From: an uncultured Litoreibacter sp.
GTDB taxonomy: Bacteria > Pseudomonadota > Alphaproteobacteria > Rhodobacterales > Rhodobacteraceae
NCBI GenBank assembly: GCA_947504205.1
Contig: CANNGL010000003.1
Span: 434,001-498,000, forward strand
Reading direction: 5' to 3'
DNA: 64,000 nt
Numbering within the stretch: position 1 is the first letter of the stretch; every line of letters begins with the position of its first letter. The position numbers and the translations under genes are program-made. The notes under the pieces are model-generated. The model was not told the DNA's origin. It searched no databases and worked only from the letters and a program-made list of their open reading frames with translations. Positions 1 to 64,000 of the stretch are shown in pieces.

Positions 1-2
1 GC

Positions 3-200
3 GCTGCATTGGAATCGCTGGTTGCATGTGACACGCCATTCATCGTGACAGCGACGCAAAGTACGCAAGCCATGGGTGTGTTGGCGGTGAATTCGGCCAT
101 TGCGGTTGCCAATGACGCTTCGGTGCCTGCACGTCAGATCCCGAATGCCGTTCTGACGACCTGCGAAGATGCGGCCAAGTTCGTCGAAAAGCACCCCTGA
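3..200 (+). CDS. Sugar ABC transporter substrate-binding protein, C-terminal fragment
   Basis: The reading frame is open from the left edge of the window and stops at 198-200, leaving about 65 C-terminal residues. The visible part (TPFIVTATQSTQAMGVLAV near its start, and a closing CEDAAKFVEKHP) fits the tail of a periplasmic binding protein of the ribose/galactose (RbsB-like) type. The support is mainly contextual: an RbsA-like ATPase begins 41 bases downstream on the same strand. The start, signal peptide and most of the protein lie outside the window, so the sugar bound cannot be inferred. Confidence 0.6.
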   Translation, partial: AALESLVACDTPFIVTATQSTQAMGVLAVNSAIAVANDASVPARQIPNAVLTTCEDAAKFVEKHP

Positions 201-241
201 GCGACATTGCTTGCATCGGATAAGCGAAAGCCCCAGCGCCC

Positions 242-1735
242 ATGATGGATGATACGTCCTTGCCGATCCTGTCGCTCAGAAACATTCGAAAGTCCTTCGG
301 GCCAATCGAGGTTCTGCATGGCATTGATCTGGACGTTCGTCCCGGTGAAGTGGTGGCGCTTTTGGGAGAAAATGGTGCAGGTAAATCCACGGTGTCAAAC
401 ATCGTCTCCGGAACAATTCTTCCAAGTTCCGGAGAGATGACATGGCAGGGCGCGCCGTTTGCGCCCGCCAACCCGCGTGAAGCCATCGACGCCGGTGTCG
501 GTATGATCCATCAGGAGTTGCTGCTTCTGCCGCATCTTTCGATTGCGGAGAATGTCTTTGTTGGTCGTTATCCCAAGAAAGCCGGTGTGGTCGACCGTAA
601 GACGATGGAGGAACGAGCCCATGCTGGGCTGCAACGGTTGGGCCTCGATGTGTCGCCGCGTCGTCTGGTGCAGGGGCTATCGACAGCAAATCAACAACTG
701 ATCGAGATCGCAAAGGCGCTGACGCTCAACGCAAGGCTCCTGATCCTGGACGAACCCACTGCCGCTTTGGGTGGCGACGAGACGACCAAGCTGTTCGAAC
801 AGATAGAGCGGCTCAAACAGGACGGGGTCGGGATCGTGTACATCTCTCACCGTCTGGAAGAGATCAAACAAATCGCTGACCGCATTGTCGTGATGCGGGA
901 TGGTGAGAAAGTTCAGGAATTCGACAGTGCCGACGTTCCTGTTCGCACGATTGTGGAAGCCATGGTGGGTCGCAGTCTGGACCGGATGTTTCCAGATATT
1001 CCGACACCGCAGAATGAAACTGTTCTGGAGGTCCGGGAGCTGTCCTCGGCGCTTGGCAGCTTCTCGGAAGTCAGTTTCAGCGTCGCAAAGGGCGAGATCT
1101 TTGGTATCGCGGGCCTTGTAGGGGCTGGGCGGACCGAACTTGTGCGTGCGATTACTGGCGTCGATCCGATTTCAGGTGGTCAGGTCTTGCTTGATGGCAG
1201 GGACATTTCGCCCCGCAAGCCATGGGACGCTATCCGCAATGGCATCGTTTTGGTTCCGGAGGATCGTAAGCAGCAGGGGCTTGTTTTGTCCCACTCGATT
1301 GCTGAGAACTTTGCTTATGCGAATATGAACCAAGTTGCCACGCGGGGTTGGGTTACCAAATCCAAGACCCGGGAATTTGCAGAACGGGGCATTGAGACCT
1401 TCGGGGTCAAAGGTCAGAGCCATCAAAATGCGGATGAGATGTCTGGTGGGAACCAGCAGAAAACCGTAATCGCCAAGTGGCTTGCCCGTAATCCGAGGGT
1501 CGTTGTTCTGGATGAACCCACCCGCGGCATCGACGTTGGCGCGCGCTCCTCGATCTATGACATCATTGTCGGGCTTGCCCGCGAAGGTGTTTCGGTCATT
1601 GTGGTCAGTTCAGATCTTGAAGAGGTTCTGGGCGTGTCCAACCGTGTGATGGTTATGGCTCAGGGCAAGCGGGCGGGGATATTGAACCGCGAGGATGCCA
1701 ACGACGTTTCAGTGATGGAACTGGCCACGATGTGA
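242..1735 (+). CDS. Sugar ABC transporter ATP-binding protein (RbsA/MglA type)
   Basis: This is a 497-residue tandem ATPase, the usual length for RbsA/MglA proteins that energise ribose-, galactose- or xylose-type importers at the cytoplasmic face. The N-terminal half has a full Walker A (GENGAGKST, near residue 40), a Walker B (LLILDEPTAAL) and the H-loop region ISHRLEE. The C-terminal half has a degenerate P-loop (GLVGAGRTEL), a signature MSGGNQQK and a second Walker B (VVVLDEPTRGID), the asymmetry typical of this family. No permease gene follows; it may lie upstream of the window. A binding-protein fragment precedes it and an SDR follows 34 bases later, suggesting one sugar or polyol operon. 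Confidence 0.93.
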   Translation: MMDDTSLPILSLRNIRKSFGPIEVLHGIDLDVRPGEVVALLGENGAGKSTVSNIVSGTILPSSGEMTWQGAPFAPANPREAIDAGVGMIHQELLLLPHLSIAENVFVGRYPKKAGVVDRKTMEERAHAGLQRLGLDVSPRRLVQGLSTANQQLIEIAKALTLNARLLILDEPTAALGGDETTKLFEQIERLKQDGVGIVYISHRLEEIKQIADRIVVMRDGEKVQEFDSADVPVRTIVEAMVGRSLDRMFPDIPTPQNETVLEVRELSSALGSFSEVSFSVAKGEIFGIAGLVGAGRTELVRAITGVDPISGGQVLLDGRDISPRKPWDAIRNGIVLVPEDRKQQGLVLSHSIAENFAYANMNQVATRGWVTKSKTREFAERGIETFGVKGQSHQNADEMSGGNQQKTVIAKWLARNPRVVVLDEPTRGIDVGARSSIYDIIVGLAREGVSVIVVSSDLEEVLGVSNRVMVMAQGKRAGILNREDANDVSVMELATM

Positions 1736-1769
1736 TGAACCGAATTTTGCGGAAACAAAGAGGCACCCC

Positions 1770-2561
1770 ATGTCGAAGATAAATTTGAATGCACCGGCTA
1801 TGTTCGATCTCGCGGGCCGCGTCGCAATCGTCACAGGTGCCGGTAGCGGGATCGGGCAGCGGATTGCGGTGGGGCTTGCGCAGTGCGGGGCAGATGTGGC
1901 GCTTGTGGATCGTCGTACAGATGGCGGCTTGCAGGAAACGGCAAAACTGATTGCAGAAGCGGGCCGGAAATCGCTGCAGATCGCAGCAGATGTCACATCG
2001 GGAGACGCGCTTGCCGATGCAGTCGCTCGCACGGAAGCAGAGCTTGGCCCGCTGAGGTTGGCGCTAAATGCGGCGGGGATCGCCAACGCAGTGGCCTGCG
2101 AAGATATGAGCGAAGAGCAATACCAGACGCTGATGGATATCAACATGAAAGGTGTCTGGTTGTCCTGTCAGGCCGAAGCCCGGGCCATGCTGGCGCATGG
2201 TCAAGGCGGATCAATTGTGAACATAGCGTCGATGTCCGGTGTGATCGTGAACCGAGGCTTGATGCAAGTGCATTACAACGCCTCGAAAGCAGGTGTGATC
2301 CACATGTCAAAATCCATGGCTATGGAATGGGTAGATCGCGGGATCCGCGTAAATTCTATCTCGCCGGGTTATACCGCCACGCCAATGAACACACGGCCTG
2401 AGATGGTCCATCAGACCAAGGATTTCGAAAGCCAAACACCGATGCAGCGAATGGCAGATGTAAATGAGATGGTGGGGCCAGCGGTGTTTCTTCTGTCCGA
2501 TGCCGCGTCTTACTGCACGGGTGTGGATCTACTCGTCGATGGCGGATTTTGCTGCTGGTAG
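1770..2561 (+). CDS. SDR family oxidoreductase (sugar/polyol dehydrogenase-like)
   Basis: A classical short-chain dehydrogenase of 263 residues. It shows the cofactor motif TGAGSGIGQ (near residue 21), the NAAG motif, a catalytic Ser in NIASMSG, the YxxxK pair in YNASK, and the SPG motif after the active site. An acidic/basic pair (VDRR) follows strand beta-2, so NAD versus NADP preference is unclear. The start ATG has a GAGG sequence about 7 bases upstream. It sits 34 bases after the sugar importer ATPase, so a role oxidising or reducing the imported sugar or polyol is inferred from context only. Confidence 0.88.
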   Translation: MSKINLNAPAMFDLAGRVAIVTGAGSGIGQRIAVGLAQCGADVALVDRRTDGGLQETAKLIAEAGRKSLQIAADVTSGDALADAVARTEAELGPLRLALNAAGIANAVACEDMSEEQYQTLMDINMKGVWLSCQAEARAMLAHGQGGSIVNIASMSGVIVNRGLMQVHYNASKAGVIHMSKSMAMEWVDRGIRVNSISPGYTATPMNTRPEMVHQTKDFESQTPMQRMADVNEMVGPAVFLLSDAASYCTGVDLLVDGGFCCW

Positions 2562-2881
2562 TGGCCACAGCTCATCTAAATATACCCCGCTTTCATTGCG
2601 TTGGGTCCTAACTGCTTGGCCATCAGTTTTCGCGCGTTAGGGATGGTCTCAACACTTCCACATTTGCTGTGGCTTTGCCGTCAGTTTGATCCTGCAGGGT
2701 TTGACCCTTGATCAATCTAAGATCATAGATAAGCGCAAGTTAGAGAGGGCTATCGTTCAGGTTTCGCTGGATTCTCGTGCCCTACGTGCGAGTTTGAGCA
2801 CTGTAGACGATGATTGCATAGCAACCGGGTCAGTGATCTGTTCAGATAAATACAAGCCAAGACATCTAGGGAGAGCATAGA
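2562..2881. other. Intergenic region with a possible gene remnant
   Basis: This 320-base gap separates the SDR gene from the LysE-family gene. The only suggestive content is a short open stretch on the minus strand (described separately). A plus-strand frame spanning much of the second half has no Shine-Dalgarno sequence and a composition unlike a protein. A GGGAGA sequence just before 2882 probably serves as the ribosome binding site of the LysE gene. No clear terminator was recognised. Confidence 0.4.
2576..2680 (-). pseudogene. Possible C-terminal remnant of an unidentified gene
   Basis: Reading the minus strand from 2680 to the stop at 2576-2578 gives 34 residues ending in NARKLMAKQLGPNAMKAGYI, which looks like a genuine soluble protein C-terminus rather than random translation. 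The frame is closed upstream by a stop at 2681-2683 and has no start. The family was not recognised. It may be debris from a gene deleted next to the SDR, or chance. Confidence 0.2.
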
Positions 2882-3508
2882 ATGATCGACACGGCAGTAT
2901 TGGTAACCTACGCGTTGATCGTGCTCGGTTTCGTTTTCATACCCGGACCGGCAACCCTTTTGACCATCGCCCGTGCAACGACTTCGGGCACCAAGGTTGG
3001 TATTGCGACGGGTGCCGGGATTACCGCCGGTGATTTTGTTCATACGATCATGGCGGTTGTTGGTATTTCAGCGATTATTGCGGCGTCCGCGACGTTGTTT
3101 ATGATCGTGAAGTATCTCGGAGCTGCCTATCTGGTCTATCTTGGCTTGAGGGCGCTGTTCGAGAAAGCACCTGTTGATTTGAGGCAAGGTCGCGTTCCGA
3201 TCACGGCATTTCAAGCGTTTCGGCAAGCGATATTGGCAGAAGTGTTGAACCCTAAGACTGCGCTGTTCTTCTTGGCGTTTCTGCCGCAGTTTGTTGCTCC
3301 TGAAAAAGGTTTTGTGGTTATTCAACTCACAATCCTTGGGTTGGTGTTCGCCCTGATCGGTTTTTTCAGCACAATCGTTTATTCGGTCGCCGCAGGTGGT
3401 CTGGGCAATTTTCTGCGTCGAAATCCGACTGTTCTCAAATGGCAGGGCAAGGTCGTGGGCAGTATTTATTGCGCCCTCGGGGTTCGGTTGGCCTTGCAGG
3501 AAAGATAA
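2882..3508 (+). CDS. LysE/RhtB-family amino-acid exporter
   Basis: A 208-residue inner-membrane protein of the LysE/RhtB superfamily, which exports amino acids or related metabolites. Its length and six-helix-like hydrophobic pattern are usual for the family. The family motif PGPATLL lies in the first helix, preceded by LGFVFIPG, and NPKTALFFLAFLPQFV in the middle is another RhtB/LeuE-like signature. The ATG at 2882 follows a GGGAGAGCATAGA sequence. It stands alone between an intergenic region and a convergent minus-strand unit. The substrate cannot be read from the sequence. Confidence 0.9.
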   Translation: MIDTAVLVTYALIVLGFVFIPGPATLLTIARATTSGTKVGIATGAGITAGDFVHTIMAVVGISAIIAASATLFMIVKYLGAAYLVYLGLRALFEKAPVDLRQGRVPITAFQAFRQAILAEVLNPKTALFFLAFLPQFVAPEKGFVVIQLTILGLVFALIGFFSTIVYSVAAGGLGNFLRRNPTVLKWQGKVVGSIYCALGVRLALQER

Positions 3509-3532
3509 TCGAAATCTTATCCCATGCCCCAA

Positions 3533-3634
3533 AGAGAAAGGGTCGCGAAACAGCTTCGCGACCCTTCCGAGTTCTTAGGAGGTGGGTCAAGTGGTGTGAC
3601 CCGACCTGTTGGCGTTACAATTAAGGGACTGCCC
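3533..3634 (-). ncRNA. Candidate small RNA / structured 3' region with anti-SD motif
   Basis: On the minus strand, downstream of the 18-codon ORF, the region holds a hairpin (GGGTCA/TGACCC arms, 3584-3602), then a CCACCTCCTAA stretch complementary to a Shine-Dalgarno sequence, then the strong terminator hairpin at 3538-3566. This layout (hairpin, exposed CCUCC motif, intrinsic terminator) resembles the alphaproteobacterial CCUCC-motif sRNAs that are processed from the 3' part of small-ORF mRNAs. The 5' end is not defined by the sequence and no family match could be tested; the call is an inference. Confidence 0.35.
3538..3566 (-). terminator. Strong hairpin, terminator of a minus-strand transcript
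   Basis: AAGGGTCGCGAA (3538-3549) and TTCGCGACCCTT (3555-3566) form a perfect 12-bp stem with a 5-base loop. Read on the minus strand the stem is followed by TTTCTCTTT, a pyrimidine tail expected of an intrinsic terminator; on the plus strand the following sequence is CCGAGTTC, with no T tract. It could serve the convergent lysE gene as well, but it fits best as the 3' end of a minus-strand RNA covering the small ORF at 3635-3691. Confidence 0.65.
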
Positions 3635-3691
3635 CTATTTGCGTGCCTCCAAGCCCTGCTTGACACCTCTCTCCAAAATCACTCTAGACAT
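3635..3691 (-). CDS. Candidate 18-residue peptide with very strong RBS
   Basis: ATG at 3691-3689 opens an 18-codon frame (MSRVILERGVKQGLEARK) ending with TAG at 3635. An almost ideal Shine-Dalgarno sequence, AAAGGAGG, sits 5 bases upstream of the ATG, much better than those of neighbouring genes. The peptide is basic, without a signal or membrane segment. It lies just downstream of the VUT gene on the same strand and ahead of a terminator hairpin. It might be a real microprotein, a leader peptide or the 5' part of a dual-function sRNA. I do not recognise the peptide. Confidence 0.4.
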   Translation of the reverse strand: MSRVILERGVKQGLEARK

Positions 3692-3749
3692 GGACACCTC
3701 CTTTCATTGGTTGCTGTTGAGACCGAAGGTGCCACATATTGTGGATAAC

Positions 3750-4385
3750 TCAAGAAGTTTTTGCGCTTTCGCCTCGTGAAAGTTTAGTGACGATCATCCG
3801 GAACGGCATCAAAGCGATCAGAGCGATGCCAAGTTTCACACCATAATCAGCTATTGCGAGGCCTACCCAATAGGGCAGGATCGGGCCTGATCCGAACAGG
3901 GCGCGGGCTTCATTTGCCCAAGCAACATCGTTCGCAGGCTCAATCCAGGCGAGGCCTGCTGAAAACGCGATGGTGAAGAACAAGGCAGTGTCCAATGCAG
4001 AACCGATGACCGATGATGTCAATGGAGCGCGCCACCATGCGGCGGAGCGAAGGCGCTGGAAGATCGCGACATCTAGCAGTTGCGCCAAAAGAAAAGCCAA
4101 ACCAGAGCCCATAGCGATGCGCCAGGTCACCAATGGGCCAAACTCTCCGACGATCTGAGTACCGATCAACGAGCAAATAACGCCGACGAGGAAGCCGGCA
4201 AACACCACCCTACGTGCGGCATGGGTGCCATAGACGCGATTCATCACATCAGTGACCAGAAAGGCGAAAGGATAGGTAAAGGCTCCCCATGTCAGCCAAC
4301 CATCTGCGATGATGTGCTGCACGAGGATATTCGAGGCCACAACGATGGTGGCCATGGCGAGAACGCCGGGAAGAATGCGGGTCAT
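3750..4385 (-). CDS. VUT family / queuosine-precursor transporter-like membrane protein
   Basis: A 211-residue membrane protein matching the VUT (YhhQ-type) family, members of which import queuosine precursors used for tRNA modification. The N-terminal half has the family pattern of ASNIL, then WGAFTYPFAFLVTDVMNRVYG, followed by further helices with SSVIGSALDTALFFTIAF. The ATG at 4385 is chosen because MTRILPGVLAMATIVV begins the first membrane helix; the frame is open 24 codons further upstream, but that stretch is hydrophilic and unlike the family. It follows the aminotransferase gene by 165 bases. The queuosine role comes from the family. Confidence 0.83.
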   Translation of the reverse strand: MTRILPGVLAMATIVVASNILVQHIIADGWLTWGAFTYPFAFLVTDVMNRVYGTHAARRVVFAGFLVGVICSLIGTQIVGEFGPLVTWRIAMGSGLAFLLAQLLDVAIFQRLRSAAWWRAPLTSSVIGSALDTALFFTIAFSAGLAWIEPANDVAWANEARALFGSGPILPYWVGLAIADYGVKLGIALIALMPFRMIVTKLSRGESAKTS

Positions 4386-4441
4386 ATTGGTTCCATCCGT
4401 TTTGACAAGGTGCTCGGACACTTGGCCTCGGTTGAGGCGAC

Positions 4442-4460
4442 TGGGTGCGTACGGCACCCA
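4442..4460. other. Hairpin between aminotransferase and VUT genes
   Basis: TGGGTGC and GCACCCA form a 7-bp perfect stem around a GTACG loop. It lies about 90 bases downstream of the aminotransferase stop and 57 bases upstream of the VUT start. There is no T tract on the minus strand, so it may be an mRNA structure rather than an intrinsic terminator. Confidence 0.35.
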
Positions 4461-4550
4461 AGGCGCGCTGGCAAGGGGTATTCTACACCGTGCGAGGCGT
4501 ACGATGTCTGGTAGAGAAGAGTTTGCGAGAAGCTGGATTTTGCCTAAGGC

Positions 4551-5735
4551 CTATACGTCTGTCGCAACAATGGCGTCGGCAAGTACCGGGATCGTAGCTT
4601 CGTTGAGGCCCGCGATATTCATGCGGCTGTCGCCGATCATGTAAATCCCGTGATCTTCCCGCATTCGGATGACTTGATCTTCGGTCGCTCCGAGGCGAGA
4701 AAACATTCCCCGGTGATCAGCGAGAAACCCGAACCTGTCCGAGCCTGTGCGCTTCTGCAACGCTGTTGCCAGCTGTTGGCGCAATCCAAGCATGCCGTTG
4801 CGCACCGCCTCCAGCTCTGTTTCCCATTCGGAACGCAGCGCCGGGTCGGTGAGCACCATTGTCACGAGCCGTGTCCCGTGGTCTGGCGGAAACGAGAAGT
4901 TTTGCCTGTTTAGAAAAGCCAGACTGGATTGGTTCAGTTTGGTTTTTGCGCTGTCGCGTGAAACGGCCATCAGGCAGCCTGCACGTTCGCGATAGATACC
5001 GAAATTTTTTGAGCAGCTTGCAGCGATCAAAAGTTCCGTCTGGGTTTTGGCCAGATGACGAACACCATAGGCGTCGGCTTCCAAGCCATCGCCGAACCCT
5101 TGATAGGCAATATCGATGAACGGAATCAGCCCTTTTGAGCTGAGCAGATCGGCCACCTCCTGCCATTGGCTTGCGTTCAGGTTCGCGCCAGTAGGGTTAT
5201 GACAGCAGCCATGTAACAGCACGACATCGCCGGATTTTGCCTGAGACAGATCTGTCATCATGCCCGAGAAATCGACGGCGCGGGTTTCGGCATCGAAGTA
5301 CCGATATTCAGCCATCGGCATACCGAGATACTTGATGATGGAGGGGTGGTTTGGCCAAGTCGGCGCACTGATCCAGATTGTTGCGTCGGGACTGGCCATC
5401 TGGATGAGTTCGAGAGCTTGCCGTACAGCCCCGGTTCCGCCGGGCGTCGCGGCAGCGGCCACCTGTTCGCGCTCAACAGCGTCTGACAACATGAGATCAA
5501 TCATCGCGTCATGGTAACCCGCATCACCCGCAAGGCCGGTGTAGGACTTTGTATCTTCGAGCTCCCAGAGCTTTTTCTCGGCAGATTTGACCGCTCGCAT
5601 GATGGGTGTCAGGCCGGTTGCGTCTTTATAGACACCAACGCCCAGATCCACTTTGTCCGTTCGTGGATCCTCTTTGAACATCTGCATAAGTTGCAGGATT
5701 TTATCCGGCGGCTGCTGAGTTAATTTGTCGAACAT
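4551..5735 (-). CDS. Aromatic amino-acid/aspartate aminotransferase (class I)
   Basis: A 394-residue PLP-dependent class I aminotransferase of the AspC/TyrB type, which exchanges amino groups between aspartate or aromatic amino acids and 2-oxoglutarate in the cytoplasm. Visible motifs are GVGVYKD near the N-terminus, TPGGTGA, HNPTG (residues around 190), and the PLP-lysine segment SCSKNFGIYRERAG. Length fits the family. The start MFDKLTQQP at 5735 matches AspC-type N-termini; the frame is open 22 codons upstream into the sulfurtransferase gene. It begins 7 bases after that gene's stop, so the two are probably co-transcribed, suggesting joint handling of cysteine-derived mercaptopyruvate. Confidence 0.92.
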   Translation of the reverse strand: MFDKLTQQPPDKILQLMQMFKEDPRTDKVDLGVGVYKDATGLTPIMRAVKSAEKKLWELEDTKSYTGLAGDAGYHDAMIDLMLSDAVEREQVAAAATPGGTGAVRQALELIQMASPDATIWISAPTWPNHPSIIKYLGMPMAEYRYFDAETRAVDFSGMMTDLSQAKSGDVVLLHGCCHNPTGANLNASQWQEVADLLSSKGLIPFIDIAYQGFGDGLEADAYGVRHLAKTQTELLIAASCSKNFGIYRERAGCLMAVSRDSAKTKLNQSSLAFLNRQNFSFPPDHGTRLVTMVLTDPALRSEWETELEAVRNGMLGLRQQLATALQKRTGSDRFGFLADHRGMFSRLGATEDQVIRMREDHGIYMIGDSRMNIAGLNEATIPVLADAIVATDV

Positions 5736-5742
5736 CAATTGG

Positions 5743-6591
5743 TTATCCTGTTTCGACGGTGAGTTGATCGAATTGACCCCATTCTGTCCACGACCCATCA
5801 TAAAGCGATGCGTTTTTGTGGCCTATACGCGCAAGAGCCAGCATAAGAATGGCCGCAGTTACGCCAGAGCCGCAGGTTGTGATCACTGGTTTTGAAAGAT
5901 CGGCCCCCGCTGCATCGAAAGCCTCTTTCAGCGCGGCAGCAGGTTTCATTGTGCCGTCTTCGTTCAACAGCGTTTTGTAGTAAACATTGGTCGAGCCTGG
6001 GATGTGACCGGCGCGCAGGCCTTCCCTTGGTTCAGGCTCAGTCCCCTTGAATCGTGCGGGGCCACGGGCATCGAGAATTGCGTGATCGCCCAACTTCGAC
6101 GCGGCTGCTACCTGCGTGACATCCCGCACCAGATGGGCCTGCCGCTGAACCGTCATATGCCGTTCTTTAAGAACCGGCGGAAGATCTTCTGTCGGGCGGC
6201 CTTCAGCGATCCATTTTGGATAGCCCCCGTCCAGGACTGCAACATCTGTCTTGCCCATGAGCTGAAACAGCCACCAGACCCGCGCTGCCGAGAATATACC
6301 AGCACCATCGTAGACAACCACTTGATGACCGTCACCCACGCCCATTGCACGCATTCGCGACATGAACTTCTCAACGGGCGGCGCCATATGAGGGAGTGAG
6401 GAGCGCGTGTCAGAGATTTCGTCGATGTCGAAAAAGCGGGCCCCCGGGATGTGACCCCGGTCATACTCGGCTTTCCCGTCACGGTTCATGTCGGGCAGGT
6501 ACCAAGAGGTATCAAGCACCCTGAGATCGGGATTCTTTAAGTGATCTGCCAACCATTGGGTAGATACGAGTATTTTGGGATCATCAGCCAT
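5743..6591 (-). CDS. sseA: 3-mercaptopyruvate sulfurtransferase
   Basis: A 282-residue tandem rhodanese protein. The inactive N-terminal rhodanese domain starts with VSTQWLADHL and carries the HIPGARFFDID motif. The C-terminal domain has a second HIPGS motif and the active-site loop CGSGVTAA near residue 240; this CGSG[VT]T-type loop distinguishes mercaptopyruvate sulfurtransferases from thiosulfate enzymes (CRKG-type). The enzyme moves sulfur from 3-mercaptopyruvate to thiol acceptors. ATG at 6591 (MADDPKILVS) is chosen over a GTG 7 codons upstream. The aminotransferase that can make mercaptopyruvate from cysteine follows immediately. Confidence 0.92.
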   Translation of the reverse strand: MADDPKILVSTQWLADHLKNPDLRVLDTSWYLPDMNRDGKAEYDRGHIPGARFFDIDEISDTRSSLPHMAPPVEKFMSRMRAMGVGDGHQVVVYDGAGIFSAARVWWLFQLMGKTDVAVLDGGYPKWIAEGRPTEDLPPVLKERHMTVQRQAHLVRDVTQVAAASKLGDHAILDARGPARFKGTEPEPREGLRAGHIPGSTNVYYKTLLNEDGTMKPAAALKEAFDAAGADLSKPVITTCGSGVTAAILMLALARIGHKNASLYDGSWTEWGQFDQLTVETG

Positions 6592-6657
6592 AAGGCGAAC
6601 CTGTTCTTGCACGTCACACGAGACCTAGCGTCAAGCCTGTAAGGTGGCAAGGGTGCC

Positions 6658-7143
6658 CTAGGAGTGCTCTTTCATCAGGCGCGCCTTTTGACGTTGCCAG
6701 TCACGTTTTGCTGATGTTTCGCGCTTATCCGCCAGTTTCTTGCCTTTGGCGATGCCGATCTTCATTTTCGCCATACCGCGGTGATTGAAGTAGAGCACCA
6801 GCGGCACAAGCGTCATCCCTTCGCGCTGCGTCGCATTCCAGAGTTTTGACAGCTCTCGCTTTGAGACCAAAAGTTTGCGTCTCCGACGCTCGTCATGCGG
6901 GAATGTTTTGGCCTGCGCGTAGGGTGGGATATAGCTGTTCACCAGCCAAAGCTCGGCGTCTTCAACGGTTGCGTAGCATTCTGTGATCTGCGCTTTACCC
7001 GTCCGCAACGACTTTACCTCGGATCCTTCGAGCACGATGCCGCATTCGATGTCCTCCTCGATGGCATAGTCGAACCGCGCGCGCCGATTTTCGGCGATCA
7101 CTTTGTAGTTCTTCTCTTCCGCGGTTTTGGGTTTCTTGGCCAT
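6658..7143 (-). CDS. smpB: SsrA-binding protein SmpB
   Basis: A 161-residue SmpB, the tmRNA partner in trans-translation that rescues stalled ribosomes. The conserved core is evident: [22 protein letters not shown] near residue 40, [21 protein letters not shown], and the basic C-terminal tail [30 protein letters not shown] at 7143 is taken as the start; an ATG three codons upstream (7152) is possible. No strong Shine-Dalgarno sequence is seen before either. The longer upstream open frame runs into the GNAT gene and is not protein-like. No ssrA gene is in the window. Confidence 0.96.
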
Positions 7144-7162
7144 GGACGGCATATAGGGGGTG

Positions 7163-7549
7163 TTAACCCCGTGCGTCCAGTGCGAGGCAGAGTAATCTTT
7201 CACCTGCGTCTTCATGCATTCGGGTGCCATATTCGCGAAAGCCATACGCGTGATAAAAGGCACGGGCTTTCAGGTTGGCTTCGAAGACCTCAAGGGTGAG
7301 GCGGTCGTGGTCAGCTCTGACATGATCCAGCAGCGCCCGTCCCAATCCGCGATTTTGGTAGTTGGGGTCGACAAACAGCGCCAGCACCTCGTCTCCCATC
7401 ACCGAAACAAAGCCAACCACAACGTCATATATCGTCAGGACGTGAGTCTTCGAGTTCGGGATATAGGCGTTAGGAATGTCGTATCGTTGCTGAATGAAGA
7501 ACTCATCTTTCAGAAACGGATGGGTCTGGCGCGCGGCGACCTCCCACAA
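7163..7549 (-). CDS. GNAT family N-acetyltransferase
   Basis: A small acetyltransferase with the acetyl-CoA loop [13 protein letters not shown] and a C-terminal [17 protein letters not shown], typical of YjaB-like GNATs. The only standard start in frame is TTG at 7549 (128 residues), but the frame remains open to about 7600 and the upstream codons read [15 protein letters not shown], exactly how such proteins normally begin. The natural start is therefore probably a rare codon further upstream, for example CTG at 7600-7598, which overlaps the dapA stop. It lies between dapA and smpB on the same strand. The substrate is unknown. Confidence 0.75.
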
Positions 7550-7596
7550 TCGCAGGAGATCGGCGAGATCATGTAGTCCGTAGGGTCGTATGTTTC

Positions 7597-8469
7597 TCAG
7601 TTGATCAACCCGGCATGGCGCATTGCTGCAGTTATCTTCTCTTTGGTGCTGTCTTCCAGCGTGGTCAGCGGTAAGCGCACTTCATCTGAGCAGTGGCCGA
7701 GTACCGACACGCCGTATTTTGCGCCTACGAGACCGGGTTCCGTAAAGATCGCCTGATGTAGCGGCATCAAGCGGTCCTGATATTCAAGCGCCTTACCGTA
7801 GTCGCCCGCAGCCATTGCGTTCTGGAATTCTGCACACAGCTTCGGTGCCACATTTGCCGTAACCGAGATGCAGCCGACACCTCCATGGGCGCGAAAGCCC
7901 AATGCGGAAGGGTCTTCTGCGGACATTTGAATGAAATCTGGTCCACAGGTCTCGCGCTGCATCGATACCCGTGCGATATCGGCGGTCGCGTCTTTGACGC
8001 CCACGATGTAAGGGTGTTTCGCCAACTGTCCCATGGTTTCCGGCGTCATGTCGATGACCGAGCGCGGTGGGATGTTGTAGATGAAGATCGGCAACTCGCA
8101 GTCAGCTGCGGCCGTGAAATGAGCTATCAGGCCACGCTGGGTTGGCTTGTTATAATACGGCGTCACCACGAGTGCGGCATCGGCACCGACTTCCTTGGCG
8201 TGCTTCACCAGACGTACTGTTTCGGTCGTATTGTTCGACCCCGCGCCAGCGATGACGGGCACCCGGCCCGCGGCGGTTTTGACAACGCATTCGACGACAG
8301 CATCGTGTTCATCATGGGTTAGCGTAGGGCTTTCCCCGGTGGTTCCCATCGGAACGAGCCCGTGACTGCCCTCGGCGATATGCCACTCGACCAATTTCTT
8401 GAGCGCATCGAAATCCACTGAGCCGCCGTCGAGCGGGGTGACAAGTGCGGGCATTGACCCTTGGAACAT
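7597..8469 (-). CDS. dapA: 4-hydroxy-tetrahydrodipicolinate synthase
   Basis: A 290-residue class I aldolase-fold enzyme that condenses pyruvate with aspartate semialdehyde in lysine and meso-diaminopimelate synthesis. Diagnostic elements are GTTGESPTL near residue 43, the catalytic tyrosine in [17 protein letters not shown], and the Schiff-base lysine in VGVKDAT near residue 160. The ATG at 8469 is preceded by AAGGAGGAC at ideal spacing. It heads a minus-strand run of dapA, a GNAT gene and smpB, and is divergent from the transglycosylase gene; the roughly 150 bases between them hold both promoters. Confidence 0.96.
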
Positions 8470-8622
8470 GACACGTCCTCCTTATGTGTGGTTTCTCATG
8501 CGTCGTGGCGTGCCTAGCCTTGGCAAAGCGCTGCTGCAAGAGGCAATGCACGCGGGTTTGAGTTGTCGCCGGGCAGAAGACCGCTAGGATTAGCGTTAAC
8601 AGAGGTCGAAGCAGACAAACAA

Positions 8623-10563
8623 ATGATCCGAGTAACTCTTTTATTAGTAACGCTCTTTGCGACGGCTTTGCCTGCGATTGGTCAAGACGGAACACAAGCG
8701 CGCTCTCTCTCGGCGGCTGTCTCTGCGGCGGGTCAACGCGATTGGGTGTCGGTTGATGTGGCGCGGGCGGCTTTGTCCAAGCCTGCGGCGCGCGATGTTG
8801 TCGATTGGCTCAGACTGCGTGGGCGGCAAGGGTCTTTTGCCGAATGCCAGAACTTTCTGGATCGCAATGGGGATTGGCCGGGTTTACCGCTTCTTCGATT
8901 GCGATGTGAATACGGAATACCGCGGGGCGGTGATCCGGACCGGGTGCTGACCTACTTTGCGAACGATCTTCCCCAGACAGGCACCGGGTCGCTCAGACTA
9001 GCCGAAGCGTATTATCGGACAGGCAAAACAACAGAAGGCCGGGAAGAACTGCGTCGGGCATGGATCGCGTTTGATCTTTCCTCGGCAGAGCATGACGCAT
9101 TCGTCGAACGCAATGGTGCGACGATTTCTGATTTGCACGAAGCGCGGATGGATGCACTTCTGTGGCGCGGCAGTAGCGAGGCCGCTGAGCGGATGATGCC
9201 GCTTGTTGGGAAGGGGTGGAAGGGATTGGCATCGGCGCGGATGGGTCTGCGCGCGCGTGTCTCTAAGGTTGATGAATTGATCGAAGCCGTTCCGGCCTCT
9301 CTGAAAGATCATCCAGGGCTGGCCTATGAGCGCTTTCTGTGGCGCGTTCGAAAAGGTCTGGATGAAAGCGCCATCGAATTGATTCTGGATCGTTCGGTGT
9401 CTGCTGCGGCCTTGGGCCAGCCGGAACAGTGGGCCGGGCAGCGTCGTGTTCTGGCCAGGCAGACGATGCGCGATGGGGACCCGGTTACGGCCTACGCTTT
9501 GGCCTCATCGCATTTTTTGGAGTCGGGGTCAGCTTACGCCGATCTGGAATGGCTTTCGGGGTTTTTGGCGCTGCGCAAATTGCGATCACCAATTCAGGCG
9601 GTTGCCCATTTCAGAGACTTTGAAGCGGCGGTGGAGACCCCGATATCGCTTGGTCGTGCTGGTTATTGGTTGGGCCGTGCTTATTCAGATGCCGGTCTGA
9701 CGGAAGAAGCCCAGGCAGCTTATCGGGCCGGGGCCAAGTATCAGTCGAGTTTTTACGGCCAATTGGCGGCGGAGGCATTGCAACTGCCTGCCGATCCGAA
9801 GATGGCAGGGACAGAGACTTTCCCGGATTGGCGGCAAGCCAAGTTTGTAGAATCCTCTGTCTTTGCTGCGGCTATGGAGCTGCAGTCTGCGGGATTGAGA
9901 GATCTCGCTGAGCGGTTTCTTGTGCACTTGGCCGAAACTCAAGATCGAACTGCGCTCGGTCAGCTGGGTGACGTGGCTTTGGAACTTGAGGAACCGCATA
10001 TCGCGCTGATGTTGTCAAAACAGGCCGCGCGCATGGGGTTCGAACTCTACAAAACCTATTTTCCGCTCGGCCCACCGGTTGGGCAAGAGGTGCCCGTCGC
10101 TATGGAATTTGCTTTGTCGATCGCACGCAGAGAAAGCGAATTTGACCCGAAGGTGATCAGTCCGGTCGGCGCACGTGGACTTATGCAGTTGATGCCGGGC
10201 ACTGCGCAAGAGGTCGCCGGGAAACTGGGTCTGTCGTACAACCGCGGCAAGCTTTTGAGCGATCCGGATTACAACGCACGTTTGGGTACGGCGTATCTCA
10301 AGCAACTTTCAGATGACTTTGCGGGCAATCCCATTCTGATTTCAATCGGTTACAATGCGGGTCCAAGTCGGGCACGACGATGGCCGACGATGTTTGGCGA
10401 TCCGCGCGGTGACGATGTCGACGTCATTGATTGGATCGAGGGCATTCCGTTCCGTGAGACACGCAATTACGTAATGCGTGTCACCGAAAGCTTCGCGCCT
10501 TACCGAGCACGGTTGTCGGGTAAAACCGCTCCGTTGCGCCTGTCTGATGAGCTAAAGAAGTAG
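8623..10563 (+). CDS. Soluble lytic murein transglycosylase
   Basis: A 646-residue periplasmic enzyme of the Slt70 type, cleaving peptidoglycan glycan strands with 1,6-anhydro product formation. MIRVTLLLVTLFATALPAIGQ is a Sec signal peptide and fixes the start at ATG 8623. A long helical superhelix region (residues about 30-480) precedes the catalytic SLT domain, where ARRESEFDPKVISPVGARG contains the catalytic glutamate, followed by LMQLMPGTAQEVA and ISIGYNAGPSRARRW. The gene is divergent from dapA and ends 8 bases before the convergent EamA gene. Confidence 0.94.
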   Translation: MIRVTLLLVTLFATALPAIGQDGTQARSLSAAVSAAGQRDWVSVDVARAALSKPAARDVVDWLRLRGRQGSFAECQNFLDRNGDWPGLPLLRLRCEYGIPRGGDPDRVLTYFANDLPQTGTGSLRLAEAYYRTGKTTEGREELRRAWIAFDLSSAEHDAFVERNGATISDLHEARMDALLWRGSSEAAERMMPLVGKGWKGLASARMGLRARVSKVDELIEAVPASLKDHPGLAYERFLWRVRKGLDESAIELILDRSVSAAALGQPEQWAGQRRVLARQTMRDGDPVTAYALASSHFLESGSAYADLEWLSGFLALRKLRSPIQAVAHFRDFEAAVETPISLGRAGYWLGRAYSDAGLTEEAQAAYRAGAKYQSSFYGQLAAEALQLPADPKMAGTETFPDWRQAKFVESSVFAAAMELQSAGLRDLAERFLVHLAETQDRTALGQLGDVALELEEPHIALMLSKQAARMGFELYKTYFPLGPPVGQEVPVAMEFALSIARRESEFDPKVISPVGARGLMQLMPGTAQEVAGKLGLSYNRGKLLSDPDYNARLGTAYLKQLSDDFAGNPILISIGYNAGPSRARRWPTMFGDPRGDDVDVIDWIEGIPFRETRNYVMRVTESFAPYRARLSGKTAPLRLSDELKK

Positions 10564-10571
10564 CGATCCGA

Positions 10572-11441
10572 TCAAGTTGCGACCTTGCGCTCCCGCCAAA
10601 GTGTGAAGAGCCCGGCACTCACCACGATAATCACACCGATGACGACGTTCGTTTCCAAGGTTTCCCCGAAAACGCTGATGCCGATCACGGATGCAAATAC
10701 CAGTTGCAGGTAGGCAAAAGGCTGGACGGCGCTGGCCTCTGCCAATTCGTACACGCGAATAAGCAGGTAATGCCCGCCTGCCCCTGTGATACATAGGGCC
10801 AGCATCCAGAGCCAGTCGATCTGGCTCATTGGTTGCCAGAACCATACTCCGACAATTGTCATAGCAACCGCGCCAACGGTTCCCGTCCAAAAGAATGAGG
10901 TCGCCGCGGTGTCCTTTCGCGCAGCGTAGCGCGTCAGCAAGGTATAGAGGGCAAACATCGAGGCGGATCCGACAGCGATAAGGGCGTAGGGGCTGAACAC
11001 ACCAGTTCCGGGCTGAAGAATGACCATCATGCCGACGAACCCGATCGCGATTGCGGCCCAGCGGTAGGGCCCAACTTTTTCGCCGAGAATTGGGCCGGAG
11101 AGGGCGGCCACGATGAGCGGATACGCAATGAATATTGCAAGGCTTTCGATCAAGCCGAGCAGCGTAAATGCCAAGACCATGACGCAGATTTCTGCGGCCA
11201 ACAGGAGCCCCCGAAAGCTCTGCAATACTGGTTGTCGGGTTGCTGCTGCGGCTCTGAGGCCTCCAGCGCGTCTAGCGCTTACACTCAGAACAAACAGAGA
11301 GAAGAACCAGTAGCGTATCATCACAACCATTATGACGTTGTATTCGCTTGCCAAATGGCGGGATATGCCGTCTTGCATAGCGAAGATTAGCATCGTGATG
11401 ATCATCAAGATGATGCCCTTGCGGGTGTCGGCCTGGTTCAT
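10572..11441 (-). CDS. EamA/DMT family transporter
   Basis: A 289-residue inner-membrane protein with about ten predicted helices in two EamA repeats, the typical drug/metabolite transporter layout. The first repeat starts MIITMLIFAMQDGISRHLA, and PLIVAALSGPILGEKVGPYRW is the end-of-repeat signature; the second repeat ends PFAYLQLVFASVIGISVFGETL. Its ATG at 11441 overlaps the mnmD stop by 4 bases (ATGA), so translation is probably coupled. Export substrate is unknown. Confidence 0.88.
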   Translation of the reverse strand: MNQADTRKGIILMIITMLIFAMQDGISRHLASEYNVIMVVMIRYWFFSLFVLSVSARRAGGLRAAAATRQPVLQSFRGLLLAAEICVMVLAFTLLGLIESLAIFIAYPLIVAALSGPILGEKVGPYRWAAIAIGFVGMMVILQPGTGVFSPYALIAVGSASMFALYTLLTRYAARKDTAATSFFWTGTVGAVAMTIVGVWFWQPMSQIDWLWMLALCITGAGGHYLLIRVYELAEASAVQPFAYLQLVFASVIGISVFGETLETNVVIGVIIVVSAGLFTLWRERKVAT

Positions 11442-12103
11442 GTCAGAATGCCTCGGCTCATATGCCGCTTGCGCCCAAAGCCGGGGACGCGTTCCACATC
11501 AAACCCGGCGCTCGCTAGGGCGCGGCGCACATCGCCCGCAGCGGTATAGGTGGCAAATGTACCGCCCTGCTTGGTATGGGTGGCGACCTCGGTCATCAGC
11601 GCTGCTTCCCAGAGCTCAGGGTTCTTGGCAGGCGAAAAGCCGTCGAGAAACCACGCATGGGCGCTGTGCTCCCAGTTTGGAAGGGTTTTCCGCGCATCAC
11701 CTACGATCAGCGTGAACTGCAAATTATCTGTTTCCAGCATATGCGCGCCACGTTCGAACATTGAAATCAGAGGTGCCGAGTTCAATTCACTGAAAGGTGC
11801 CAATGCTTTCGCGATGTCTTTTGTTTGCAGTGGATAAGCTTCAAAGCTTGTGAAGACCAGTTTGCCTTCGATCCTTGATGCTTCAAAGGCCTGAAGAGTA
11901 GCCAAGAGATTCAAGCCCGTTCCAAAACCAAGTTCAGCAATATGGAAGCCGTCGCAAAATCGTTCGGGTAAATCGTTTCCTTTCAAAAATACGTGCTGTG
12001 TCTCGGCCAACCCATTGTCGAGCGAATAGTAGGGATCGTCGAAACGCGTTGAGATGGGCACACCCCCATCCTTCCACTCCAACTGTTGCGTCTTTTCGTT
12101 CAT
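11438..12103 (-). CDS. mnmD: tRNA 5-methylaminomethyl-2-thiouridine methyltransferase (MnmD)
   Basis: A 221-residue SAM-dependent methyltransferase corresponding to the N-terminal domain of E. coli MnmC, which performs the last methylation of mnm5s2U at the tRNA wobble position. Visible features are the family start ..LEWKDGGVPISTRFDDPYYS, the AEETxxVFL-like ETQHVFLKGN, the SAM-binding FHIAELGFGTGLNLLA, and DGFSPAKNPELWEA. ATG at 12103 (MNEKTQQLEW) is chosen over an upstream frame extension that is not conserved-looking. The FAD half of MnmC is absent from this protein, but a fitting FAD enzyme lies divergently 52 bases away. Confidence 0.9.
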   Translation of the reverse strand: MNEKTQQLEWKDGGVPISTRFDDPYYSLDNGLAETQHVFLKGNDLPERFCDGFHIAELGFGTGLNLLATLQAFEASRIEGKLVFTSFEAYPLQTKDIAKALAPFSELNSAPLISMFERGAHMLETDNLQFTLIVGDARKTLPNWEHSAHAWFLDGFSPAKNPELWEAALMTEVATHTKQGGTFATYTAAGDVRRALASAGFDVERVPGFGRKRHMSRGILT

Positions 12104-12155
12104 CAGAGCCTGCCCTAGATTGGCGCGACAATGAGCGCGGAGGTGAGGCTTGTCC

Positions 12156-13196
12156 ATGCCAGATGTTACAGTTCTTGGCGGCGGAATATTTGGCCTGTCC
12201 GTCGCGTGGGCGTGTCTGCTGGGCGGGGCCAGTGTGCGTGTGTTGGAGCGCCGCAGTATCGGTGCCGGAGCAAGTGGCGGCATCGTCGGCGCTCTCGCGC
12301 CGCATACGCCTGAAAACTGGAATGACAAGAAGCAGTTCCAATTCGAAAGTCTGATCGCGGCAGAGCGGTGGTGGGCAGAGATTGACGCGGCCTCGGGCAG
12401 GTCGTCGGGCTATGCTCGAACTGGAAGACTACAACCTGTTCTGGATGAACGGGGCCTGGCTCTGGCGCAGGATCGCGCGCATCAAGCCAAAACGTTGTGG
12501 CAAGGTTCGGCGCATTGGACGATACGGGAAGCTCGTGGCGATTGGTGTCCTGTCAGTCCGACGGGATGGGTTGTCGAAGACACGCTTTCCGCGCGCATCC
12601 ACCCCCGAAAGGCGGTTCAAAGCCTGGCGCAAGCTATTCGCAATCGGGGGGGAGAGATCCTCGAAGGTTCTGATGCCTATGAAACGGAGGGCGTGGTGGT
12701 GGAGGCGACAGGATATGAGGGCCTGCTGGCCATGTCTGATCGGCTCACTCAGCCAGTCGGGAATGGTGTAAAGGGACAAGCTATCTTGGTTAAATATGAC
12801 GCTGTGGACCGTTCTCAGCTTTTTGCCGATGCTTTGCATATCGTGCCTCATGCCGATGGGACGGTCGCGATTGGTTCGACATCAGAACGTGATTGGGAGC
12901 ATTCAGATCAGACCGACACACAACTTGACGACGTATTCGAACGAGCCTTGGCGGCTTTCCCGGTTCTTCAGGATGCTCCGGTTCTTGCGCGCTGGGCCGG
13001 TGTCCGTCCTCGCGCCAAATCACGAGCGCCGATGCTGGGTTCTGACCCGCACCGGGATGGAGTCTTCATCGCTAACGGCGGCTTTAAGATCGGTTTTGGG
13101 ATGGCACCCAAGGCGGGGCAGGTGATGGCGGATCTGATCCTGAACGGTGTCGATAGAATCCCTGAAAGCTTCCGGGTTGAGGCATCACTGCGATAA
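12156..13196 (+). CDS. FAD-dependent oxidoreductase (DAAO family, MnmC C-domain-like)
   Basis: A 346-residue D-amino-acid-oxidase-fold flavoenzyme. The N-terminus has the dinucleotide motif VLGGGIFGLSVA and an acidic end of beta-2 (VLERRS), followed by GASGGIVGALAPHTPENWND; the PLMPHxP-like ALAPHTPE matches the MnmC FAD domain. The C-terminus has RPRAKSRAPMLG and GGFKIGFGMAPKAG. It is the natural candidate for the demodifying oxidase half of MnmC, converting cmnm5 to nm5 uridine, but glycine- or other amino-acid oxidase activity remains possible. ATG 12156 is preceded by GGAGG and TGAGG; a TTG two codons earlier is less likely. Confidence 0.8.
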   Translation: MPDVTVLGGGIFGLSVAWACLLGGASVRVLERRSIGAGASGGIVGALAPHTPENWNDKKQFQFESLIAAERWWAEIDAASGRSSGYARTGRLQPVLDERGLALAQDRAHQAKTLWQGSAHWTIREARGDWCPVSPTGWVVEDTLSARIHPRKAVQSLAQAIRNRGGEILEGSDAYETEGVVVEATGYEGLLAMSDRLTQPVGNGVKGQAILVKYDAVDRSQLFADALHIVPHADGTVAIGSTSERDWEHSDQTDTQLDDVFERALAAFPVLQDAPVLARWAGVRPRAKSRAPMLGSDPHRDGVFIANGGFKIGFGMAPKAGQVMADLILNGVDRIPESFRVEASLR

Positions 13197-13227
13197 GCAA
13201 TGTCTTGGTAATGGATAGAGGTTGATT

Positions 13228-13620
13228 ATGACTGTAGCAGCACTGGATCATCTGGTCCTCACCGTGAAGAACATTGAATCTACCGTCGATTTTTATGTGC
13301 GGGTTCTAGGGATGGCATCTGAAGTGTTTTCACCCGCGGATGGCACGACCAGAACCGCGCTCAAATTTGGTGCGCAGAAAATTAATCTGCATTTGGCTGG
13401 AAAGGAATTCGATCCAAAAGCCGCAATGCCGGTGCCGGGCAGTGCGGATTTGTGTTTTTTGTCCGACAAGAACATTGAAGACTGGCAGGCAGACTTGAGT
13501 GCGATGGGCATTGCAGTGGAAGAGGGCCCCGTTCGGCGAACCGGTGCAACGGGGCCTTTGATATCGATTTACATACGCGACCCGGATCGCAATCTGATCG
13601 AGGTGGCAAACCTGCTCTAG
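13228..13620 (+). CDS. VOC family (glyoxalase/dioxygenase-fold) protein
   Basis: A 130-residue vicinal-oxygen-chelate protein with the two beta-alpha-beta-beta-beta modules of the fold. The first starts LDHLVLTVKNIESTVDFYVRVLGM with a metal-ligand-type histidine, and the second ends IYIRDPDRNLIEVANL with the metal-ligand-type glutamate. The ATG at 13228 has GAGG about 6 bases upstream. The substrate is not inferable. Its TAG overlaps the stop of the convergent FMN reductase gene by a CTAG tetranucleotide. Confidence 0.88.
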   Translation: MTVAALDHLVLTVKNIESTVDFYVRVLGMASEVFSPADGTTRTALKFGAQKINLHLAGKEFDPKAAMPVPGSADLCFLSDKNIEDWQADLSAMGIAVEEGPVRRTGATGPLISIYIRDPDRNLIEVANLL

Positions 13621-14153
13621 GCGCGCTTCATCTCGTCTTTCAGAGCGCTCATCAGTTGGTCGAGAAACTTCAAATAGCTTTCTGTGACCAATCGCCCGTC
13701 CTCGTCGAAGTGGTCGGATGCGTTGCCAACCAGAACCTCTGGACCTTGTAGCAGGCGCGTTCTGAACGGCACCATTTTGAGGCGCAGATCAAATTGAGCG
13801 CGTTCGCCGCCAGCCCGACCCGCCGTTGCTGACATGATTGCGACCGGCTTGTCTGCCCACACATTGTCCTCAGTGCGGCTGACCCAATCGAGAGCGTTTT
13901 TCAGAACGCCGGATATACCCTTGTTGTATTCAGGCGTAGAGATCACAACCGCGTCCGCTGCCGCAATCTGATCGGCCAGCAACTGCACCTGCGCGGGAAT
14001 ACCCTCGTCCTTCTCTAGGTCGCCGCTATAGAGAGGAAAATTCAAGTCGCCCTCAATGAAGGGATCAGCGTTTGCGATGCGACCAGCCTCATGAATGAGT
14101 TTTCGGTTCAGGCTAGCTTTCCGAAGTGATCCTGAGATGCCCAGAAGATGCAT
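13617..14153 (-). CDS. NADPH-dependent FMN reductase family protein
   Basis: A 178-residue flavodoxin-like reductase. The N-terminal phosphate-binding loop ISGSLRKASLNRKL and the central TPEYNKGISGVLKNALDWVSR are diagnostic for the NADPH:FMN/quinone/chromate reductase family (SsuE/ChrR-like). Family members use NADPH to reduce flavins, quinones or azo compounds in the cytoplasm. ATG 14153 (MHLLGISGS) has AAAGGA at good spacing; an ATG six codons upstream is poorer. It is divergent from the ThDP enzyme gene. The physiological acceptor is unknown. Confidence 0.9.
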   Translation of the reverse strand: MHLLGISGSLRKASLNRKLIHEAGRIANADPFIEGDLNFPLYSGDLEKDEGIPAQVQLLADQIAAADAVVISTPEYNKGISGVLKNALDWVSRTEDNVWADKPVAIMSATAGRAGGERAQFDLRLKMVPFRTRLLQGPEVLVGNASDHFDEDGRLVTESYLKFLDQLMSALKDEMKRA

Positions 14154-14232
14154 CCTTTGTCCTTTCATCATTATCCCAACTGTGGTCTGTCAGATACGCG
14201 AATAGAGCGACAGCCCGGTTTGGAGATGATCT

Positions 14233-15900
14233 ATGGCGTTAAGGCACGGCGGCAAGATTTTGGCGGATCAATTGCACATTCAAGGTGTTCGAAGGGTGTT
14301 CTCTGTTCCGGGAGAGAGCTTTCTGGCAGCACTTGACGGGCTTTACGAAAGCGGGATCGAGAATGTCGTTTGCCGCCATGAAGGTGGGGCCACGATGATG
14401 GCTGAGGCTCACGGGAAACTGACGAATGAGCCAGGTGTGGCCTTTGTCACCCGGGGACCTGGCGCGACCAACGGATCAAGCGGAGTGCATGTAGCGATGC
14501 AAGATTCAACGCCGATGATTCTTTTCGTCGGGCAAATCGCGCGAGATCACCGTGATCGAGGGGCTTTCCAGGAGGTAGATTATCGCGCCATGTTTGGATC
14601 GCTGGCAAAATGGGTGGCCGAGGTTGATCAGACCGACCGTCTGCCCGAATACATCGCGCGCGCATTTCTAGTGGCTCAGTCCGGGCGGCCCGGCCCGGTT
14701 GTATTGGCGCTGCCTGAGGACATGTTGTCGGCTGCCGCTGACGTGCCGGATCGCCCTAAGGTGGTTCTGCCATCGGCGAGTGATTATGCGACCCAGTTGG
14801 AGGCTATCCGCGCGAAACTGGCACAAGCGAAGCGGCCGTTGCTTATTGCAGGAGGGCCGATGTGGAGTGAAGGGGCCGCTGCCGACTTGCGAGCCTTTGC
14901 AGAAAGTAGCGAACTACCCGTTGCCGTACCTTTCCGCAGACAAGACTATCTGGATAACCGCAGCAGCAGCTATGTCGGTGACTTGGGGGTCGGGATGAAC
15001 CCGGAATTGGCGAAGTCTTTGCAGGACTCGGATCTGCTGGTTCTTTTGGGGGCGGAGCTTCGCGATATTGCGACGGATGGATATCAACTGATCGATCCAA
15101 CAGGCGTGGTGCCGCCGATCATCCAGATTCACCCGGGATCGGATCAAGCGGGTCAGGTTTATCCTGTAGAAATAGCTGTGACCGCCCGGGCTTCCGATGT
15201 TCTGGCCCAGTTGAGCGTAATGCCCCCGATAACTGGAGCAGCTGATTGGACACAGCAGCTACGAGGGGCCTACGAGGCATGGCAGGCTCCGAAGGAAACC
15301 CCGGGTCCCGTTAAGATGGAGGAGATTGTTCCATGGTTGTCTGAGAATCTACCCGAAGATTCTATTCTGACCAATGGTGCTGGAAACTACGCTGCTTTCT
15401 TGCATCGATACTTCTGCTTCAAGGGGTATCGCTCGCAGGTGGCGCCAACCTCCGGCAGCATGGGCTACGGATTTCCGGCGGCAATCGCCGCGAAGCTTGA
15501 AAATCCAGAACGCACGGTTGTCTGCCTTGCAGGGGACGGCTGTTTTCAGATGACACTCAACGAATGCTCAACGGCCGTTCAACACGGGGCCGGGGTCATC
15601 GTGATCGTCGTCAACAACGGCAAATACGGCACCATCCGGATGCATCAGGAAAAAACCTATCCAGGCCGTGTTTCGGGCACATCTTTGAGCAATCCGGATT
15701 TCGCGGCACTGGCGAATTCATATGGCGGGTCTGGTGTGACAGTGACACGGACAGAGGATTTTCCAAACGCTTTCAAGCAGGCGCAGCAGTCGGGCGCGCT
15801 CTCCATCATCGAATTGCAACTTGATGATGAAGTGCTGTCGACGAGCATGACCTTGTCGCAGACTCGCGAAGTCGGACGTGGCGCGCGCAACCAAGACTAA
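14233..15900 (+). CDS. Thiamine-diphosphate-dependent enzyme (acetolactate-synthase-like)
   Basis: A 555-residue ThDP enzyme of the AHAS/POX-type three-domain layout. The N-terminal PYR domain has the catalytic glutamate in CRHEGGATMMAEAHG (near residue 50) and FVTRGPGATN; the middle domain follows; the C-terminal PP domain has TSGSMGYGFPAAIAAKL and the GDG...NN ThDP motif (AGDGCFQM to VVNNGKYGT). No regulatory IlvN-like gene is adjacent, so it is likely not the biosynthetic acetolactate synthase; a decarboxylase or other 2-oxoacid enzyme is plausible. The stop TAA overlaps the cobO stop on the other strand. Confidence 0.87.
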   Translation: MALRHGGKILADQLHIQGVRRVFSVPGESFLAALDGLYESGIENVVCRHEGGATMMAEAHGKLTNEPGVAFVTRGPGATNGSSGVHVAMQDSTPMILFVGQIARDHRDRGAFQEVDYRAMFGSLAKWVAEVDQTDRLPEYIARAFLVAQSGRPGPVVLALPEDMLSAAADVPDRPKVVLPSASDYATQLEAIRAKLAQAKRPLLIAGGPMWSEGAAADLRAFAESSELPVAVPFRRQDYLDNRSSSYVGDLGVGMNPELAKSLQDSDLLVLLGAELRDIATDGYQLIDPTGVVPPIIQIHPGSDQAGQVYPVEIAVTARASDVLAQLSVMPPITGAADWTQQLRGAYEAWQAPKETPGPVKMEEIVPWLSENLPEDSILTNGAGNYAAFLHRYFCFKGYRSQVAPTSGSMGYGFPAAIAAKLENPERTVVCLAGDGCFQMTLNECSTAVQHGAGVIVIVVNNGKYGTIRMHQEKTYPGRVSGTSLSNPDFAALANSYGGSGVTVTRTEDFPNAFKQAQQSGALSIIELQLDDEVLSTSMTLSQTREVGRGARNQD

Positions 15901-16511
15901 TATTCAACGCCAATCTGCGCTTTGATGCCAGACCGGAAGGGATGCTTGATCAGCTCCATTTCGGTGACAAGATCAGCGATTTCAATCAACTCTTCCTTTG
16001 CGTTCCGACCGGTCAGCACAACATGCGTCATTTCCGGTTTTTCTTCGCTCAGGAATGAAACAACATCCGCTATGTCGATATAGTCGTATCTCAGCGCAAT
16101 ATTGATTTCGTCGAGCAGGACCATTGTATTGCTTTCGTCCCGGATCAGTTCTTTCGCTTTCTCCCAGGCAGCTTGTGCCATCTCTATGTCGCGAGATTTG
16201 TCCTGCGTTTCCCAAGTGAAGCCTTCGCCCATGGTATGAAACGCACAAAGGTCTGCAAATTTGCTCAGGATCATGTCGCGTTCGCCGGTCGACATGCCAC
16301 CTTTGATGAACTGGACCACGCCGCATTTCATCTCGTGGGCGATGCAGCGGAAAATCATTCCAAAGGCGGCTGAGCTTTTGCCTTTTCCCTTGCCAGTATG
16401 AACAATGATGAGCCCTTTTTTCTCGGTTTTCGTCGCCATGATCTTGTCTCTGGCGGCTTTCTTCTTGGCCATCTTGGTTGCGTGGCGTTCGAGATCGGGA
16501 TCATTGGTCAT
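15897..16511 (-). CDS. cobO: Cob(I)yrinic acid a,c-diamide adenosyltransferase
   Basis: A 204-residue CobO/BtuR-family enzyme that transfers the adenosyl group of ATP to the corrin cobalt. The P-loop-like GKGKGKSSAAFGM (near residue 40) is diagnostic, followed by VQFIKGGMSTGE, the Walker-B-like MVLLDEINIAL and VLTGRNA. The start at 16511 has AGGAG at good spacing. It is separated from the riboswitch-led cob genes by a plus-strand lipoprotein gene and is transcribed from its own promoter in 16512-16607. Confidence 0.95.
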   Translation of the reverse strand: MTNDPDLERHATKMAKKKAARDKIMATKTEKKGLIIVHTGKGKGKSSAAFGMIFRCIAHEMKCGVVQFIKGGMSTGERDMILSKFADLCAFHTMGEGFTWETQDKSRDIEMAQAAWEKAKELIRDESNTMVLLDEINIALRYDYIDIADVVSFLSEEKPEMTHVVLTGRNAKEELIEIADLVTEMELIKHPFRSGIKAQIGVEY

Positions 16512-16607
16512 ACTGAACTCCTAAAGGCTGTGCAAAGATTGCGTGGGCAGGGCGGTAAAGGCAAGCGGCTCAAGGGTTTCTTAACCCTTTTTCTGGATGT
16601 CTTTGGT

Positions 16608-16901
16608 ATGCGTTTTGTCATTTTTCTGATTGCTCTCTTTTTACTGGCGGCTTGCAATACTCCGACGGTCAAAAACCTTGGTGCGCCGTCGAAAGTGGTT
16701 GTGGCACAGGGAATGCGATTTAAGGTCATCTACACCTCTGATCAGGCGGAGGCTTTTCGGTTGAACCTTCTGAGGCCGAGAGACTTTCGGAAGGTGCCTG
16801 CGGCGGCTCTTGAAGCGATTGAGTTGGCGAGCGGATGCCGGGTTGTACCACCGAGTTTGCAGGGAGATCCGGCCAAGATGACGGCTGATCTGATCTGCTA
16901 G
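16608..16901 (+). CDS. Small putative lipoprotein
   Basis: A 97-residue hypothetical protein. MRFVIFLIALFLLAACNTP is a lipoprotein signal peptide with lipobox LAAC, so the mature protein of about 80 residues should be anchored in a membrane facing the periplasm. The rest has a central YTSDQAEAFRLNL segment and two cysteines near the C-terminus (SGCRV and the last residue). I do not recognise a family. It is divergent from cobO and convergent with a GNAT gene, with the two stops overlapping in a CTAG. Confidence 0.7.
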   Translation: MRFVIFLIALFLLAACNTPTVKNLGAPSKVVVAQGMRFKVIYTSDQAEAFRLNLLRPRDFRKVPAAALEAIELASGCRVVPPSLQGDPAKMTADLIC

Positions 16902-17377
16902 GTGTCGCGCGCAAGGTGCTTCTGGAAGGAAATGATGTCTGTCTCTAGGGCTCGTTGAGGGTTGGGCACGGGGCGAAACCCTAGCCTCTCGAAAGTTTTG
17001 TAAAGCTCCAGAAAATGGACGCTCGTGTCCAGAACGAGGCTGGCATGTCCTCTGATTTTTGCTTCTTTGGCGACCGCATCGATAAGTCGTCTTGCCACAC
17101 CCTTTCCTCGCTGGCTTTCTGCCACCGCCAGCCGACCGAGATAGAAGGCGTCTTTGAAGTCGAGGGATGGCCTGGCAAAGACGCAACCCACCACTCTTAC
17201 GGCATCAGAGGCCAACACTACATGCTGGCTGCTAGCATCCCGTCTCAGATCATCCGGTGATCGCGTCAACACCTTCGGACGTAGGCCGTACTCGGTTATG
17301 TAGCTGAAAGCCTCTGTGATCAGATCGTGTACTTCGGCCCAGTCAGTTCTGTCTGGTATTGCCTGATGAACTCTCAC
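16898..17377 (-). CDS. GNAT family N-acetyltransferase, coupled to cobN
   Basis: A GNAT acetyltransferase with acetyl-CoA motif AESQRGKGVARRLIDAV and the C-terminal strand pattern TSVHFLELYKTFERLGF. The start is taken as GTG 17377, which overlaps the cobN TGA in a GTGA and gives VRVHQAIPDRTDWAEV as N-terminus (159 residues); a longer frame to 17425 lies inside cobN. The coupling suggests co-translation with cobN under the cobalamin riboswitch. Its substrate is unknown; no GNAT step is known in cobalamin synthesis. Confidence 0.82.
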   Translation of the reverse strand: MRVHQAIPDRTDWAEVHDLITEAFSYITEYGLRPKVLTRSPDDLRRDASSQHVVLASDAVRVVGCVFARPSLDFKDAFYLGRLAVAESQRGKGVARRLIDAVAKEAKIRGHASLVLDTSVHFLELYKTFERLGFRPVPNPQRALETDIISFQKHLARDT

Positions 17378-20300
17378 AACAAGCTTTCTATCCGCGCCTG
17401 TGCCGAATTCGAGCGCGGTGTCCAAAGGCCCCGATCTATCGCTTCTTGCAGGCGCTCGGCCATTTCTTTTAGGGCTGCGGGGTTATGGTCTTCTATGAAC
17501 TTGCGCGTGATGTCCTCTTCCAGATAAGCCTCGTGCAGCAAGTCGAAGTGATGGTTTTTGACAGCGCGCGTGGTCGCAGCGAAAGCGAAGAGATAATCCA
17601 GTGTGGCGGCCATTTCAAAGGCGCCTTTATATCCGTGTCGCATCACCCCTGCGATCCATTTGGGATTTACGGCACGAGACCGCATCACTCGCGAGATTTC
17701 GTCGTCCAGAGTGCGAATAAGTGGTCGTTCGGGGCGCGAATGGTCGTTGTGATAGATGGTACGATCTGTGCCTTGCAGACTGGCGACTGCCGCTGCTGCG
17801 CCGCCTTCAAACTGGTAATAGTCATCGCTGTCGAGGATATCGTGTTCGCGGTTGTCCTGATTTTGAACAATCGCTTCGACCTGACCTAATCGAGCTTCAA
17901 ATGCTTCGCGCTTTTCGGTTCCGTCATGACCTTTGCCGTATGCGTAGGACCCCCAAGTTAGGTAGGCGTCTGCCAAGTCTTTCCGATCTGACCATAGGCG
18001 CTCGTCGATCATAGCTTGGAGGCCCGCACCATATGCACCGGGCTTCGAGCCATAGACGCGCGCCATTTCGCCTTCGTCACGCGCCCGGGCTGCGGCAGGG
18101 TTTAGATCTGCTGGTTCGTCCAACTCCATCACGGCGCGCGCAGCGCTGTCGACCAGAGCAACAAGCTGCGGGAATGCGTCCCGGAAGAAACCGGATATTC
18201 TGAGGGTCACATCGACACGCGGGCGGTCCAGAACCGAAAGCGGCAGGATTTCAAAACCCGTAACCCGACGGTTGGCACTATCCCATGTTGGTTTGACTCC
18301 TATCAGGGCCAGGCATTGGGCGATATCATCGCCACCTGTTCGCATGTTGGCAGTGCCCCATGCTGTCAGCAGCATCGTGCGGGGCCAGTCGCCGTTGTCT
18401 TGCAAATATCGCTCGATCAGAAGAGAGGCAGATTTCCACCCCAGTGCCCAGGCAGTGGGGGTTGGCACGGCTCTGGCATCGACGCTGAAAAAGTTCTTAC
18501 CGGTTGGAAGCGTGTCTAGACGTCCGCGTGTTGGCGCGCCAGACGGCGCGGGGGCGACGAACTGCCCGGACAGGGCGGTGAGGAGACCTGCACCTTCCTG
18601 TGGGCCACATGCTGCAATTGTAGGCAGGATGTTGTCGTTGATCTCTCCCAGAACCTTTTGCGTGCGGGGACCGACGGGGGACGCCGGGTTGGCGCCATCG
18701 CCCCACCCGCCGTCCCGCAGCAGATTTTGGGCCAGAAGCTCAAGGCGTTCGATCGTATCCCCGTTCGAGCGCCAATGCTCGTCTGATGCCTCTTTCAGGA
18801 TCAAGGGTCGCGGACCCTCATAGGTGTGAGACATTTCACAATCGAGGGGGTCAATACCGATATTCAAATCCTCGGCGATCGCCCGTGTGATGGAGGCGTG
18901 TTTGCCTTTGCCGTCGCCGCGCGGAACGCGTGTGAGTGCAATCGCCAGGTCTTGTTGCAGGCGACCCTCCGGTGACTGACCGAAGATATGCAGGCCATCT
19001 CGAATTTGAGCTTCCTTGAGTTCGCAGAGATAAGCGTCCAGTTTTGCCAAGTCGTTGGTTTCGTCTTCGCCGGCCATACCGACGTCTCGATCCAAGCCCG
19101 TGGCAGCGGTCAGGCTCAGGATTTCACGGCGCAGGTGGTCTAGCCTGCGCGGATCGACACCAGCGGCTTCATAGTATTCGTCTACAAGAGCCTCGAGATC
19201 ACGCAGTGGGCCGTATGTCTCGGCGCGCGTCAGTGGAGGCGTCAGGTGATCAATGATCACCGCTTGAGTTCGGCGCTTTGCCTGCGTTCCCTCCCCCGGA
19301 TCATTGACGATAAAAGGATAGATATGAGGCACTGGTCCCACCACGGCCTCGGGTATGCAGGTTTCAGACAGAGCGACCGCCTTGCCAGGCAACCACTCAA
19401 GATTTCCGTGTTTGCCCATATGTACGATCGCGTCTGCATTCCAGTGATGTCTGAGCCAGAAGTAAAACGCGATGTAGTTGTGAGGCGGAACCAGATCCGG
19501 AGAGTGATAGGTCTCGGTCGGATCGATGTTATAGCCACGCGCGGGCTGAAGCCCGACGATCGCATGCCCGAAGCTGTGAATTGATAGAGCAAACCCATCG
19601 CGATCGCTGTCGAGGAATGGGTCTTGTTCCGGCGGCCCCCATTGATCCTCGATTTTCTGACGCACGTCATAGGGGAGTGCCGAGTAGTGCCGCCGATAGA
19701 TGTCGAGCGTCAGACAGACGCCCCCTTTTTTCTCGGTGCGATCAGTCAGCCAGTTGGTTGGGCCCGCGGCAATCTGTGCCATCAGTTCGGGGGCATCTGC
19801 CGGCGGTGTGACGTTGAGACCCTGATCCCTTAGCAGGTTCAGGGCGTGTACAGTCGCAGCCGGTGTGTCGAGACCAACTCCGTTGGCCAGTCTTCCATCC
19901 TTATTGGGATAGTTGGCCAAGATAAGAGCGACCTTTTTCTCAGCTGCGGGGCGCCTTCTTAAACTGGCCCAATTTGCAGCGAGGTCAGCTACGAAAGTAA
20001 TGCGATCGCCGCGCGCACGATAGGTCGCAATAGGGCATTGGGTCGCCTCATCAAAGAATGCTTCGTCTTTGAAGCTGACCGCGCGAGACAATATGCGCCC
20101 GTCCACTTCTGGTAGCGCAACATTCATCGCAATATCTCGGGCCGATAATCCGTTCGAGCCCTTTTCCCACGCGTCTTCAGTCCCGCTTGAGAAAATAACC
20201 TGAAAAACTGTTGCCTTGTTTGCACTGGGGCTGGCGAGAGGGTTGTTGAGGCTGCCGTCTTCAGAGTTCGGGGATCCTACGGCGAAGGATGTCGCGTTCA

Positions 20301-21084
20301 GAATTACATCTGGCGGCGCGGCCGAGAATAGCTCTTCGACGGTGGCTTGGCTGAGTGGGTCCTTGAGTGAGGCGACAAAAGTTGGGAGTGGGTTCAGGCC
20401 TTTGCGTAAAAGGGCTTTGACCAGCCGGTTTACTGGATTCAAACCCGCGCCTTGCACCAAAGCGCGATAGAATATGATTGGCACGACCGAAGCACCATCT
20501 ATCCAGTTGTCTTTTACGACGCCAAGATCGCAACTGCCAATGCCGGGCCAGTACACACCTGCTTTCAGCAAGGGTGCCGGGCTGGGTGGGAGTTCTCGGT
20601 CGTCGAGGAGGGCTTGGACGTATTCAAGAAAATTTCTGTGATTGGTGGGACCACCCTCAACAAGATAGGACCAAAGCGTATCGTACTTGTCTGCAGGTAT
20701 GGTTGAAAGATCGCGGAGTTCCCGATCTGGCTTATCATCTCCGGGCAGAGCGATGAACGGGATTTTGGCTATGTGACAGGCTGCGGAATACTGAGCGATG
20801 CCATAAGACCAATAGCCGGTACCACCCAACACCCTTGCGATGACAATGCGGGATTTCGAAGCGCAGGCCTCGATATGCAAATCAACCGACATCGGGTGTT
20901 GGAGATGGGTGAGATTGACCAAACGCAATGTCGGTGGAGATGGCATTTCGGACCGTGCTTCCGACAACGCGGCAAGCTCGGTGTCTGCCGCCGAAATAAC
21001 AATGATATCGGCAGGGGTTTGCCCTAAATCAACAGGTTCTTGACCTTCATCGACGGACCCAGGTGTGGCTGCGAGCAGGTGCAT
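17374..21084 (-). CDS. cobN: Cobaltochelatase subunit CobN
   Basis: A 1236-residue CobN, the large subunit of the aerobic ATP-dependent cobaltochelatase that inserts Co2+ into hydrogenobyrinate a,c-diamide. The CobN/BchH family core is clear: MGKHGNLEWLPGK, VPHIYPFIVNDPGEG, and the C-terminal YGKGHDGTEKREAFEARLG and HDILDSDDYYQFEGG, followed by the VMRSRAVNPKWIAGVMRHG motif. Length fits the family (about 1100-1300). ATG 21084 (MHLLAATPGSVD) starts after a pair of hairpins; the upstream frame to 21384 lies in the GNAT gene and is rejected. CobS and CobT are not in the window. Confidence 0.96.
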   Translation of the reverse strand: MHLLAATPGSVDEGQEPVDLGQTPADIIVISAADTELAALSEARSEMPSPPTLRLVNLTHLQHPMSVDLHIEACASKSRIVIARVLGGTGYWSYGIAQYSAACHIAKIPFIALPGDDKPDRELRDLSTIPADKYDTLWSYLVEGGPTNHRNFLEYVQALLDDRELPPSPAPLLKAGVYWPGIGSCDLGVVKDNWIDGASVVPIIFYRALVQGAGLNPVNRLVKALLRKGLNPLPTFVASLKDPLSQATVEELFSAAPPDVILNATSFAVGSPNSEDGSLNNPLASPSANKATVFQVIFSSGTEDAWEKGSNGLSARDIAMNVALPEVDGRILSRAVSFKDEAFFDEATQCPIATYRARGDRITFVADLAANWASLRRRPAAEKKVALILANYPNKDGRLANGVGLDTPAATVHALNLLRDQGLNVTPPADAPELMAQIAAGPTNWLTDRTEKKGGVCLTLDIYRRHYSALPYDVRQKIEDQWGPPEQDPFLDSDRDGFALSIHSFGHAIVGLQPARGYNIDPTETYHSPDLVPPHNYIAFYFWLRHHWNADAIVHMGKHGNLEWLPGKAVALSETCIPEAVVGPVPHIYPFIVNDPGEGTQAKRRTQAVIIDHLTPPLTRAETYGPLRDLEALVDEYYEAAGVDPRRLDHLRREILSLTAATGLDRDVGMAGEDETNDLAKLDAYLCELKEAQIRDGLHIFGQSPEGRLQQDLAIALTRVPRGDGKGKHASITRAIAEDLNIGIDPLDCEMSHTYEGPRPLILKEASDEHWRSNGDTIERLELLAQNLLRDGGWGDGANPASPVGPRTQKVLGEINDNILPTIAACGPQEGAGLLTALSGQFVAPAPSGAPTRGRLDTLPTGKNFFSVDARAVPTPTAWALGWKSASLLIERYLQDNGDWPRTMLLTAWGTANMRTGGDDIAQCLALIGVKPTWDSANRRVTGFEILPLSVLDRPRVDVTLRISGFFRDAFPQLVALVDSAARAVMELDEPADLNPAAARARDEGEMARVYGSKPGAYGAGLQAMIDERLWSDRKDLADAYLTWGSYAYGKGHDGTEKREAFEARLGQVEAIVQNQDNREHDILDSDDYYQFEGGAAAAVASLQGTDRTIYHNDHSRPERPLIRTLDDEISRVMRSRAVNPKWIAGVMRHGYKGAFEMAATLDYLFAFAATTRAVKNHHFDLLHEAYLEEDITRKFIEDHNPAALKEMAERLQEAIDRGLWTPRSNSAQARIESLL

Positions 21085-21086
21085 TA

Positions 21087-21146
21087 GTTTCGCCACGCCT
21101 TCTGCGTGGCGATCCGGCGGGGGGACGCTGTCCCCCCGCACCCCCC
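21087..21146. repeat. Paired GC-rich palindromes upstream of cobN (REP-like)
   Basis: Two adjacent perfect hairpins lie between the GNAT stop and the cobN start: CGCCACGC/GCGTGGCG around CTTCT (about 21090-21111) and GCGGGGGGAC/GTCCCCCCGC around GCT (about 21117-21140). They are followed by ACCCCCCTGGGATATTTTTGAAC. From memory, G-rich palindromes ending in a CCCC-GGATATTT-like tail are dispersed in many Rhodobacteraceae genomes. Possible roles are mRNA stabilisation, partial termination before cobN, or a mobile REP element. Only one copy is seen here. Confidence 0.55.
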
Positions 21147-21172
21147 TGGGATATTTTTGAACATGGGAAGGT

Positions 21173-21619
21173 TCACAGGATCTTTTCCATGAAGAGACTG
21201 GTGTCGTTGCTAGAATAGTCGCCAAAAGCACTGCAGCGCGTGAAACCGTGTCGTGCGTAGAGCCTGTGGGCAGCGTACAGTTTGTCGCCGGTTTCCAACC
21301 TAAGGAGGCGCAGGCCCGTGTTGCGGGCTTCGTCCTCGATTTTAGAGAGAATTGCGCTGGCAATGCCACGCCCGCGACCAGCATCGGACGTGAACATGGA
21401 CTTCACCTCGCCATATCCGTCCATTTCTTTGAACGCACCACAACCGAGGATTTCCCCGTTTTCCCTGGCGACAAAGAAATGAACCTCTGGAACGCAAAGC
21501 GCCTCAATCGACAGATAGTGATTGTCTTCCGGTGGAAACAGGCTTTCCATCAGTGCGTGGCTAGCTTCCAGCAGCCTCACGCTTTCGGGTTGCCGAGGAT
21601 CTCCACGCTCAACAATCAT
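21173..21619 (-). CDS. GNAT family N-acetyltransferase, coupled to cobW
   Basis: A 148-residue GNAT protein. Motif A is DAGRGRGIASAILSKIEDEA, preceded by GEVKSMFTS, and it ends with LYARHGFTRCSAFGDY followed by SSNDTSLFMEKIL; this resembles the PanZ/YjdJ-like GNATs that finish with a SLFMEK motif. The ATG overlaps the cobW TGA by 4 bases (ATGA), so translation is probably coupled within the cob operon. The cognate substrate is unknown; a B12-related role is only suggested by position. Confidence 0.88.
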   Translation of the reverse strand: MIVERGDPRQPESVRLLEASHALMESLFPPEDNHYLSIEALCVPEVHFFVARENGEILGCGAFKEMDGYGEVKSMFTSDAGRGRGIASAILSKIEDEARNTGLRLLRLETGDKLYAAHRLYARHGFTRCSAFGDYSSNDTSLFMEKIL

Positions 21620-22677
21620 TTGCCGAGCGCGGTTTGAATTGCACCTTGATCAAGACCTACCTGTCCAATCACGACCAAGCGGGTTTCGCGGGGTTCATCG
21701 TGGTGGAAGGGGCGGTCAAAATAGCTGTCGACCCTAGGTCCGACGGCCTGCAGTGTTAGGCGCATGGGTTTGCCAGACACCGCTGCGAAACCTTTGAGCC
21801 TCAAGATATCATGTGAGCGAATAACATCTGCCAAGGACTCACTGAATGCTTTTGGGTCGGTTATTTCTGGCAAGGTAACAACGAAGCTTTCGAATTCATC
21901 GTGATCATGATGATGGTCGTGGTGGTCGTTTGTTTCATCACCATCGTGGTGGTGGTGATGGATCTCGTGCCGCGCGTTCATATCGTCTTCGGCACCGACG
22001 CCTTGACCTAAAAGCACATTGATTGGGATGCGGCCCATTGAGGTTTTGACCACCTGAACGCCATCCCGGCTTTCGTCGCGCAGTTGCGCTGTCAAGCCCT
22101 CTGCCTCTGAAGGGTCAAGCAGATCGGTTTTGTTCACGACGATCATGTCCGCGCATGCGACCTGATCTTCAAACAGTTCGGACAGTGGGGTCTCGTGATC
22201 AAGGTTTTCATCCTGAGCGCGCTGGGCGTCCACTGCAGCAACATTATGGGCAAAGCGACCGTCTTTGACGGCGCGCCCATCGACGACAGCGACAACACCA
22301 TCAACGGTGACCTGTGTTGAAATCTCGGGCCAGTTGAAGGCGCGGACCAAAGGTTGCGGCAATGCCAAGCCGGAGGTCTCGATAACGATGTGATCAGGCT
22401 TCTGGTCTCGGTCCAGTAGCTTTTCCAGAGTCGGAACGAAATCCTCTGCGACGGTGCAGCAAATGCAACCGTTCGATAGCTCGAACATATCTTCTTCTGA
22501 ACAGGTTTCGTCGCCGCACCCCTTTAGGATATCGCCATCCACGCCCAAGTCGCCAAACTCATTGATGATCAGCGCGATGCGTTTGCCGTTGGCATTTTGC
22601 AGCATTTCGCGAATAAGTGTTGTCTTTCCAGAGCCCAAGAAGCCAGTGACAACTGTTGCCGGGATTTTTTGTGCCAT
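21616..22677 (-). CDS. cobW: CobW-type GTPase metallochaperone
   Basis: A 353-residue COG0523 G3E GTPase. Walker A is GFLGSGKTTLI near the N-terminus; the conserved metal-binding CxCC is in NGCICCTV; ETSGLALPQPLV and NKTDLL are the GTPase motifs. A histidine-rich linker (HHHHHDGDET onward, about 24 residues) separates the CobW C-terminal domain, supporting metal binding. CobW is thought to deliver Co2+ to the cobaltochelatase. The gene follows cbtA by one base and precedes a GNAT and cobN, all read from the riboswitch at 23622-23824. Confidence 0.95.
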   Translation of the reverse strand: MAQKIPATVVTGFLGSGKTTLIREMLQNANGKRIALIINEFGDLGVDGDILKGCGDETCSEEDMFELSNGCICCTVAEDFVPTLEKLLDRDQKPDHIVIETSGLALPQPLVRAFNWPEISTQVTVDGVVAVVDGRAVKDGRFAHNVAAVDAQRAQDENLDHETPLSELFEDQVACADMIVVNKTDLLDPSEAEGLTAQLRDESRDGVQVVKTSMGRIPINVLLGQGVGAEDDMNARHEIHHHHHDGDETNDHHDHHHDHDEFESFVVTLPEITDPKAFSESLADVIRSHDILRLKGFAAVSGKPMRLTLQAVGPRVDSYFDRPFHHDEPRETRLVVIGQVGLDQGAIQTALGK

Positions 22678-22678
22678 A

Positions 22679-23368
22679 TCAGACCTCGTCGCGTTGGCGG
22701 ACCCAAAGGGTGGCCGCTATTAGTCCCAGAATGGTCCAACCAACGGCGGACACACCCAATGAGCGGGTCGCAAAATTCGATGACAGTTCGGGAGGGGCAA
22801 CACCAAAGAATGTGTCCAGCTCTGGCGCGCCGAAAACATGAGGCAGAGCGAACAGGACGAAAGCAGCGATAATTGTGAGTGCGCCGCGACCGAAGGCTAA
22901 TAATGCCAGAGCGCCGACGGAGCACAATACGGTGCATATCCACCAGATTTGTCTCAGTTCGACTTCCGGTCGCACAGTGCCCGGCAATTCTGGCGGCATA
23001 CCGATCGCGGGAGCGAGTTGAACGGCGATGAAGCCGGCGAGACCCCAAATCAGGCCAAGACGCGCCGTCATTTCGCCGCCGCGACGCTCGAACCACGCGT
23101 ATCCAGCGACAAGGAAGAAGGCAAACCCTGTCCACGCCACCATATTGAAGCCGATCGTCATCAGGTGACGCGATGGTTCCTCGAGTAGATTGGGTCGTTG
23201 TGGTGAACTTTGAGTGCTTCCGTCCGTTGCGAAATGCACCACGGTACCAGATTCATACATCTCGCCTTGGAGGAGTAAGGGAGTGACGAGCCAAAATTGC
23301 AGAAGGGCGGCAATCAACCCAACTGCAACGCCAGCGAACACGGCGCTGGTCAACATGTTTTTGAGCAT
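22679..23368 (-). CDS. cbtA: Cobalt transporter subunit CbtA
   Basis: A 229-residue membrane protein of the CbtA family, a B12-regulated cobalt transporter component. It starts with MLKNMLTSAVFAGVAVGLIAALLQ and has about five helices; GLIWGLAGFIAVQLAPAIGMPPELPG is the conserved core, and LPHVFGAPE near the end is typical. It starts 19 bases after cbtB and ends just before cobW. Confidence 0.93.
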   Translation of the reverse strand: MLKNMLTSAVFAGVAVGLIAALLQFWLVTPLLLQGEMYESGTVVHFATDGSTQSSPQRPNLLEEPSRHLMTIGFNMVAWTGFAFFLVAGYAWFERRGGEMTARLGLIWGLAGFIAVQLAPAIGMPPELPGTVRPEVELRQIWWICTVLCSVGALALLAFGRGALTIIAAFVLFALPHVFGAPELDTFFGVAPPELSSNFATRSLGVSAVGWTILGLIAATLWVRQRDEV

Positions 23369-23387
23369 GACTAGATAGCGTCAGCGA

Positions 23388-23579
23388 TCAATGACAAGGA
23401 AAGGCCATCGCATGGCGCTGATCGTGTGACGTATCGTGCATCACGGTCGCTTGAGCGAAGCCAGCTGCGAAGAGCAAGATAAAGCCAGCCAGAATTGCGC
23501 CGCCAATACCCAAAAGATCAGCGTTAGCTGCGGCTGGGTTTGCGGTTTTGGCGAGGACTTTGATGTCGTCGTTTTTCAT
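23388..23579 (-). CDS. cbtB: Cobalt transporter subunit CbtB
   Basis: A 63-residue protein with one membrane helix (GIGGAILAGFILLFAAGFAQ) and a C-terminal histidine motif VMHDTSHDQRHAMAFPCH, the CbtB hallmark for metal binding. ATG 23579 is preceded by GGAGAAC at good distance; an upstream in-frame start 8 codons earlier overlaps the leader and is rejected. It is the first gene after the cobalamin riboswitch. Confidence 0.93.
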   Translation of the reverse strand: MKNDDIKVLAKTANPAAANADLLGIGGAILAGFILLFAAGFAQATVMHDTSHDQRHAMAFPCH

Positions 23580-23595
23580 ATGTCGTTCTCCATGC

Positions 23596-23613
23596 CCCGT
23601 CACACCCGACGGG
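23596..23613 (-). promoter_or_regulatory. Hairpin ahead of the cbtB RBS (candidate expression platform)
   Basis: CCCGTC and GACGGG arms form a 6-bp stem around ACACCC, immediately upstream of the cbtB GGAGAAC ribosome binding site and just after the B12 aptamer. It could be the switch element controlling translation, or part of a longer alternative structure. Confidence 0.4.
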
Positions 23614-23621
23614 AGGGGGTT

Positions 23622-23824
23622 TCAAAACGCACGGCTGGTCTCCTGGCTCACGGGTCAAAGCGCGTCGTCACCTTCCCGAAGTTTCCTTCAGTGGCATTTG
23701 ACGGGCGCTCTCCGCTCACAGTCGCGGGGGCGGCTTTGGCATTCGGCCCCTGATTGGGTCGCCGTTTCCAAATTCCCATTTCATCCCCATAGCGCTTGGG
23801 CGCTCGCGGGGAACCTTGCGACGT
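23622..23824 (-). promoter_or_regulatory. Cobalamin riboswitch
   Basis: Read on the minus strand, the leader upstream of cbtB carries the B12-aptamer signatures: the B12 box GAGCCAGGAGACCAGCC (about 23631-23648), GATGAAATGGGAA early in the element, GCCGCCCCCGCGACTGTGA in the middle, and TGCCACTG before GGGAAGG. P1 can be formed by CGCA and TGCG at the two ends. The element is placed to repress cbtB-cbtA-cobW-GNAT-cobN-GNAT when adenosylcobalamin is plentiful. Boundaries are approximate. Confidence 0.92.
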
Positions 23825-24029
23825 TACTCTGCGCCCGATGCGCCTGACGGTCAAGATGGATTCCGGCACTGCATATTCCAGAAGCGGCGCGTCCGACGAC
23901 GACAGCACTTTCGACATGTTGTGGATAAGTGGCTGGAATACCCCACATCGGGTGGTTATTCGTTGACGGACCGGCCGCAAAACCGAACAATCCATTCTAA
24001 CGACCCGATTCTCAGGGCAGAGCAGGCAT

Positions 24030-27000
24030 TTGCGATTTTCGAAACTCAGACTGAATGGCTTCAAAAGCTTTGTTGACCCGACTGATCTAGTGATCGCGGA
24101 CGGCTTAACGGGTGTGGTGGGTCCAAACGGATGTGGGAAATCCAACCTTCTTGAAGCCTTGCGCTGGGTCATGGGCGAAAACCGGGCGAAATCCATGCGC
24201 GGGTCTGGCATGGAGGACGTAATTTTTGCCGGAGCTTCGTCGAGGCCAGCTCGCAATTTTGCGGAAGTCTCGCTTCTTTTGGACAACACGGACCGTTTGG
24301 CGCCTGCTGGATTCAATGATCAGGACAATCTTGAGATCATTCGGCGGATCACGCGTGACGCGGGCTCTGCTTATAAAACCAATGGCAAGGACGTCAGAGC
24401 GCGAGATGTTCAGATGCTTTTTGCGGATGCATCCACCGGCGCGCACTCCCCCGCTCTTGTCCGCCAAGGGCAGATATCAGAGCTCATCAACGCCAAGCCC
24501 AAAGCGCGCCGCCGTATTCTGGAAGAGGCTGCCGGGATTTCAGGTTTGTATCAGCGCCGGCACGAAGCTGAGCTAAAACTCAACGGGGCAGAGACTAATC
24601 TGGCGCGTGTTGAGGACGTCATTGAGCAGCTGGCCAGTCAGCTTGGTCAATTGGCTCGGCAAGCTCGTCAGGCGGCTCGGTATCGGGAGATCGGTGATCA
24701 GTTGCTGCATGCAGAAGGCTTGCTGCTCTATCGCCGCTGGAAAGAAGCAGACGAAGCAGCGGTTCGCACACAAGCCGACCTGACGGAACGCACCAAGCTT
24801 GCAGCTCAGTCCGAAGCTGCTGCGCGCGCAGCGGCCAAAGCACGAGCCGAGGCCGACGAGAGCCTGCCACCCCTGCGCGAAGAACAGGCTGTAGCGGCAG
24901 CAATTTTGCAGAGGCTTCAGGTTCAACGTGACACGTTGGAGGGCCAAGAAGCGCAGGCAAAGGCCACGATTGAGACCCTTCAGTCGCGTATCGAACAGAT
25001 GGCGCATGATATTCAACGGGAGACGTCGCTGAATAAAGATGCGGGCGAAACCATTGAACGTCTCGAATGGGAATTCGCCCAGATTGAGAAGGCCTCTGAA
25101 GGGCATGAACAGGCGCTTGATGCTGCTGGGGTGGAGGCCAGAGAGGCCGCTCAGGTTTTGCAGGACCGCGAAACCGCTTTGGCTGAGCAAACGGAAGACG
25201 TGGCACGCCTAGCTGCCCGCCATCAGTCCGCGCACCGTCTGAAAGAAGACGCGGAAAAAACTCTGACGCGCTATGAAAACGAGTCTCAGCAGGCATCGGC
25301 TGCTGTTGTTGCGGCGCAGGCGGGATTGCAAGAAGGGCAAGCTCAGCTTGAAACTGCACGTACAGCACTGGAAACGGCTCAAACAACGACGGAAACCGCT
25401 GAGCAAGATATGACGGCTGCGGACGCGGCCTTGACCGAAGCACAATCGCGAGAGGCTCAGGCCAGAGCTGCACGATCTGAAGCTGAGGGTGAGGCCAACG
25501 CTTTGCGCGCAGAAGCCACAGCGTTGTCTCGTTTGGTCGATCGAGACACACGCGAAGGTGGGCAGGTGCTTGACGAAGTTCAGGTGCGCAATGGGTATGA
25601 AAAGGCTCTGGGCGCGGCTTTGGCAGATGATCTTCGCGCCCGTCAGATTGACGATGACGAGATCACCGGTTGGGCGCGCCTGCCGGGTTATCAATCCGCG
25701 CAATCCTTGCCCGAAGGCGTCCAAGCGCTCAGCAATTTTGTGACCGTTCCAGATGTCTTGGGGCGGCGCATGAGCCAGGTCGGTTTGGTTGAGGTGAGCG
25801 ACGGTGCTCGTCTGCAAGCAGAGCTGAAGCCAGGTCAGCGTCTTGTGTCGCAGGAGGGAGACTTGTGGCGCTGGGATGGCTTTCGGACCGGATCAGAAGA
25901 CGCGCCATCGGCCGCGGCGTTGCGCCTTCAACAACTCAACAGACTGGAAGAACTAAAACAAAGCCTGGAAGTGGCGACGAACAATGCCCAAGGTGCTGAA
26001 CAAGCGCATGAGATGCTCAAGGCAGAATTGGCGCAGGCCTCTCAGGCGGATAGGGCTGCACGTGATGCGCGCAAACAGGCCGACCGTGAGCTTGCCGATG
26101 CCAGCCGTGCTTTGAGCCGCGCTGAGGGTGAAACAAATATCTCTGCCGGCAAGGTAGAGACGCTTCAGCTTGCTGTGACAAGATACGAAGAAGAAGCGAT
26201 GGCTGCGCGGGATCGCCTGCGCGAAGCCGAAGCGGGGCTGGCGGATCTGGGCGATTTGGACACAGCGCGGGCGGATGTTGAAGACATTAAAATGACTGTA
26301 GAAGCCGCGCGGATGACGATGATGTCCAAGCGGTCGTCTCTGGACGAGCTACGTCGCGAGGGCGAAGCCCGGACCAAACGTGCCCAAGAGATTACGACTG
26401 AGATTAGCGGCTGGCGGCATCGTCTCGAAAACGCAGGCAAGCGGATTGCTGAACTTGAGGAACGCAAGGCCACTTCTGAGGGCGATCTGAAGCAGGCGAT
26501 ATCCAAGCCTGACGAGATTGGGCGGGAGCGGGAGAAGCTGTCCGGCGCCATCGAGGAGGCTGAGACACGGGTCAAGACTGGATCCGACGCCCTTACGGTT
26601 GGCGAAACACGCCAGCGCGAAGCCGTAATTCTGGAACGCGATGCGGAACGATCTGCCTCGGAGGCCCGGGAAGCGCGGGCGGCAGCAGCGGCGCGGGCTG
26701 AGGCAGCACAAGAAACAGTTCAAGCAGCCGTTGAGCGCATTCGAGATGAGCAAAATACGTCCCCTGCTGATCTCTTGGAGCGCCTTGGGGTCGAGACAGA
26801 TCAGATGCCGTCTTCGGATAAGATTGAAGGTGACGTCAACCGTCTCAAGCGCCAACGTGATGCGCTGGGTGCCGTAAATCTTCGTGCTGAGGAGGATGCC
26901 CGCGAAGTGCAGGAAGAGCATGACACGCTGGTGTCTGAACGCGATGACTTGCAAGAAGCCATTAGTAAGTTGCGAACCGGCATCGCTTCGCTCAACAAGG

Positions 27001-27485
27001 AGGGCCGGGAGCGCCTATTGACGGCTTTCGAGCAGGTGAATTCCAACTTTGGCATGCTGTTCAAACATCTGTTTGGCGGCGGCGAGGCCAAATTGGTAAT
27101 GGTCGAAAGTGACGATCCGCTCGAAGCGGGGCTGGAAATTCTATGCCAGCCACCCGGTAAGAAGTTGTCGACGCTTTCACTGCTATCTGGGGGCGAACAA
27201 ACCCTTACTGCGCTGGCTTTGATTTTCGCGGTGTTCTTAGCCAATCCGGCTCCCATTTGCGTATTGGATGAGGTTGACGCCCCGCTTGATGATGCGAACG
27301 TCACGCGTTTCTGTGATTTGCTGGACGAGATGACACGGCGAACCGAAACCCGCTTCCTGATCATCACGCACCATGCAGTGACGATGGCTCGCATGGATCG
27401 CTTGTTTGGTGTGACCATGGCTGAGCTTGGTGTGTCTCAACTTGTCAGTGTGGACCTTAAGAAAGCAGAACAAATGGTTGCTTAG
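24030..27485 (+). CDS. smc: Chromosome segregation protein SMC
   Basis: An 1151-residue SMC ATPase. The N-terminal head starts RFSKLRLNGFKSF and has Walker A GPNGCGKSNLLEALRWVMG; long heptad-rich coiled coils flank a hinge (about residues 500-620, with NGYEKALGAALADDL); the C-terminal head has signature LSLLSGGEQTLTALALIFAV and Walker B PICVLDEVDAPLDDANV. SMC compacts and segregates the chromosome with ScpAB. The frame begins at TTG 24030; no ATG is near the conserved start, so TTG initiation is likely. It is divergent from the cobalamin riboswitch. Confidence 0.97.
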   Translation: MRFSKLRLNGFKSFVDPTDLVIADGLTGVVGPNGCGKSNLLEALRWVMGENRAKSMRGSGMEDVIFAGASSRPARNFAEVSLLLDNTDRLAPAGFNDQDNLEIIRRITRDAGSAYKTNGKDVRARDVQMLFADASTGAHSPALVRQGQISELINAKPKARRRILEEAAGISGLYQRRHEAELKLNGAETNLARVEDVIEQLASQLGQLARQARQAARYREIGDQLLHAEGLLLYRRWKEADEAAVRTQADLTERTKLAAQSEAAARAAAKARAEADESLPPLREEQAVAAAILQRLQVQRDTLEGQEAQAKATIETLQSRIEQMAHDIQRETSLNKDAGETIERLEWEFAQIEKASEGHEQALDAAGVEAREAAQVLQDRETALAEQTEDVARLAARHQSAHRLKEDAEKTLTRYENESQQASAAVVAAQAGLQEGQAQLETARTALETAQTTTETAEQDMTAADAALTEAQSREAQARAARSEAEGEANALRAEATALSRLVDRDTREGGQVLDEVQVRNGYEKALGAALADDLRARQIDDDEITGWARLPGYQSAQSLPEGVQALSNFVTVPDVLGRRMSQVGLVEVSDGARLQAELKPGQRLVSQEGDLWRWDGFRTGSEDAPSAAALRLQQLNRLEELKQSLEVATNNAQGAEQAHEMLKAELAQASQADRAARDARKQADRELADASRALSRAEGETNISAGKVETLQLAVTRYEEEAMAARDRLREAEAGLADLGDLDTARADVEDIKMTVEAARMTMMSKRSSLDELRREGEARTKRAQEITTEISGWRHRLENAGKRIAELEERKATSEGDLKQAISKPDEIGREREKLSGAIEEAETRVKTGSDALTVGETRQREAVILERDAERSASEAREARAAAAARAEAAQETVQAAVERIRDEQNTSPADLLERLGVETDQMPSSDKIEGDVNRLKRQRDALGAVNLRAEEDAREVQEEHDTLVSERDDLQEAISKLRTGIASLNKEGRERLLTAFEQVNSNFGMLFKHLFGGGEAKLVMVESDDPLEAGLEILCQPPGKKLSTLSLLSGGEQTLTALALIFAVFLANPAPICVLDEVDAPLDDANVTRFCDLLDEMTRRTETRFLIITHHAVTMARMDRLFGVTMAELGVSQLVSVDLKKAEQMVA

Positions 27486-27561
27486 GCGGCAGTTTGACGT
27501 TGCACCGTTTGCATATCCGCTTAGCATCGCACCAGAGCGATAGAGAAAGGGAGATGCTAAG

Positions 27562-27798
27562 ATGAATTGTGTATTTGTTCAGATACGCTGCAAGCCGGGC
27601 ACGACCTATGCCGTCGCAGATGCGATTGTTCTGAAGGAAATTCATTCGGAACTCTATTCTACCAGTGGAGATTTTGATCTGCTGATGAAGCTCTATATTC
27701 CGGAAGATGCCGATGTCGGAAAATTCATCAATGAAGAGCTTCTGGATATCGATGGTATCGAACGATCTTTGACGACCCTGACCTTCAAAGCGTTTTAG
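27562..27798 (+). CDS. Stand-alone Lrp/AsnC ligand-binding (RAM) domain protein
   Basis: A 78-residue protein containing only the Lrp/AsnC effector-binding domain: FVQIRCKPGTTYAVADAIV, a central STSGDFDLLMKLYI, and GIERSLTTLTFKAF at the end. The helix-turn-helix is absent, so it cannot bind DNA alone; such proteins may sense amino acids or form heteromers with full-length Lrp-type regulators. The ATG has AGGGAG about 10 bases upstream. It follows smc by 76 bases. Confidence 0.88.
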   Translation: MNCVFVQIRCKPGTTYAVADAIVLKEIHSELYSTSGDFDLLMKLYIPEDADVGKFINEELLDIDGIERSLTTLTFKAF

Positions 27799-27985
27799 TC
27801 CATCCGGCCCGATTTCCTGATGTGAATAATTTATCAATTCGCTGAAATAGGGAATGTCCTAAGCGTCGAAGTCGGTTAATAGTTACCACACGTCAAGCCG
27901 GATCGAGGGAAGCAATTCCTGACCCTTGTCGGCGCAAGATTGGTTCGACCGCACGGTCTTTGATGCGTATTTTGAGGATATTTTT

Positions 27986-29572
27986 ATGGCACATTTCACT
28001 CCTACCAAAGTTACATACTCTGTAGATGGCGGCAAAAGTGTTGAAGCGGATTGCGATCTTCTGGTTGTGGCGTGCGATCCACGCGGGCTTAGCGATATCG
28101 GCAACTTCAGTTCCGAAGAAAAAGCGATTTTCGATGATCTGAAAAATTACACGTTTCATACAACACTGGTGAAAGTCCCGGTTCCAAGCGATGCTGCCGA
28201 TAAGGTCAAGTTTGGCGTAATCCTGAAGCCAGAGGCGATTGACCATATGGACGGGACGGTGAGCGGGTACCGCAATGAATCTGCGAAACAATTCTCGCTG
28301 GAGACCGCAAATGGCATGAGCGAAAACCTGGTGACGGTTTACCAGATACAAGGGCCAGTTGCGACGCCTTGGACCAACGAGCAATTTCTGCAAAACCTGA
28401 AAGATACACTGCAGACCCTGGATTGGTGGCCTTACGACTCGTTCGAGATCTGCACTGATGATCAGGGAACGGAGATAGCTCTTACGACGCCCTACTTCGA
28501 CCATTTTGAAAACGAAGGTCTGACGTCGCACATGCCTTGGAAATATCTGGGCGTGCAGGGTACGGGCAATACCCTTTATGTGCATGGATCTACCTGTTTT
28601 GAATCCGTTCTGCAGTGCTGGCAATTTGGGGGGCTGTTGCTGGATAACTTGGCGCATCTTGGCATCCAGTTGCCCGACGAAAAGGAAGCTTTGATCGTCG
28701 TTCTGGGGGCTGGGCCAAGCGGCATGCTGTTTGCTCACAGACTTCAGTGCATGGGCTATACGAACGTGCAGATACTGGAATCGACAGCGCGATTTGGAGG
28801 GAAAACACACACGGTTACGTTGGATGCGCCATCCCCCGACGGTACGCATAAGAAAACGGCTTGCGAGCTTGGCACGTGCTATATGTCACCAGCCTATGAC
28901 GATATGGCTGATGAGCTGAAAGACTTTCTCGTTGATAATGATCGGCATGGCTTTTGGGTGAATGCCTCTCACGAAAATCCAAACAAGCTGAGCTTCAGGG
29001 GCATGGTCACGGCTGATCAGTTCGACGGTGTCGACATGCCTGACGCCGTTATCGCCTACGGTGATTACGTTGGTCTCAAAGGCTACTATGAGGCCAACAA
29101 GCCTTTCCCCGACCCCGCCAAATGGCGTGAGGGCTTTGATCCGGTCTGGACGGGGGTCAGCGTTGGCGTTGCGTTGACCAAATATCTGCTTTTGGTTGAG
29201 TACTATGTGGGATCAAACATGCCCATGCCCACATCGGCACCCCAGGCGCTGTTGGACAAGAATTATGACAGTTTTTACGACTTCCTTGAGGATCATGATC
29301 TGTTGATCCTGACTGGATTGCTCGAATATGCTTATTCGGTACAAGGTTATGGGCCACTCAAGAAAATACCAGTCTATTACGGAATGATCTGGATCTCCGT
29401 CCCTCTCACAAAAGCGATCATCAAGGCCGCTGTTGAGGGATTGATAGGCATCGACTCTGATCCAACCGTCACAGTTCTTTCAAAAGGTTGGCTCAATCTT
29501 TGGGATCAGATGGAGCCAACGCTAAAAGTTACTTTGAACGTGGACGTGACGAGTATTGAGCGCCCAATCTAA
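27986..29572 (+). CDS. FAD-dependent amine-oxidase-like protein, apparently circularly permuted
   Basis: A 528-residue protein in which the usual flavin amine oxidase order seems reversed. Residues 1-228 look like the C-terminal half: they begin KVTYSVDGGKSVEADCDLLVVA, and contain GNTLYVHGSTCFESVLQ, resembling the C-terminal FAD-contact region. Residues 236-528 look like the N-terminal half: VVLGAGPSGMLFAHRL is the Rossmann FAD motif, followed by LESTARFGGKTHT. The end (NVDVTSIERPI) would join naturally to the start in a normal oxidase, and the two parts add up to a full-length enzyme. ATG 27986 has GAGG 8 bases upstream; a TTG 20 codons earlier is possible. Substrate unknown. Confidence 0.7.
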   Translation: MAHFTPTKVTYSVDGGKSVEADCDLLVVACDPRGLSDIGNFSSEEKAIFDDLKNYTFHTTLVKVPVPSDAADKVKFGVILKPEAIDHMDGTVSGYRNESAKQFSLETANGMSENLVTVYQIQGPVATPWTNEQFLQNLKDTLQTLDWWPYDSFEICTDDQGTEIALTTPYFDHFENEGLTSHMPWKYLGVQGTGNTLYVHGSTCFESVLQCWQFGGLLLDNLAHLGIQLPDEKEALIVVLGAGPSGMLFAHRLQCMGYTNVQILESTARFGGKTHTVTLDAPSPDGTHKKTACELGTCYMSPAYDDMADELKDFLVDNDRHGFWVNASHENPNKLSFRGMVTADQFDGVDMPDAVIAYGDYVGLKGYYEANKPFPDPAKWREGFDPVWTGVSVGVALTKYLLLVEYYVGSNMPMPTSAPQALLDKNYDSFYDFLEDHDLLILTGLLEYAYSVQGYGPLKKIPVYYGMIWISVPLTKAIIKAAVEGLIGIDSDPTVTVLSKGWLNLWDQMEPTLKVTLNVDVTSIERPI

Positions 29573-29612
29573 GGTAATTGACAAGACGTGCTGGAGGGAA
29601 ACTTAGCTCTTT

Positions 29613-31391
29613 ATGCTGGAACTACGACGTAAAGCTACAACGATTGTCGCCGCCGATGTCGTCGGTTTTTCTCGTCTGGTTTCCCACGATGAAGAAGAGG
29701 TGTTCGAGCGGCTACGCAGCATCCGACAGTCGATTATTGATCCCGCCGTAGAAACGGGAGGTGGCCGTGTCATCAAGACTATGGGTGACGGTATTCTGGT
29801 TGAATTTCCTTCTCCTGATGTAGCTATCAGCGCAGCACAAGCCGTTCTGAATGCTGTCACGCTTCACGAGCACAATATCCCTGAGGATGCGCGCATTCGG
29901 TTTCGCGTTGGCATCAATCACGGCAGCGTTCTGGTCGATGGTGATGATGTGCTGGGGGATGTAGTGAATATTGCGGCGCGGCTTGAATCCTTGGCGCCGG
30001 CTGGCGGCATCTGTGTCTCTCGTTCGGTACGAGATATGGTCGAAACGGAAACCTCGTTAGAGATCAAGTCGCTTGGCATGCAATATGTCAGGAACATTCC
30101 CCAACCCGTCGAAGTCTGGCAGGTTGTGACTGAAACTGCCCCGGACGCTGCACTTGTGCAGCAACGTCGAACGGATCGCCCCTCGGTGCTTATCCTACCA
30201 TTCGACAATATGTCTTCGGTCGAGGAGGATGGGTTTCTCGCTGATGGCATTACGGATGATGTGATCAATGCGTTGTCGCGATTTCGGTCGTTGTTCGTCA
30301 TCGCGCGCGGAACTTCGTTTTCCTACAAAAACCGCAATCAGGACATTCGTCAGATCGCTCAGGATACGGGCGTGCGCTACGTGGCAAAGGGCAGTGTTCG
30401 TCGTGCAGGACAGCGGTTACGTGTTTCGGCTCAGCTGGTTGAAGCCGATACGAGCCAAGTGATTTGGAATGACAGATTTGACCGAGACATTGAGGATATC
30501 TTTGAGCTGCAGGACGATATCACACGATGCGTGGTGACCGGGCTTGCTCCTGAGATCGGGGCGCATGAACGTAACATTAGCCGACGGAAACCTACAGAGA
30601 ACCTGTCGGCGTGGGAGCTGTGTCAGCGCGGCTTGGCAGAGATCGACCAGCGCACCACTGATAGTGTCAGAAATGCCTATGGTCTGTTTCACGCGGCGGC
30701 GAAAGCAGATGGCACCTACGCGTTGCCCCATGCGCTTCTTGGGCGATTGCATGCGGTGCGTATCTACTCAGGTCGAAGCACTGATCCGGCAGACGATATC
30801 AAGAACGGCATGTACCATGCGATGCGCGCAATTGAGCTGGATGATCGGTTGGAGATTGGTCATCTCGCGTTGGCACAGCTCCTGATGATCCAGAAGCGAG
30901 AGTCTGATGCGCGTGATGCTTTGGCTCGCGCCAAGGCGCTGAATGACAACGATTCCTTCGTATACAGTGCTCAGACATTCGTGAACCTGTTTCAAGAAGA
31001 ACCAGATACAGTCGAGATGGAGGAAGCGGGGCTACAGGCCGTGCGCTTAAGCCCTAACGATCCCTTGGCATGGTCCTTCTATTGGATGCTGGTCATGTGC
31101 GTTTGGATCAGAGATAGCGAACTGGGTGAGAACGTACGTCATTATCTTGAACCAGCGGCAAGACTCCCTGGCGCGGAAGCCTTCGTCCACATCGCTGTCG
31201 CCGTCGTTGCACTCAAATGTGGCGATCAGGTTGAAGCGCAGAAGGCGCTCGACAGGGCGTTGACCGTGCGACCCGACTTGACACTCAAGATCATTCGCCA
31301 TGCGTTCCATTTCCCCAAATGGCCTGAACTGGTTGCCGGTGTCAGTCCGCAACTGGAAATGATGCTGGATATGGGTTTACCCGAAACTTAG
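29613..31391 (+). CDS. Class III adenylate cyclase with TolB-like and TPR regions
   Basis: A 592-residue signalling enzyme. The N-terminal class III cyclase domain (residues about 8-170) has the first metal aspartate in VAADVVGFSRL, GGRVIKTMGDGILVEF with the second aspartate and an adenine-selecting lysine, and the GDVVNIAARLE motif with Asn and Arg. Residues about 185-320 form a TolB/FlgO-like domain (VLILPFDNMS to VRYVAKGSVRRAG), and the C-terminus is TPR-like. This architecture is common in alphaproteobacteria. No membrane segment is obvious. It begins 40 bases after the permuted oxidase, possibly in one unit; its TAG overlaps the oxyR stop. Confidence 0.9.
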   Translation: MLELRRKATTIVAADVVGFSRLVSHDEEEVFERLRSIRQSIIDPAVETGGGRVIKTMGDGILVEFPSPDVAISAAQAVLNAVTLHEHNIPEDARIRFRVGINHGSVLVDGDDVLGDVVNIAARLESLAPAGGICVSRSVRDMVETETSLEIKSLGMQYVRNIPQPVEVWQVVTETAPDAALVQQRRTDRPSVLILPFDNMSSVEEDGFLADGITDDVINALSRFRSLFVIARGTSFSYKNRNQDIRQIAQDTGVRYVAKGSVRRAGQRLRVSAQLVEADTSQVIWNDRFDRDIEDIFELQDDITRCVVTGLAPEIGAHERNISRRKPTENLSAWELCQRGLAEIDQRTTDSVRNAYGLFHAAAKADGTYALPHALLGRLHAVRIYSGRSTDPADDIKNGMYHAMRAIELDDRLEIGHLALAQLLMIQKRESDARDALARAKALNDNDSFVYSAQTFVNLFQEEPDTVEMEEAGLQAVRLSPNDPLAWSFYWMLVMCVWIRDSELGENVRHYLEPAARLPGAEAFVHIAVAVVALKCGDQVEAQKALDRALTVRPDLTLKIIRHAFHFPKWPELVAGVSPQLEMMLDMGLPET

Positions 31392-32302
31392 ACGCTCTGG
31401 TCGTTCCCCGTGGGTGAAGTAGCGGCCCTTCGAATGACTTCGGATATCTGAATGAGCTTGTCCGTCAGCGGACTGGACTTTCGCCAAATCATTCCAATTG
31501 TCCGGGAGGGCTGTGGGTGCTTGAATCGTGTCACCGAAACCGGTGCAGAGCCAGTTTCAACCCCAACCGCCATCTCCGGGATCAAAGTTACTCCAAGTCC
31601 TGCTCCTGCCAGTTGCACAAGTGTGGATAGTGAACTGCCGTCCAGCCCGTCTCTTGGGATCGCGGATTGAATGTTGCAGAACGCAAGGGCCTGATCGCGA
31701 AAACAATGTCCTTCCTCAAGGAGCAATAATCTCATTCCGCGTAGAGTATCGGCGCTGGGCGGCGATTGATCAGTCTCACCGATGGGCCTGACCAGCACGA
31801 AGTTTTCTTCGAACAGCGGCAATTCTGTGAGTGAGGGCTCGGACAATGGAAGTGCTACGATTGCGGCATCGAGCCGTCCATCTACCAGCTCTTCTACTAG
31901 CTTCGGTGTCACGGTTTCGCGGACATGTATATCCAGCCCCGAGTGGGTTTTATCCAAGGCACCTATTATGGAGGGGAGCAGATACGGTGCCACCGTTGGA
32001 ATCACGCCCATTCTAAGTCGCCCAACCAGCTGATCTTCGCTTGCGCGGACGAGGTCATCCAGTTGATCGACAAGGCTTAGAATCTCGCGAACGCGGGTGC
32101 GAATTTCTTCGCCAAATGCGGTTAGCCGAACATGCCGCGCGCTGCGCTCGAACAGGGCTGTGCCTAGCGTCTGCTCCATCTCCTTGATTTGCATGGACAA
32201 TGCAGGTTGAGAAATTGAGCACACAGCAGCTGCATTTCCAAAATGTCCAAGTCTGGCCAGTGCATCGAAGTATTTGAACTGTTTCAAGGTTAGACTGCTC
32301 AT
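31388..32302 (-). CDS. oxyR: LysR-type peroxide regulator OxyR
   Basis: A 304-residue LysR-type activator. The N-terminal winged helix-turn-helix spans residues 1-60 (LTLKQFKYFDALARLGHFGNAA). The effector domain contains LLEEGHCFRDQALAFC, with the two redox cysteines spaced as in OxyR (C199/C208 of E. coli). Oxidation by peroxide forms a disulfide that activates transcription. It is divergent from katG, its expected target, with a 119-base intergenic region holding candidate sites. Confidence 0.93.
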   Translation of the reverse strand: MSSLTLKQFKYFDALARLGHFGNAAAVCSISQPALSMQIKEMEQTLGTALFERSARHVRLTAFGEEIRTRVREILSLVDQLDDLVRASEDQLVGRLRMGVIPTVAPYLLPSIIGALDKTHSGLDIHVRETVTPKLVEELVDGRLDAAIVALPLSEPSLTELPLFEENFVLVRPIGETDQSPPSADTLRGMRLLLLEEGHCFRDQALAFCNIQSAIPRDGLDGSSLSTLVQLAGAGLGVTLIPEMAVGVETGSAPVSVTRFKHPQPSRTIGMIWRKSSPLTDKLIQISEVIRRAATSPTGNDQSV

Positions 32303-34632
<2,330 letters not shown>

Positions 34633-34657
34633 AGCGCTCAACAAATACCCTTGATAC

Positions 34658-34687
34658 AGGCGCTCCAGACACTCTGGGGCGCCTTTT
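34658..34687 (+). terminator. Rho-independent terminator after katG
   Basis: GGCGC-T-CCAG and CTGG-G-GCGCC arms form a stem around ACACT, followed directly by TTTTCG. It lies 25 bases after the katG stop. Confidence 0.8.
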
Positions 34688-34988
34688 CGTCGCTTTACGA
34701 CAGATGAAATCTGAAAACACCAAGCACGCCGAACCCCAGTTCGCATTCCACTCAAAAGCAATCTTCATGCACGGCGTTTGGGGTATTTTCGGTGAAAGCC
34801 GCCAAATTCCGACATAATTCATGGCCCAGAGAAAAAGTTAAGAAAATATTAATTTATATATTTCAGATAGATAGAAAATTTCCGTAGCGTAAAATCAAAC
34901 TTCCTATCTCGACCAAATTTTACGCAAATTGGAGCCATAATTGCCCGGTAGGCCTTGTTTACTGATTTTTAATCAAGGGGACGGGGTC
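34688..34988. promoter_or_regulatory. AT-rich leader of the polysaccharide locus with 9-bp inverted repeat
   Basis: From about 34810 the sequence becomes markedly AT-rich compared with its surroundings. GCGTAAAAT (34887-34895) and ATTTTACGC (34917-34925) form a perfect inverted repeat with a 21-base spacer, a spacing of about three helical turns centre to centre that would suit a dimeric regulator. The locus start at 34989 follows within 70 bases, so this is a candidate promoter and operator. Confidence 0.45.
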
Positions 34989-36356
34989 GTGAATGTTGCG
35001 TTAAATACTGCGCTGAAAATCAAGCAGGTGGACTCGGCCGAAAGGCCAATCCGTTTGGTGATGGATAATGTGGCGCCAAAAGCCACTTTTGAAAGAATTG
35101 CCGTTGTTGGTCTGGGCTATGTAGGCCTTCCGCTAGCCGTTTGTCTTGCGGACAAATTCAAAACCGTATCCGGCTTCGATATCTCAGAGCGACGCGTTGC
35201 CGAAATTAATAACGGATTTGATGCGACCAACGAAATCAATCCAGCCAAACTTCAGAGCAGCGGTCTGCGTTCAAGTACTGACATTGATGATCTGGCTGAT
35301 GCGACATTCTTTATCGTAACGGTGCCAACTCCGATTACTGATGCAAGGCAGCCTGATCTGTCACCTTTGAAATCGGCATGTGAGGCGATCGGTCCAAAGC
35401 TGAAAGTCGGCGACGTGGTTGTGTTTGAATCAACCGTCTACCCTGGTGTAACCGAAGACTTTTGTGCGCCATTGCTGGAGCAGGCTTCGGGTCTGAAAGC
35501 TGGAGCAGATTTCGGTTTGGGATATAGCGCCGAGCGGATTAATCCAGGCGACAAAGTCAATACTGTCAACAACGTCATTAAGGTAGTCTCTGGTGACACA
35601 CCTGAAACCCTTGAGCGCGTTCAAGCTGTTTACGGTCTGGTGATCGGCGCTGGGCTGCATGCAGCCGCCAGCATTAAAGTGGCTGAAGCTGCGAAAGTTC
35701 TGGAGAACACTCAACGCGACATCAATATCGCCTTGATGAACGAGATGTCCCTGATTTGTGACAAGATCGGCATCAGCACGAATGACGTTATCGAGGCTGC
35801 GGCCACGAAATGGAATTTCGTTCCGTTTACACCCGGCTTGGTTGGTGGGCACTGCATTGGTGTGGACCCCTACTACCTTGCCTCGCTTGCCGAAAAGATC
35901 GGGCATCACCCGCAGGTTATTCTGGCTGGGCGTCGTACCAATGACGGTATGGTGCGCCATGTAGCCGACGCCACGTTGCGCATGCTGATCGAACAAGGCG
36001 GCGATTTGAGACAAAAGCGCGTCGGTGTCTGTGGCATCACCTTCAAGGAGGATGTGCCGGACGTTCGCAACTCGAAGTCTCTTGAGTTGCTCGAAACTCT
36101 GCGGGGCTACGGTATCGATCCGCTAGTGCATGATCCGTATTGCACCTCGGACCTGGCTCATACCATCGGTGTTGAGCTGTGCAGCCACAAAGATCTGAAG
36201 GATCTGGATGCCATGGTTCTGGCAACACCGCATGCAGTTTATTCGGAGAACCCGCGGTTCCTGAAAAGTATTCGCAAGGGTGGCGTTCTAGTTGATGTAC
36301 GGGGGGTCTTCCGCGACTCCCAAGACGTAAAGGAGCTGAGTTACTGGTCATTGTAA
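34989..36356 (+). CDS. Nucleotide sugar dehydrogenase (UDP-sugar 6-dehydrogenase, TviB/WbpA-like)
   Basis: A 455-residue NAD-dependent dehydrogenase oxidising C6 of a UDP-(N-acetyl)hexose to a uronic acid. The N-terminal Rossmann motif is VVGLGYVGLPLAV, VTVPTPI follows, the catalytic cysteine is in GGHCIGVDPYYL (near residue 270), and GVCGITFKEDVPDVRNS marks the C-terminal UDP-binding domain; this pattern suits the TviB/WbpA branch more than UDP-glucose dehydrogenase. GTG 34989 is chosen because AAGGGGAC lies 6 bases upstream; ATG 35061 lacks a Shine-Dalgarno sequence but is possible. First gene of the locus. Confidence 0.9.
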   Translation: MNVALNTALKIKQVDSAERPIRLVMDNVAPKATFERIAVVGLGYVGLPLAVCLADKFKTVSGFDISERRVAEINNGFDATNEINPAKLQSSGLRSSTDIDDLADATFFIVTVPTPITDARQPDLSPLKSACEAIGPKLKVGDVVVFESTVYPGVTEDFCAPLLEQASGLKAGADFGLGYSAERINPGDKVNTVNNVIKVVSGDTPETLERVQAVYGLVIGAGLHAAASIKVAEAAKVLENTQRDINIALMNEMSLICDKIGISTNDVIEAAATKWNFVPFTPGLVGGHCIGVDPYYLASLAEKIGHHPQVILAGRRTNDGMVRHVADATLRMLIEQGGDLRQKRVGVCGITFKEDVPDVRNSKSLELLETLRGYGIDPLVHDPYCTSDLAHTIGVELCSHKDLKDLDAMVLATPHAVYSENPRFLKSIRKGGVLVDVRGVFRDSQDVKELSYWSL

Positions 36357-36384
36357 CTCGGTCTGGCGAAAGGGGCTCGCGCAG

Positions 36385-38412
36385 ATGTTTTCGATTACAC
36401 CAATTGGGTCATGTCGTATCACGACGCCTTTGCGCCGTGGCCAATCGATGTTTGGTACAAAGCTAAATTTGGATCGGTGCTATGGCTACTGCCATTCTCC
36501 GGCCGAAGCTGTGCAGATGGCCGAGTTTATGCTTGGCAATGCAACGATTCCTGAACATATCTGGCCTTTGGTGTCGCGCGCGCACGATCACCACGAAATC
36601 TCCAACGCGCGCCACGCGTTGTCTGATCTTTACGTGGTCGAACTTGCCTCCGCGAAGGAGGTCACGATCGACGGTATCTCGGTTCAACTAAACTATTTGA
36701 AGTCCGAGTTCTCCGACTTCTTTGAGAATGCGGATCGCGCGGTAGCATTTTGGTCGCTTGCTGAAACTGGTGACGAGAACGCTATTGCAGATTTCTTGCA
36801 GCATGAGTGGTCGGAGACTGAACGACAGCGCGCCGACAGCAAAGTTCTTGTTAATATCAAACGTCAATTTGTCACTCGTGAGAGCCTGCGCCGCGATATC
36901 GCGCGACTGACTGGTTTGCTTCCTGACGTCCTCTTTGTCTCACATGTTGATGCGCAAAAAACCGACGGGAATACGATCAAGTCCCGAACTGATTTCATCC
37001 GCCTGGTAGAGGAGGAGGTCACAGCCGCGGGTTGCAAGTTCTTCAACCCAACGGATCTTATGAATGAGGTTGGCCAAGCCGCCGCTATTGAGGACGAAAG
37101 CACGGGGCTAGCTCACTTCACTGATAGCTTTGCGGACAAGCTTATGGGTCGCTGGGTGCGCGATTTCGTTGCTCCGTCAACAGACGTTCAGGTTCGACTG
37201 AAAACGCCTGGAGCCGTAGATTACAAACTTAAACCACAGATCGACGTGGCCTGTAGGCAAAACCGATTTGCGGATGTACGCGCGCGCCTTTCGACACTTG
37301 TTGCTGAAGACCCCGAACTGTCCGCTTTGTACGACAATTGCCTTTCGAGACAAACGACGGCGCAGACTGCGTTTCTAGAAACGCTTGGCAACGGGTATGC
37401 AGATAGGCTTGGTGCCGATCAGGCACAGCAATGCGTTCTGGATGCATGTAAGTTAGGGCTTTTCGACACTGCGCTGGATCTGGTCGGGCGCTATCCAAGT
37501 GTATTCGCCGAAATGTCTTTGCACGATGTGCTGGAATGCGCATCCATGGCGTCCAAATCCAATGCCCTAAACGCCTCGGTGGAGTTTCTTCTGGCAGGTG
37601 TCATTTCCGGTGACAATGGCGCGCGCCGCGATTTGGCGGATCTCGCTTTGGCTCAAAAGATCGACATCCTTTCCATGCTTGAAGTCGATGAACGCGCGTC
37701 ATTGTTGGAGTGTCTACCGCCGCGAGACAGGCTTCAGCTGCTGCGCTTGAATGGTGCATCTTTCGTGCAGGCCGTCACGTCTGCCACTTCCCCTCAAGAC
37801 GTTTTGGAGATCATTACTGAACTAAGTGTCCATGACGGTATTGGCTACGCGGCGGAGGTTTTGGGAAGCTGGAGAGAGCTCTGCGGCACTGATCGGGTGA
37901 CCGACGCGGGTTTGAAGTTGGTCTTGGACGACTGGGTAGAAACCGCACTGTCGTCGGATGAGGTTATTGAGCGGATACACGGTCTTAACGCCGTCTTGTT
38001 CGCCGCGCCTCGGCACTCGAGTGCGCGCAACGCGATGCGCGACACTCGTAAAGAGCTGGCGTTGCGTATTCGCGCCGCTGGGCATGCCGGAGACATTGAA
38101 ACCCTTGATGCGTTGACTGTTGAAGCTAACGCTTTGACCTCAGACCTGCCTGAACTGGATCTATGGCGGGCTAGGCTAAGGTTTTCTGCTGGCGAGTTTG
38201 AGACAGCCATGGAACTGGGCCAGTCAGCAGCAGAGCTTCTTCCAGAAAAAATCAATGTCTGGGTTCTTCTGATGCGCTCTGCGCTCAAACTTGGCGATAG
38301 CATCAATGCATCTGCTTTTGCAGAGCGCGTCATCGACCTGACTTCGCCAGACACTGAAAAGCTAAAGCTGGAAGCTCAGGCTGTGCTGAATTCTGATCTG
38401 GTCGGAGCCTAG
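36385..38412 (+). CDS. GSCR-motif (WcbI/GSCFA-like) protein with helical repeat C-terminus
   Basis: A 675-residue protein. The N-terminal 280 residues begin ITPIGSCRITTPLRRG; this GSCR motif near a serine/cysteine is typical of capsule-locus WcbI/GSCFA-like SGNH-fold proteins, and DVLFVSHVDAQKT and NPTDLMNEVGQ fit the same region. Residues about 290-675 form a helical repeat region (TPR-like, with AELLPEKINVWVLLMRSALKLGD at the end). Possible roles are acyl or sugar modification of the polysaccharide, with the repeats as scaffold. It has a good AAAGGGG sequence before the ATG. The exact enzymatic role is inferred from neighbours. Confidence 0.6.
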   Translation: MFSITPIGSCRITTPLRRGQSMFGTKLNLDRCYGYCHSPAEAVQMAEFMLGNATIPEHIWPLVSRAHDHHEISNARHALSDLYVVELASAKEVTIDGISVQLNYLKSEFSDFFENADRAVAFWSLAETGDENAIADFLQHEWSETERQRADSKVLVNIKRQFVTRESLRRDIARLTGLLPDVLFVSHVDAQKTDGNTIKSRTDFIRLVEEEVTAAGCKFFNPTDLMNEVGQAAAIEDESTGLAHFTDSFADKLMGRWVRDFVAPSTDVQVRLKTPGAVDYKLKPQIDVACRQNRFADVRARLSTLVAEDPELSALYDNCLSRQTTAQTAFLETLGNGYADRLGADQAQQCVLDACKLGLFDTALDLVGRYPSVFAEMSLHDVLECASMASKSNALNASVEFLLAGVISGDNGARRDLADLALAQKIDILSMLEVDERASLLECLPPRDRLQLLRLNGASFVQAVTSATSPQDVLEIITELSVHDGIGYAAEVLGSWRELCGTDRVTDAGLKLVLDDWVETALSSDEVIERIHGLNAVLFAAPRHSSARNAMRDTRKELALRIRAAGHAGDIETLDALTVEANALTSDLPELDLWRARLRFSAGEFETAMELGQSAAELLPEKINVWVLLMRSALKLGDSINASAFAERVIDLTSPDTEKLKLEAQAVLNSDLVGA

Positions 38413-38415
38413 GCC

Positions 38416-40365
38416 ATGAAACGGATTTCCAAAACGCTTAACTTTGCCCCCGAAGCACCGCCCTTGCCGAGTGCGTTCTCGGAAGAGGTCTATCAAATGA
38501 GTATGGCGATAAAGTCGCCTAACGTGGCGCGGCAGGTTTACGAAAAGTTGAAGCCCGTGCTGAAGACACACAGGGCCGATCAAACGATTGCGATTGCTTG
38601 CGGAATGCTTCTGGAAAAGCAGCGCCATGAAGACGGCATGCGGTTCCTCTGGAACGATCTGCAAAGCATGTATCCGGAGGACGTTACCGCCTTAAGAATG
38701 CTGATGAGGTGGTATCGGCGGGAACAAAAGACGGACGAAGGCATTGCGCATATTGATCGCCTGTTTCCGGAAAGCTGGCACAGCCTTGAACAGGCTCATC
38801 GTGCAATAGCGGGTTTGGCTGAACTGAAGGCCTGGGGCGACATTGACCGGATCATGTCATCGATTCTGATGTTTCATTCGCAAGCGCGGGACATTCGGAT
38901 GAAGTATATCAAGATTCTGAACGAGCAGTCGCGTTTCAAAGAGGCAGCGAAAGTCGCCAAAAACGTTGAAAACCGTGAGAAGATGGGGGACGCGTCGCAA
39001 GAGCTTCTCAGCTCCGTGTCGCGGTGTGCATCCACACTTGAAAAGCATGGTCGTGTCGACGCCAATGATGTGATTGCGGACATAATTGATCGCGCTGAGC
39101 CACCCAGAGATTTGACCTCGGTTGATCGGGTTGTCTTTTTCACAGGCCAGCTGGGTACAGGTGGTGCTGAGCGTCAGATGAGCCGGATCGCTTGCGCCTA
39201 TCAGCAACGTTACAATAACCGACTTCCCCTAGGTCTTGCCCCGAGTGTTTGGGTCAAACATGCGACAGCAGCCAGTGGTGCAGACTTCTACCTGCCGCAG
39301 CTGCAGGAAACCGGTGTCGCGACCAAGGTGCTGGCGGATGAGCGGCAAATACATGTGAGTGAGCTTGACGGTTTATCTGCCGAGATCATGGAGCTGCTAG
39401 AAGTATTGGCTCCAGATGTTCTCCGGCATACATGCCAGTTGATTTCGATGTTCCGTGAAGATCGCACCGATGTTGCGTATCTTTGGCAGGACGGCGGGAT
39501 TGTGCAATCTGCGATTGCTGCGGTTCTTGCAGGCGTTCCTAGGATCATCACATCGTTTCGCGGTCTGCCGCCAAATCTGCGCCCCAACCTGTTTCGTGCA
39601 GAACTACCTGTTCTCTATGCAGCCCTCGCGCGGCTGCCACACGTCACCTTCACCGCCAATAGCCAGAAGGCCGCGACGGCGTACGAAGACTGGTTGTCTC
39701 TAGAGCCAGGTACGGTTCTGGTCGTGCCAAATGCGATCCCCGCAGTTTTGCCTGACGGCGATGACAGCGATCATACCTACTGGTCAGAATTGCTCGATGC
39801 ATCTGAGGCCTGCACAAAAACAGTTCTTGGCGTCTTCCGCTTTGATGTCAACAAACGTCCATTGGATTGGATCCAAGCAGCCGCAAGATATTTGGCAAAG
39901 CATGACGACACACGCTTTGTGATGTTGGGAGGCGGCGCGCTTCAGGCTGAGAGCGCTGTCTTGATTGACGAACTTGGACTGTCCAACCGGGTGTTTCTGG
40001 CGGGGATCCGCAGCAATGTAGGGTTCTACATGCACCGCGCCGACCTGTTGATGCATCTTGCTCAGATGGAGGGGCTGCCCAACGTTCTGATAGAGGCTCA
40101 ACTAGCCGGAACGCCTGTTTTGGCTACGCCTGCCGGCGGCACGGATGAGGTAGTGAGCGACGGTCTTACCGGCCAAATCTTGACCAATGCTGACGAATTG
40201 CCGTTGGCGGAATTGGATCAAAAGCTCGAAGCTCTTCTGTCTGACGAAGATGAACTGGCCCGGTTGGGTGCGTCAGCGATGGTACATTCCGGAGATCGTT
40301 TCTCTGTTGAAACGATCTTGGGCCGCACAACGGAACTCTTTAATTCTACGAAGCTGGATCAGTAA
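38416..40365 (+). CDS. Glycosyltransferase (GT4-like) with N-terminal helical repeats
   Basis: A 649-residue protein. The first 240 residues are helical (TPR-like) and related in style to the C-terminal part of the preceding protein. A GT-B fold follows: FFTGQLGTGGAERQMSRIA is the donor-side glycine-rich start, LGVFRFDVNKRPLDWIQAA opens the C-domain, and MEGLPNVLIEAQLAGTPVLATPAGGTDEVV is the typical GT4 nucleotide-sugar binding segment with the E-x7-E pattern. It should add sugars to the polysaccharide in the cytoplasm. It begins 3 bases after the preceding gene and ends directly before the epimerase. Confidence 0.88.
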   Translation: MKRISKTLNFAPEAPPLPSAFSEEVYQMSMAIKSPNVARQVYEKLKPVLKTHRADQTIAIACGMLLEKQRHEDGMRFLWNDLQSMYPEDVTALRMLMRWYRREQKTDEGIAHIDRLFPESWHSLEQAHRAIAGLAELKAWGDIDRIMSSILMFHSQARDIRMKYIKILNEQSRFKEAAKVAKNVENREKMGDASQELLSSVSRCASTLEKHGRVDANDVIADIIDRAEPPRDLTSVDRVVFFTGQLGTGGAERQMSRIACAYQQRYNNRLPLGLAPSVWVKHATAASGADFYLPQLQETGVATKVLADERQIHVSELDGLSAEIMELLEVLAPDVLRHTCQLISMFREDRTDVAYLWQDGGIVQSAIAAVLAGVPRIITSFRGLPPNLRPNLFRAELPVLYAALARLPHVTFTANSQKAATAYEDWLSLEPGTVLVVPNAIPAVLPDGDDSDHTYWSELLDASEACTKTVLGVFRFDVNKRPLDWIQAAARYLAKHDDTRFVMLGGGALQAESAVLIDELGLSNRVFLAGIRSNVGFYMHRADLLMHLAQMEGLPNVLIEAQLAGTPVLATPAGGTDEVVSDGLTGQILTNADELPLAELDQKLEALLSDEDELARLGASAMVHSGDRFSVETILGRTTELFNSTKLDQ

Positions 40366-41379
40366 ATGAGAACGGTATTTGTCACCGGCACAGCCGGATT
40401 CATCGGCTTTCACCTTGCCAAACATCTCTTGGCCGAAGGCTTTTCTGTGGTCGGTTTCGATGGTTTGACCGACTACTATGATGTCACGCTCAAGCGAAAG
40501 CGTCATGAGATGCTGGAAGAGCAACCCAACTTCCAAGCGCATATCGGTATGCTTGAAGACAACGATATGCTGGCGCGGGTTGTGGCCGAGGCCAAGCCGG
40601 ATGTGATCGTTCATCTCGCCGCACAAGCGGGTGTGCGCTACAGCCTCGAAAACCCTCGGGCTTACGTCGATACCAACCTGACAGGGACATTTAACCTGAT
40701 GGAAGCCGCGCGTGTGGCCAAGGTTGATCACCTTCTGATGGCATCAACGTCATCGGTTTACGGTGGCAACAAGACCATGCCGTTTGAAGAGACACAAGCC
40801 ACGGAACTTCCTTTGACGCTTTATGCCGCAACGAAAAAGGCCAATGAAGCTATGGCGCATTCTTATGCGCATCTTTGGCATATGCCGACGACGATGTTTC
40901 GGTTCTTCACGGTCTACGGACCATGGGGTCGTCCGGATCTGGCGCTGTTCAAGTTCGTTCGTGCAGCACTCGCTGGCGAAGCGATTGACGTCTACAATCA
41001 CGGTAAGATGGCGCGGGACTTTACCTACGTGGATGATCTTGTCCGTTCCATTCGCAAACTGATTGATGCTGCACCTGCGCATCCCGATGCCGGTGAGGCG
41101 GCAATACCAGGCGACAGTCTGAGCCCGGTCGCGCCGTTTAGAACGATCAATATCGGGAACGGTACATGTGTGCCGTTGATGGATTTTATTTCTGAAATCG
41201 AGGTCGCGCTGGGTCAGAAAATCGAGAAAAACATGATGGAGATGCAAAAGGGCGATGTCCCCGGAACGTGGGCCAATGCCGATTTGCTGGAAGCGTTGAC
41301 AGGCTATCTTCCGAACACTTCGGTGAAAGAGGGTATCGGCCAGTTTGTTCAATGGTACCGCGAGTATTACGAAGTCTGA
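40366..41379 (+). CDS. UDP-glucuronate 4-epimerase-like NAD-dependent epimerase (CapI type)
   Basis: A 337-residue extended SDR. The NAD motif is GTAGFIGFHLAKHL, followed by YYDVTLKRKRH and HLAAQAGVRYSLENP, the signature of CapI-like UDP-glucuronate 4-epimerases; the catalytic YAATKKANE holds the Tyr and Lys. The enzyme interconverts UDP-GlcA and UDP-GalA or the N-acetyl forms. It follows the glycosyltransferase stop without a gap and precedes kpsM by 3 bases, so it acts with the dehydrogenase at 34989 to supply uronic sugars. Confidence 0.92.
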   Translation: MRTVFVTGTAGFIGFHLAKHLLAEGFSVVGFDGLTDYYDVTLKRKRHEMLEEQPNFQAHIGMLEDNDMLARVVAEAKPDVIVHLAAQAGVRYSLENPRAYVDTNLTGTFNLMEAARVAKVDHLLMASTSSVYGGNKTMPFEETQATELPLTLYAATKKANEAMAHSYAHLWHMPTTMFRFFTVYGPWGRPDLALFKFVRAALAGEAIDVYNHGKMARDFTYVDDLVRSIRKLIDAAPAHPDAGEAAIPGDSLSPVAPFRTINIGNGTCVPLMDFISEIEVALGQKIEKNMMEMQKGDVPGTWANADLLEALTGYLPNTSVKEGIGQFVQWYREYYEV

Positions 41380-41382
41380 CCA

Positions 41383-42180
41383 ATGGCGGTTATGGACCAA
41401 CATATCACCCCGCCGGGCGCGATCACACGGATCGCGGTGCTTCTGGAGAGAGAGCGCAAGACGCGTTTCTCTGGCGGCAAGCTAGGGTATTTGTGGGCCT
41501 ACATCACGCCGACGGTTTGGATTGGCCTGATCGTTGCCTTGTTCTGGTTTCTTGAGCGAACGCCACCCATCCATGTCGGCACAGAGATATTCATCGCCAC
41601 CGGCGTTTTGCCTTATTTGATCTTTCGACAGACCGTAACGTCGCTGAGCCGAACGCTAAATGCCCATCGCTACATGCGTTACATTCGTCCCGTATCTTCC
41701 AATGACATTCTGTCAGCGACCATGCTGTTGGAAAGCTTCAATGTGTTGACCACCTCGGCGTTGATCTTCGGCGCTGTGACGATCCTGTTCGGCAGTCAGT
41801 TGCCCGTCTCTATGTCGGGTGTGTTCTTCTTTCTATCGCTGAGCTGGTTGATCGGATGTGGCGTTGGTCGCTTCGTCGCAATGGCCGGTTTGCTAAGTGA
41901 TGCATTTGCACGGGCCGTACCATTGATACTGCGCCCATTCTTTTGGCTGTCCGGAATCTTCTATACGGCGACTGATCTGTCCAAACAGGCGCAGGACCTA
42001 CTCTGGTACAGCCCGTTTCTCCATGTCACAGAGCTGGTTCGTGAATCATATTTCATCGGGTACACATCGCCCATCGCGACGATCTGGTATCCAGTGGCGG
42101 TGGCCTCCGGGTTCTATCTTGCGTCTATCCCGATCGAGATTTTTGCAACCCGCCGTCGTTTGATGCGAGGTCGGTTATGA
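41383..42180 (+). CDS. Capsular polysaccharide ABC transporter permease (KpsM-like)
   Basis: A 265-residue ABC-2-type membrane protein with about six helices: GYLWAYITPTVWIGLIVALFWF, IATGVLPYLIFRQTV, then pairs near residues 125-190 and LRPFFWLSGIFYTATDLSKQAQ, the family hallmark. KpsM forms the inner-membrane channel exporting capsule. Its TGA overlaps the next ATG in an ATGA, coupling it to the KpsT-like ATPase. Confidence 0.88.
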   Translation: MAVMDQHITPPGAITRIAVLLERERKTRFSGGKLGYLWAYITPTVWIGLIVALFWFLERTPPIHVGTEIFIATGVLPYLIFRQTVTSLSRTLNAHRYMRYIRPVSSNDILSATMLLESFNVLTTSALIFGAVTILFGSQLPVSMSGVFFFLSLSWLIGCGVGRFVAMAGLLSDAFARAVPLILRPFFWLSGIFYTATDLSKQAQDLLWYSPFLHVTELVRESYFIGYTSPIATIWYPVAVASGFYLASIPIEIFATRRRLMRGRL

Positions 42181-42875
42181 TTGAGCTGCAGAATGTCGAT
42201 CTTTTGACGCCAGGGTTCGTCAAACGGGCACCGATCTTGCTTGATGCCAATGTTGTATTTGGCACTGGTGAACGGATCGGGATATTGGCCGCACCCGGCA
42301 GTGGAAAGTCCTCACTCGCGCGATTACTCTCGGGAATTGATCACCCTGATCGTGGTACTGTGAAGCACTCCGGTCGGGTAAGTTGGCCGATTAACTTCGC
42401 GGGTTACCTCCATCCTGAGTTGTCGGTTCTTGAGAACATCAGTATTTTTGCGCGTCTCGTCGGAGTGTCGCCAACTTCGGTGACCGACTTTTGCCGTGAG
42501 ACCTTTGGCATTGGTCATTTGTTTGCACGCCAGATGAAAGACCTGCCACCGACACAGCGTGCACTTCTGAGCTATGCGTGTGCGATGTCTATTGAAGGCC
42601 CCGCAACTTGGATTGCAGATGAAACAATTACGGTTGGTGAGCCGAGAGATCGCGCTGTCTGCGACAGCGTATTGGCTGATCGCTTGAAAGAAGGCGGTCT
42701 GATCTTTTTGTCACGCAATGCACGGCAGCTTACAGCGTATTGTGATCGATTCCTTGTTTTGCTGAACCGACGACTGGTATCATGCGACGATCTGAAAGTC
42801 GCGCAGCAGGCACTAGATCTTTCGTTGATGCCATTGATGAATGATGAAAGGAGCGCTCGCTATGCCCAGCTCTAA
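42177..42875 (+). CDS. Capsule export ATPase (KpsT-like) with degenerate motifs
   Basis: A 232-residue KpsT-type ABC ATPase. Walker A reads APGSGKSS after GILA, the first glycine replaced by alanine; Walker B is TWIADE. The usual signature (YSSGM-like) is replaced by MKDLPPTQRALLSYACAMS, where the serine-glycine pair is missing, and the H-loop region reads FLSRNARQL, lacking a clear histidine. It may therefore be weakly active, or represent a divergent subfamily. The stop lies within the PCP gene start (14-base overlap). Confidence 0.82.
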   Translation: MIELQNVDLLTPGFVKRAPILLDANVVFGTGERIGILAAPGSGKSSLARLLSGIDHPDRGTVKHSGRVSWPINFAGYLHPELSVLENISIFARLVGVSPTSVTDFCRETFGIGHLFARQMKDLPPTQRALLSYACAMSIEGPATWIADETITVGEPRDRAVCDSVLADRLKEGGLIFLSRNARQLTAYCDRFLVLLNRRLVSCDDLKVAQQALDLSLMPLMNDERSARYAQL

Positions 42876-44205
42876 TCCATCTGACGAAGCAGAACGTAAG
42901 CGCATCGAAGCCTGGCGCGCTGAGCGTGCGCGCATTGCCGCGGCTGACAAAGCTGAACGACTTCGCCAGAAGGCTGTGGATACTGCGCAGGCGGCCAGCG
43001 TCAAAAAGCAGGATCAAAGCACGGCCGCGCTGACGTTGCTGTCTTCGACACAGCAACCAGCAGAGGAAGAGGTGCAGCCCGCCCGCGTTGAAGAGCGACG
43101 CGCGCGCAAATTCAATTTTGGGTCTCGCGGGCCGTGGCCTTTGTTCTGCGTGGTGGTTCTGGCGCCGGTATTGATCACCGCATTTTATCTTCTTGCAGTG
43201 GCGACGCCTCTTTATGAAGCGCGCTCTGTCGTCGCGATCACGAAATCTGCAGAGACCGGTAACGGTTCCCGATCCGGGCTGCTGGGTGGCGTGCAAAGCC
43301 CGTCTAATCTGGCAGAAGTGTTCCGGGCTCATTCCTATGTTCAAAGCCAAGCAATGATAGATGCCCTAGAGGCGGAACTGGGCTTGGTGACGAAGTTCAG
43401 CAGCAACGAGATTGATCCTGTTCAACGCCTGCGCACGATACCATTGCTTTCGATCAACAAAAGCTCTCAGTTCGATCGCTATGTCGACTCGTCTGTTGAT
43501 ATCCAAAGTGGGCTTTTGACCTTGTTCGTCAGAGCGCCGAGCGAGGCAGAGGCCATCGCAATCTCAGAATTTGTGCTGCGGAACGCGGAGGGTACGGTTT
43601 ACTCTCTGGGTCAGCAGATCTTCGATCAGCGGCAATCGCATGCGACAAGGGTCAGAGAAGCTGCAGAAAAGCAGGTGGCCGAAGCGCAAGCCGCGCTCGT
43701 TGCCCTGCAGATCAAGTATCAAGAGGTCGACCCCAAAAACCGCATCGAAAGCATTTATGCGACGATCAACGATCTTGAGGCAGAGGCACAAAAGCTCAAT
43801 AGCGAAATCCAAAAGGCACAGATCGCTGGGATCGGTGATAGTTCTCAAACCCGTCAGACTATGGAGTTAGAGGAACGTATTCGTAGTCAAATCGCAGAAG
43901 AAAGAGCCCGCCTTGTTGCGCCAGACGGATCTTCTGTTGGGTCGCTAAATACGCTGTTGATGGAGTATGAGCTGGCAACCTTGGAGGTTGATCTGGCACG
44001 TGAGGCCGTTCAAACCGCACTGAAGGCACAGGCTGAGGCCGGTCAGGAAGCCGCACTGAACCGAAGCTTCTTGCAGGTCGTTGTGCCGCCTAGAACGGCG
44101 CAAGCGGCGGTCTATCCAAAGATACCGGGCACATTAGCGCTGGTCTTTGTGATCTCGCTGACGGTGTTTGCGGCGCTCTATACATTCCGTACCGCAAGAT
44201 CCTAA
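42862..44205 (+). CDS. Capsule polysaccharide export inner-membrane protein (KpsE/RkpR-like PCP)
   Basis: A 447-residue polysaccharide co-polymerase. A charged cytoplasmic head of about 100 residues leads into the first helix (WPLFCVVVLAPVLITAFYLLAV), a long periplasmic coiled coil follows, and a second helix near the C-terminus (LALVFVISLTVFAALYTF) completes the PCP-2 pattern. This family bridges the inner-membrane exporter to the outer-membrane export channel. ATG 42862 has AAAGGAG upstream; an ATG pair 7 codons earlier lies inside kpsT. No KpsD-like channel gene is in the window. Confidence 0.86.
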   Translation: MPSSNPSDEAERKRIEAWRAERARIAAADKAERLRQKAVDTAQAASVKKQDQSTAALTLLSSTQQPAEEEVQPARVEERRARKFNFGSRGPWPLFCVVVLAPVLITAFYLLAVATPLYEARSVVAITKSAETGNGSRSGLLGGVQSPSNLAEVFRAHSYVQSQAMIDALEAELGLVTKFSSNEIDPVQRLRTIPLLSINKSSQFDRYVDSSVDIQSGLLTLFVRAPSEAEAIAISEFVLRNAEGTVYSLGQQIFDQRQSHATRVREAAEKQVAEAQAALVALQIKYQEVDPKNRIESIYATINDLEAEAQKLNSEIQKAQIAGIGDSSQTRQTMELEERIRSQIAEERARLVAPDGSSVGSLNTLLMEYELATLEVDLAREAVQTALKAQAEAGQEAALNRSFLQVVVPPRTAQAAVYPKIPGTLALVFVISLTVFAALYTFRTARS

Positions 44206-44496
44206 AAACTCGTGACCTGCGCGCGCCCAAAGGCCTGGTGAGCGTTGGACCTGAGGTCCGTGGTCGCAGCCATTGGCTGTGGCAGCATTGTGACCGCCAT
44301 ATGTTCCTTGTTCAGGAATTCGACTCGGAGAAGCCCCTATCGCGTCAATTCTTAACCGCAATTAAGGTTAATAACCGTCCCTGAAATGAACACTTTACTT
44401 TGGGATGTATGGGTGTGTTCGGCGCTGCTGCCACTCACGACCTGCCTGCTCTGAACTTGCTTCAAGCTCTGCATCCTCAAACTGGGAAACGCTGCT

Positions 44497-46515
44497 ATGA
44501 AGTCCTACAAATTCGGGATATATTCACTATCCAACTGGCTTGATAACTACCTGTCCAAATTCAGATGGTTTGGCTTTGATCAAGACGGTTTTTTCAATTC
44601 CAGCAGCTGGTTTTTCGACTCGTTTTTCAACTGGGGACGCCCTGCGTCTAACCAGTCAGGCCCCAGTGGCGATCTCACCGTACGGCGCTTTCCGAGCGAA
44701 ATAACCGTCCTTGAAGACACGACGACGGCGATTGACCTGTCAGCGATGAAGTTGAAGTACACCGGAAAGAAAAAGGACATACTGTCCGTCACGTTGACAG
44801 CAAGCGAAGGCGTCCTTGAAGCAGACAGCACAAAAAAAGTGACGGTGACCGGGTCTGGCACCGACGCGATAACACTGACCGGGACGCGTAAACAGCTCGA
44901 CAAGTATTTCAATAAGAAAGCCGCCATCAAATACACTGGCGCGGAAGATGATTCAGGAGACAATGCGGCCACTCTCACCCTGACGACTATAAAAAAGGGT
45001 GAACCGACGGTTTTGGGGAAAACTGACGTCGATATCACGGACACGCCTGATGACATAACGGGCACTTCAGGCAATGACACTTTGATCGGTGATGATGGTG
45101 TGAACACCATCATGGGTCTGGCTGGAAACGATACGATTGAAGGTGGCGCAAGCGCCGACAATCTGGATGGCAGCACGGGAACCGATTGGTTGTACTACAC
45201 CGGGTCAGCGTCTGGTGTTTCGGTCGATCTGAACGCGAATGGGTCAGGTACGCAAACGGCGTCTGGCGGTGACGCTGAGGGTGATGTGATCAAAGGTTTT
45301 GAGAACGTGCGCGGTTCAGATGCTGCTGATATGCTGGTTGGCAATTCTGCTGCGAACTACCTTATCGGTCAGGGCGGCGAAGATACTATCGATGGCGGTG
45401 CTGGCAACGACACGATCCGCGGCGGCGAAGGCGCTGATGTTCTTGAGGGTGGCAGCGGCGTTGATATCCTTCAATATGAAGGCTCGTCATCTGGCGTTAA
45501 TGTAGACCTGAATGAAGATGCTTCTGGTCTGCAAAAAGTATCCGGTGGTGATGCCGAAGGTGATATTGTCTCGGGCTTTGAAAACGTGTTCGGCTCTGAT
45601 TTCGACGACGTCATTATCGGCAATGAAGGCGCCAACTATCTGATCGGCTTCGACGGTAATGACAATATCGATGGTGGCGCGGGCAATGACGTGATCCGCG
45701 GCGGTGCGGGTGCTGACACGCTTGAAGGCGGCGAAGGTGTTGACCTGCTGCAATACGCGGGTTCGAGCACCGGTGTCACGGTTAATCTGGAAACACAGGT
45801 TGGCACCGGCGGAGACGCCGAAGGCGATGTGCTTTCCGGGTTCGAGAATGTTTACGGTTCGGACCATGGGGACAACATCACTGGCGACGGTGCCAAGAAT
45901 GTTCTTTTTGGGTATGCAGGTGATGACACCATCGACGGCGGTGCTGGCAATGACGTCATTCGTGGCGGCCTTGGCGCAGACAGGCTTGAAGGCGGCGATG
46001 GCATCGATTGGTTGCGCTACGCAGGTGCATCGGCTGGCGTCTCAGTCGATCTGAATGCAGACGCCAACGGCTTGCAAAGCGCCTCGGGTGGAGAAGCAGA
46101 CGGGGATGTCATCTCGGGTTTTGAGAATGCTTACGGCACCAGTTACGACGATACGCTGACCGGTGACGAAAACGCTAACATCCTTTATGGCGGCGGTGGC
46201 GCAGATACATTTGTCTTCAACACCACGCTTGGAGCGAGCAATGTGGATCGTATTCTGGATTTCAACTCCAGCGCCGACACGATCAACCTGGATAGCGGAA
46301 TCTTCACAGGTCTGACGCTGGGCTTTCTGGATGCATCGCAGTTCTTGGTCAGTGATACGGGTTTGGCCGAGACGGCCGACCATCGTCTGACCTACGAAAG
46401 CGATACTGGCTATCTGCGTTTTGATATTGATGGCGCAGGTGGGGCCGAGGGTCTTGTCTTCGCATCGCTCAAGACCGGTTTGAGCATGGATGAAACTGAT
46501 TTCTTCATCTTCTAG
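44497..46515 (+). CDS. RTX-repeat calcium-binding protein with tandem 93-residue units
   Basis: A 672-residue, acidic protein. No Sec signal is seen; the first 60 residues are aromatic and unusual (WFGFDQDGFFNSSSWFFDS). Residues about 60-185 form a beta-rich cadherin/VCBS-like domain. RTX nonapeptides (GGAGNDTI, GGEGADVL and similar) then alternate with SGVSVDL-type strands in four tandem units. The C-terminal 90 residues (DRILDFNSSADTINLDSG to DETDFFIF) match the type I secretion tail of RTX proteins, so export is by a T1SS; no T1SS gene is nearby. Position beside the capsule exporter suggests a surface or matrix role. Confidence 0.9.
   Translation: MKSYKFGIYSLSNWLDNYLSKFRWFGFDQDGFFNSSSWFFDSFFNWGRPASNQSGPSGDLTVRRFPSEITVLEDTTTAIDLSAMKLKYTGKKKDILSVTLTASEGVLEADSTKKVTVTGSGTDAITLTGTRKQLDKYFNKKAAIKYTGAEDDSGDNAATLTLTTIKKGEPTVLGKTDVDITDTPDDITGTSGNDTLIGDDGVNTIMGLAGNDTIEGGASADNLDGSTGTDWLYYTGSASGVSVDLNANGSGTQTASGGDAEGDVIKGFENVRGSDAADMLVGNSAANYLIGQGGEDTIDGGAGNDTIRGGEGADVLEGGSGVDILQYEGSSSGVNVDLNEDASGLQKVSGGDAEGDIVSGFENVFGSDFDDVIIGNEGANYLIGFDGNDNIDGGAGNDVIRGGAGADTLEGGEGVDLLQYAGSSTGVTVNLETQVGTGGDAEGDVLSGFENVYGSDHGDNITGDGAKNVLFGYAGDDTIDGGAGNDVIRGGLGADRLEGGDGIDWLRYAGASAGVSVDLNADANGLQSASGGEADGDVISGFENAYGTSYDDTLTGDENANILYGGGGADTFVFNTTLGASNVDRILDFNSSADTINLDSGIFTGLTLGFLDASQFLVSDTGLAETADHRLTYESDTGYLRFDIDGAGGAEGLVFASLKTGLSMDETDFFIF
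45184..46260 (+). repeat. Tandem repeat inside the RTX gene (93, 93, 88 codons, partial 4th)
   Basis: Four units begin with similar DWLxYxGSxSGVxVDL-type segments at 45184, 45463, 45742 and 46006. The first two intervals are exactly 279 bases; the third is 264 bases, a loss of 15 bases in the NLETQVG region. High similarity in protein and DNA suggests recent unit duplication. Confidence 0.85.
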
Positions 46516-46565
46516 TTCGCACGAGGCTGCAGACTGACATACGGGGTCAGAAAGTACTCCTTATG

Positions 46566-47396
46566 TCAGAATGAGTTCTTGTCGTCAGCAAGCGCTTGAA
46601 AAAACCAGCGCTGGAAAATCAGCACCAATATGAGCGGCGGCAGGATCGAGAGAACGATCAGTGCCATGCCGGGCCCACTTTCTTGGCCGATCAGTCGAAT
46701 GCCGCGCACCAGAGTGTAGCGGCTTTCATCTGTACTGATCATGAGTGGCCAGAGATATTGGTTCCAGCCGATCATGAAAGTCACAACAAAGATTGCCCCG
46801 CCGCGTCGCCATGACAGTGGCAGTATGAAGTCGATGAAGAACCGAACAGGTCCTGCCCCATCCAACTTGGCGGCTTCTAGGTATTCATTTGGAAAGCTCA
46901 GAAAGAGTTGGCGAAAAAACAAGGTTCCAAGAGCCACGCTGAGTGTCGGCAGGATCATCCCGATATGCGTGTTGATGAGGCCAAGTGCTTCGGTCGTCAG
47001 AAAGGTTGTAATAAACCGACTTTCCAATGGAAGGAGCAGTGTTGCGAGCGTCAGCCAAAACAGAAATCCAGCTAAGGGCAACCGGAAGTACACCATTGCG
47101 TAGGCGCCCAGAAGAGAGATGATCGTCGTGAACCCGGCAACGCCCAACGCAATGATCAGCGAGTTTTTCAGCATGTCGAGCGCGGTGATCTGATCGGTGA
47201 ACCCTGCCTGTAGCGTAAGTACCTGCGTGTAGTTCGCCAGCGCTTGGGAGCCTGGAAACAACTGTAACCCCTCGCGAACGAGCAGCGCAGTTTGATGAGT
47301 GGATGAGGCCACCATGATCAATATCGGTAAAATAAGAAAGGCCACGCCTGCCAGCAGGATCATATGATTTCCCGCGTTGCGGAGGCGTTTTCCCAT
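46566..47396 (-). CDS. Second UgpE-like carbohydrate ABC permease
   Basis: A 276-residue MalG/UgpE-type permease with six helices and the EAA loop EYLEAAKLDGAGPVRFFIDFILP. It resembles the UgpE at 49260-50105 throughout (LLPLESRFI versus [21 protein letters not shown] versus [12 protein letters not shown]), so the two are paralogues in one operon. It follows the phosphatase gene by 5 bases and closes the unit. It may pair with UgpA to widen substrate range or be a decaying duplicate, but the frame is intact. Confidence 0.9.
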   Translation of the reverse strand: MGKRLRNAGNHMILLAGVAFLILPILIMVASSTHQTALLVREGLQLFPGSQALANYTQVLTLQAGFTDQITALDMLKNSLIIALGVAGFTTIISLLGAYAMVYFRLPLAGFLFWLTLATLLLPLESRFITTFLTTEALGLINTHIGMILPTLSVALGTLFFRQLFLSFPNEYLEAAKLDGAGPVRFFIDFILPLSWRRGGAIFVVTFMIGWNQYLWPLMISTDESRYTLVRGIRLIGQESGPGMALIVLSILPPLILVLIFQRWFFQALADDKNSF

Positions 47397-47401
47397 CTGA
47401 C

Positions 47402-48187
47402 TTATGCCTTGTAGGCGACGTCCGACATCGACAGCAATTCGTCAAATATATCTGGAGAACCGGCAACGACCCTGCCGCCACTTTCTAGGATTGCTTCTGC
47501 GCTTTGGTGTTCTATGCGACCACCGGCTTCGGCGATCAGCAACTGACCGGCGAGGCAATCCCATGCGTTCATATGTGGTTCCGTGTAGCCGATCAGGCGA
47601 CCAGCCGCGACGTAGGCCAACATCAATCCGCCCGAGGCATTGCGAAAGAAGATCCCGCCCCGTGCGGATAGTTCGGCGATCAGGTCTGCGGCCATATGTG
47701 TGGCCGTCCGACCGTTCATGCCGACACCCACGCTGCCATCATCGAGACCGTCTGTCTGTGCCACCTTAAGTTTAGTGTTGCCCAGATATGCGCCCTCACC
47801 GGCCGCGCCCCAGAACATCTCCTTCGTGGACGGCTCATAGATCACGCCAATCTTTGACTGATCGTCTTGCACGCACGCCAGGATCACGCACCACTGCGGT
47901 ATTCCACGAACAAAATTGGCGGTGCCGTCTATGGGATCTATCACCCAGGTCCACCCCGATTTCGACGGGACGTTTTCGTGCTCTTCCCCAACAATTCCAT
48001 CCTCGGGGAACTGCGCCGAAATCTGGTCGCGCACAAATGTTTCAACTTCCAGATCGGCGTTGGAAACAAGATCTTGCGACCCCTTGGATTTGATGTCCAA
48101 TGACGAGATGTTTTTGAAGAAGCTCATGCCAAGCGTACCTGCTTCTTCTGCTATGTCTTTGGCAGCTTCCAGACGGGGATTGGTCAT
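47402..48187 (-). CDS. Inositol monophosphatase family protein
   Basis: A 261-residue Mg-dependent phosphatase of the IMPase/SuhB/CysQ superfamily. The metal-binding motifs are [18 protein letters not shown] and [16 protein letters not shown]. Family members hydrolyse inositol phosphates, PAP, histidinol phosphate or glycerol phosphates. ATG 48187 overlaps the UgpC-like gene stop by 4 bases (ATGA). Position in an ugp-like operon suggests it processes an imported phosphorylated compound, an inference. Confidence 0.9.
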
Positions 48188-49260
48188 ATTAATCGTTCGC
48201 CCGTGTCCTTGCGGAACACAAAGGCTGTCGAGGGATCGAAGCTTAGCTTGAGGACACTGTCGAGCGACGGCAGGACGTTCTTGTCCCCCTTCAGGCAAAT
48301 TTCCAGGGCGTCACCTTCCTCGTTGATTGCATCGCTTAGCGCTCCATAAACTAGGTTTTCGCCGCCGTGCTGCTCCACCAGATCAACCCGCATTTCAAGT
48401 TGGCCCTTAGGGTCCTGTTGCATCACGTCAGGCCGAATGCCCAGCATCAAGTCTGTATCCTTTGGAAGGTCCTTGAAACCTTTCAGGGTCAGCGCTTGAT
48501 TGTTTAGCGTCGTGCCATCGAACGTAACGGGGATCAGGTTGATCTGTGGCGCGCCGATGAAGGAGGCGACAAACAGCGTCTTGGGATTGGAGTACAACTC
48601 CATGGGTGCTCCCATCTGTTCGACTTTGCCTTCGTTGATGACGGCTAGGCGATCCGCCAGCGTCATGGCTTCTGTCTGATCGTGAGTCACATATATCGAA
48701 GTGACATTCATCCGGCGCTGTAATTTCTTGATCTCGATGCGCATTTGCACACGCAACTTTGCATCGAGGTTAGAGAGCGGCTCATCGAACAGGAAAACCT
48801 GTGGATCGCGGACAATCGCACGCCCCATAGCAACGCGCTGACGTTGGCCGCCGGATAGCTGGTTTGGCTGCCGATCGAGAAACTGATCGATCTTGAGCAT
48901 TGTCGCCGCTTCATTGACCCGGCGTTCAATCTCCGCGTTGTCCAGCTTTCGATTTTTCAGCCCATAGGACATGTTTCCGCGAACGGACATGTGCGGGTAA
49001 AGCGCATAGTTCTGGAAGACCATGGCGACATCACGTTCCGACGGGGAAACGTCATTGATCACCCGATCACCAATCTTGATGTCACCCTCAGAGATGCTCT
49101 CCAATCCTGCTACCATGCGAAGCAAGGTCGACTTTCCGCAGCCGGAGGGACCAACAAAAACGATCATCTCGCCGCTTTGAATATCCATGTCGACACCACG
49201 GATTGCCTCGGCGCCATTTGGATAGGTTTTGCGAACGGATTTTAGTTCAACACCCGACAT
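48184..49260 (-). CDS. Sugar/glycerol-phosphate ABC transporter ATPase (UgpC/MalK-like)
   Basis: A 358-residue CUT1 ATPase: Walker [12 protein letters not shown], signature [16 protein letters not shown], Walker [13 protein letters not shown] and the H-loop [12 protein letters not shown]-terminal TOBE/OB region follows (GIRPDVM, ending with FDPSTAFVF). It energises the importer whose other subunits follow on the same strand. Its ATG overlaps the preceding UgpE stop by one base. Confidence 0.93.
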
Positions 49261-50105
49261 TATTTCTCACTTTCGACAAGGCCCTTAACGAACCAGTTTT
49301 GGAACACCAGCACCACAAGCACCGGCGGCAGGGTTGCCAGAATGGTCAGTGCAAAGGCCTTTTGGAATTGTGGCAGCTCGCCGCCTTCATTGAGCACCTG
49401 ATAGATTTGTTTGATGCCGATCACCAAGGTGTAGTTCTCTTCTTTCGTGGTCATAATCAGTGGCCAGAGATACTGGTTCCAACCGACCACAAACATGATG
49501 ATCAAGATCGCAGCGATCATGGTTTTGGAGAGCGGGACAAGGATGTCGATGAAGAAGCCCCACGAGGTCGCCCCGTCCAGCCGTGCGGCCTCCAGTAACT
49601 CATCCGGCACCGAGCGGAAGAACTGCCGAAAAAAGAAAGTGCCTGTGGCGGATGCGATGAGCGGAATGATCAGTCCCGCGTGAGTGTCCAAAAGCCCCAT
49701 GTCCGCGACAACCTTGTAGGACGGGATGATCCGCACCTCCAGCGGCAGCAGAAGCGTCATGAAGATGGTCCAGAACAAAGGAACGGCCAAGCGGAAGCGG
49801 AAATACACGATTGCATAGGCCGCCAGCATGGAAATCACCACTTTGCCGACAGCAAACCCGATCCCCAGGATCAGACTGTTTTTCAACATGGCGGTGGCGG
49901 TGACCTTCTTCATTACTCCGCCTTCAACAAAGAGTACCTCGTTATAGGTCTCGAAAAAATGCCCGCCGGGAATGATCTGAAGTCCTTCGCGCAGGATTGT
50001 TTCCGGCGCGTGGGTAGAGGTAGCGAAGGCAACCCAGACTGGCAGCGTCATGAAAATCGCGCCGCAAATCAGGATCAGATGGGTCATTAAGGAAGTACGG
50101 TTCAT
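49260..50105 (-). CDS. UgpE-like carbohydrate/glycerol-3-phosphate ABC permease
   Basis: A 281-residue CUT1 permease with six helices and the EAA motif [23 protein letters not shown], followed by [12 protein letters not shown]. The N-terminal [18 protein letters not shown] is a periplasmic loop characteristic of UgpE. It overlaps the UgpA stop by one base and the ATPase start by one base, so the genes are tightly coupled. Confidence 0.92.
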
Positions 50106-50983
50106 CAGTAATGCACCTTCTTCTCAATGAAGCGGAACTGGATTACGGTCAGCGCAAGGACCAGCAGCATAAGCACCACCGATTGAGCGGAAGACCCGCC
50201 AATATCTGCACCCCTGAAACCGTCTTGGAAAACCTTGAACACCAGCGTTGTTGTGGCTCCGCCCGGCGCGCCTTGGGTCGTGGTGTCGATGATGCCGAAA
50301 GTCTCGAAGAACGCGTAGGTGATGTTGATCACCATCAAGAAAAAGGTGGTTGGCGCCAAAAGTGGGAAGGTAATGGTCCAGAAACGACGCGTAGAGCTTT
50401 TGCAATCCATCAATGCGGCTTCCTGCACGGATTTGGGTATGCCTTGCAGCCCAGACAGGAAGAATATGAAATTCACGCTGACTTGCTTCCAGACGGAGAT
50501 AAGCACCACGACAAACCCTGCGTCTACTGGATCGAGCTTGTGGTCAAAATCGAAACCCACGGCGTTCATGAATCCATACAGATCCCCGATTAGCGGGTTG
50601 AACATCAGATTGCCCATCAGACCGGCGACGGGTGGCGCGATGGCGTAGGCCCACATCAGGAGTGTCTTGTAGGTGCTTGCGCCCTGGATGACCTCGTTGG
50701 CTTTGACCGCCAGAAGCAAGGCCAGCCCCAATGACAGGAAAGTCACGAGGACGGAGAAGATCATCGTGAACCAGGCGGCCTGCAACCAAGCGCCTGAAAA
50801 GATGGTGTCGGAATAGTTGCGAAACCAAACAAATTGCGAAGACAGTCCGAAGGCGTCCTCAAGCAGAAAGGATTGGTAAACGGCTTGTGCGGCAGGCCAG
50901 AGGAAGAAAATCACGATGATGATGATCTGCGGCGCCACAAATAAATAGGGGATGGGGCTGTGCTCGTATTGAACGCGCTTCAT
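50105..50983 (-). CDS. UgpA-like carbohydrate/glycerol-3-phosphate ABC permease
   Basis: A 292-residue permease with the MalF/UgpA pattern: PYLFVAPQIIIIVIFFLWPA as the first helix, the QSFLLEDAFGLSSQFVWFRNY periplasmic loop, and the EAA motif SVQEAALMDCKSSTRRFWTITFP. The last segment IQFRFIEKKVHY is typical of UgpA. It is preceded by a stem-loop that separates it from the binding-protein gene. Confidence 0.92.
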   Translation of the reverse strand: MKRVQYEHSPIPYLFVAPQIIIIVIFFLWPAAQAVYQSFLLEDAFGLSSQFVWFRNYSDTIFSGAWLQAAWFTMIFSVLVTFLSLGLALLLAVKANEVIQGASTYKTLLMWAYAIAPPVAGLMGNLMFNPLIGDLYGFMNAVGFDFDHKLDPVDAGFVVVLISVWKQVSVNFIFFLSGLQGIPKSVQEAALMDCKSSTRRFWTITFPLLAPTTFFLMVINITYAFFETFGIIDTTTQGAPGGATTTLVFKVFQDGFRGADIGGSSAQSVVLMLLVLALTVIQFRFIEKKVHY

Positions 50984-51010
50984 TTCTGAGAACTTTCAGG
51001 GTCTTGAGAG

Positions 51011-51040
51011 TGCGGCCAGCGAGGTAGCCCGCTGGCCGCA
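51011..51040 (-). other. Stable stem-loop between ugpB-like and ugpA-like genes
   Basis: TGCGGCCAGCG and CGCTGGCCGCA form a perfect 11-bp stem around an 8-base loop just after the binding-protein stop and 28 bases before the UgpA start. Such hairpins typically limit read-through or protect the 3' end of the binding-protein mRNA, giving more binding protein than permease. Confidence 0.7.
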
Positions 51041-51046
51041 ATATGC

Positions 51047-52342
51047 TTAGTTCATGCTTGCGTTGAAGCGGTCGAGCAGCGCGTTGCTCTCCTCTTCCAT
51101 TGCCTCAAAGGCCGCATCCACAGTCGACGCACCTGAGAAGATGTTGTCATACTGTTTGTACATCGCCTCACGGATTTGCACGTAGAACCCTAGACGGTAA
51201 CCTTTGGTCCACTCGCCCCCTGGCTGTGTCAGCTGCAGAATGCCAACTTCAGCGTCCGGCGTGGTGTCGTAGTAACCGTCAGCTTTCGCCATGTCATAGG
51301 CAGCGTTCGTAATCGGCACGTAACCTGTTTCCTTGTGCCAGAAATACTGCATTTCCGGGCTGGTCAGGAAGGTCATGAAGTCTGCCACACCTTTGTTCTC
51401 GTCTTCTGGCTTTCCGGCCATTGCGAACAAAGCGGCGCCACCGATGAAAGTGCCCTTTGGCTCATCAATGATCGATTTCCAGTAAGGCAAATAAGACGCA
51501 CCAAATTCGAACTCAGCCGATTTGCTCAGTCCGCCAAACGAACCGGAGGAGCCCAACCACATTGCTACTTTTTGTTGGACGAAGGCGTCTTGGTTGTCGC
51601 CCCAGCCACGACCGTAAAAGCCGTAGTAGCCAGCATCAAGCCATTCTTTAACTTTCGACCAGTGCATTTTCATGTGGTCGTTGTTGTAAAGAATTTCGAC
51701 ATCCGTGGAATCGTAACCATTGTTGCCAGTGGCAAGTTGCAGGTTGTGACGTGAATGGAAATTCTCTGAAAAGATCCAAGGGCTGTGGCTTTGAGCAAGC
51801 GCCTGATAGCCGGCTTCCTTGATCTTTGGTGCCATCGCTTCGAACTCTTCCCAAGTGGCAGGCGGAGCGTCGATACCAGCTTTGGTCAGGATATCCTTGT
51901 TGTAGTACAGAAGCGGTGTAGAAGAGTTGAACGGCATACCGATCATCTTTCCGTCGCTGTCGGCATAAAAATACCGAACGCCTTCGATATAGTCGGCGCT
52001 GTCAAATCCGCCTGCATGCTCTGTCATCAGGTCTGCAACTGGGATCGTTGCACCTTTGGCATTGATGATCGTGGCCGCGCCAGCATCAAAAATCTGGATG
52101 ATATTTGGCTGCTGTTTAGCACGAAACGCAGCGATACCAGCGGTCATCGTGTCCTCGTAACCGCCCTTGTAGGTCGGCACCAGATTATAAGTATCTTGGC
52201 TTGCATTATACTTCGCCGCGATTTCTTCTACGACTTCTCCAAGTCGCCCACCCATAGCGTGCCAAAACTGAATGTCAGTCGCGGCTGCGGCAGGACCCGC
52301 AATCGTCATGACACCTGCAATTAGCAATGTTGGAAATCTCAT
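51047..52342 (-). CDS. UgpB-like extracellular solute-binding protein
   Basis: A 431-residue periplasmic binding protein of the glycerol-3-phosphate/sugar type. It begins with a signal peptide (MRFPTLLIAGVMTIAGPAAAA) and then TDIQFWHAMGGRLGEVVEEIAAKYNASQ, the UgpB-type opening; PFNSSTPLLYYNKDI and VQQKVAMWLGSSGSFGG are also UgpB-like. It is the first gene of the importer operon, with a long upstream region. Binding of glycerol-3-phosphate or glycerophosphodiesters is suggested by family. Confidence 0.92.
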   Translation of the reverse strand: MRFPTLLIAGVMTIAGPAAAATDIQFWHAMGGRLGEVVEEIAAKYNASQDTYNLVPTYKGGYEDTMTAGIAAFRAKQQPNIIQIFDAGAATIINAKGATIPVADLMTEHAGGFDSADYIEGVRYFYADSDGKMIGMPFNSSTPLLYYNKDILTKAGIDAPPATWEEFEAMAPKIKEAGYQALAQSHSPWIFSENFHSRHNLQLATGNNGYDSTDVEILYNNDHMKMHWSKVKEWLDAGYYGFYGRGWGDNQDAFVQQKVAMWLGSSGSFGGLSKSAEFEFGASYLPYWKSIIDEPKGTFIGGAALFAMAGKPEDENKGVADFMTFLTSPEMQYFWHKETGYVPITNAAYDMAKADGYYDTTPDAEVGILQLTQPGGEWTKGYRLGFYVQIREAMYKQYDNIFSGASTVDAAFEAMEEESNALLDRFNASMN

Positions 52343-52400
52343 ATTTCGTCCCTTTCCAAGGATACCGTAAGTTTACGGAGTTGCTTATAAGGGCGAAAAA

Positions 52401-52418
52401 GTAACCACCACATGACAC
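52401..52418 (-). promoter_or_regulatory. Candidate PhoB box upstream of the UgpB-like gene
   Basis: On the minus strand, GTGTCAT-GTGG-TGGTTAC has two 7-base half-sites, 11 bases apart, resembling the Pho box CTGTCAT-N4-CTGTCAC; the second half-site has two mismatches. The position, about 60 bases before the start codon, is suitable for phosphate-starvation control of an ugp-like operon. Confidence 0.35.
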
Positions 52419-52705
52419 TGTAACAGCCTAGTCCCCCCCTGAGATTTTGTAAGCATTCAGCGTGGGGGGCTGCGAGTCAACTACCCGTAAGTAGATTTCT
52501 GTTTGCGATAACATTTGCTGAAACAAATGAACGCAAATAGATTGATCGCCATCGATATCGAACTGAGGCCGGTCTAACGAACAATAGGAAGAAGAGTTCG
52601 CCTGACTAAGCTCGACAAACACGTATTAACTATTTGAAATAAAGTAGAAATATCCATTCTACTTAGCGCTTTGCACGGGTCTCACTGTCAGTAGTCTGGC
52701 TCGAG

Positions 52706-52736
52706 TGTGCCCCCTCATTCTGGATGAAAGGGCACA
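52706..52736 (-). terminator. Hairpin terminator after the IorB-like gene
   Basis: TGTGCCC (52706-52712) and GGGCACA (52730-52736) form the outer stem, with TCAT/ATGA as inner stem. It lies 8 bases after the stop codon at 52744. No strong T tract follows, so efficiency is uncertain. Confidence 0.55.
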
Positions 52737-52743
52737 AGCTTCT

Positions 52744-54927
52744 TCAGGCGAAGTTCACGCCATGCTCCACCATTGGCAATGCGCTCAAACGTGGCCCACC
52801 GATCGCGGATATCGCATTCGCGAGTGCAGGCGCAGCAGGCGGTGTGCCCGGTTCGCCGACGCCCGTCGGGGCTTCGTTTGAATCCACGATGTGGACGTCT
52901 ATTTCTTTGATGTCGCCAATACGCAGGGGTTCGTAGTCGGGGAAGTTAAATTGGTCCACTGCGCCACCCGACAAGGTGATCTGATCGCGCATATTATGCC
53001 CGATGCCATATCCAATCCCTCCTTCCATCTGCGCCTTGATCACGTCGGGGTTAACGGCGATTCCACAATCGACCGCGCATGTGACCTTTTCGATCTTAAT
53101 TCCGTCGGATGGATCACCAGAAACTTCGACGACTTCCGCAACGTAGCTTCCGAATGACTTGTGAACAGCAACACCCTGCGAACGACCTTCGGGGGCAGAG
53201 CCCCATCCCGCCTTCTCCGCAGCCAGCTTCAATACCGACGCCATCCGAGCTTGATCTGTGCCATCTTGCAGGTATTGCAGCCTGTATTGGACCGGGTCTT
53301 GCCCGGCGGCTTGTGCAACCATGTCCATCATGACTTCCATTACATAAGCGGTGTGCGTATGGCCTACGGCACGCCACCACAACGTGCTGGTCGCCTTCTT
53401 GGTATCGGTCAGACCCATGAACACGCCTGGAATTTGATAGGGCGTGTCAGATGCTCCCTCGACAGAACTATGATCGACACCGTCTTTCACGACCATCGCT
53501 TCGAACGGTGTGTCCTTCATGATAGACTGACCCGCGATCCGATGATCCCAGCCGACGATGCCGCCAGCGTCATCTATTCCAACGCGAACTTTGTGGCCGA
53601 AGGCTGGCCGATAATATCCGCTGCGCAAGTCGTCTTCGCGCGACCACACCAGTTTTACGGGGCGCGAGCGGTCGGTCATTACAAAGGCCAGTGCGGCTTC
53701 CACCTGATAGTCTGCGTCTGGCGTTGCGCGGCGCCCGAAGGAGCCTCCGGCCAACATTGTTCGGACCTCGATCTTCTCCATTGGCAATTCGAAAATCTGC
53801 GACAATGCCATATGTGGGCCAGTAGGCATCTGTGCGCCGTCATGCAGAACAATCCGGCCATCTTCTGTGGCCTCGATGGTGCAATTCAACGGTTCCATCG
53901 GTGCATGAGCGAGAAGCGGAAAGTAGAAGGTTTGCTCGACCACTTGTGCCGCATCATCCAGCGCTGATCGTGTAGCGCTCTGGTCAGATTGCAGCACATT
54001 GTAGCTGGGTTCTGCCTCAAGTGCGGCCATGATTTCAGATTTGATTTCGTCTGAGCCACGTGTCTCTGCGCTCGAAAGATCCCATTCAACGCTTAGCGCA
54101 TCGCGCGCTTGCATCGCCGCCCATGTGTTTTCTGCATAAACCGCGACACCTGCCTTATTCGGCAGAATTGCGGCTTGAAGGAACCCTTTGACATCCTTGG
54201 CGCCGGTATCATCAAAGCCAGTTGCCAAGCCACCGCGTTGTTCCGGGCGCGCGATCATCACGACCATCTGATTGGGCAGATGCAGATCCATTGCAAACAT
54301 TGCGGATCCGTTGACCTTGATTGGGCTGTCGAGGCGACGCACTGCGGGGTTTCCGATCAGTCGAAACTCGGAGGGCTCTTTCAATCGAGGGGTTTCGGGC
54401 GGCGTGAGTTTGCTGGCGGCTGCCACAAAGTCACCCAACGAAGCTGATTGGCCTGCCCCAATGATTACGCCCTCTTCGATGCGGAGTGATCCTGGATCAA
54501 CACCCCATGCCTCGGCAGCGGCCGTCAGGAGCATTTCGCGTGCTGCTGCTCCGGCATTTCGATATTGCATAAATGAGTTTGCCATCGCGGTAGAACCGCC
54601 GGTGCCCTGAAACGGCCCGAAGAACAGGTTGTTGTAAATCTCCGGATTGGACGGTGCGAACTCATAACTGATCTGGTCCATTCGCAGCCCGATTTCTTCG
54701 GCGATCAGCGTCGAAAGACCGGTGGCTGGACCCTGCCCTTTTTCGAAGTGTTTGACGATCGCAGTAACGGTGCCGTCGGCGCTGATTTTCACGAAGGGGG
54801 TCAGCTGAGCGCTTGTCCCGCTTCCACTTGCGGCCAGCGCTCCGTTCGGGCGCAAACCTACCATCAGTACGGCACCCGTTGCTGCTGCGGATTTCAGGAA
54901 GTTACGGCGTGAAGTGTTCATGGTCAT
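52744..54927 (-). CDS. Molybdenum hydroxylase large subunit (IorB-like, Tat-exported)
   Basis: A 727-residue xanthine-dehydrogenase-family molybdopterin subunit. MNTSRRNFLKSAAATGAVLMVGLRP is a Tat signal (twin arginine), so the folded enzyme should be periplasmic. The large domain shows GGSFGRRATPDADYQVEAALAF, WWRAVGHTHTAYVMEV and the C-terminal GEPGTPPAAPALANAI, the region carrying the active-site glutamate in this family. The IorAB group includes isoquinoline 1-oxidoreductase and aldehyde dehydrogenases; the substrate is unknown. Start: ATG 54927, with GGAGG 6 bases upstream. Confidence 0.9.
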   Translation of the reverse strand: MTMNTSRRNFLKSAAATGAVLMVGLRPNGALAASGSGTSAQLTPFVKISADGTVTAIVKHFEKGQGPATGLSTLIAEEIGLRMDQISYEFAPSNPEIYNNLFFGPFQGTGGSTAMANSFMQYRNAGAAAREMLLTAAAEAWGVDPGSLRIEEGVIIGAGQSASLGDFVAAASKLTPPETPRLKEPSEFRLIGNPAVRRLDSPIKVNGSAMFAMDLHLPNQMVVMIARPEQRGGLATGFDDTGAKDVKGFLQAAILPNKAGVAVYAENTWAAMQARDALSVEWDLSSAETRGSDEIKSEIMAALEAEPSYNVLQSDQSATRSALDDAAQVVEQTFYFPLLAHAPMEPLNCTIEATEDGRIVLHDGAQMPTGPHMALSQIFELPMEKIEVRTMLAGGSFGRRATPDADYQVEAALAFVMTDRSRPVKLVWSREDDLRSGYYRPAFGHKVRVGIDDAGGIVGWDHRIAGQSIMKDTPFEAMVVKDGVDHSSVEGASDTPYQIPGVFMGLTDTKKATSTLWWRAVGHTHTAYVMEVMMDMVAQAAGQDPVQYRLQYLQDGTDQARMASVLKLAAEKAGWGSAPEGRSQGVAVHKSFGSYVAEVVEVSGDPSDGIKIEKVTCAVDCGIAVNPDVIKAQMEGGIGYGIGHNMRDQITLSGGAVDQFNFPDYEPLRIGDIKEIDVHIVDSNEAPTGVGEPGTPPAAPALANAISAIGGPRLSALPMVEHGVNFA

Positions 54928-54928
54928 A

Positions 54929-55393
54929 TCAGGCCTCCAGAATTTCTGCCGCACGCTGAATGCCTGCGCGAATGCGTTGGTATGTGGCACAGCGACAAGC
55001 ATTGCCATGCATGTATTCATCAATTTCATCTGCGGTCGGTTTGGCGTTCTCGCGCAATAGGCCCACGGCCGACATAATTTGGCCGGACTGGCAGTATCCA
55101 CACTGCACGACATCTAGCTCGACCCAAGCTTGTTGAACGGCTGATCCAATCTTGTTGTCCTGAATAGCTTCGATGGTTGTGACTTCCGATCCCTCGGCGT
55201 CCTCAATATAGGTCTGGCATGATCGAACAGGTTGGCCATCCAAGTGAACAGTGCAAGCACCACATGCGGCAACACCACAGCCAAATTTGGTTCCGGTCAG
55301 CTTTAGCTCGTCGCGAATGACCCACAAAAGTGGCGTGCCCGCTTCTGCCTGAACTTCACGACTCTCGCCGTTTAATCTGAGTGAAAAGGCCAT
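54929..55393 (-). CDS. Molybdenum hydroxylase 2Fe-2S subunit (IorA-like)
   Basis: A 154-residue iron-sulfur subunit. The ferredoxin-like cluster is ligated by FGCGVAACGACTVH and a later cysteine in RSCQTYI; the second cluster by QCGYCQSGQI and NACRCATYQRIR. No signal peptide is present, consistent with export together with the Tat-tagged large subunit. ATG 55393 has AAAGGAGG upstream. Its stop is one base from the large-subunit start. No electron-acceptor cytochrome gene is adjacent. Confidence 0.93.
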   Translation of the reverse strand: MAFSLRLNGESREVQAEAGTPLLWVIRDELKLTGTKFGCGVAACGACTVHLDGQPVRSCQTYIEDAEGSEVTTIEAIQDNKIGSAVQQAWVELDVVQCGYCQSGQIMSAVGLLRENAKPTADEIDEYMHGNACRCATYQRIRAGIQRAAEILEA

Positions 55394-55495
55394 ATCCAAT
55401 CCTCCTTTGTGAAAATGCTTACTGGTATAACTAGCGCGATTTTTGTCTCGCGCCATTCTTCCACAGACCTTTGAAGAAGGTCGCGTATCAAATTA

Positions 55496-55515
55496 CCGGC
55501 AGGGAGAGCTGCCGG
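55496..55515 (-). terminator. Hairpin after the AGE-isomerase gene
   Basis: CCGGCAG and CTGCCGG form a 7-bp stem with a six-base loop, 20 bases downstream of the isomerase stop. Only TAATTTG follows, so termination may be partial. Confidence 0.5.
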
Positions 55516-55534
55516 GTCTCTGGAAAACGTTGGT

Positions 55535-56776
55535 TCAGGATCGTTGTGACGGCATCTCTTCTGCGTGACGTGACAGGCCGGATGCCAAGGGAAATAGGCA
55601 TGCCTGCAGGGAGTGGTAGATGTCTGGCTTTCCGTCAAATATCGTTCCGGTGACATCACCGTGTTCGTCGATTTCGGGAAACCAGCCGCCATGCTTGTGG
55701 TCGATGTAATGAGCGTCGGCAAACTTCCAAAGTCGGCGATACCATATCTCGTCCTCCTCACGCCGCTCCAATTTTATAAGTGCGGCCATCGCCCCTATGG
55801 CCTCCGTAACCGGCCACCAGAAGCGAGAAGGTATGGCGACACTGCCATCGAAATCGAGCGTATAGCAGAGACCCCCTTCAGGCCGCCAAGCGTCCGCCAG
55901 CGCCTGTTCGATGAGCCCACGCGCGCGGGTTGGCGCATCGCCCGCTGGTCGCCCCGAAAGATCCCAGTGCTGAAGCAGTAGGCGCCCTAGCTCAAACGAG
56001 TGTCCGGGTGTCGTGCCCGCCGGACGGAACATAGGATTGCCTGCATAGTCCCGGTCAATCTGCCAATCTTCTGTATAGTGCTCGGGCAGTCGCCAATTCT
56101 CTTTGCGCGCAACATGATTGGTGAAGAACTCCAGTATTCGTCCGGCGCGAAGCAAAAACACGTTATCGCCAGTCGCTTCGAAGGCGGTAAGTAATGCCTC
56201 GACACCATGCATATTCGCGTTCATTCCGCGATAGTTGGAAAATGGGCTCCAATCCCTGTTCCACTCGTCGGCGAACAGGCCGGGTTCGTCTTCCCAATAG
56301 TGTTGATCCAGAACTTCAGAAACATCTGCGAGCAAAGCATCAGCATAGGCGTGCCCCGCGATTTTCGCGCTCGCCGCTGCCAGCAATACGAAGACATGCC
56401 CGTAAGCCAGCTTACGATCATCGGCGACCTCGTCGTTGTTCAATGCCCAAAGGTAACCGCCGTGTACCGCATCATGATGATGGCTTCGCAGATAGGAGAG
56501 GCCGTGGTCAACGATCCGACCGGCCCCTTTAAAACCTCTGAGTTCACCAAGCGCGTACGAGTGAACCAACCGTGTGGTGGTGTGTAGTTCCTGCGTTTGA
56601 CTTGGCAGAAGTGCCCCGGAGGGATCGAGCGTGTGAAAGCCCGGTCCGTCGCTCAGGCTTGCTGAGAAAAAAGAAAGCTGTCGCTCCGCCTCCATTGACA
56701 GCCAAGCGCGATGATCCTCCTGATCCAGCCAGAAACCCGAAGCGTTTTCCGGTCCAACCGGCTGTTGGTCATTCAT
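55535..56776 (-). CDS. AGE family epimerase/isomerase
   Basis: A 413-residue (alpha/alpha)6-barrel enzyme of the N-acylglucosamine 2-epimerase family, which also contains mannose and sulfoquinovose isomerases (YihS). Conserved segments with likely catalytic histidines are GMNANMHGVEALL, TTPGHSFELGRLLL and YIDHKHGGWFPEID, with RFWWPVTEAIGA supporting the barrel. It would interconvert aldose and ketose or C2 epimers in the cytoplasm. ATG 56776 has GAGGGG about 10 bases upstream. Last gene of the operon led by GntR and a sugar importer, so its substrate is presumably the imported sugar. Confidence 0.88.
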   Translation of the reverse strand: MNDQQPVGPENASGFWLDQEDHRAWLSMEAERQLSFFSASLSDGPGFHTLDPSGALLPSQTQELHTTTRLVHSYALGELRGFKGAGRIVDHGLSYLRSHHHDAVHGGYLWALNNDEVADDRKLAYGHVFVLLAAASAKIAGHAYADALLADVSEVLDQHYWEDEPGLFADEWNRDWSPFSNYRGMNANMHGVEALLTAFEATGDNVFLLRAGRILEFFTNHVARKENWRLPEHYTEDWQIDRDYAGNPMFRPAGTTPGHSFELGRLLLQHWDLSGRPAGDAPTRARGLIEQALADAWRPEGGLCYTLDFDGSVAIPSRFWWPVTEAIGAMAALIKLERREEDEIWYRRLWKFADAHYIDHKHGGWFPEIDEHGDVTGTIFDGKPDIYHSLQACLFPLASGLSRHAEEMPSQRS

Positions 56777-56822
56777 GCTAAATTGCCCCTCTGAGATATG
56801 CCTGACTTGCATTCAATGATGC

Positions 56823-56839
56823 CCGCATAAGCTATGCGG
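56823..56839 (-). other. Palindrome between ATPase and AGE genes
   Basis: CCGCATA and TATGCGG arms with an AGC spacer form a perfect 7-bp dyad in the 91-base gap between the two genes. It might be an mRNA hairpin or regulator site; no T tract is present. Confidence 0.35.
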
Positions 56840-56867
56840 CAACTATGTAAACGCAACTACCGTCACA

Positions 56868-57944
56868 CTAAGCCGCCATGTTTGGACTTGCACGTCTCAA
56901 TGCCGACCCGTCTGGTGCAAACAGATGAACGTTTTCGGGCTGTATACGCAATCCAACACGCTCGCCCGGGCGGATCGGGATGTTGCCGTGCTTACGGACC
57001 ATGAGCGGTCCAAGTTTCTCAACATTGAGGTAGATGTTAGTATCTGATCCCAGATGTTCGACCACGTCTGCAATGCCAGACAGATCGCCTTGATCGGTGA
57101 CTTCGATATGTTCTGGTCGAATTCCAAGTTCGATCGCGTCCGGTGAATCTGGAAGATGAGGCAGTTTCAGCAGTGCGCCATCGGCCAGCGTTACCCCTTC
57201 TGGCCTACCTTTGATCGGGACAAGGTTCATTGTGGGTGAGCCGATAAACTGTGCGACAAACTTGTTTGCCGGGCGCTCGTACAAATCTAATGGGCTGCCA
57301 ACCTGTTGAATGTCACCGCCATTCAAAACGACGATCCGGTCGGCGAGGGTAAGAGCCTCCACTTGATCATGCGTCACATAGATCATCGTGGCACCCAGTT
57401 TTTGATGCAGGCGTGCGATTTCTAAACGCATCTCCACTCTCAGCGCTGCATCGAGATTTGACAGAGGCTCATCGAAGAGAAATGCGCGGGGATCGCGGAT
57501 GATAGCGCGTCCCATGGCCACACGCTGTCTTTGTCCGCCGGAAAGGGCCTTGGGCAAGCGTTCTGTCAAAGCGGTTAGCCCCAACGTGTCTGCGGCTTGT
57601 TTAACTCGAGACGCGCGCTCTGTTGCCGGATCTTTGCGGATTTCCATTGAAAATCCCATATTTCGCGCAACGTCCATGTGCGGATAAAGTGCGTAGGATT
57701 GAAACACCATTGCGATATCACGGTCGCGCGGACGGACATCATTCATACGTATATCGTCGATCATGAAGTCACCTGCCGTGATCGGTTCGAGCCCGGCAAT
57801 CATTCGCAAAAGCGTCGACTTTCCGCAGCCTGAGGGACCAACCAGAACGATAAATTCGCCGTCTTCGACATCTAGATTAATGTCCCGCAGAACCTCTACG
57901 GCACCGTACCGTTTCACCACATTCCTGAGTTCGATCCGTGCCAT
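56868..57944 (-). CDS. Sugar ABC transporter ATPase (MalK/UgpC-like)
   Basis: A 358-residue CUT1 ATPase: Walker [12 protein letters not shown], signature [16 protein letters not shown], Walker [13 protein letters not shown] and YVTHDQVEAL. The C-terminal regulatory OB/TOBE region (GIRPEHIEV, VGLRIQPENVHLF) follows. It pairs with the two permeases upstream. Same length as the other ATPase at 48184 but clearly distinct in sequence. Confidence 0.93.
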   Translation of the reverse strand: MARIELRNVVKRYGAVEVLRDINLDVEDGEFIVLVGPSGCGKSTLLRMIAGLEPITAGDFMIDDIRMNDVRPRDRDIAMVFQSYALYPHMDVARNMGFSMEIRKDPATERASRVKQAADTLGLTALTERLPKALSGGQRQRVAMGRAIIRDPRAFLFDEPLSNLDAALRVEMRLEIARLHQKLGATMIYVTHDQVEALTLADRIVVLNGGDIQQVGSPLDLYERPANKFVAQFIGSPTMNLVPIKGRPEGVTLADGALLKLPHLPDSPDAIELGIRPEHIEVTDQGDLSGIADVVEHLGSDTNIYLNVEKLGPLMVRKHGNIPIRPGERVGLRIQPENVHLFAPDGSALRRASPNMAA

Positions 57945-57954
57945 AGCGGCTTCC

Positions 57955-58794
57955 TTATCCCTTGACCGCGCCGGACGTCAGTCCTTGCACGAGATAACGT
58001 TGAATGAAGATGAAGAAGAGACAGCTTGGGATGAGGGCCAAAACACCAGCTGCCATCATCTGCCCCCAGTCGACTGAGAATTTTGAAACGAATGTCAAAA
58101 GGCCCATCGGGAAGGTCATCGCTTCGTTTTTGGAGATGAGCATCAGCGCAAACAGAAGTTCGGACCACGCCGCGGTAAATACAAACCCAAGGGTTGCGCC
58201 AAGCCCGGGCAACGTGAGCGGGAAAATAACTTTGCGAAGTGCCTGAAAGCGCGAGCATCCATCCATCATCGCGGCCTCTTCTAAATCTTTGGGGATTCCG
58301 TCGAAAAACGACTGCATCAGGAAGGTTGCAAAAGGGATGTTAAACGCCGTGTAGACCACGATCAGCGAGGTCAGTGAATTCAGCATTCCGAAGGAGGCCA
58401 CGATTTTGTAGATCGGCGCAATAATCATCAGGAGTGGAAACATCTGGGTGATCAGCATCACCGCAATGATGATCTTCTTGCCGCCGAAATCGAAGCGCGA
58501 GAATGCATAGCCAGCGCCTGCCGCGATCAGTGTCGTCGCTGCGGCTGTCCCAAGTGAAACATAAAGAGAGTTTCCGAAATATGCCAAGAAGTCGGTCTGA
58601 AAAAGCACCGTTCTAAAATTGTCAAAAGTCAGCGAAGACGGCCAAAGTTGGGTGCCCTCTGTAAAGATCAGCTGGTCCGGAGTGATCGCGATTTTCAGCA
58701 GCCAATAGAGCGGGAACAACGCAAACGTCAGATAACCCAAAAGGGCGGCGTATTTTCCCGCTATCAGCAGCGGACGAGGACGGGCTATCGACAC
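57955..58794 (-). CDS. Sugar ABC transporter permease (MalG-like)
   Basis: A 279-residue permease with six helices; the EAA loop is DLEEAAMMDGCSRFQALRKVIFP, and it starts with YAALLGYLTFALFPLYWLLKIA. It starts 9 bases after the MalF-type permease and ends 10 bases before the ATPase. Confidence 0.92.
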   Translation of the reverse strand: MSIARPRPLLIAGKYAALLGYLTFALFPLYWLLKIAITPDQLIFTEGTQLWPSSLTFDNFRTVLFQTDFLAYFGNSLYVSLGTAAATTLIAAGAGYAFSRFDFGGKKIIIAVMLITQMFPLLMIIAPIYKIVASFGMLNSLTSLIVVYTAFNIPFATFLMQSFFDGIPKDLEEAAMMDGCSRFQALRKVIFPLTLPGLGATLGFVFTAAWSELLFALMLISKNEAMTFPMGLLTFVSKFSVDWGQMMAAGVLALIPSCLFFIFIQRYLVQGLTSGAVKG

Positions 58795-58803
58795 AGCTTC
58801 ACC

Positions 58804-59739
58804 TCAAATCTTCACAAGCTTCTTACGCAGCCAAAGAAGAATGACGGCATAGATCAGCAGTATGAACAGTAGGGCAACTGCAATGGCGGAGGCGTATCCG
58901 AAGTCGAGTTTGCGGAATGCGGTTGTGAAGATATAGGAACTCACGATTTGCGTGGAGTTCGCCGGACCACCGCCGGTCATCACGTAGATGAGATCTGCGA
59001 AGTTTGCGATCCAAATGGTTCGCAGCATCACTGTGATCGCAATCATCGGTGCAAGGAAGGGCAGCGTGATCTTGGTGAAGGTTTGCCAAGCTGAAGCGCC
59101 GTCAATCTCCGCCGCTTCATAAAGCTCGCTGGGTATGGATTGAAGGGCTGCGAGCAGAGTAATTGCGAAGAAGGGCACGCCAAACCATATGTTTGCAACG
59201 ATTGGTCCCCACATAGCGATCTCGGGATCACCCATAATGTTGTAGGGCTCCGAAAGAATACCCAACGCGACCATCCAATGGGGAAGGGGGCCTATCACAG
59301 GATTGAACAACCACGCCCATGTGAGCGCGGACAGGAAGGTCGGGACGGCCCACGGCAGGAACACGAGCGCTTGAAAGAGCTTTTTGCCGTAGAACTGGGT
59401 GTTCAGAAGCATTGCCAGCCCGAGACCTAAGAGGAATTGGAAACTGATCGACCAGAACGTCCACCAGAACGTGTTTTCCAGCGCGATCCAGAATTTGCGG
59501 TCAGACCAGAGTTGCTGATAATTCTCCAAGCCCACCCAACCGGTGTTGAATGGGTTAAGCAGCTCGATAGCCTGAAAAGAATACGAAATGCCGACAATTA
59601 AGGGGATCAGCATGACGGTGCCGATCAAGACAATTGCAGGCGACAGATATAGGAAAGGCTCTACCATATATTGCCAGTAGAGCGAGCGGCGCGCCCGGGT
59701 TTCCCCGGACACGTCAATTGCTTGAGAGCGAGTGGTCAC
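58804..59739 (-). CDS. Sugar ABC transporter permease (MalF-like)
   Basis: A 311-residue permease with six helices, the EAA motif ELYEAAEIDGASAWQTFTKITLP, and VEPFLYLSPAIVLIGTVMLIP as first helix. The start is taken as GTG 59739, overlapping the binding-protein TGA in a GTGA; the frame further upstream lies in the binding-protein gene. Confidence 0.9.
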   Translation of the reverse strand: MTTRSQAIDVSGETRARRSLYWQYMVEPFLYLSPAIVLIGTVMLIPLIVGISYSFQAIELLNPFNTGWVGLENYQQLWSDRKFWIALENTFWWTFWSISFQFLLGLGLAMLLNTQFYGKKLFQALVFLPWAVPTFLSALTWAWLFNPVIGPLPHWMVALGILSEPYNIMGDPEIAMWGPIVANIWFGVPFFAITLLAALQSIPSELYEAAEIDGASAWQTFTKITLPFLAPMIAITVMLRTIWIANFADLIYVMTGGGPANSTQIVSSYIFTTAFRKLDFGYASAIAVALLFILLIYAVILLWLRKKLVKI

Positions 59740-60995
59740 TGCTTTGCTTTCCACTTGCCGTATTCTGAAGTCAGCAGCTCGGCCCATTCATCTGCCACGT
59801 CTTGCGCGCTGCGCTGACCCAGCAAGGCTTCCTGACTGGTCTCTAGCAAAACGGTGCTTGCGAAATACCCCCACTGTTCAAGATAGGTGGGCATCACGGT
59901 TGGCTCATATTGCTCACCGTTCAGCTCATCGAACCAGCCCTTGAACTGCTCAGTTTGGAAATAAGGATCCTGATCGGCGCCCTTGTGGATCGGAATGACG
60001 CCTACGCGCTTTGACCAAGTCGCGTTTGCTTCTGGGGAGGAGAGGGTTGCCACCAGATCAAAAGCCTCATCTTCGTGCTCGGTTGAACTGAAGATCGACC
60101 AGCCTGCAAATCCAATTGTCGGGAAGGCTTTGCCGGAAGGGCCGACGGGCATAGGAACGACAGCGAAGTCTTCGGCAGGCATTCGTTCTGAGATCGCAAT
60201 CAGCGCGTCGGGATCCTGATCGAGGAAGGCGCAGGTGCCGGAATAGAAGCCGGCCACAATCTCATTGAATCCCCAGTTCACACTGTCTTTCGGGGCATAG
60301 CCGTTCTGATACATATCGATCATGAACTGAATGCCCTCGATGGAGCCCGGTTCATTGATGCGGCTTTGACCATCTTCCGTGAAGAACTCGTTGGTGCCGT
60401 TCATCGTGGCGGCAAACATGATCCAACCGTTTGTGCCCCCCGGACCGCCGCGCAGACAGTAGCCTGATTTGCCATCAAGCTCGGAAACGGCTGCCGAGGC
60501 GGCCATGAATTCTTCCATTGTTCCGGGTGGGGAGTCGACGCCCGCTTCAGCCAGAAGTTTCTTGTTGTAGAACATTGCGCGCAGGTAGAAGCCGTAAGGG
60601 ATCATATAGAGATCTCCAGCCTGACTGCCCATCGCAACTGTCTTGTCAGTTAAGGTCGCGCCGTGCTCCCACCCAGCGACATGGTCTTTCAAACTGGCCA
60701 GTTGACCCGAGCCCGCATAAAGCGCTTGCCAAGTGTCGGGCATCTCAACGACATCCGGGACGTCCCCACCGGCGACCATTGTTGCGAGTTTCTCAAATGC
60801 TTGACCCCAAGGCAGGCTTACGATCTCCACTGTAACACCGGGGTTCGCGGCTTCGTATTCGCCGACGATGCCTTTAAGAACCTCGGTCCGCTCTGGGCTG
60901 GTGATTACTTCGACGAGCTTTAGCGTGGTATCGGCATATGCAACGCTCGCCGTCAGCATTGCTATTGCGCTGATGCCGGTTAGTAATTTTTTCAT
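59736..60995 (-). CDS. Sugar ABC transporter substrate-binding protein
   Basis: A 419-residue periplasmic binding protein. MKKLLTGISAIAMLTASVAYA is a Sec signal peptide. The mature protein begins DTTLKLVEVITSPERTEVLKGI and has SLPWGQAFEKLATMVAGGDVPDVVEMPD, a CUT1-type pattern. It lies 46 bases after the PLP-enzyme gene and overlaps the first permease by 4 bases. Ligand not inferable. Confidence 0.92.
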   Translation of the reverse strand: MKKLLTGISAIAMLTASVAYADTTLKLVEVITSPERTEVLKGIVGEYEAANPGVTVEIVSLPWGQAFEKLATMVAGGDVPDVVEMPDTWQALYAGSGQLASLKDHVAGWEHGATLTDKTVAMGSQAGDLYMIPYGFYLRAMFYNKKLLAEAGVDSPPGTMEEFMAASAAVSELDGKSGYCLRGGPGGTNGWIMFAATMNGTNEFFTEDGQSRINEPGSIEGIQFMIDMYQNGYAPKDSVNWGFNEIVAGFYSGTCAFLDQDPDALIAISERMPAEDFAVVPMPVGPSGKAFPTIGFAGWSIFSSTEHEDEAFDLVATLSSPEANATWSKRVGVIPIHKGADQDPYFQTEQFKGWFDELNGEQYEPTVMPTYLEQWGYFASTVLLETSQEALLGQRSAQDVADEWAELLTSEYGKWKAKQ

Positions 60996-61041
60996 TTCAG
61001 AGTTCCTTCTTTAATTATGAATGTGAGCGTCTTGATGCCGT

Positions 61042-62193
61042 CTAGGCCGCGCTTTTGCTGAGGGCGTTGATAAAATCCGCCCAAAGGTCTTCTGCGTCTT
61101 CCAAGCCAAGGTTCAGCCTGACCAGGTTTGGAGAAACGCCAAATCGCTGCATTGAGTTTTGCTCACCCGCCTGTGCCAGTCCCACGCGAGCCGGGAGCAT
61201 GAGGCTTTCGAAACCGCCCCAACTGACGCCCAAGCGGAAGTGCCGCAGGGCATCAGAGAATTTCGGAATATCGACGCTGTCGTCAAACTCGATCGACATC
61301 AGCCCTGAGCGACCCTTCAGGCCGGGTACGTCATTTGGACCGGGACTGTTGATCTTGCGTACCTGTGGGATGGTTGCGAGACGATCTACGAACAGATTGG
61401 CAGTCGACTGATGTTGCATCATGCGCGCATTCAATGTGCGCAGGCCCCGCGTCAACAAGAAGGCTTCAAATGGAGCAAGCTTGGCACCAAGAAGTGGCAA
61501 GGTCAGATCACGGATGCGGGTGATGTGGTTCAGGGAGGAAACAACAACCCCCGCAACCGTGTCTGAATGCCCCGAGATATATTTCGAGGCAGAATGCACG
61601 ACGATGTCGATGCCAAGTGTGAGTGGCCGCTGAAAAACCGGGCTGGCCCATGAATTATCGATCATGGTGACCGTGTCGTGTCGTTTGGCATGTTCGGCCA
61701 CACGGGCCAGATTCATAGGCTTGAAAATGACCGAATTCGGACTTTCCAAATAGGCGATATCTACGCCGTCCAGTAGATCTGGTTCGGTCTCGAACGCCTC
61801 TACAGAGTGATAGCTGATCTCGATCCCAAACGGTCGTAGAATGCGCTCCATGAACCGGTAAGTGTCGGGATATACATTTTCCACGCAAGCGATCCGGTTG
61901 CCGGGTTTCACAAAGGCGAGGAGGGTCGATGTGATTGCAGCGATGCCAGAGGCAAAGCCAATGGCGGCTTCCCCGTCCTCGGCTTTCACCATCAGTGCTT
62001 CGAATGTGGCGACCGTCGGGTTTTGCACGCGTGTATAAATCGGCTGATCTGTTCTCCCGGCCATGCGATCTTCGAAGGCTTGGTAGGTATCAAAGGAAAA
62101 CAGCGATGTCTGAACGATGGGGGGAGTCATTGCACCGTTGGCATCGTCAAAGATCGTTGCCATCAGCGTCGCAAGGCCCTGATCGTCAGACAT
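61042..62193 (-). CDS. Trans-sulfuration-type PLP enzyme (cystathionine synthase/lyase family)
   Basis: A 383-residue Cys/Met-metabolism PLP enzyme. The PLP lysine is in HSASKYISGHSD; phosphate-binding ASGIAAITSTLLAF and the IDNSWASPVFQRPL segment are family hallmarks, as is SLMLPARVG near the C-terminus. Family reactions are gamma- or beta-elimination or replacement at sulfur-bearing amino acids. ATG 62193 overlaps the GntR gene end by 8 bases, so the regulator and enzyme are coupled. Its place in a sugar-import operon is unusual. Confidence 0.9.
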   Translation of the reverse strand: MSDDQGLATLMATIFDDANGAMTPPIVQTSLFSFDTYQAFEDRMAGRTDQPIYTRVQNPTVATFEALMVKAEDGEAAIGFASGIAAITSTLLAFVKPGNRIACVENVYPDTYRFMERILRPFGIEISYHSVEAFETEPDLLDGVDIAYLESPNSVIFKPMNLARVAEHAKRHDTVTMIDNSWASPVFQRPLTLGIDIVVHSASKYISGHSDTVAGVVVSSLNHITRIRDLTLPLLGAKLAPFEAFLLTRGLRTLNARMMQHQSTANLFVDRLATIPQVRKINSPGPNDVPGLKGRSGLMSIEFDDSVDIPKFSDALRHFRLGVSWGGFESLMLPARVGLAQAGEQNSMQRFGVSPNLVRLNLGLEDAEDLWADFINALSKSAA

Positions 62194-62935
62194 TCTGGCC
62201 CTCCATGATCGCAACAACCTCGGCTTCCACCATGTCCATGATCGTCTCCATCACATTGGCAGCAGTGTCGCCGTCCCGGTCGACAACCGCTCGGGCCAGA
62301 TCGGGATGAAGCGGGATCGTGGCCTGACCCAAGTGGGGCTGTCCGAATGGTGCTTCATAAATTGCATTAAACCCTCCCTGAATCTGCCGAATGAGCTGTT
62401 CAAAAAGCGGATTGCCCGAGGCTTGATGGATCGATGCGTGAAAGCGGTGATCGGCGGCGCGCCAATCTTCGCCAGCCTCATACGCGGCCATCAGTTCAGC
62501 CGATCGCGCGAGTATGACAAGACCCTGCTGCTCAGACATGTTTTTTGCTGCGACCCGAACAGATTCAATCTCCAACGGTCGCCGCACAGCGTGGGTTCTA
62601 AGCAGGCTCTCGGCCTCAAGCTTCAATGTCATGGGCAAATGGATCGCATTCGACGACACCTCTGCCGCGAGGCGCGTACCTGCTTTCTTATTTCGGGTGA
62701 CGATTCCCATATTCTGCCATGCGATCATCGCTTCGCGCACTTTCGAGCGGCCTACGTTGAGCTTCTTGGCGATCTCGACTTCCGGGGGCAGACGGTCACC
62801 AATGCCAAGACCGGCCCTTTCGATCATCAGGGACAGGGCTTCCAATACGTCGCGGCTGTCTCCGGCTTGTTCCAGATGCGTTAACGCGTCAGGTGCTGCG
62901 GAAGGCTTCTTCATGGCAGTCGCGATGTCGGTCAC
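62186..62935 (-). CDS. GntR family transcriptional regulator (FadR subgroup)
   Basis: A 249-residue FadR-type GntR regulator. The N-terminal winged helix shows LGIGDRLPPEVEIAKKLNVGRSKVREAMIAWQNMGIV; the C-terminal all-helical FCD effector domain has DHRFHASIHQASGNPLFEQLIRQI and HPDLARAVVDRDGDTAANVMETIMD, with histidines suited to bind a metal or carboxylate. GTG 62935 with AGAGAGAC upstream is preferred; ATG 62914 and TTG 62962 are alternatives. It leads the operon and probably regulates it via sites at 62972-63007. Confidence 0.88.
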   Translation of the reverse strand: MTDIATAMKKPSAAPDALTHLEQAGDSRDVLEALSLMIERAGLGIGDRLPPEVEIAKKLNVGRSKVREAMIAWQNMGIVTRNKKAGTRLAAEVSSNAIHLPMTLKLEAESLLRTHAVRRPLEIESVRVAAKNMSEQQGLVILARSAELMAAYEAGEDWRAADHRFHASIHQASGNPLFEQLIRQIQGGFNAIYEAPFGQPHLGQATIPLHPDLARAVVDRDGDTAANVMETIMDMVEAEVVAIMEGQNV

Positions 62936-62971
62936 AGGTCTCTCTCTGCTGTAGTAAATCAACGATATCGA

Positions 62972-63007
62972 TAATGTCAGACAAAAACAATATAATGTAG
63001 GACATTA
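62972..63007. promoter_or_regulatory. Candidate GntR operators
   Basis: Two related elements lie just upstream of the regulator: TGTC-A-GACA (62975-62983) inside TAATGTCAGACAAA, and TAATGT-AGG-ACATTA (62993-63007), a perfect 6+3+6 dyad. FadR-type GntR sites are short dyads of this type, so autoregulation of the operon is likely. Confidence 0.55.
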
Positions 63008-63180
63008 AATTTACCGTGTTATCAGAGACTTGTGTGAGAATATCCATCGGCCCTGCTTCGAGAGAACATCTGAAGGTGGTTGAAGGATTTTACCTGCAGG
63101 GAGATTCGCGTGCCCAGATTTGGGCGCTCCTAGATGGATCAGCACTGCCCAGACTGTGCCAAAGCTTGGATGTGCTTCAC

Positions 63181-63759
63181 TTATGCAGCGCGATAGAATG
63201 CGGCAGATACGCCGTTCATGACATTACCCGAAGCAGTGTGAACCAAAGTTCTCGGTACAGAGCCGCTTTCAAACAATCGTTTTCCCCCTCCCAAGACGAC
63301 AGGGAACGTCCAGATACGATATTCATCAATCAGCTCATGGGTGTGCAGCAGCTGGATCAGTTCGCTGCTGCCATGAACCTGTAACAGCGGGCCGCTTTGG
63401 GCCTTGAGTTTGCGAAGCTCTTCGACAACATCACCTGATACAACATGGGAGTTCTCCCAGCCCAACCGATCTGTGGCAGACGTTACCACGTACTTTTTCG
63501 CAGCATTTAGCCGTTCAGACAAATTGGACTTTGGTGCTGTTGGCCAGTGGGTTGCGAAGATGTCGTACGTCTTGCGTCCAAATAAGATGTCATAAGGCAC
63601 CGACATCGCCATGCTCTCCACCTGAGGCATGACGTCTTCCCAATAGGGAGCTGCCCAGCCGCCCTTGGCGAATCCACCACTGGGATCCTCTTCTGCTGAA
63701 CTGGGCGACTGCATGACCCCGTCGAGGGAGACAAAGCTTAAAGTGGCGAGCTTTCGCAT
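63181..63759 (-). CDS. Dihydrofolate reductase family protein (RibD C-domain-like)
   Basis: A 192-residue protein of the DHFR/RibD superfamily: LSFVSLDGVMQSPSSAEEDPSGGF near the N-terminus, PYDILFGRKTYDIFATHWP in the centre, LLQVHGSSELIQLL and FPVVLGGGKRLFESG near the end. Such proteins are common in soil and marine bacteria with unproven roles, often next to AHSA1/SRPBCC proteins, as here. Start ATG 63759 lies 7 bases after the AHSA1 stop. Confidence 0.88.
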   Translation of the reverse strand: MRKLATLSFVSLDGVMQSPSSAEEDPSGGFAKGGWAAPYWEDVMPQVESMAMSVPYDILFGRKTYDIFATHWPTAPKSNLSERLNAAKKYVVTSATDRLGWENSHVVSGDVVEELRKLKAQSGPLLQVHGSSELIQLLHTHELIDEYRIWTFPVVLGGGKRLFESGSVPRTLVHTASGNVMNGVSAAFYRAA

Positions 63760-63766
63760 GACAGAC

Positions 63767-64000
63767 TCAGTTTCGAGAGATGGATGCGGTCAGAGCGGCC
63801 AGCTTGTCGAAAGCTTGGTTCCATCCACCAGCGCCAGCGGTGCCCTCTACTACCCCCACATGCACCATGACCATTCGTGTCTTATCGCCAGCTTCTTCCA
63901 GCTCGACGATCACTTCGGTGATGTCCGGAAAATCAGCGGGCATCCCCATGCTTTGGGGTGAGATAATCGTTCCGGCCTCATCACACATGCTTTCGGTATA
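63767..64000 (-). CDS. SRPBCC (AHSA1-like) protein, C-terminal part
   Basis: The frame runs from the right edge of the window to the stop at 63767 and gives about 77 C-terminal residues. DITEVIVELEEAGDKTRMVMVHVGV is the last strand pair and GGWNQAFDKLAALTA the long C-terminal helix of the AHSA1/START-like fold. The N-terminus is cut off. It pairs with the DHFR-family gene, a common two-gene arrangement. Confidence 0.85.
   Translation of the reverse strand, partial: YTESMCDEAGTIISPQSMGMPADFPDITEVIVELEEAGDKTRMVMVHVGVVEGTAGAGGWNQAFDKLAALTASISRN

Follow-up and report, generated by a model that had tools for sequence, protein, structure and literature searches.

A probable natural circular permutant of the FAD amine-oxidase fold with relatives in Roseovarius and cyanobacteria

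Introduction

Does an open reading frame that reads like an FAD-dependent amine oxidase with its two halves exchanged encode one rearranged flavoenzyme, or is it a fusion of fragments from different genes? The question is raised by a locus in a 64,000-nucleotide stretch of DNA from an uncultured Litoreibacter sp. (contig CANNGL010000003.1, positions 434,001 to 498,000), hereafter the window. Permuted genes are known to arise when a gene is duplicated and both outer ends are then lost, and an earlier note on this DNA, made from its letters, had proposed a functional permuted flavoenzyme or, alternatively, fused fragments of two tandem paralogues. Another flavin-binding fold provides a precedent: according to Murzin 1998, as cited in PMC13327496, the flavin reductase split barrel and the ferredoxin-reductase-like domain are related by circular permutation, a natural permutation as proposed here, but of a different fold. 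Among the matches listed in a search of open-access literature with few subscription papers, no permuted amine oxidase was reported, and the terms oxidase, flavin, FAD and oxidoreductase do not occur in the main text of PMC12667903.

Results

The glycine motif lies mid-protein in a 528-residue open reading frame

The open reading frame runs on the plus strand from an ATG at 27986 to the stop at 29572 and encodes 528 aa, in agreement with the coordinates in the earlier note. A TTG at 27926, 60 nt 5′ of this ATG, is a possible start; the family alignment begins close to the ATG. The features of the locus are as follows.

27974..27978, plus strand: GAGGA, possible ribosome-binding site 7 nt 5′ of the ATG at 27986, read by eye
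27986..29572, plus strand: candidate circularly permuted FAD amine-oxidase-like protein, 528 aa, ATG to stop (ORF, BLASTP, homologue order, alignment)
27986..28675, plus strand: residues 1-230, counterpart of the C-terminal half of canonical relatives (BLASTP; profile A3 against canonical columns 281-484)
28571..28606, plus strand: residues 196-207, TLYVHGSTCFES, matching a motif close to the C-terminus of canonical relatives, TWYAGSSACFES (alignments)
28649..28693, plus strand: residues 222-236, linker between the old C-terminus and the old N-terminus (family alignment)
28676..29569, plus strand: residues 231-528, counterpart of the N-terminal half of canonical relatives (BLASTP; profile A4 against canonical columns 18-286)
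28697..28726, plus strand: residues 238-247, VVLGAGPSGM, dinucleotide-binding glycine motif (NAD_binding_8 / Amino_oxidase; Pfam, alignment)
29613..31391, plus strand: adenylate/guanylate cyclase catalytic domain protein (PF00211), 40 nt 3′ of the oxidase (Pfam; homologue adjacent in 11 of 11 alphaproteobacterial loci)

The motif VVLGAGPSGM stands in the middle of the protein and not at its N-terminus, as had been observed before; G241, G243 and G246, together with a downstream acidic residue, E265, are invariant in a 17-row family alignment. Above their cut-offs, Pfam reported only NAD_binding_8 (PF13450), from residue 239, and Amino_oxidase (PF01593), from residue 245, the latter match spanning only profile positions 2-69 of 443. 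The N-segment alone matched no Pfam family above its cut-off, and no NCBIfam model reached its cut-off for the window protein. The glycine-motif region resembles the PF01593 superfamily in passing both Pfam cut-offs, but the half order is reversed: canonical members carry the motif near the N-terminus, and with its motif at residue 238 the window protein would therefore be a permuted relative, not an ordinary PF01593 member. We presume that residues 196-207 form a second FAD-contact motif. The linker is short and conserved (family consensus LP-x-x-K-x-AP), L229 being invariant and P230 nearly invariant among the 17 aligned members.

The two halves match complementary regions of canonical relatives

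A class-level search of 385 genomes yielded three distinct unpermuted relatives, L004, L005 and L007. The first ~228 residues had been read as the C-terminal half of the fold, and matching the halves separately by BLASTP upheld this reading: residues 233-527 matched L007 residues 47-310 (7e-20) and residues 6-224 matched L007 residues 315-515 (1e-8), complementary and non-overlapping parts of one canonical protein in swapped order. The N-segment aligned to L004 over residues 169-223 only, and to L005 over residues 170-223 only. Because these two proteins match just the end of the N-segment, support for residues 1-168 comes from L007, the rotated alignments and a profile comparison. There, the N-segment profile (A3) aligned to columns 281-484 of the canonical profile (A5) with a probability of 97.7% (E 1.5e-12); profile A4, built from the C-segment, aligned to columns 18-286 of the same target with a probability of 99.6% (E 5.6e-25).

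When its halves were swapped, the window protein joined into one alignment with L007 (527 columns, 25% identity, 115 bits) and with L004 (528 columns, 107 bits), and aligned over 538 columns with a fourth canonical relative, L029; with L005, only 325 columns joined. Swapping raised the score against all four canonical relatives, which are 22-27% identical to the window protein, and gave a near-full-length single alignment with three of them. A scan that rotated the window protein two residues at a time against the same four targets placed its best cut at 232-236, with a flat top at about 220-238; for two other permuted proteins, the best cuts fell at 228-234 (L011) and 242-246 (L020), and the unrotated score was lower in 12 of 12 comparisons. 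Swapped-order scores against L004 and L007 were 262 and 260, versus shuffle maxima of 52 and 63 (200 shuffles, five rotations each). The profile comparison and the rotation scan together indicate that both halves of the PF01593 fold are present and complementary, and the canonical-order proteins matched by both halves score 71.7-73.7 bits to PF01593. The new termini fall at a point of chain continuity in the canonical proteins: the join proposed earlier, between VTSIERP and KVTYSVDGG, corresponds to L007 residues 310 and 315, where the canonical chain runs on.

No likeness was detected between the N- and C-segments (hhalign probability 0.1%; score 34, where shuffled sequences averaged 33.7 and reached 56 at most). 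Internal duplication was therefore rejected.

The swapped order is shared by Roseovarius and Nostocales

An alignment of the reordered window protein with three canonical proteins (A1) was used for a profile scan of genome contigs, which recovered 22 loci. Eighteen keep the window order in a one-piece alignment covering at least residues 15-526, nine of them in Roseovarius (L009-L017, 57.6-59.7% identity) and nine in Nostocales cyanobacteria (L018-L026, 42.0-46.0% identity). The other four (L027-L030) have the canonical order and aligned in separate pieces; L027, L028 and L030, on contigs of equal length, are apparently the same genes as L007, L004 and L005. Swapped order was also found in L072, from the genus of L009, and in L076 and L077, from the family of L020, so that the window order is common, nearly end to end, to 21 further genomes in two phyla (18 + 3). 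Misassembly was rejected because the same order recurs in these 21 genomes.

In the genus of L009, 9 of 79 genomes had full-length matches (the listing lacks the genome of L017). In the family of L020, 9 of 192 genomes had them, and the other 8 of the 17 matching genomes matched around the glycine motif only. Two such partial matches, L085 and L088, are canonical-order relatives. L091, one of five stretches of cyanobacterial genomes with second profile matches, likewise has the canonical order; L092-L095, from the same five, did not match the window protein at 1e-6. One Nostoc genome, G1009, carries both a permuted (L020/L073) and a canonical protein (L089/L091), 23% identical after reordering. 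As a separate observation, a ricin-type beta-trefoil lectin domain (RicinB_lectin_2, Pfam E 3.1e-35) lies N-terminal to the permuted oxidase in Nostoc sp. CCCryo 231-06 (L022:3515-5476).

Seven distinct canonical-order proteins entered the analysis, each with the glycine motif close to the N-terminus. According to the earlier note, homologues with the FAD motif in the middle would speak against permutation. The motif is indeed mid-protein in the close family, and the permutation still stands because the distant relatives, namely the seven canonical proteins and the structure 2b9w discussed below, carry it near the N-terminus.

Used as a single query, the window protein gave no matches in genome contigs, viral contigs, plasmids or phages, and viral scans with alignments A1 and A2 found none. 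Beside the window's own gene, 61 relatives and 398 genomes of the phylum yielded only L002, L003 and L008, around the glycine motif. Profile searches returned only the window's own genome from its family (1 of 248) and genus (1 of 21, E<=1e-5), and only the L023 genome itself from the class of that genome (1 of 291).

The permutation appears to be an old trait of the family

Alignments A2-A4 comprised 17 of the 19 permuted proteins then available, the window protein included (L015 and L021 were omitted); the start of some rows was set within the open reading frame, and L022 entered without its lectin part. In an unrooted tree of 24 rows (17 permuted, reordered; seven canonical), a 100/100 branch divided permuted from canonical rows, with warnings from the tree tool that long branches meet and that letter make-up is unlike. 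This division is consistent with a single origin, and the half order was probably exchanged a single time, before the branches leading to Roseovarius and to the cyanobacteria parted or handed the gene on. The swapped layout occurs in Roseovarius and in Nostoc-group cyanobacteria; it therefore looks old and maintained, not like a broken gene. It is a long-standing family trait and not a recent event in the window genome.

Thirteen hand-picked pairs were used to estimate dN/dS (NG86), two of which, those with the window gene, were saturated. Ratios of 0.066-0.23 in six Roseovarius pairs show purifying selection; five cyanobacterial pairs gave 0.30-0.55, a weaker constraint. Of the functional permuted flavoenzyme that had been proposed, the permuted part is borne out, and the functional part gains indirect support from conservation and the low Roseovarius ratios.

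A tblastn search (E 0.01) of the flanks of 17 members, up to 1 kb on each side, detected no remnant of a duplicated half. Duplication with truncation is one candidate route to the permuted gene; a different route to the same end product is that a canonical enzyme was split into two genes which were then re-fused in reverse. The short, conserved linker and the lack of a detectable duplication scar in these 17 members would fit such a history, but halves as separate neighbouring genes were not noticed among the loci covered here, and we regard this route as rather unlikely.

Structure models and comparison with a fatty acid isomerase

An AlphaFold model built from 17 sequences was of moderate quality (pLDDT 68.7, pTM 0.65); the single-sequence model had a pLDDT of 33.9. 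With the model as query, Foldseek gave 2b9w as its sole PDB match with E<=0.001 (E 4e-5). This structure, of the P. acnes polyunsaturated fatty acid isomerase, has a chain of 423 residues, and the alignment takes in 212 columns at TM-scores of 0.20/0.24 and an rmsd of 8.5; such low TM-scores are partly expected for a permuted chain and are no proof of the fold. Each new terminus has a predicted strand in the model (residues 7-13 and 519-525), which would fit a cut in a turn joining two strands of the canonical fold.

By sequence, the canonical relatives matched 2b9w strongly, and the two matched stretches together span both halves (E 1.9e-31). 2b9w differs from the window protein in having the canonical order, and the direct match between the two is weak (E 0.005, in the glycine-motif region), with putrescine oxidase 3rha equal at 0.004. 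Against the PDB, the N-segment profile found no amine oxidase even at E 10, its only two weak matches both being spore cortex-lytic enzymes, and the C-segment profile matched four oxidase-type sequences over only ~50 residues at the glycine motif.

A cyclase gene adjoins the oxidase in the alphaproteobacterial loci

In the window the oxidase is followed 3′ by a cyclase gene; the same holds for all 10 Roseovarius loci (L009-L017, L072), whose cyclases are 66-75% identical to that of the window, L014 and L072 showing the gene in part where the sequence ends. The PF00211 assignment rests on the window and L011 copies, and the 40-nt gap was measured for the window. Cyanobacterial L018-L026 gave no cyclase hit at 1e-6, and the short L076 and L077 likewise gave none. 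In the alphaproteobacterial loci covered here, oxidase and cyclase are probably co-transcribed, and since the oxidase lies just 5′ of the cyclase, its activity may be linked to cyclic-nucleotide signalling. Upstream, 8 of 9 Roseovarius loci carry a gene from a single cluster, whose two scanned members are Na/Pi cotransporter-like, and 4 of 9 carry a gene of a second cluster between that gene and the oxidase, the one member scanned being a sulfate permease with a cyclic-nucleotide-binding domain. The gene directly 5′ of the permuted oxidase at L009:1618-3822 encodes a member of the sulfate-permease family that has a STAS and a cyclic-nucleotide-binding domain and belongs to the cluster seen in 4 of 9 Roseovarius loci.

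This arrangement raises the alternative that the protein is not a metabolic enzyme but a flavin-dependent redox or ligand sensor feeding the adjoining cyclase. The constant presence of the cyclase in 11 of 11 alphaproteobacterial loci would suit a sensor, as would the upstream permease cluster with its cyclic-nucleotide-binding domain in four of the nine Roseovarius loci. The nine cyanobacterial loci gave no cyclase match, however, and strong conservation along the chain would suit an enzyme too, so we consider a sensor improbable. A slightly more doubtful extension holds that the permutation is adaptive, setting the two presumed FAD-contact motifs, residues 196-207 and 238-247, side by side in a central module with the termini elsewhere, for partners or for domains such as the ricin-type lectin of L022, and that the alphaproteobacterial protein is a flavin redox or lipid sensor coupled to the cyclase.

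The oxidase-cyclase pair may have been acquired

Neither the oxidase (E<=1e-5) nor a close cyclase (E<=1e-60) was found in 20 congeners, three of which are <90% complete. Regions from 8 of the 20, reaching about 12-14 kb past the SMC end, matched the window only in SMC at 1e-10, the AsnC-like, oxidase, cyclase, LysR and KatG-like genes of the window remaining unmatched. Because oxidase and cyclase were not detected in the congeners searched, the pair looks as if it was acquired in this species. The GC content of the oxidase (50.5%, versus 54.5% for the window) says little here, because Roseovarius copies also fall below their own loci (L009, 55.6 versus 60.9%). The LysR gene was not counted with the module: the best matches to it next to Roseovarius copies, found in 4 of the loci searched, are 29-31% identical.

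Two further genes in this region deserve mention. Between SMC and the oxidase lies a short stand-alone gene for an Lrp/AsnC ligand-binding domain (27562-27798, 78 aa, PF01037), which is easily missed because of its size; similar DNA is present in 11 of the 20 congeners, 10 of which have it at a separate location from the SMC match, and congener G010 matched in the AsnC part only. Near the oxidase-cyclase pair, a gene at 32404-34632, which we take to be catalase-peroxidase-like (KatG-like), was not matched beside SMC in the 8 sister regions.

Discussion

Collectively, our results make it very probable that the gene encodes a natural circular permutant whose fold is that of the FAD amine oxidases (PF01593), the nearest branch being the one that includes the P. 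acnes isomerase; the complementary matches, the better swapped scores, the profile matches and the order conserved in 21 genomes all support the permutation first suggested in the earlier note. The alternative given there, that fragments of two tandem paralogous oxidases were fused in the window genome, recently and possibly into a non-functional gene, would produce the same half order and could invoke duplication with loss of both ends, but the halves match complementary parts of one protein, 21 other genomes in two phyla keep the order with ends aligned in 17 rows, no remnant was detected up to 1 kb from 17 members and the own genome has one profile match only at E<=1e-5, so we rejected a recent local fusion as scarcely credible.

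As a circular permutant, the chain would run from the counterpart of the canonical C-terminal half through the conserved linker and the dinucleotide-binding motif to the counterpart of the canonical N-terminal half. In the amine-oxidase fold the old N- and C-termini are both close to the FAD site and thus easily tied together, and the chain would be expected to fold into the ordinary two-domain fold. We infer that the protein binds FAD; the reaction may be an oxidation by hydride transfer or an isomerisation, assisted by the flavin, of a hydrophobic substrate. A lipid-like substrate is our guess because of the resemblance to 2b9w and the acyltransferase and patatin-like genes beside L004. Those genes (acyltransferase-like, L004:14-1450; patatin-like, L004:2899-3678) flank a canonical-order relative and are a weak hint at lipid chemistry.

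The Pfam profile sees only a short stretch around the glycine motif, and families of this kind are therefore easily missed. A large cofactor-binding enzyme that is stably permuted in two phyla would offer a clean test of how enzymes survive chain re-ordering. Permuted and canonical relatives are both available, even within one genome (G1009), and their comparison would show whether chain order affects folding, FAD binding and catalysis.
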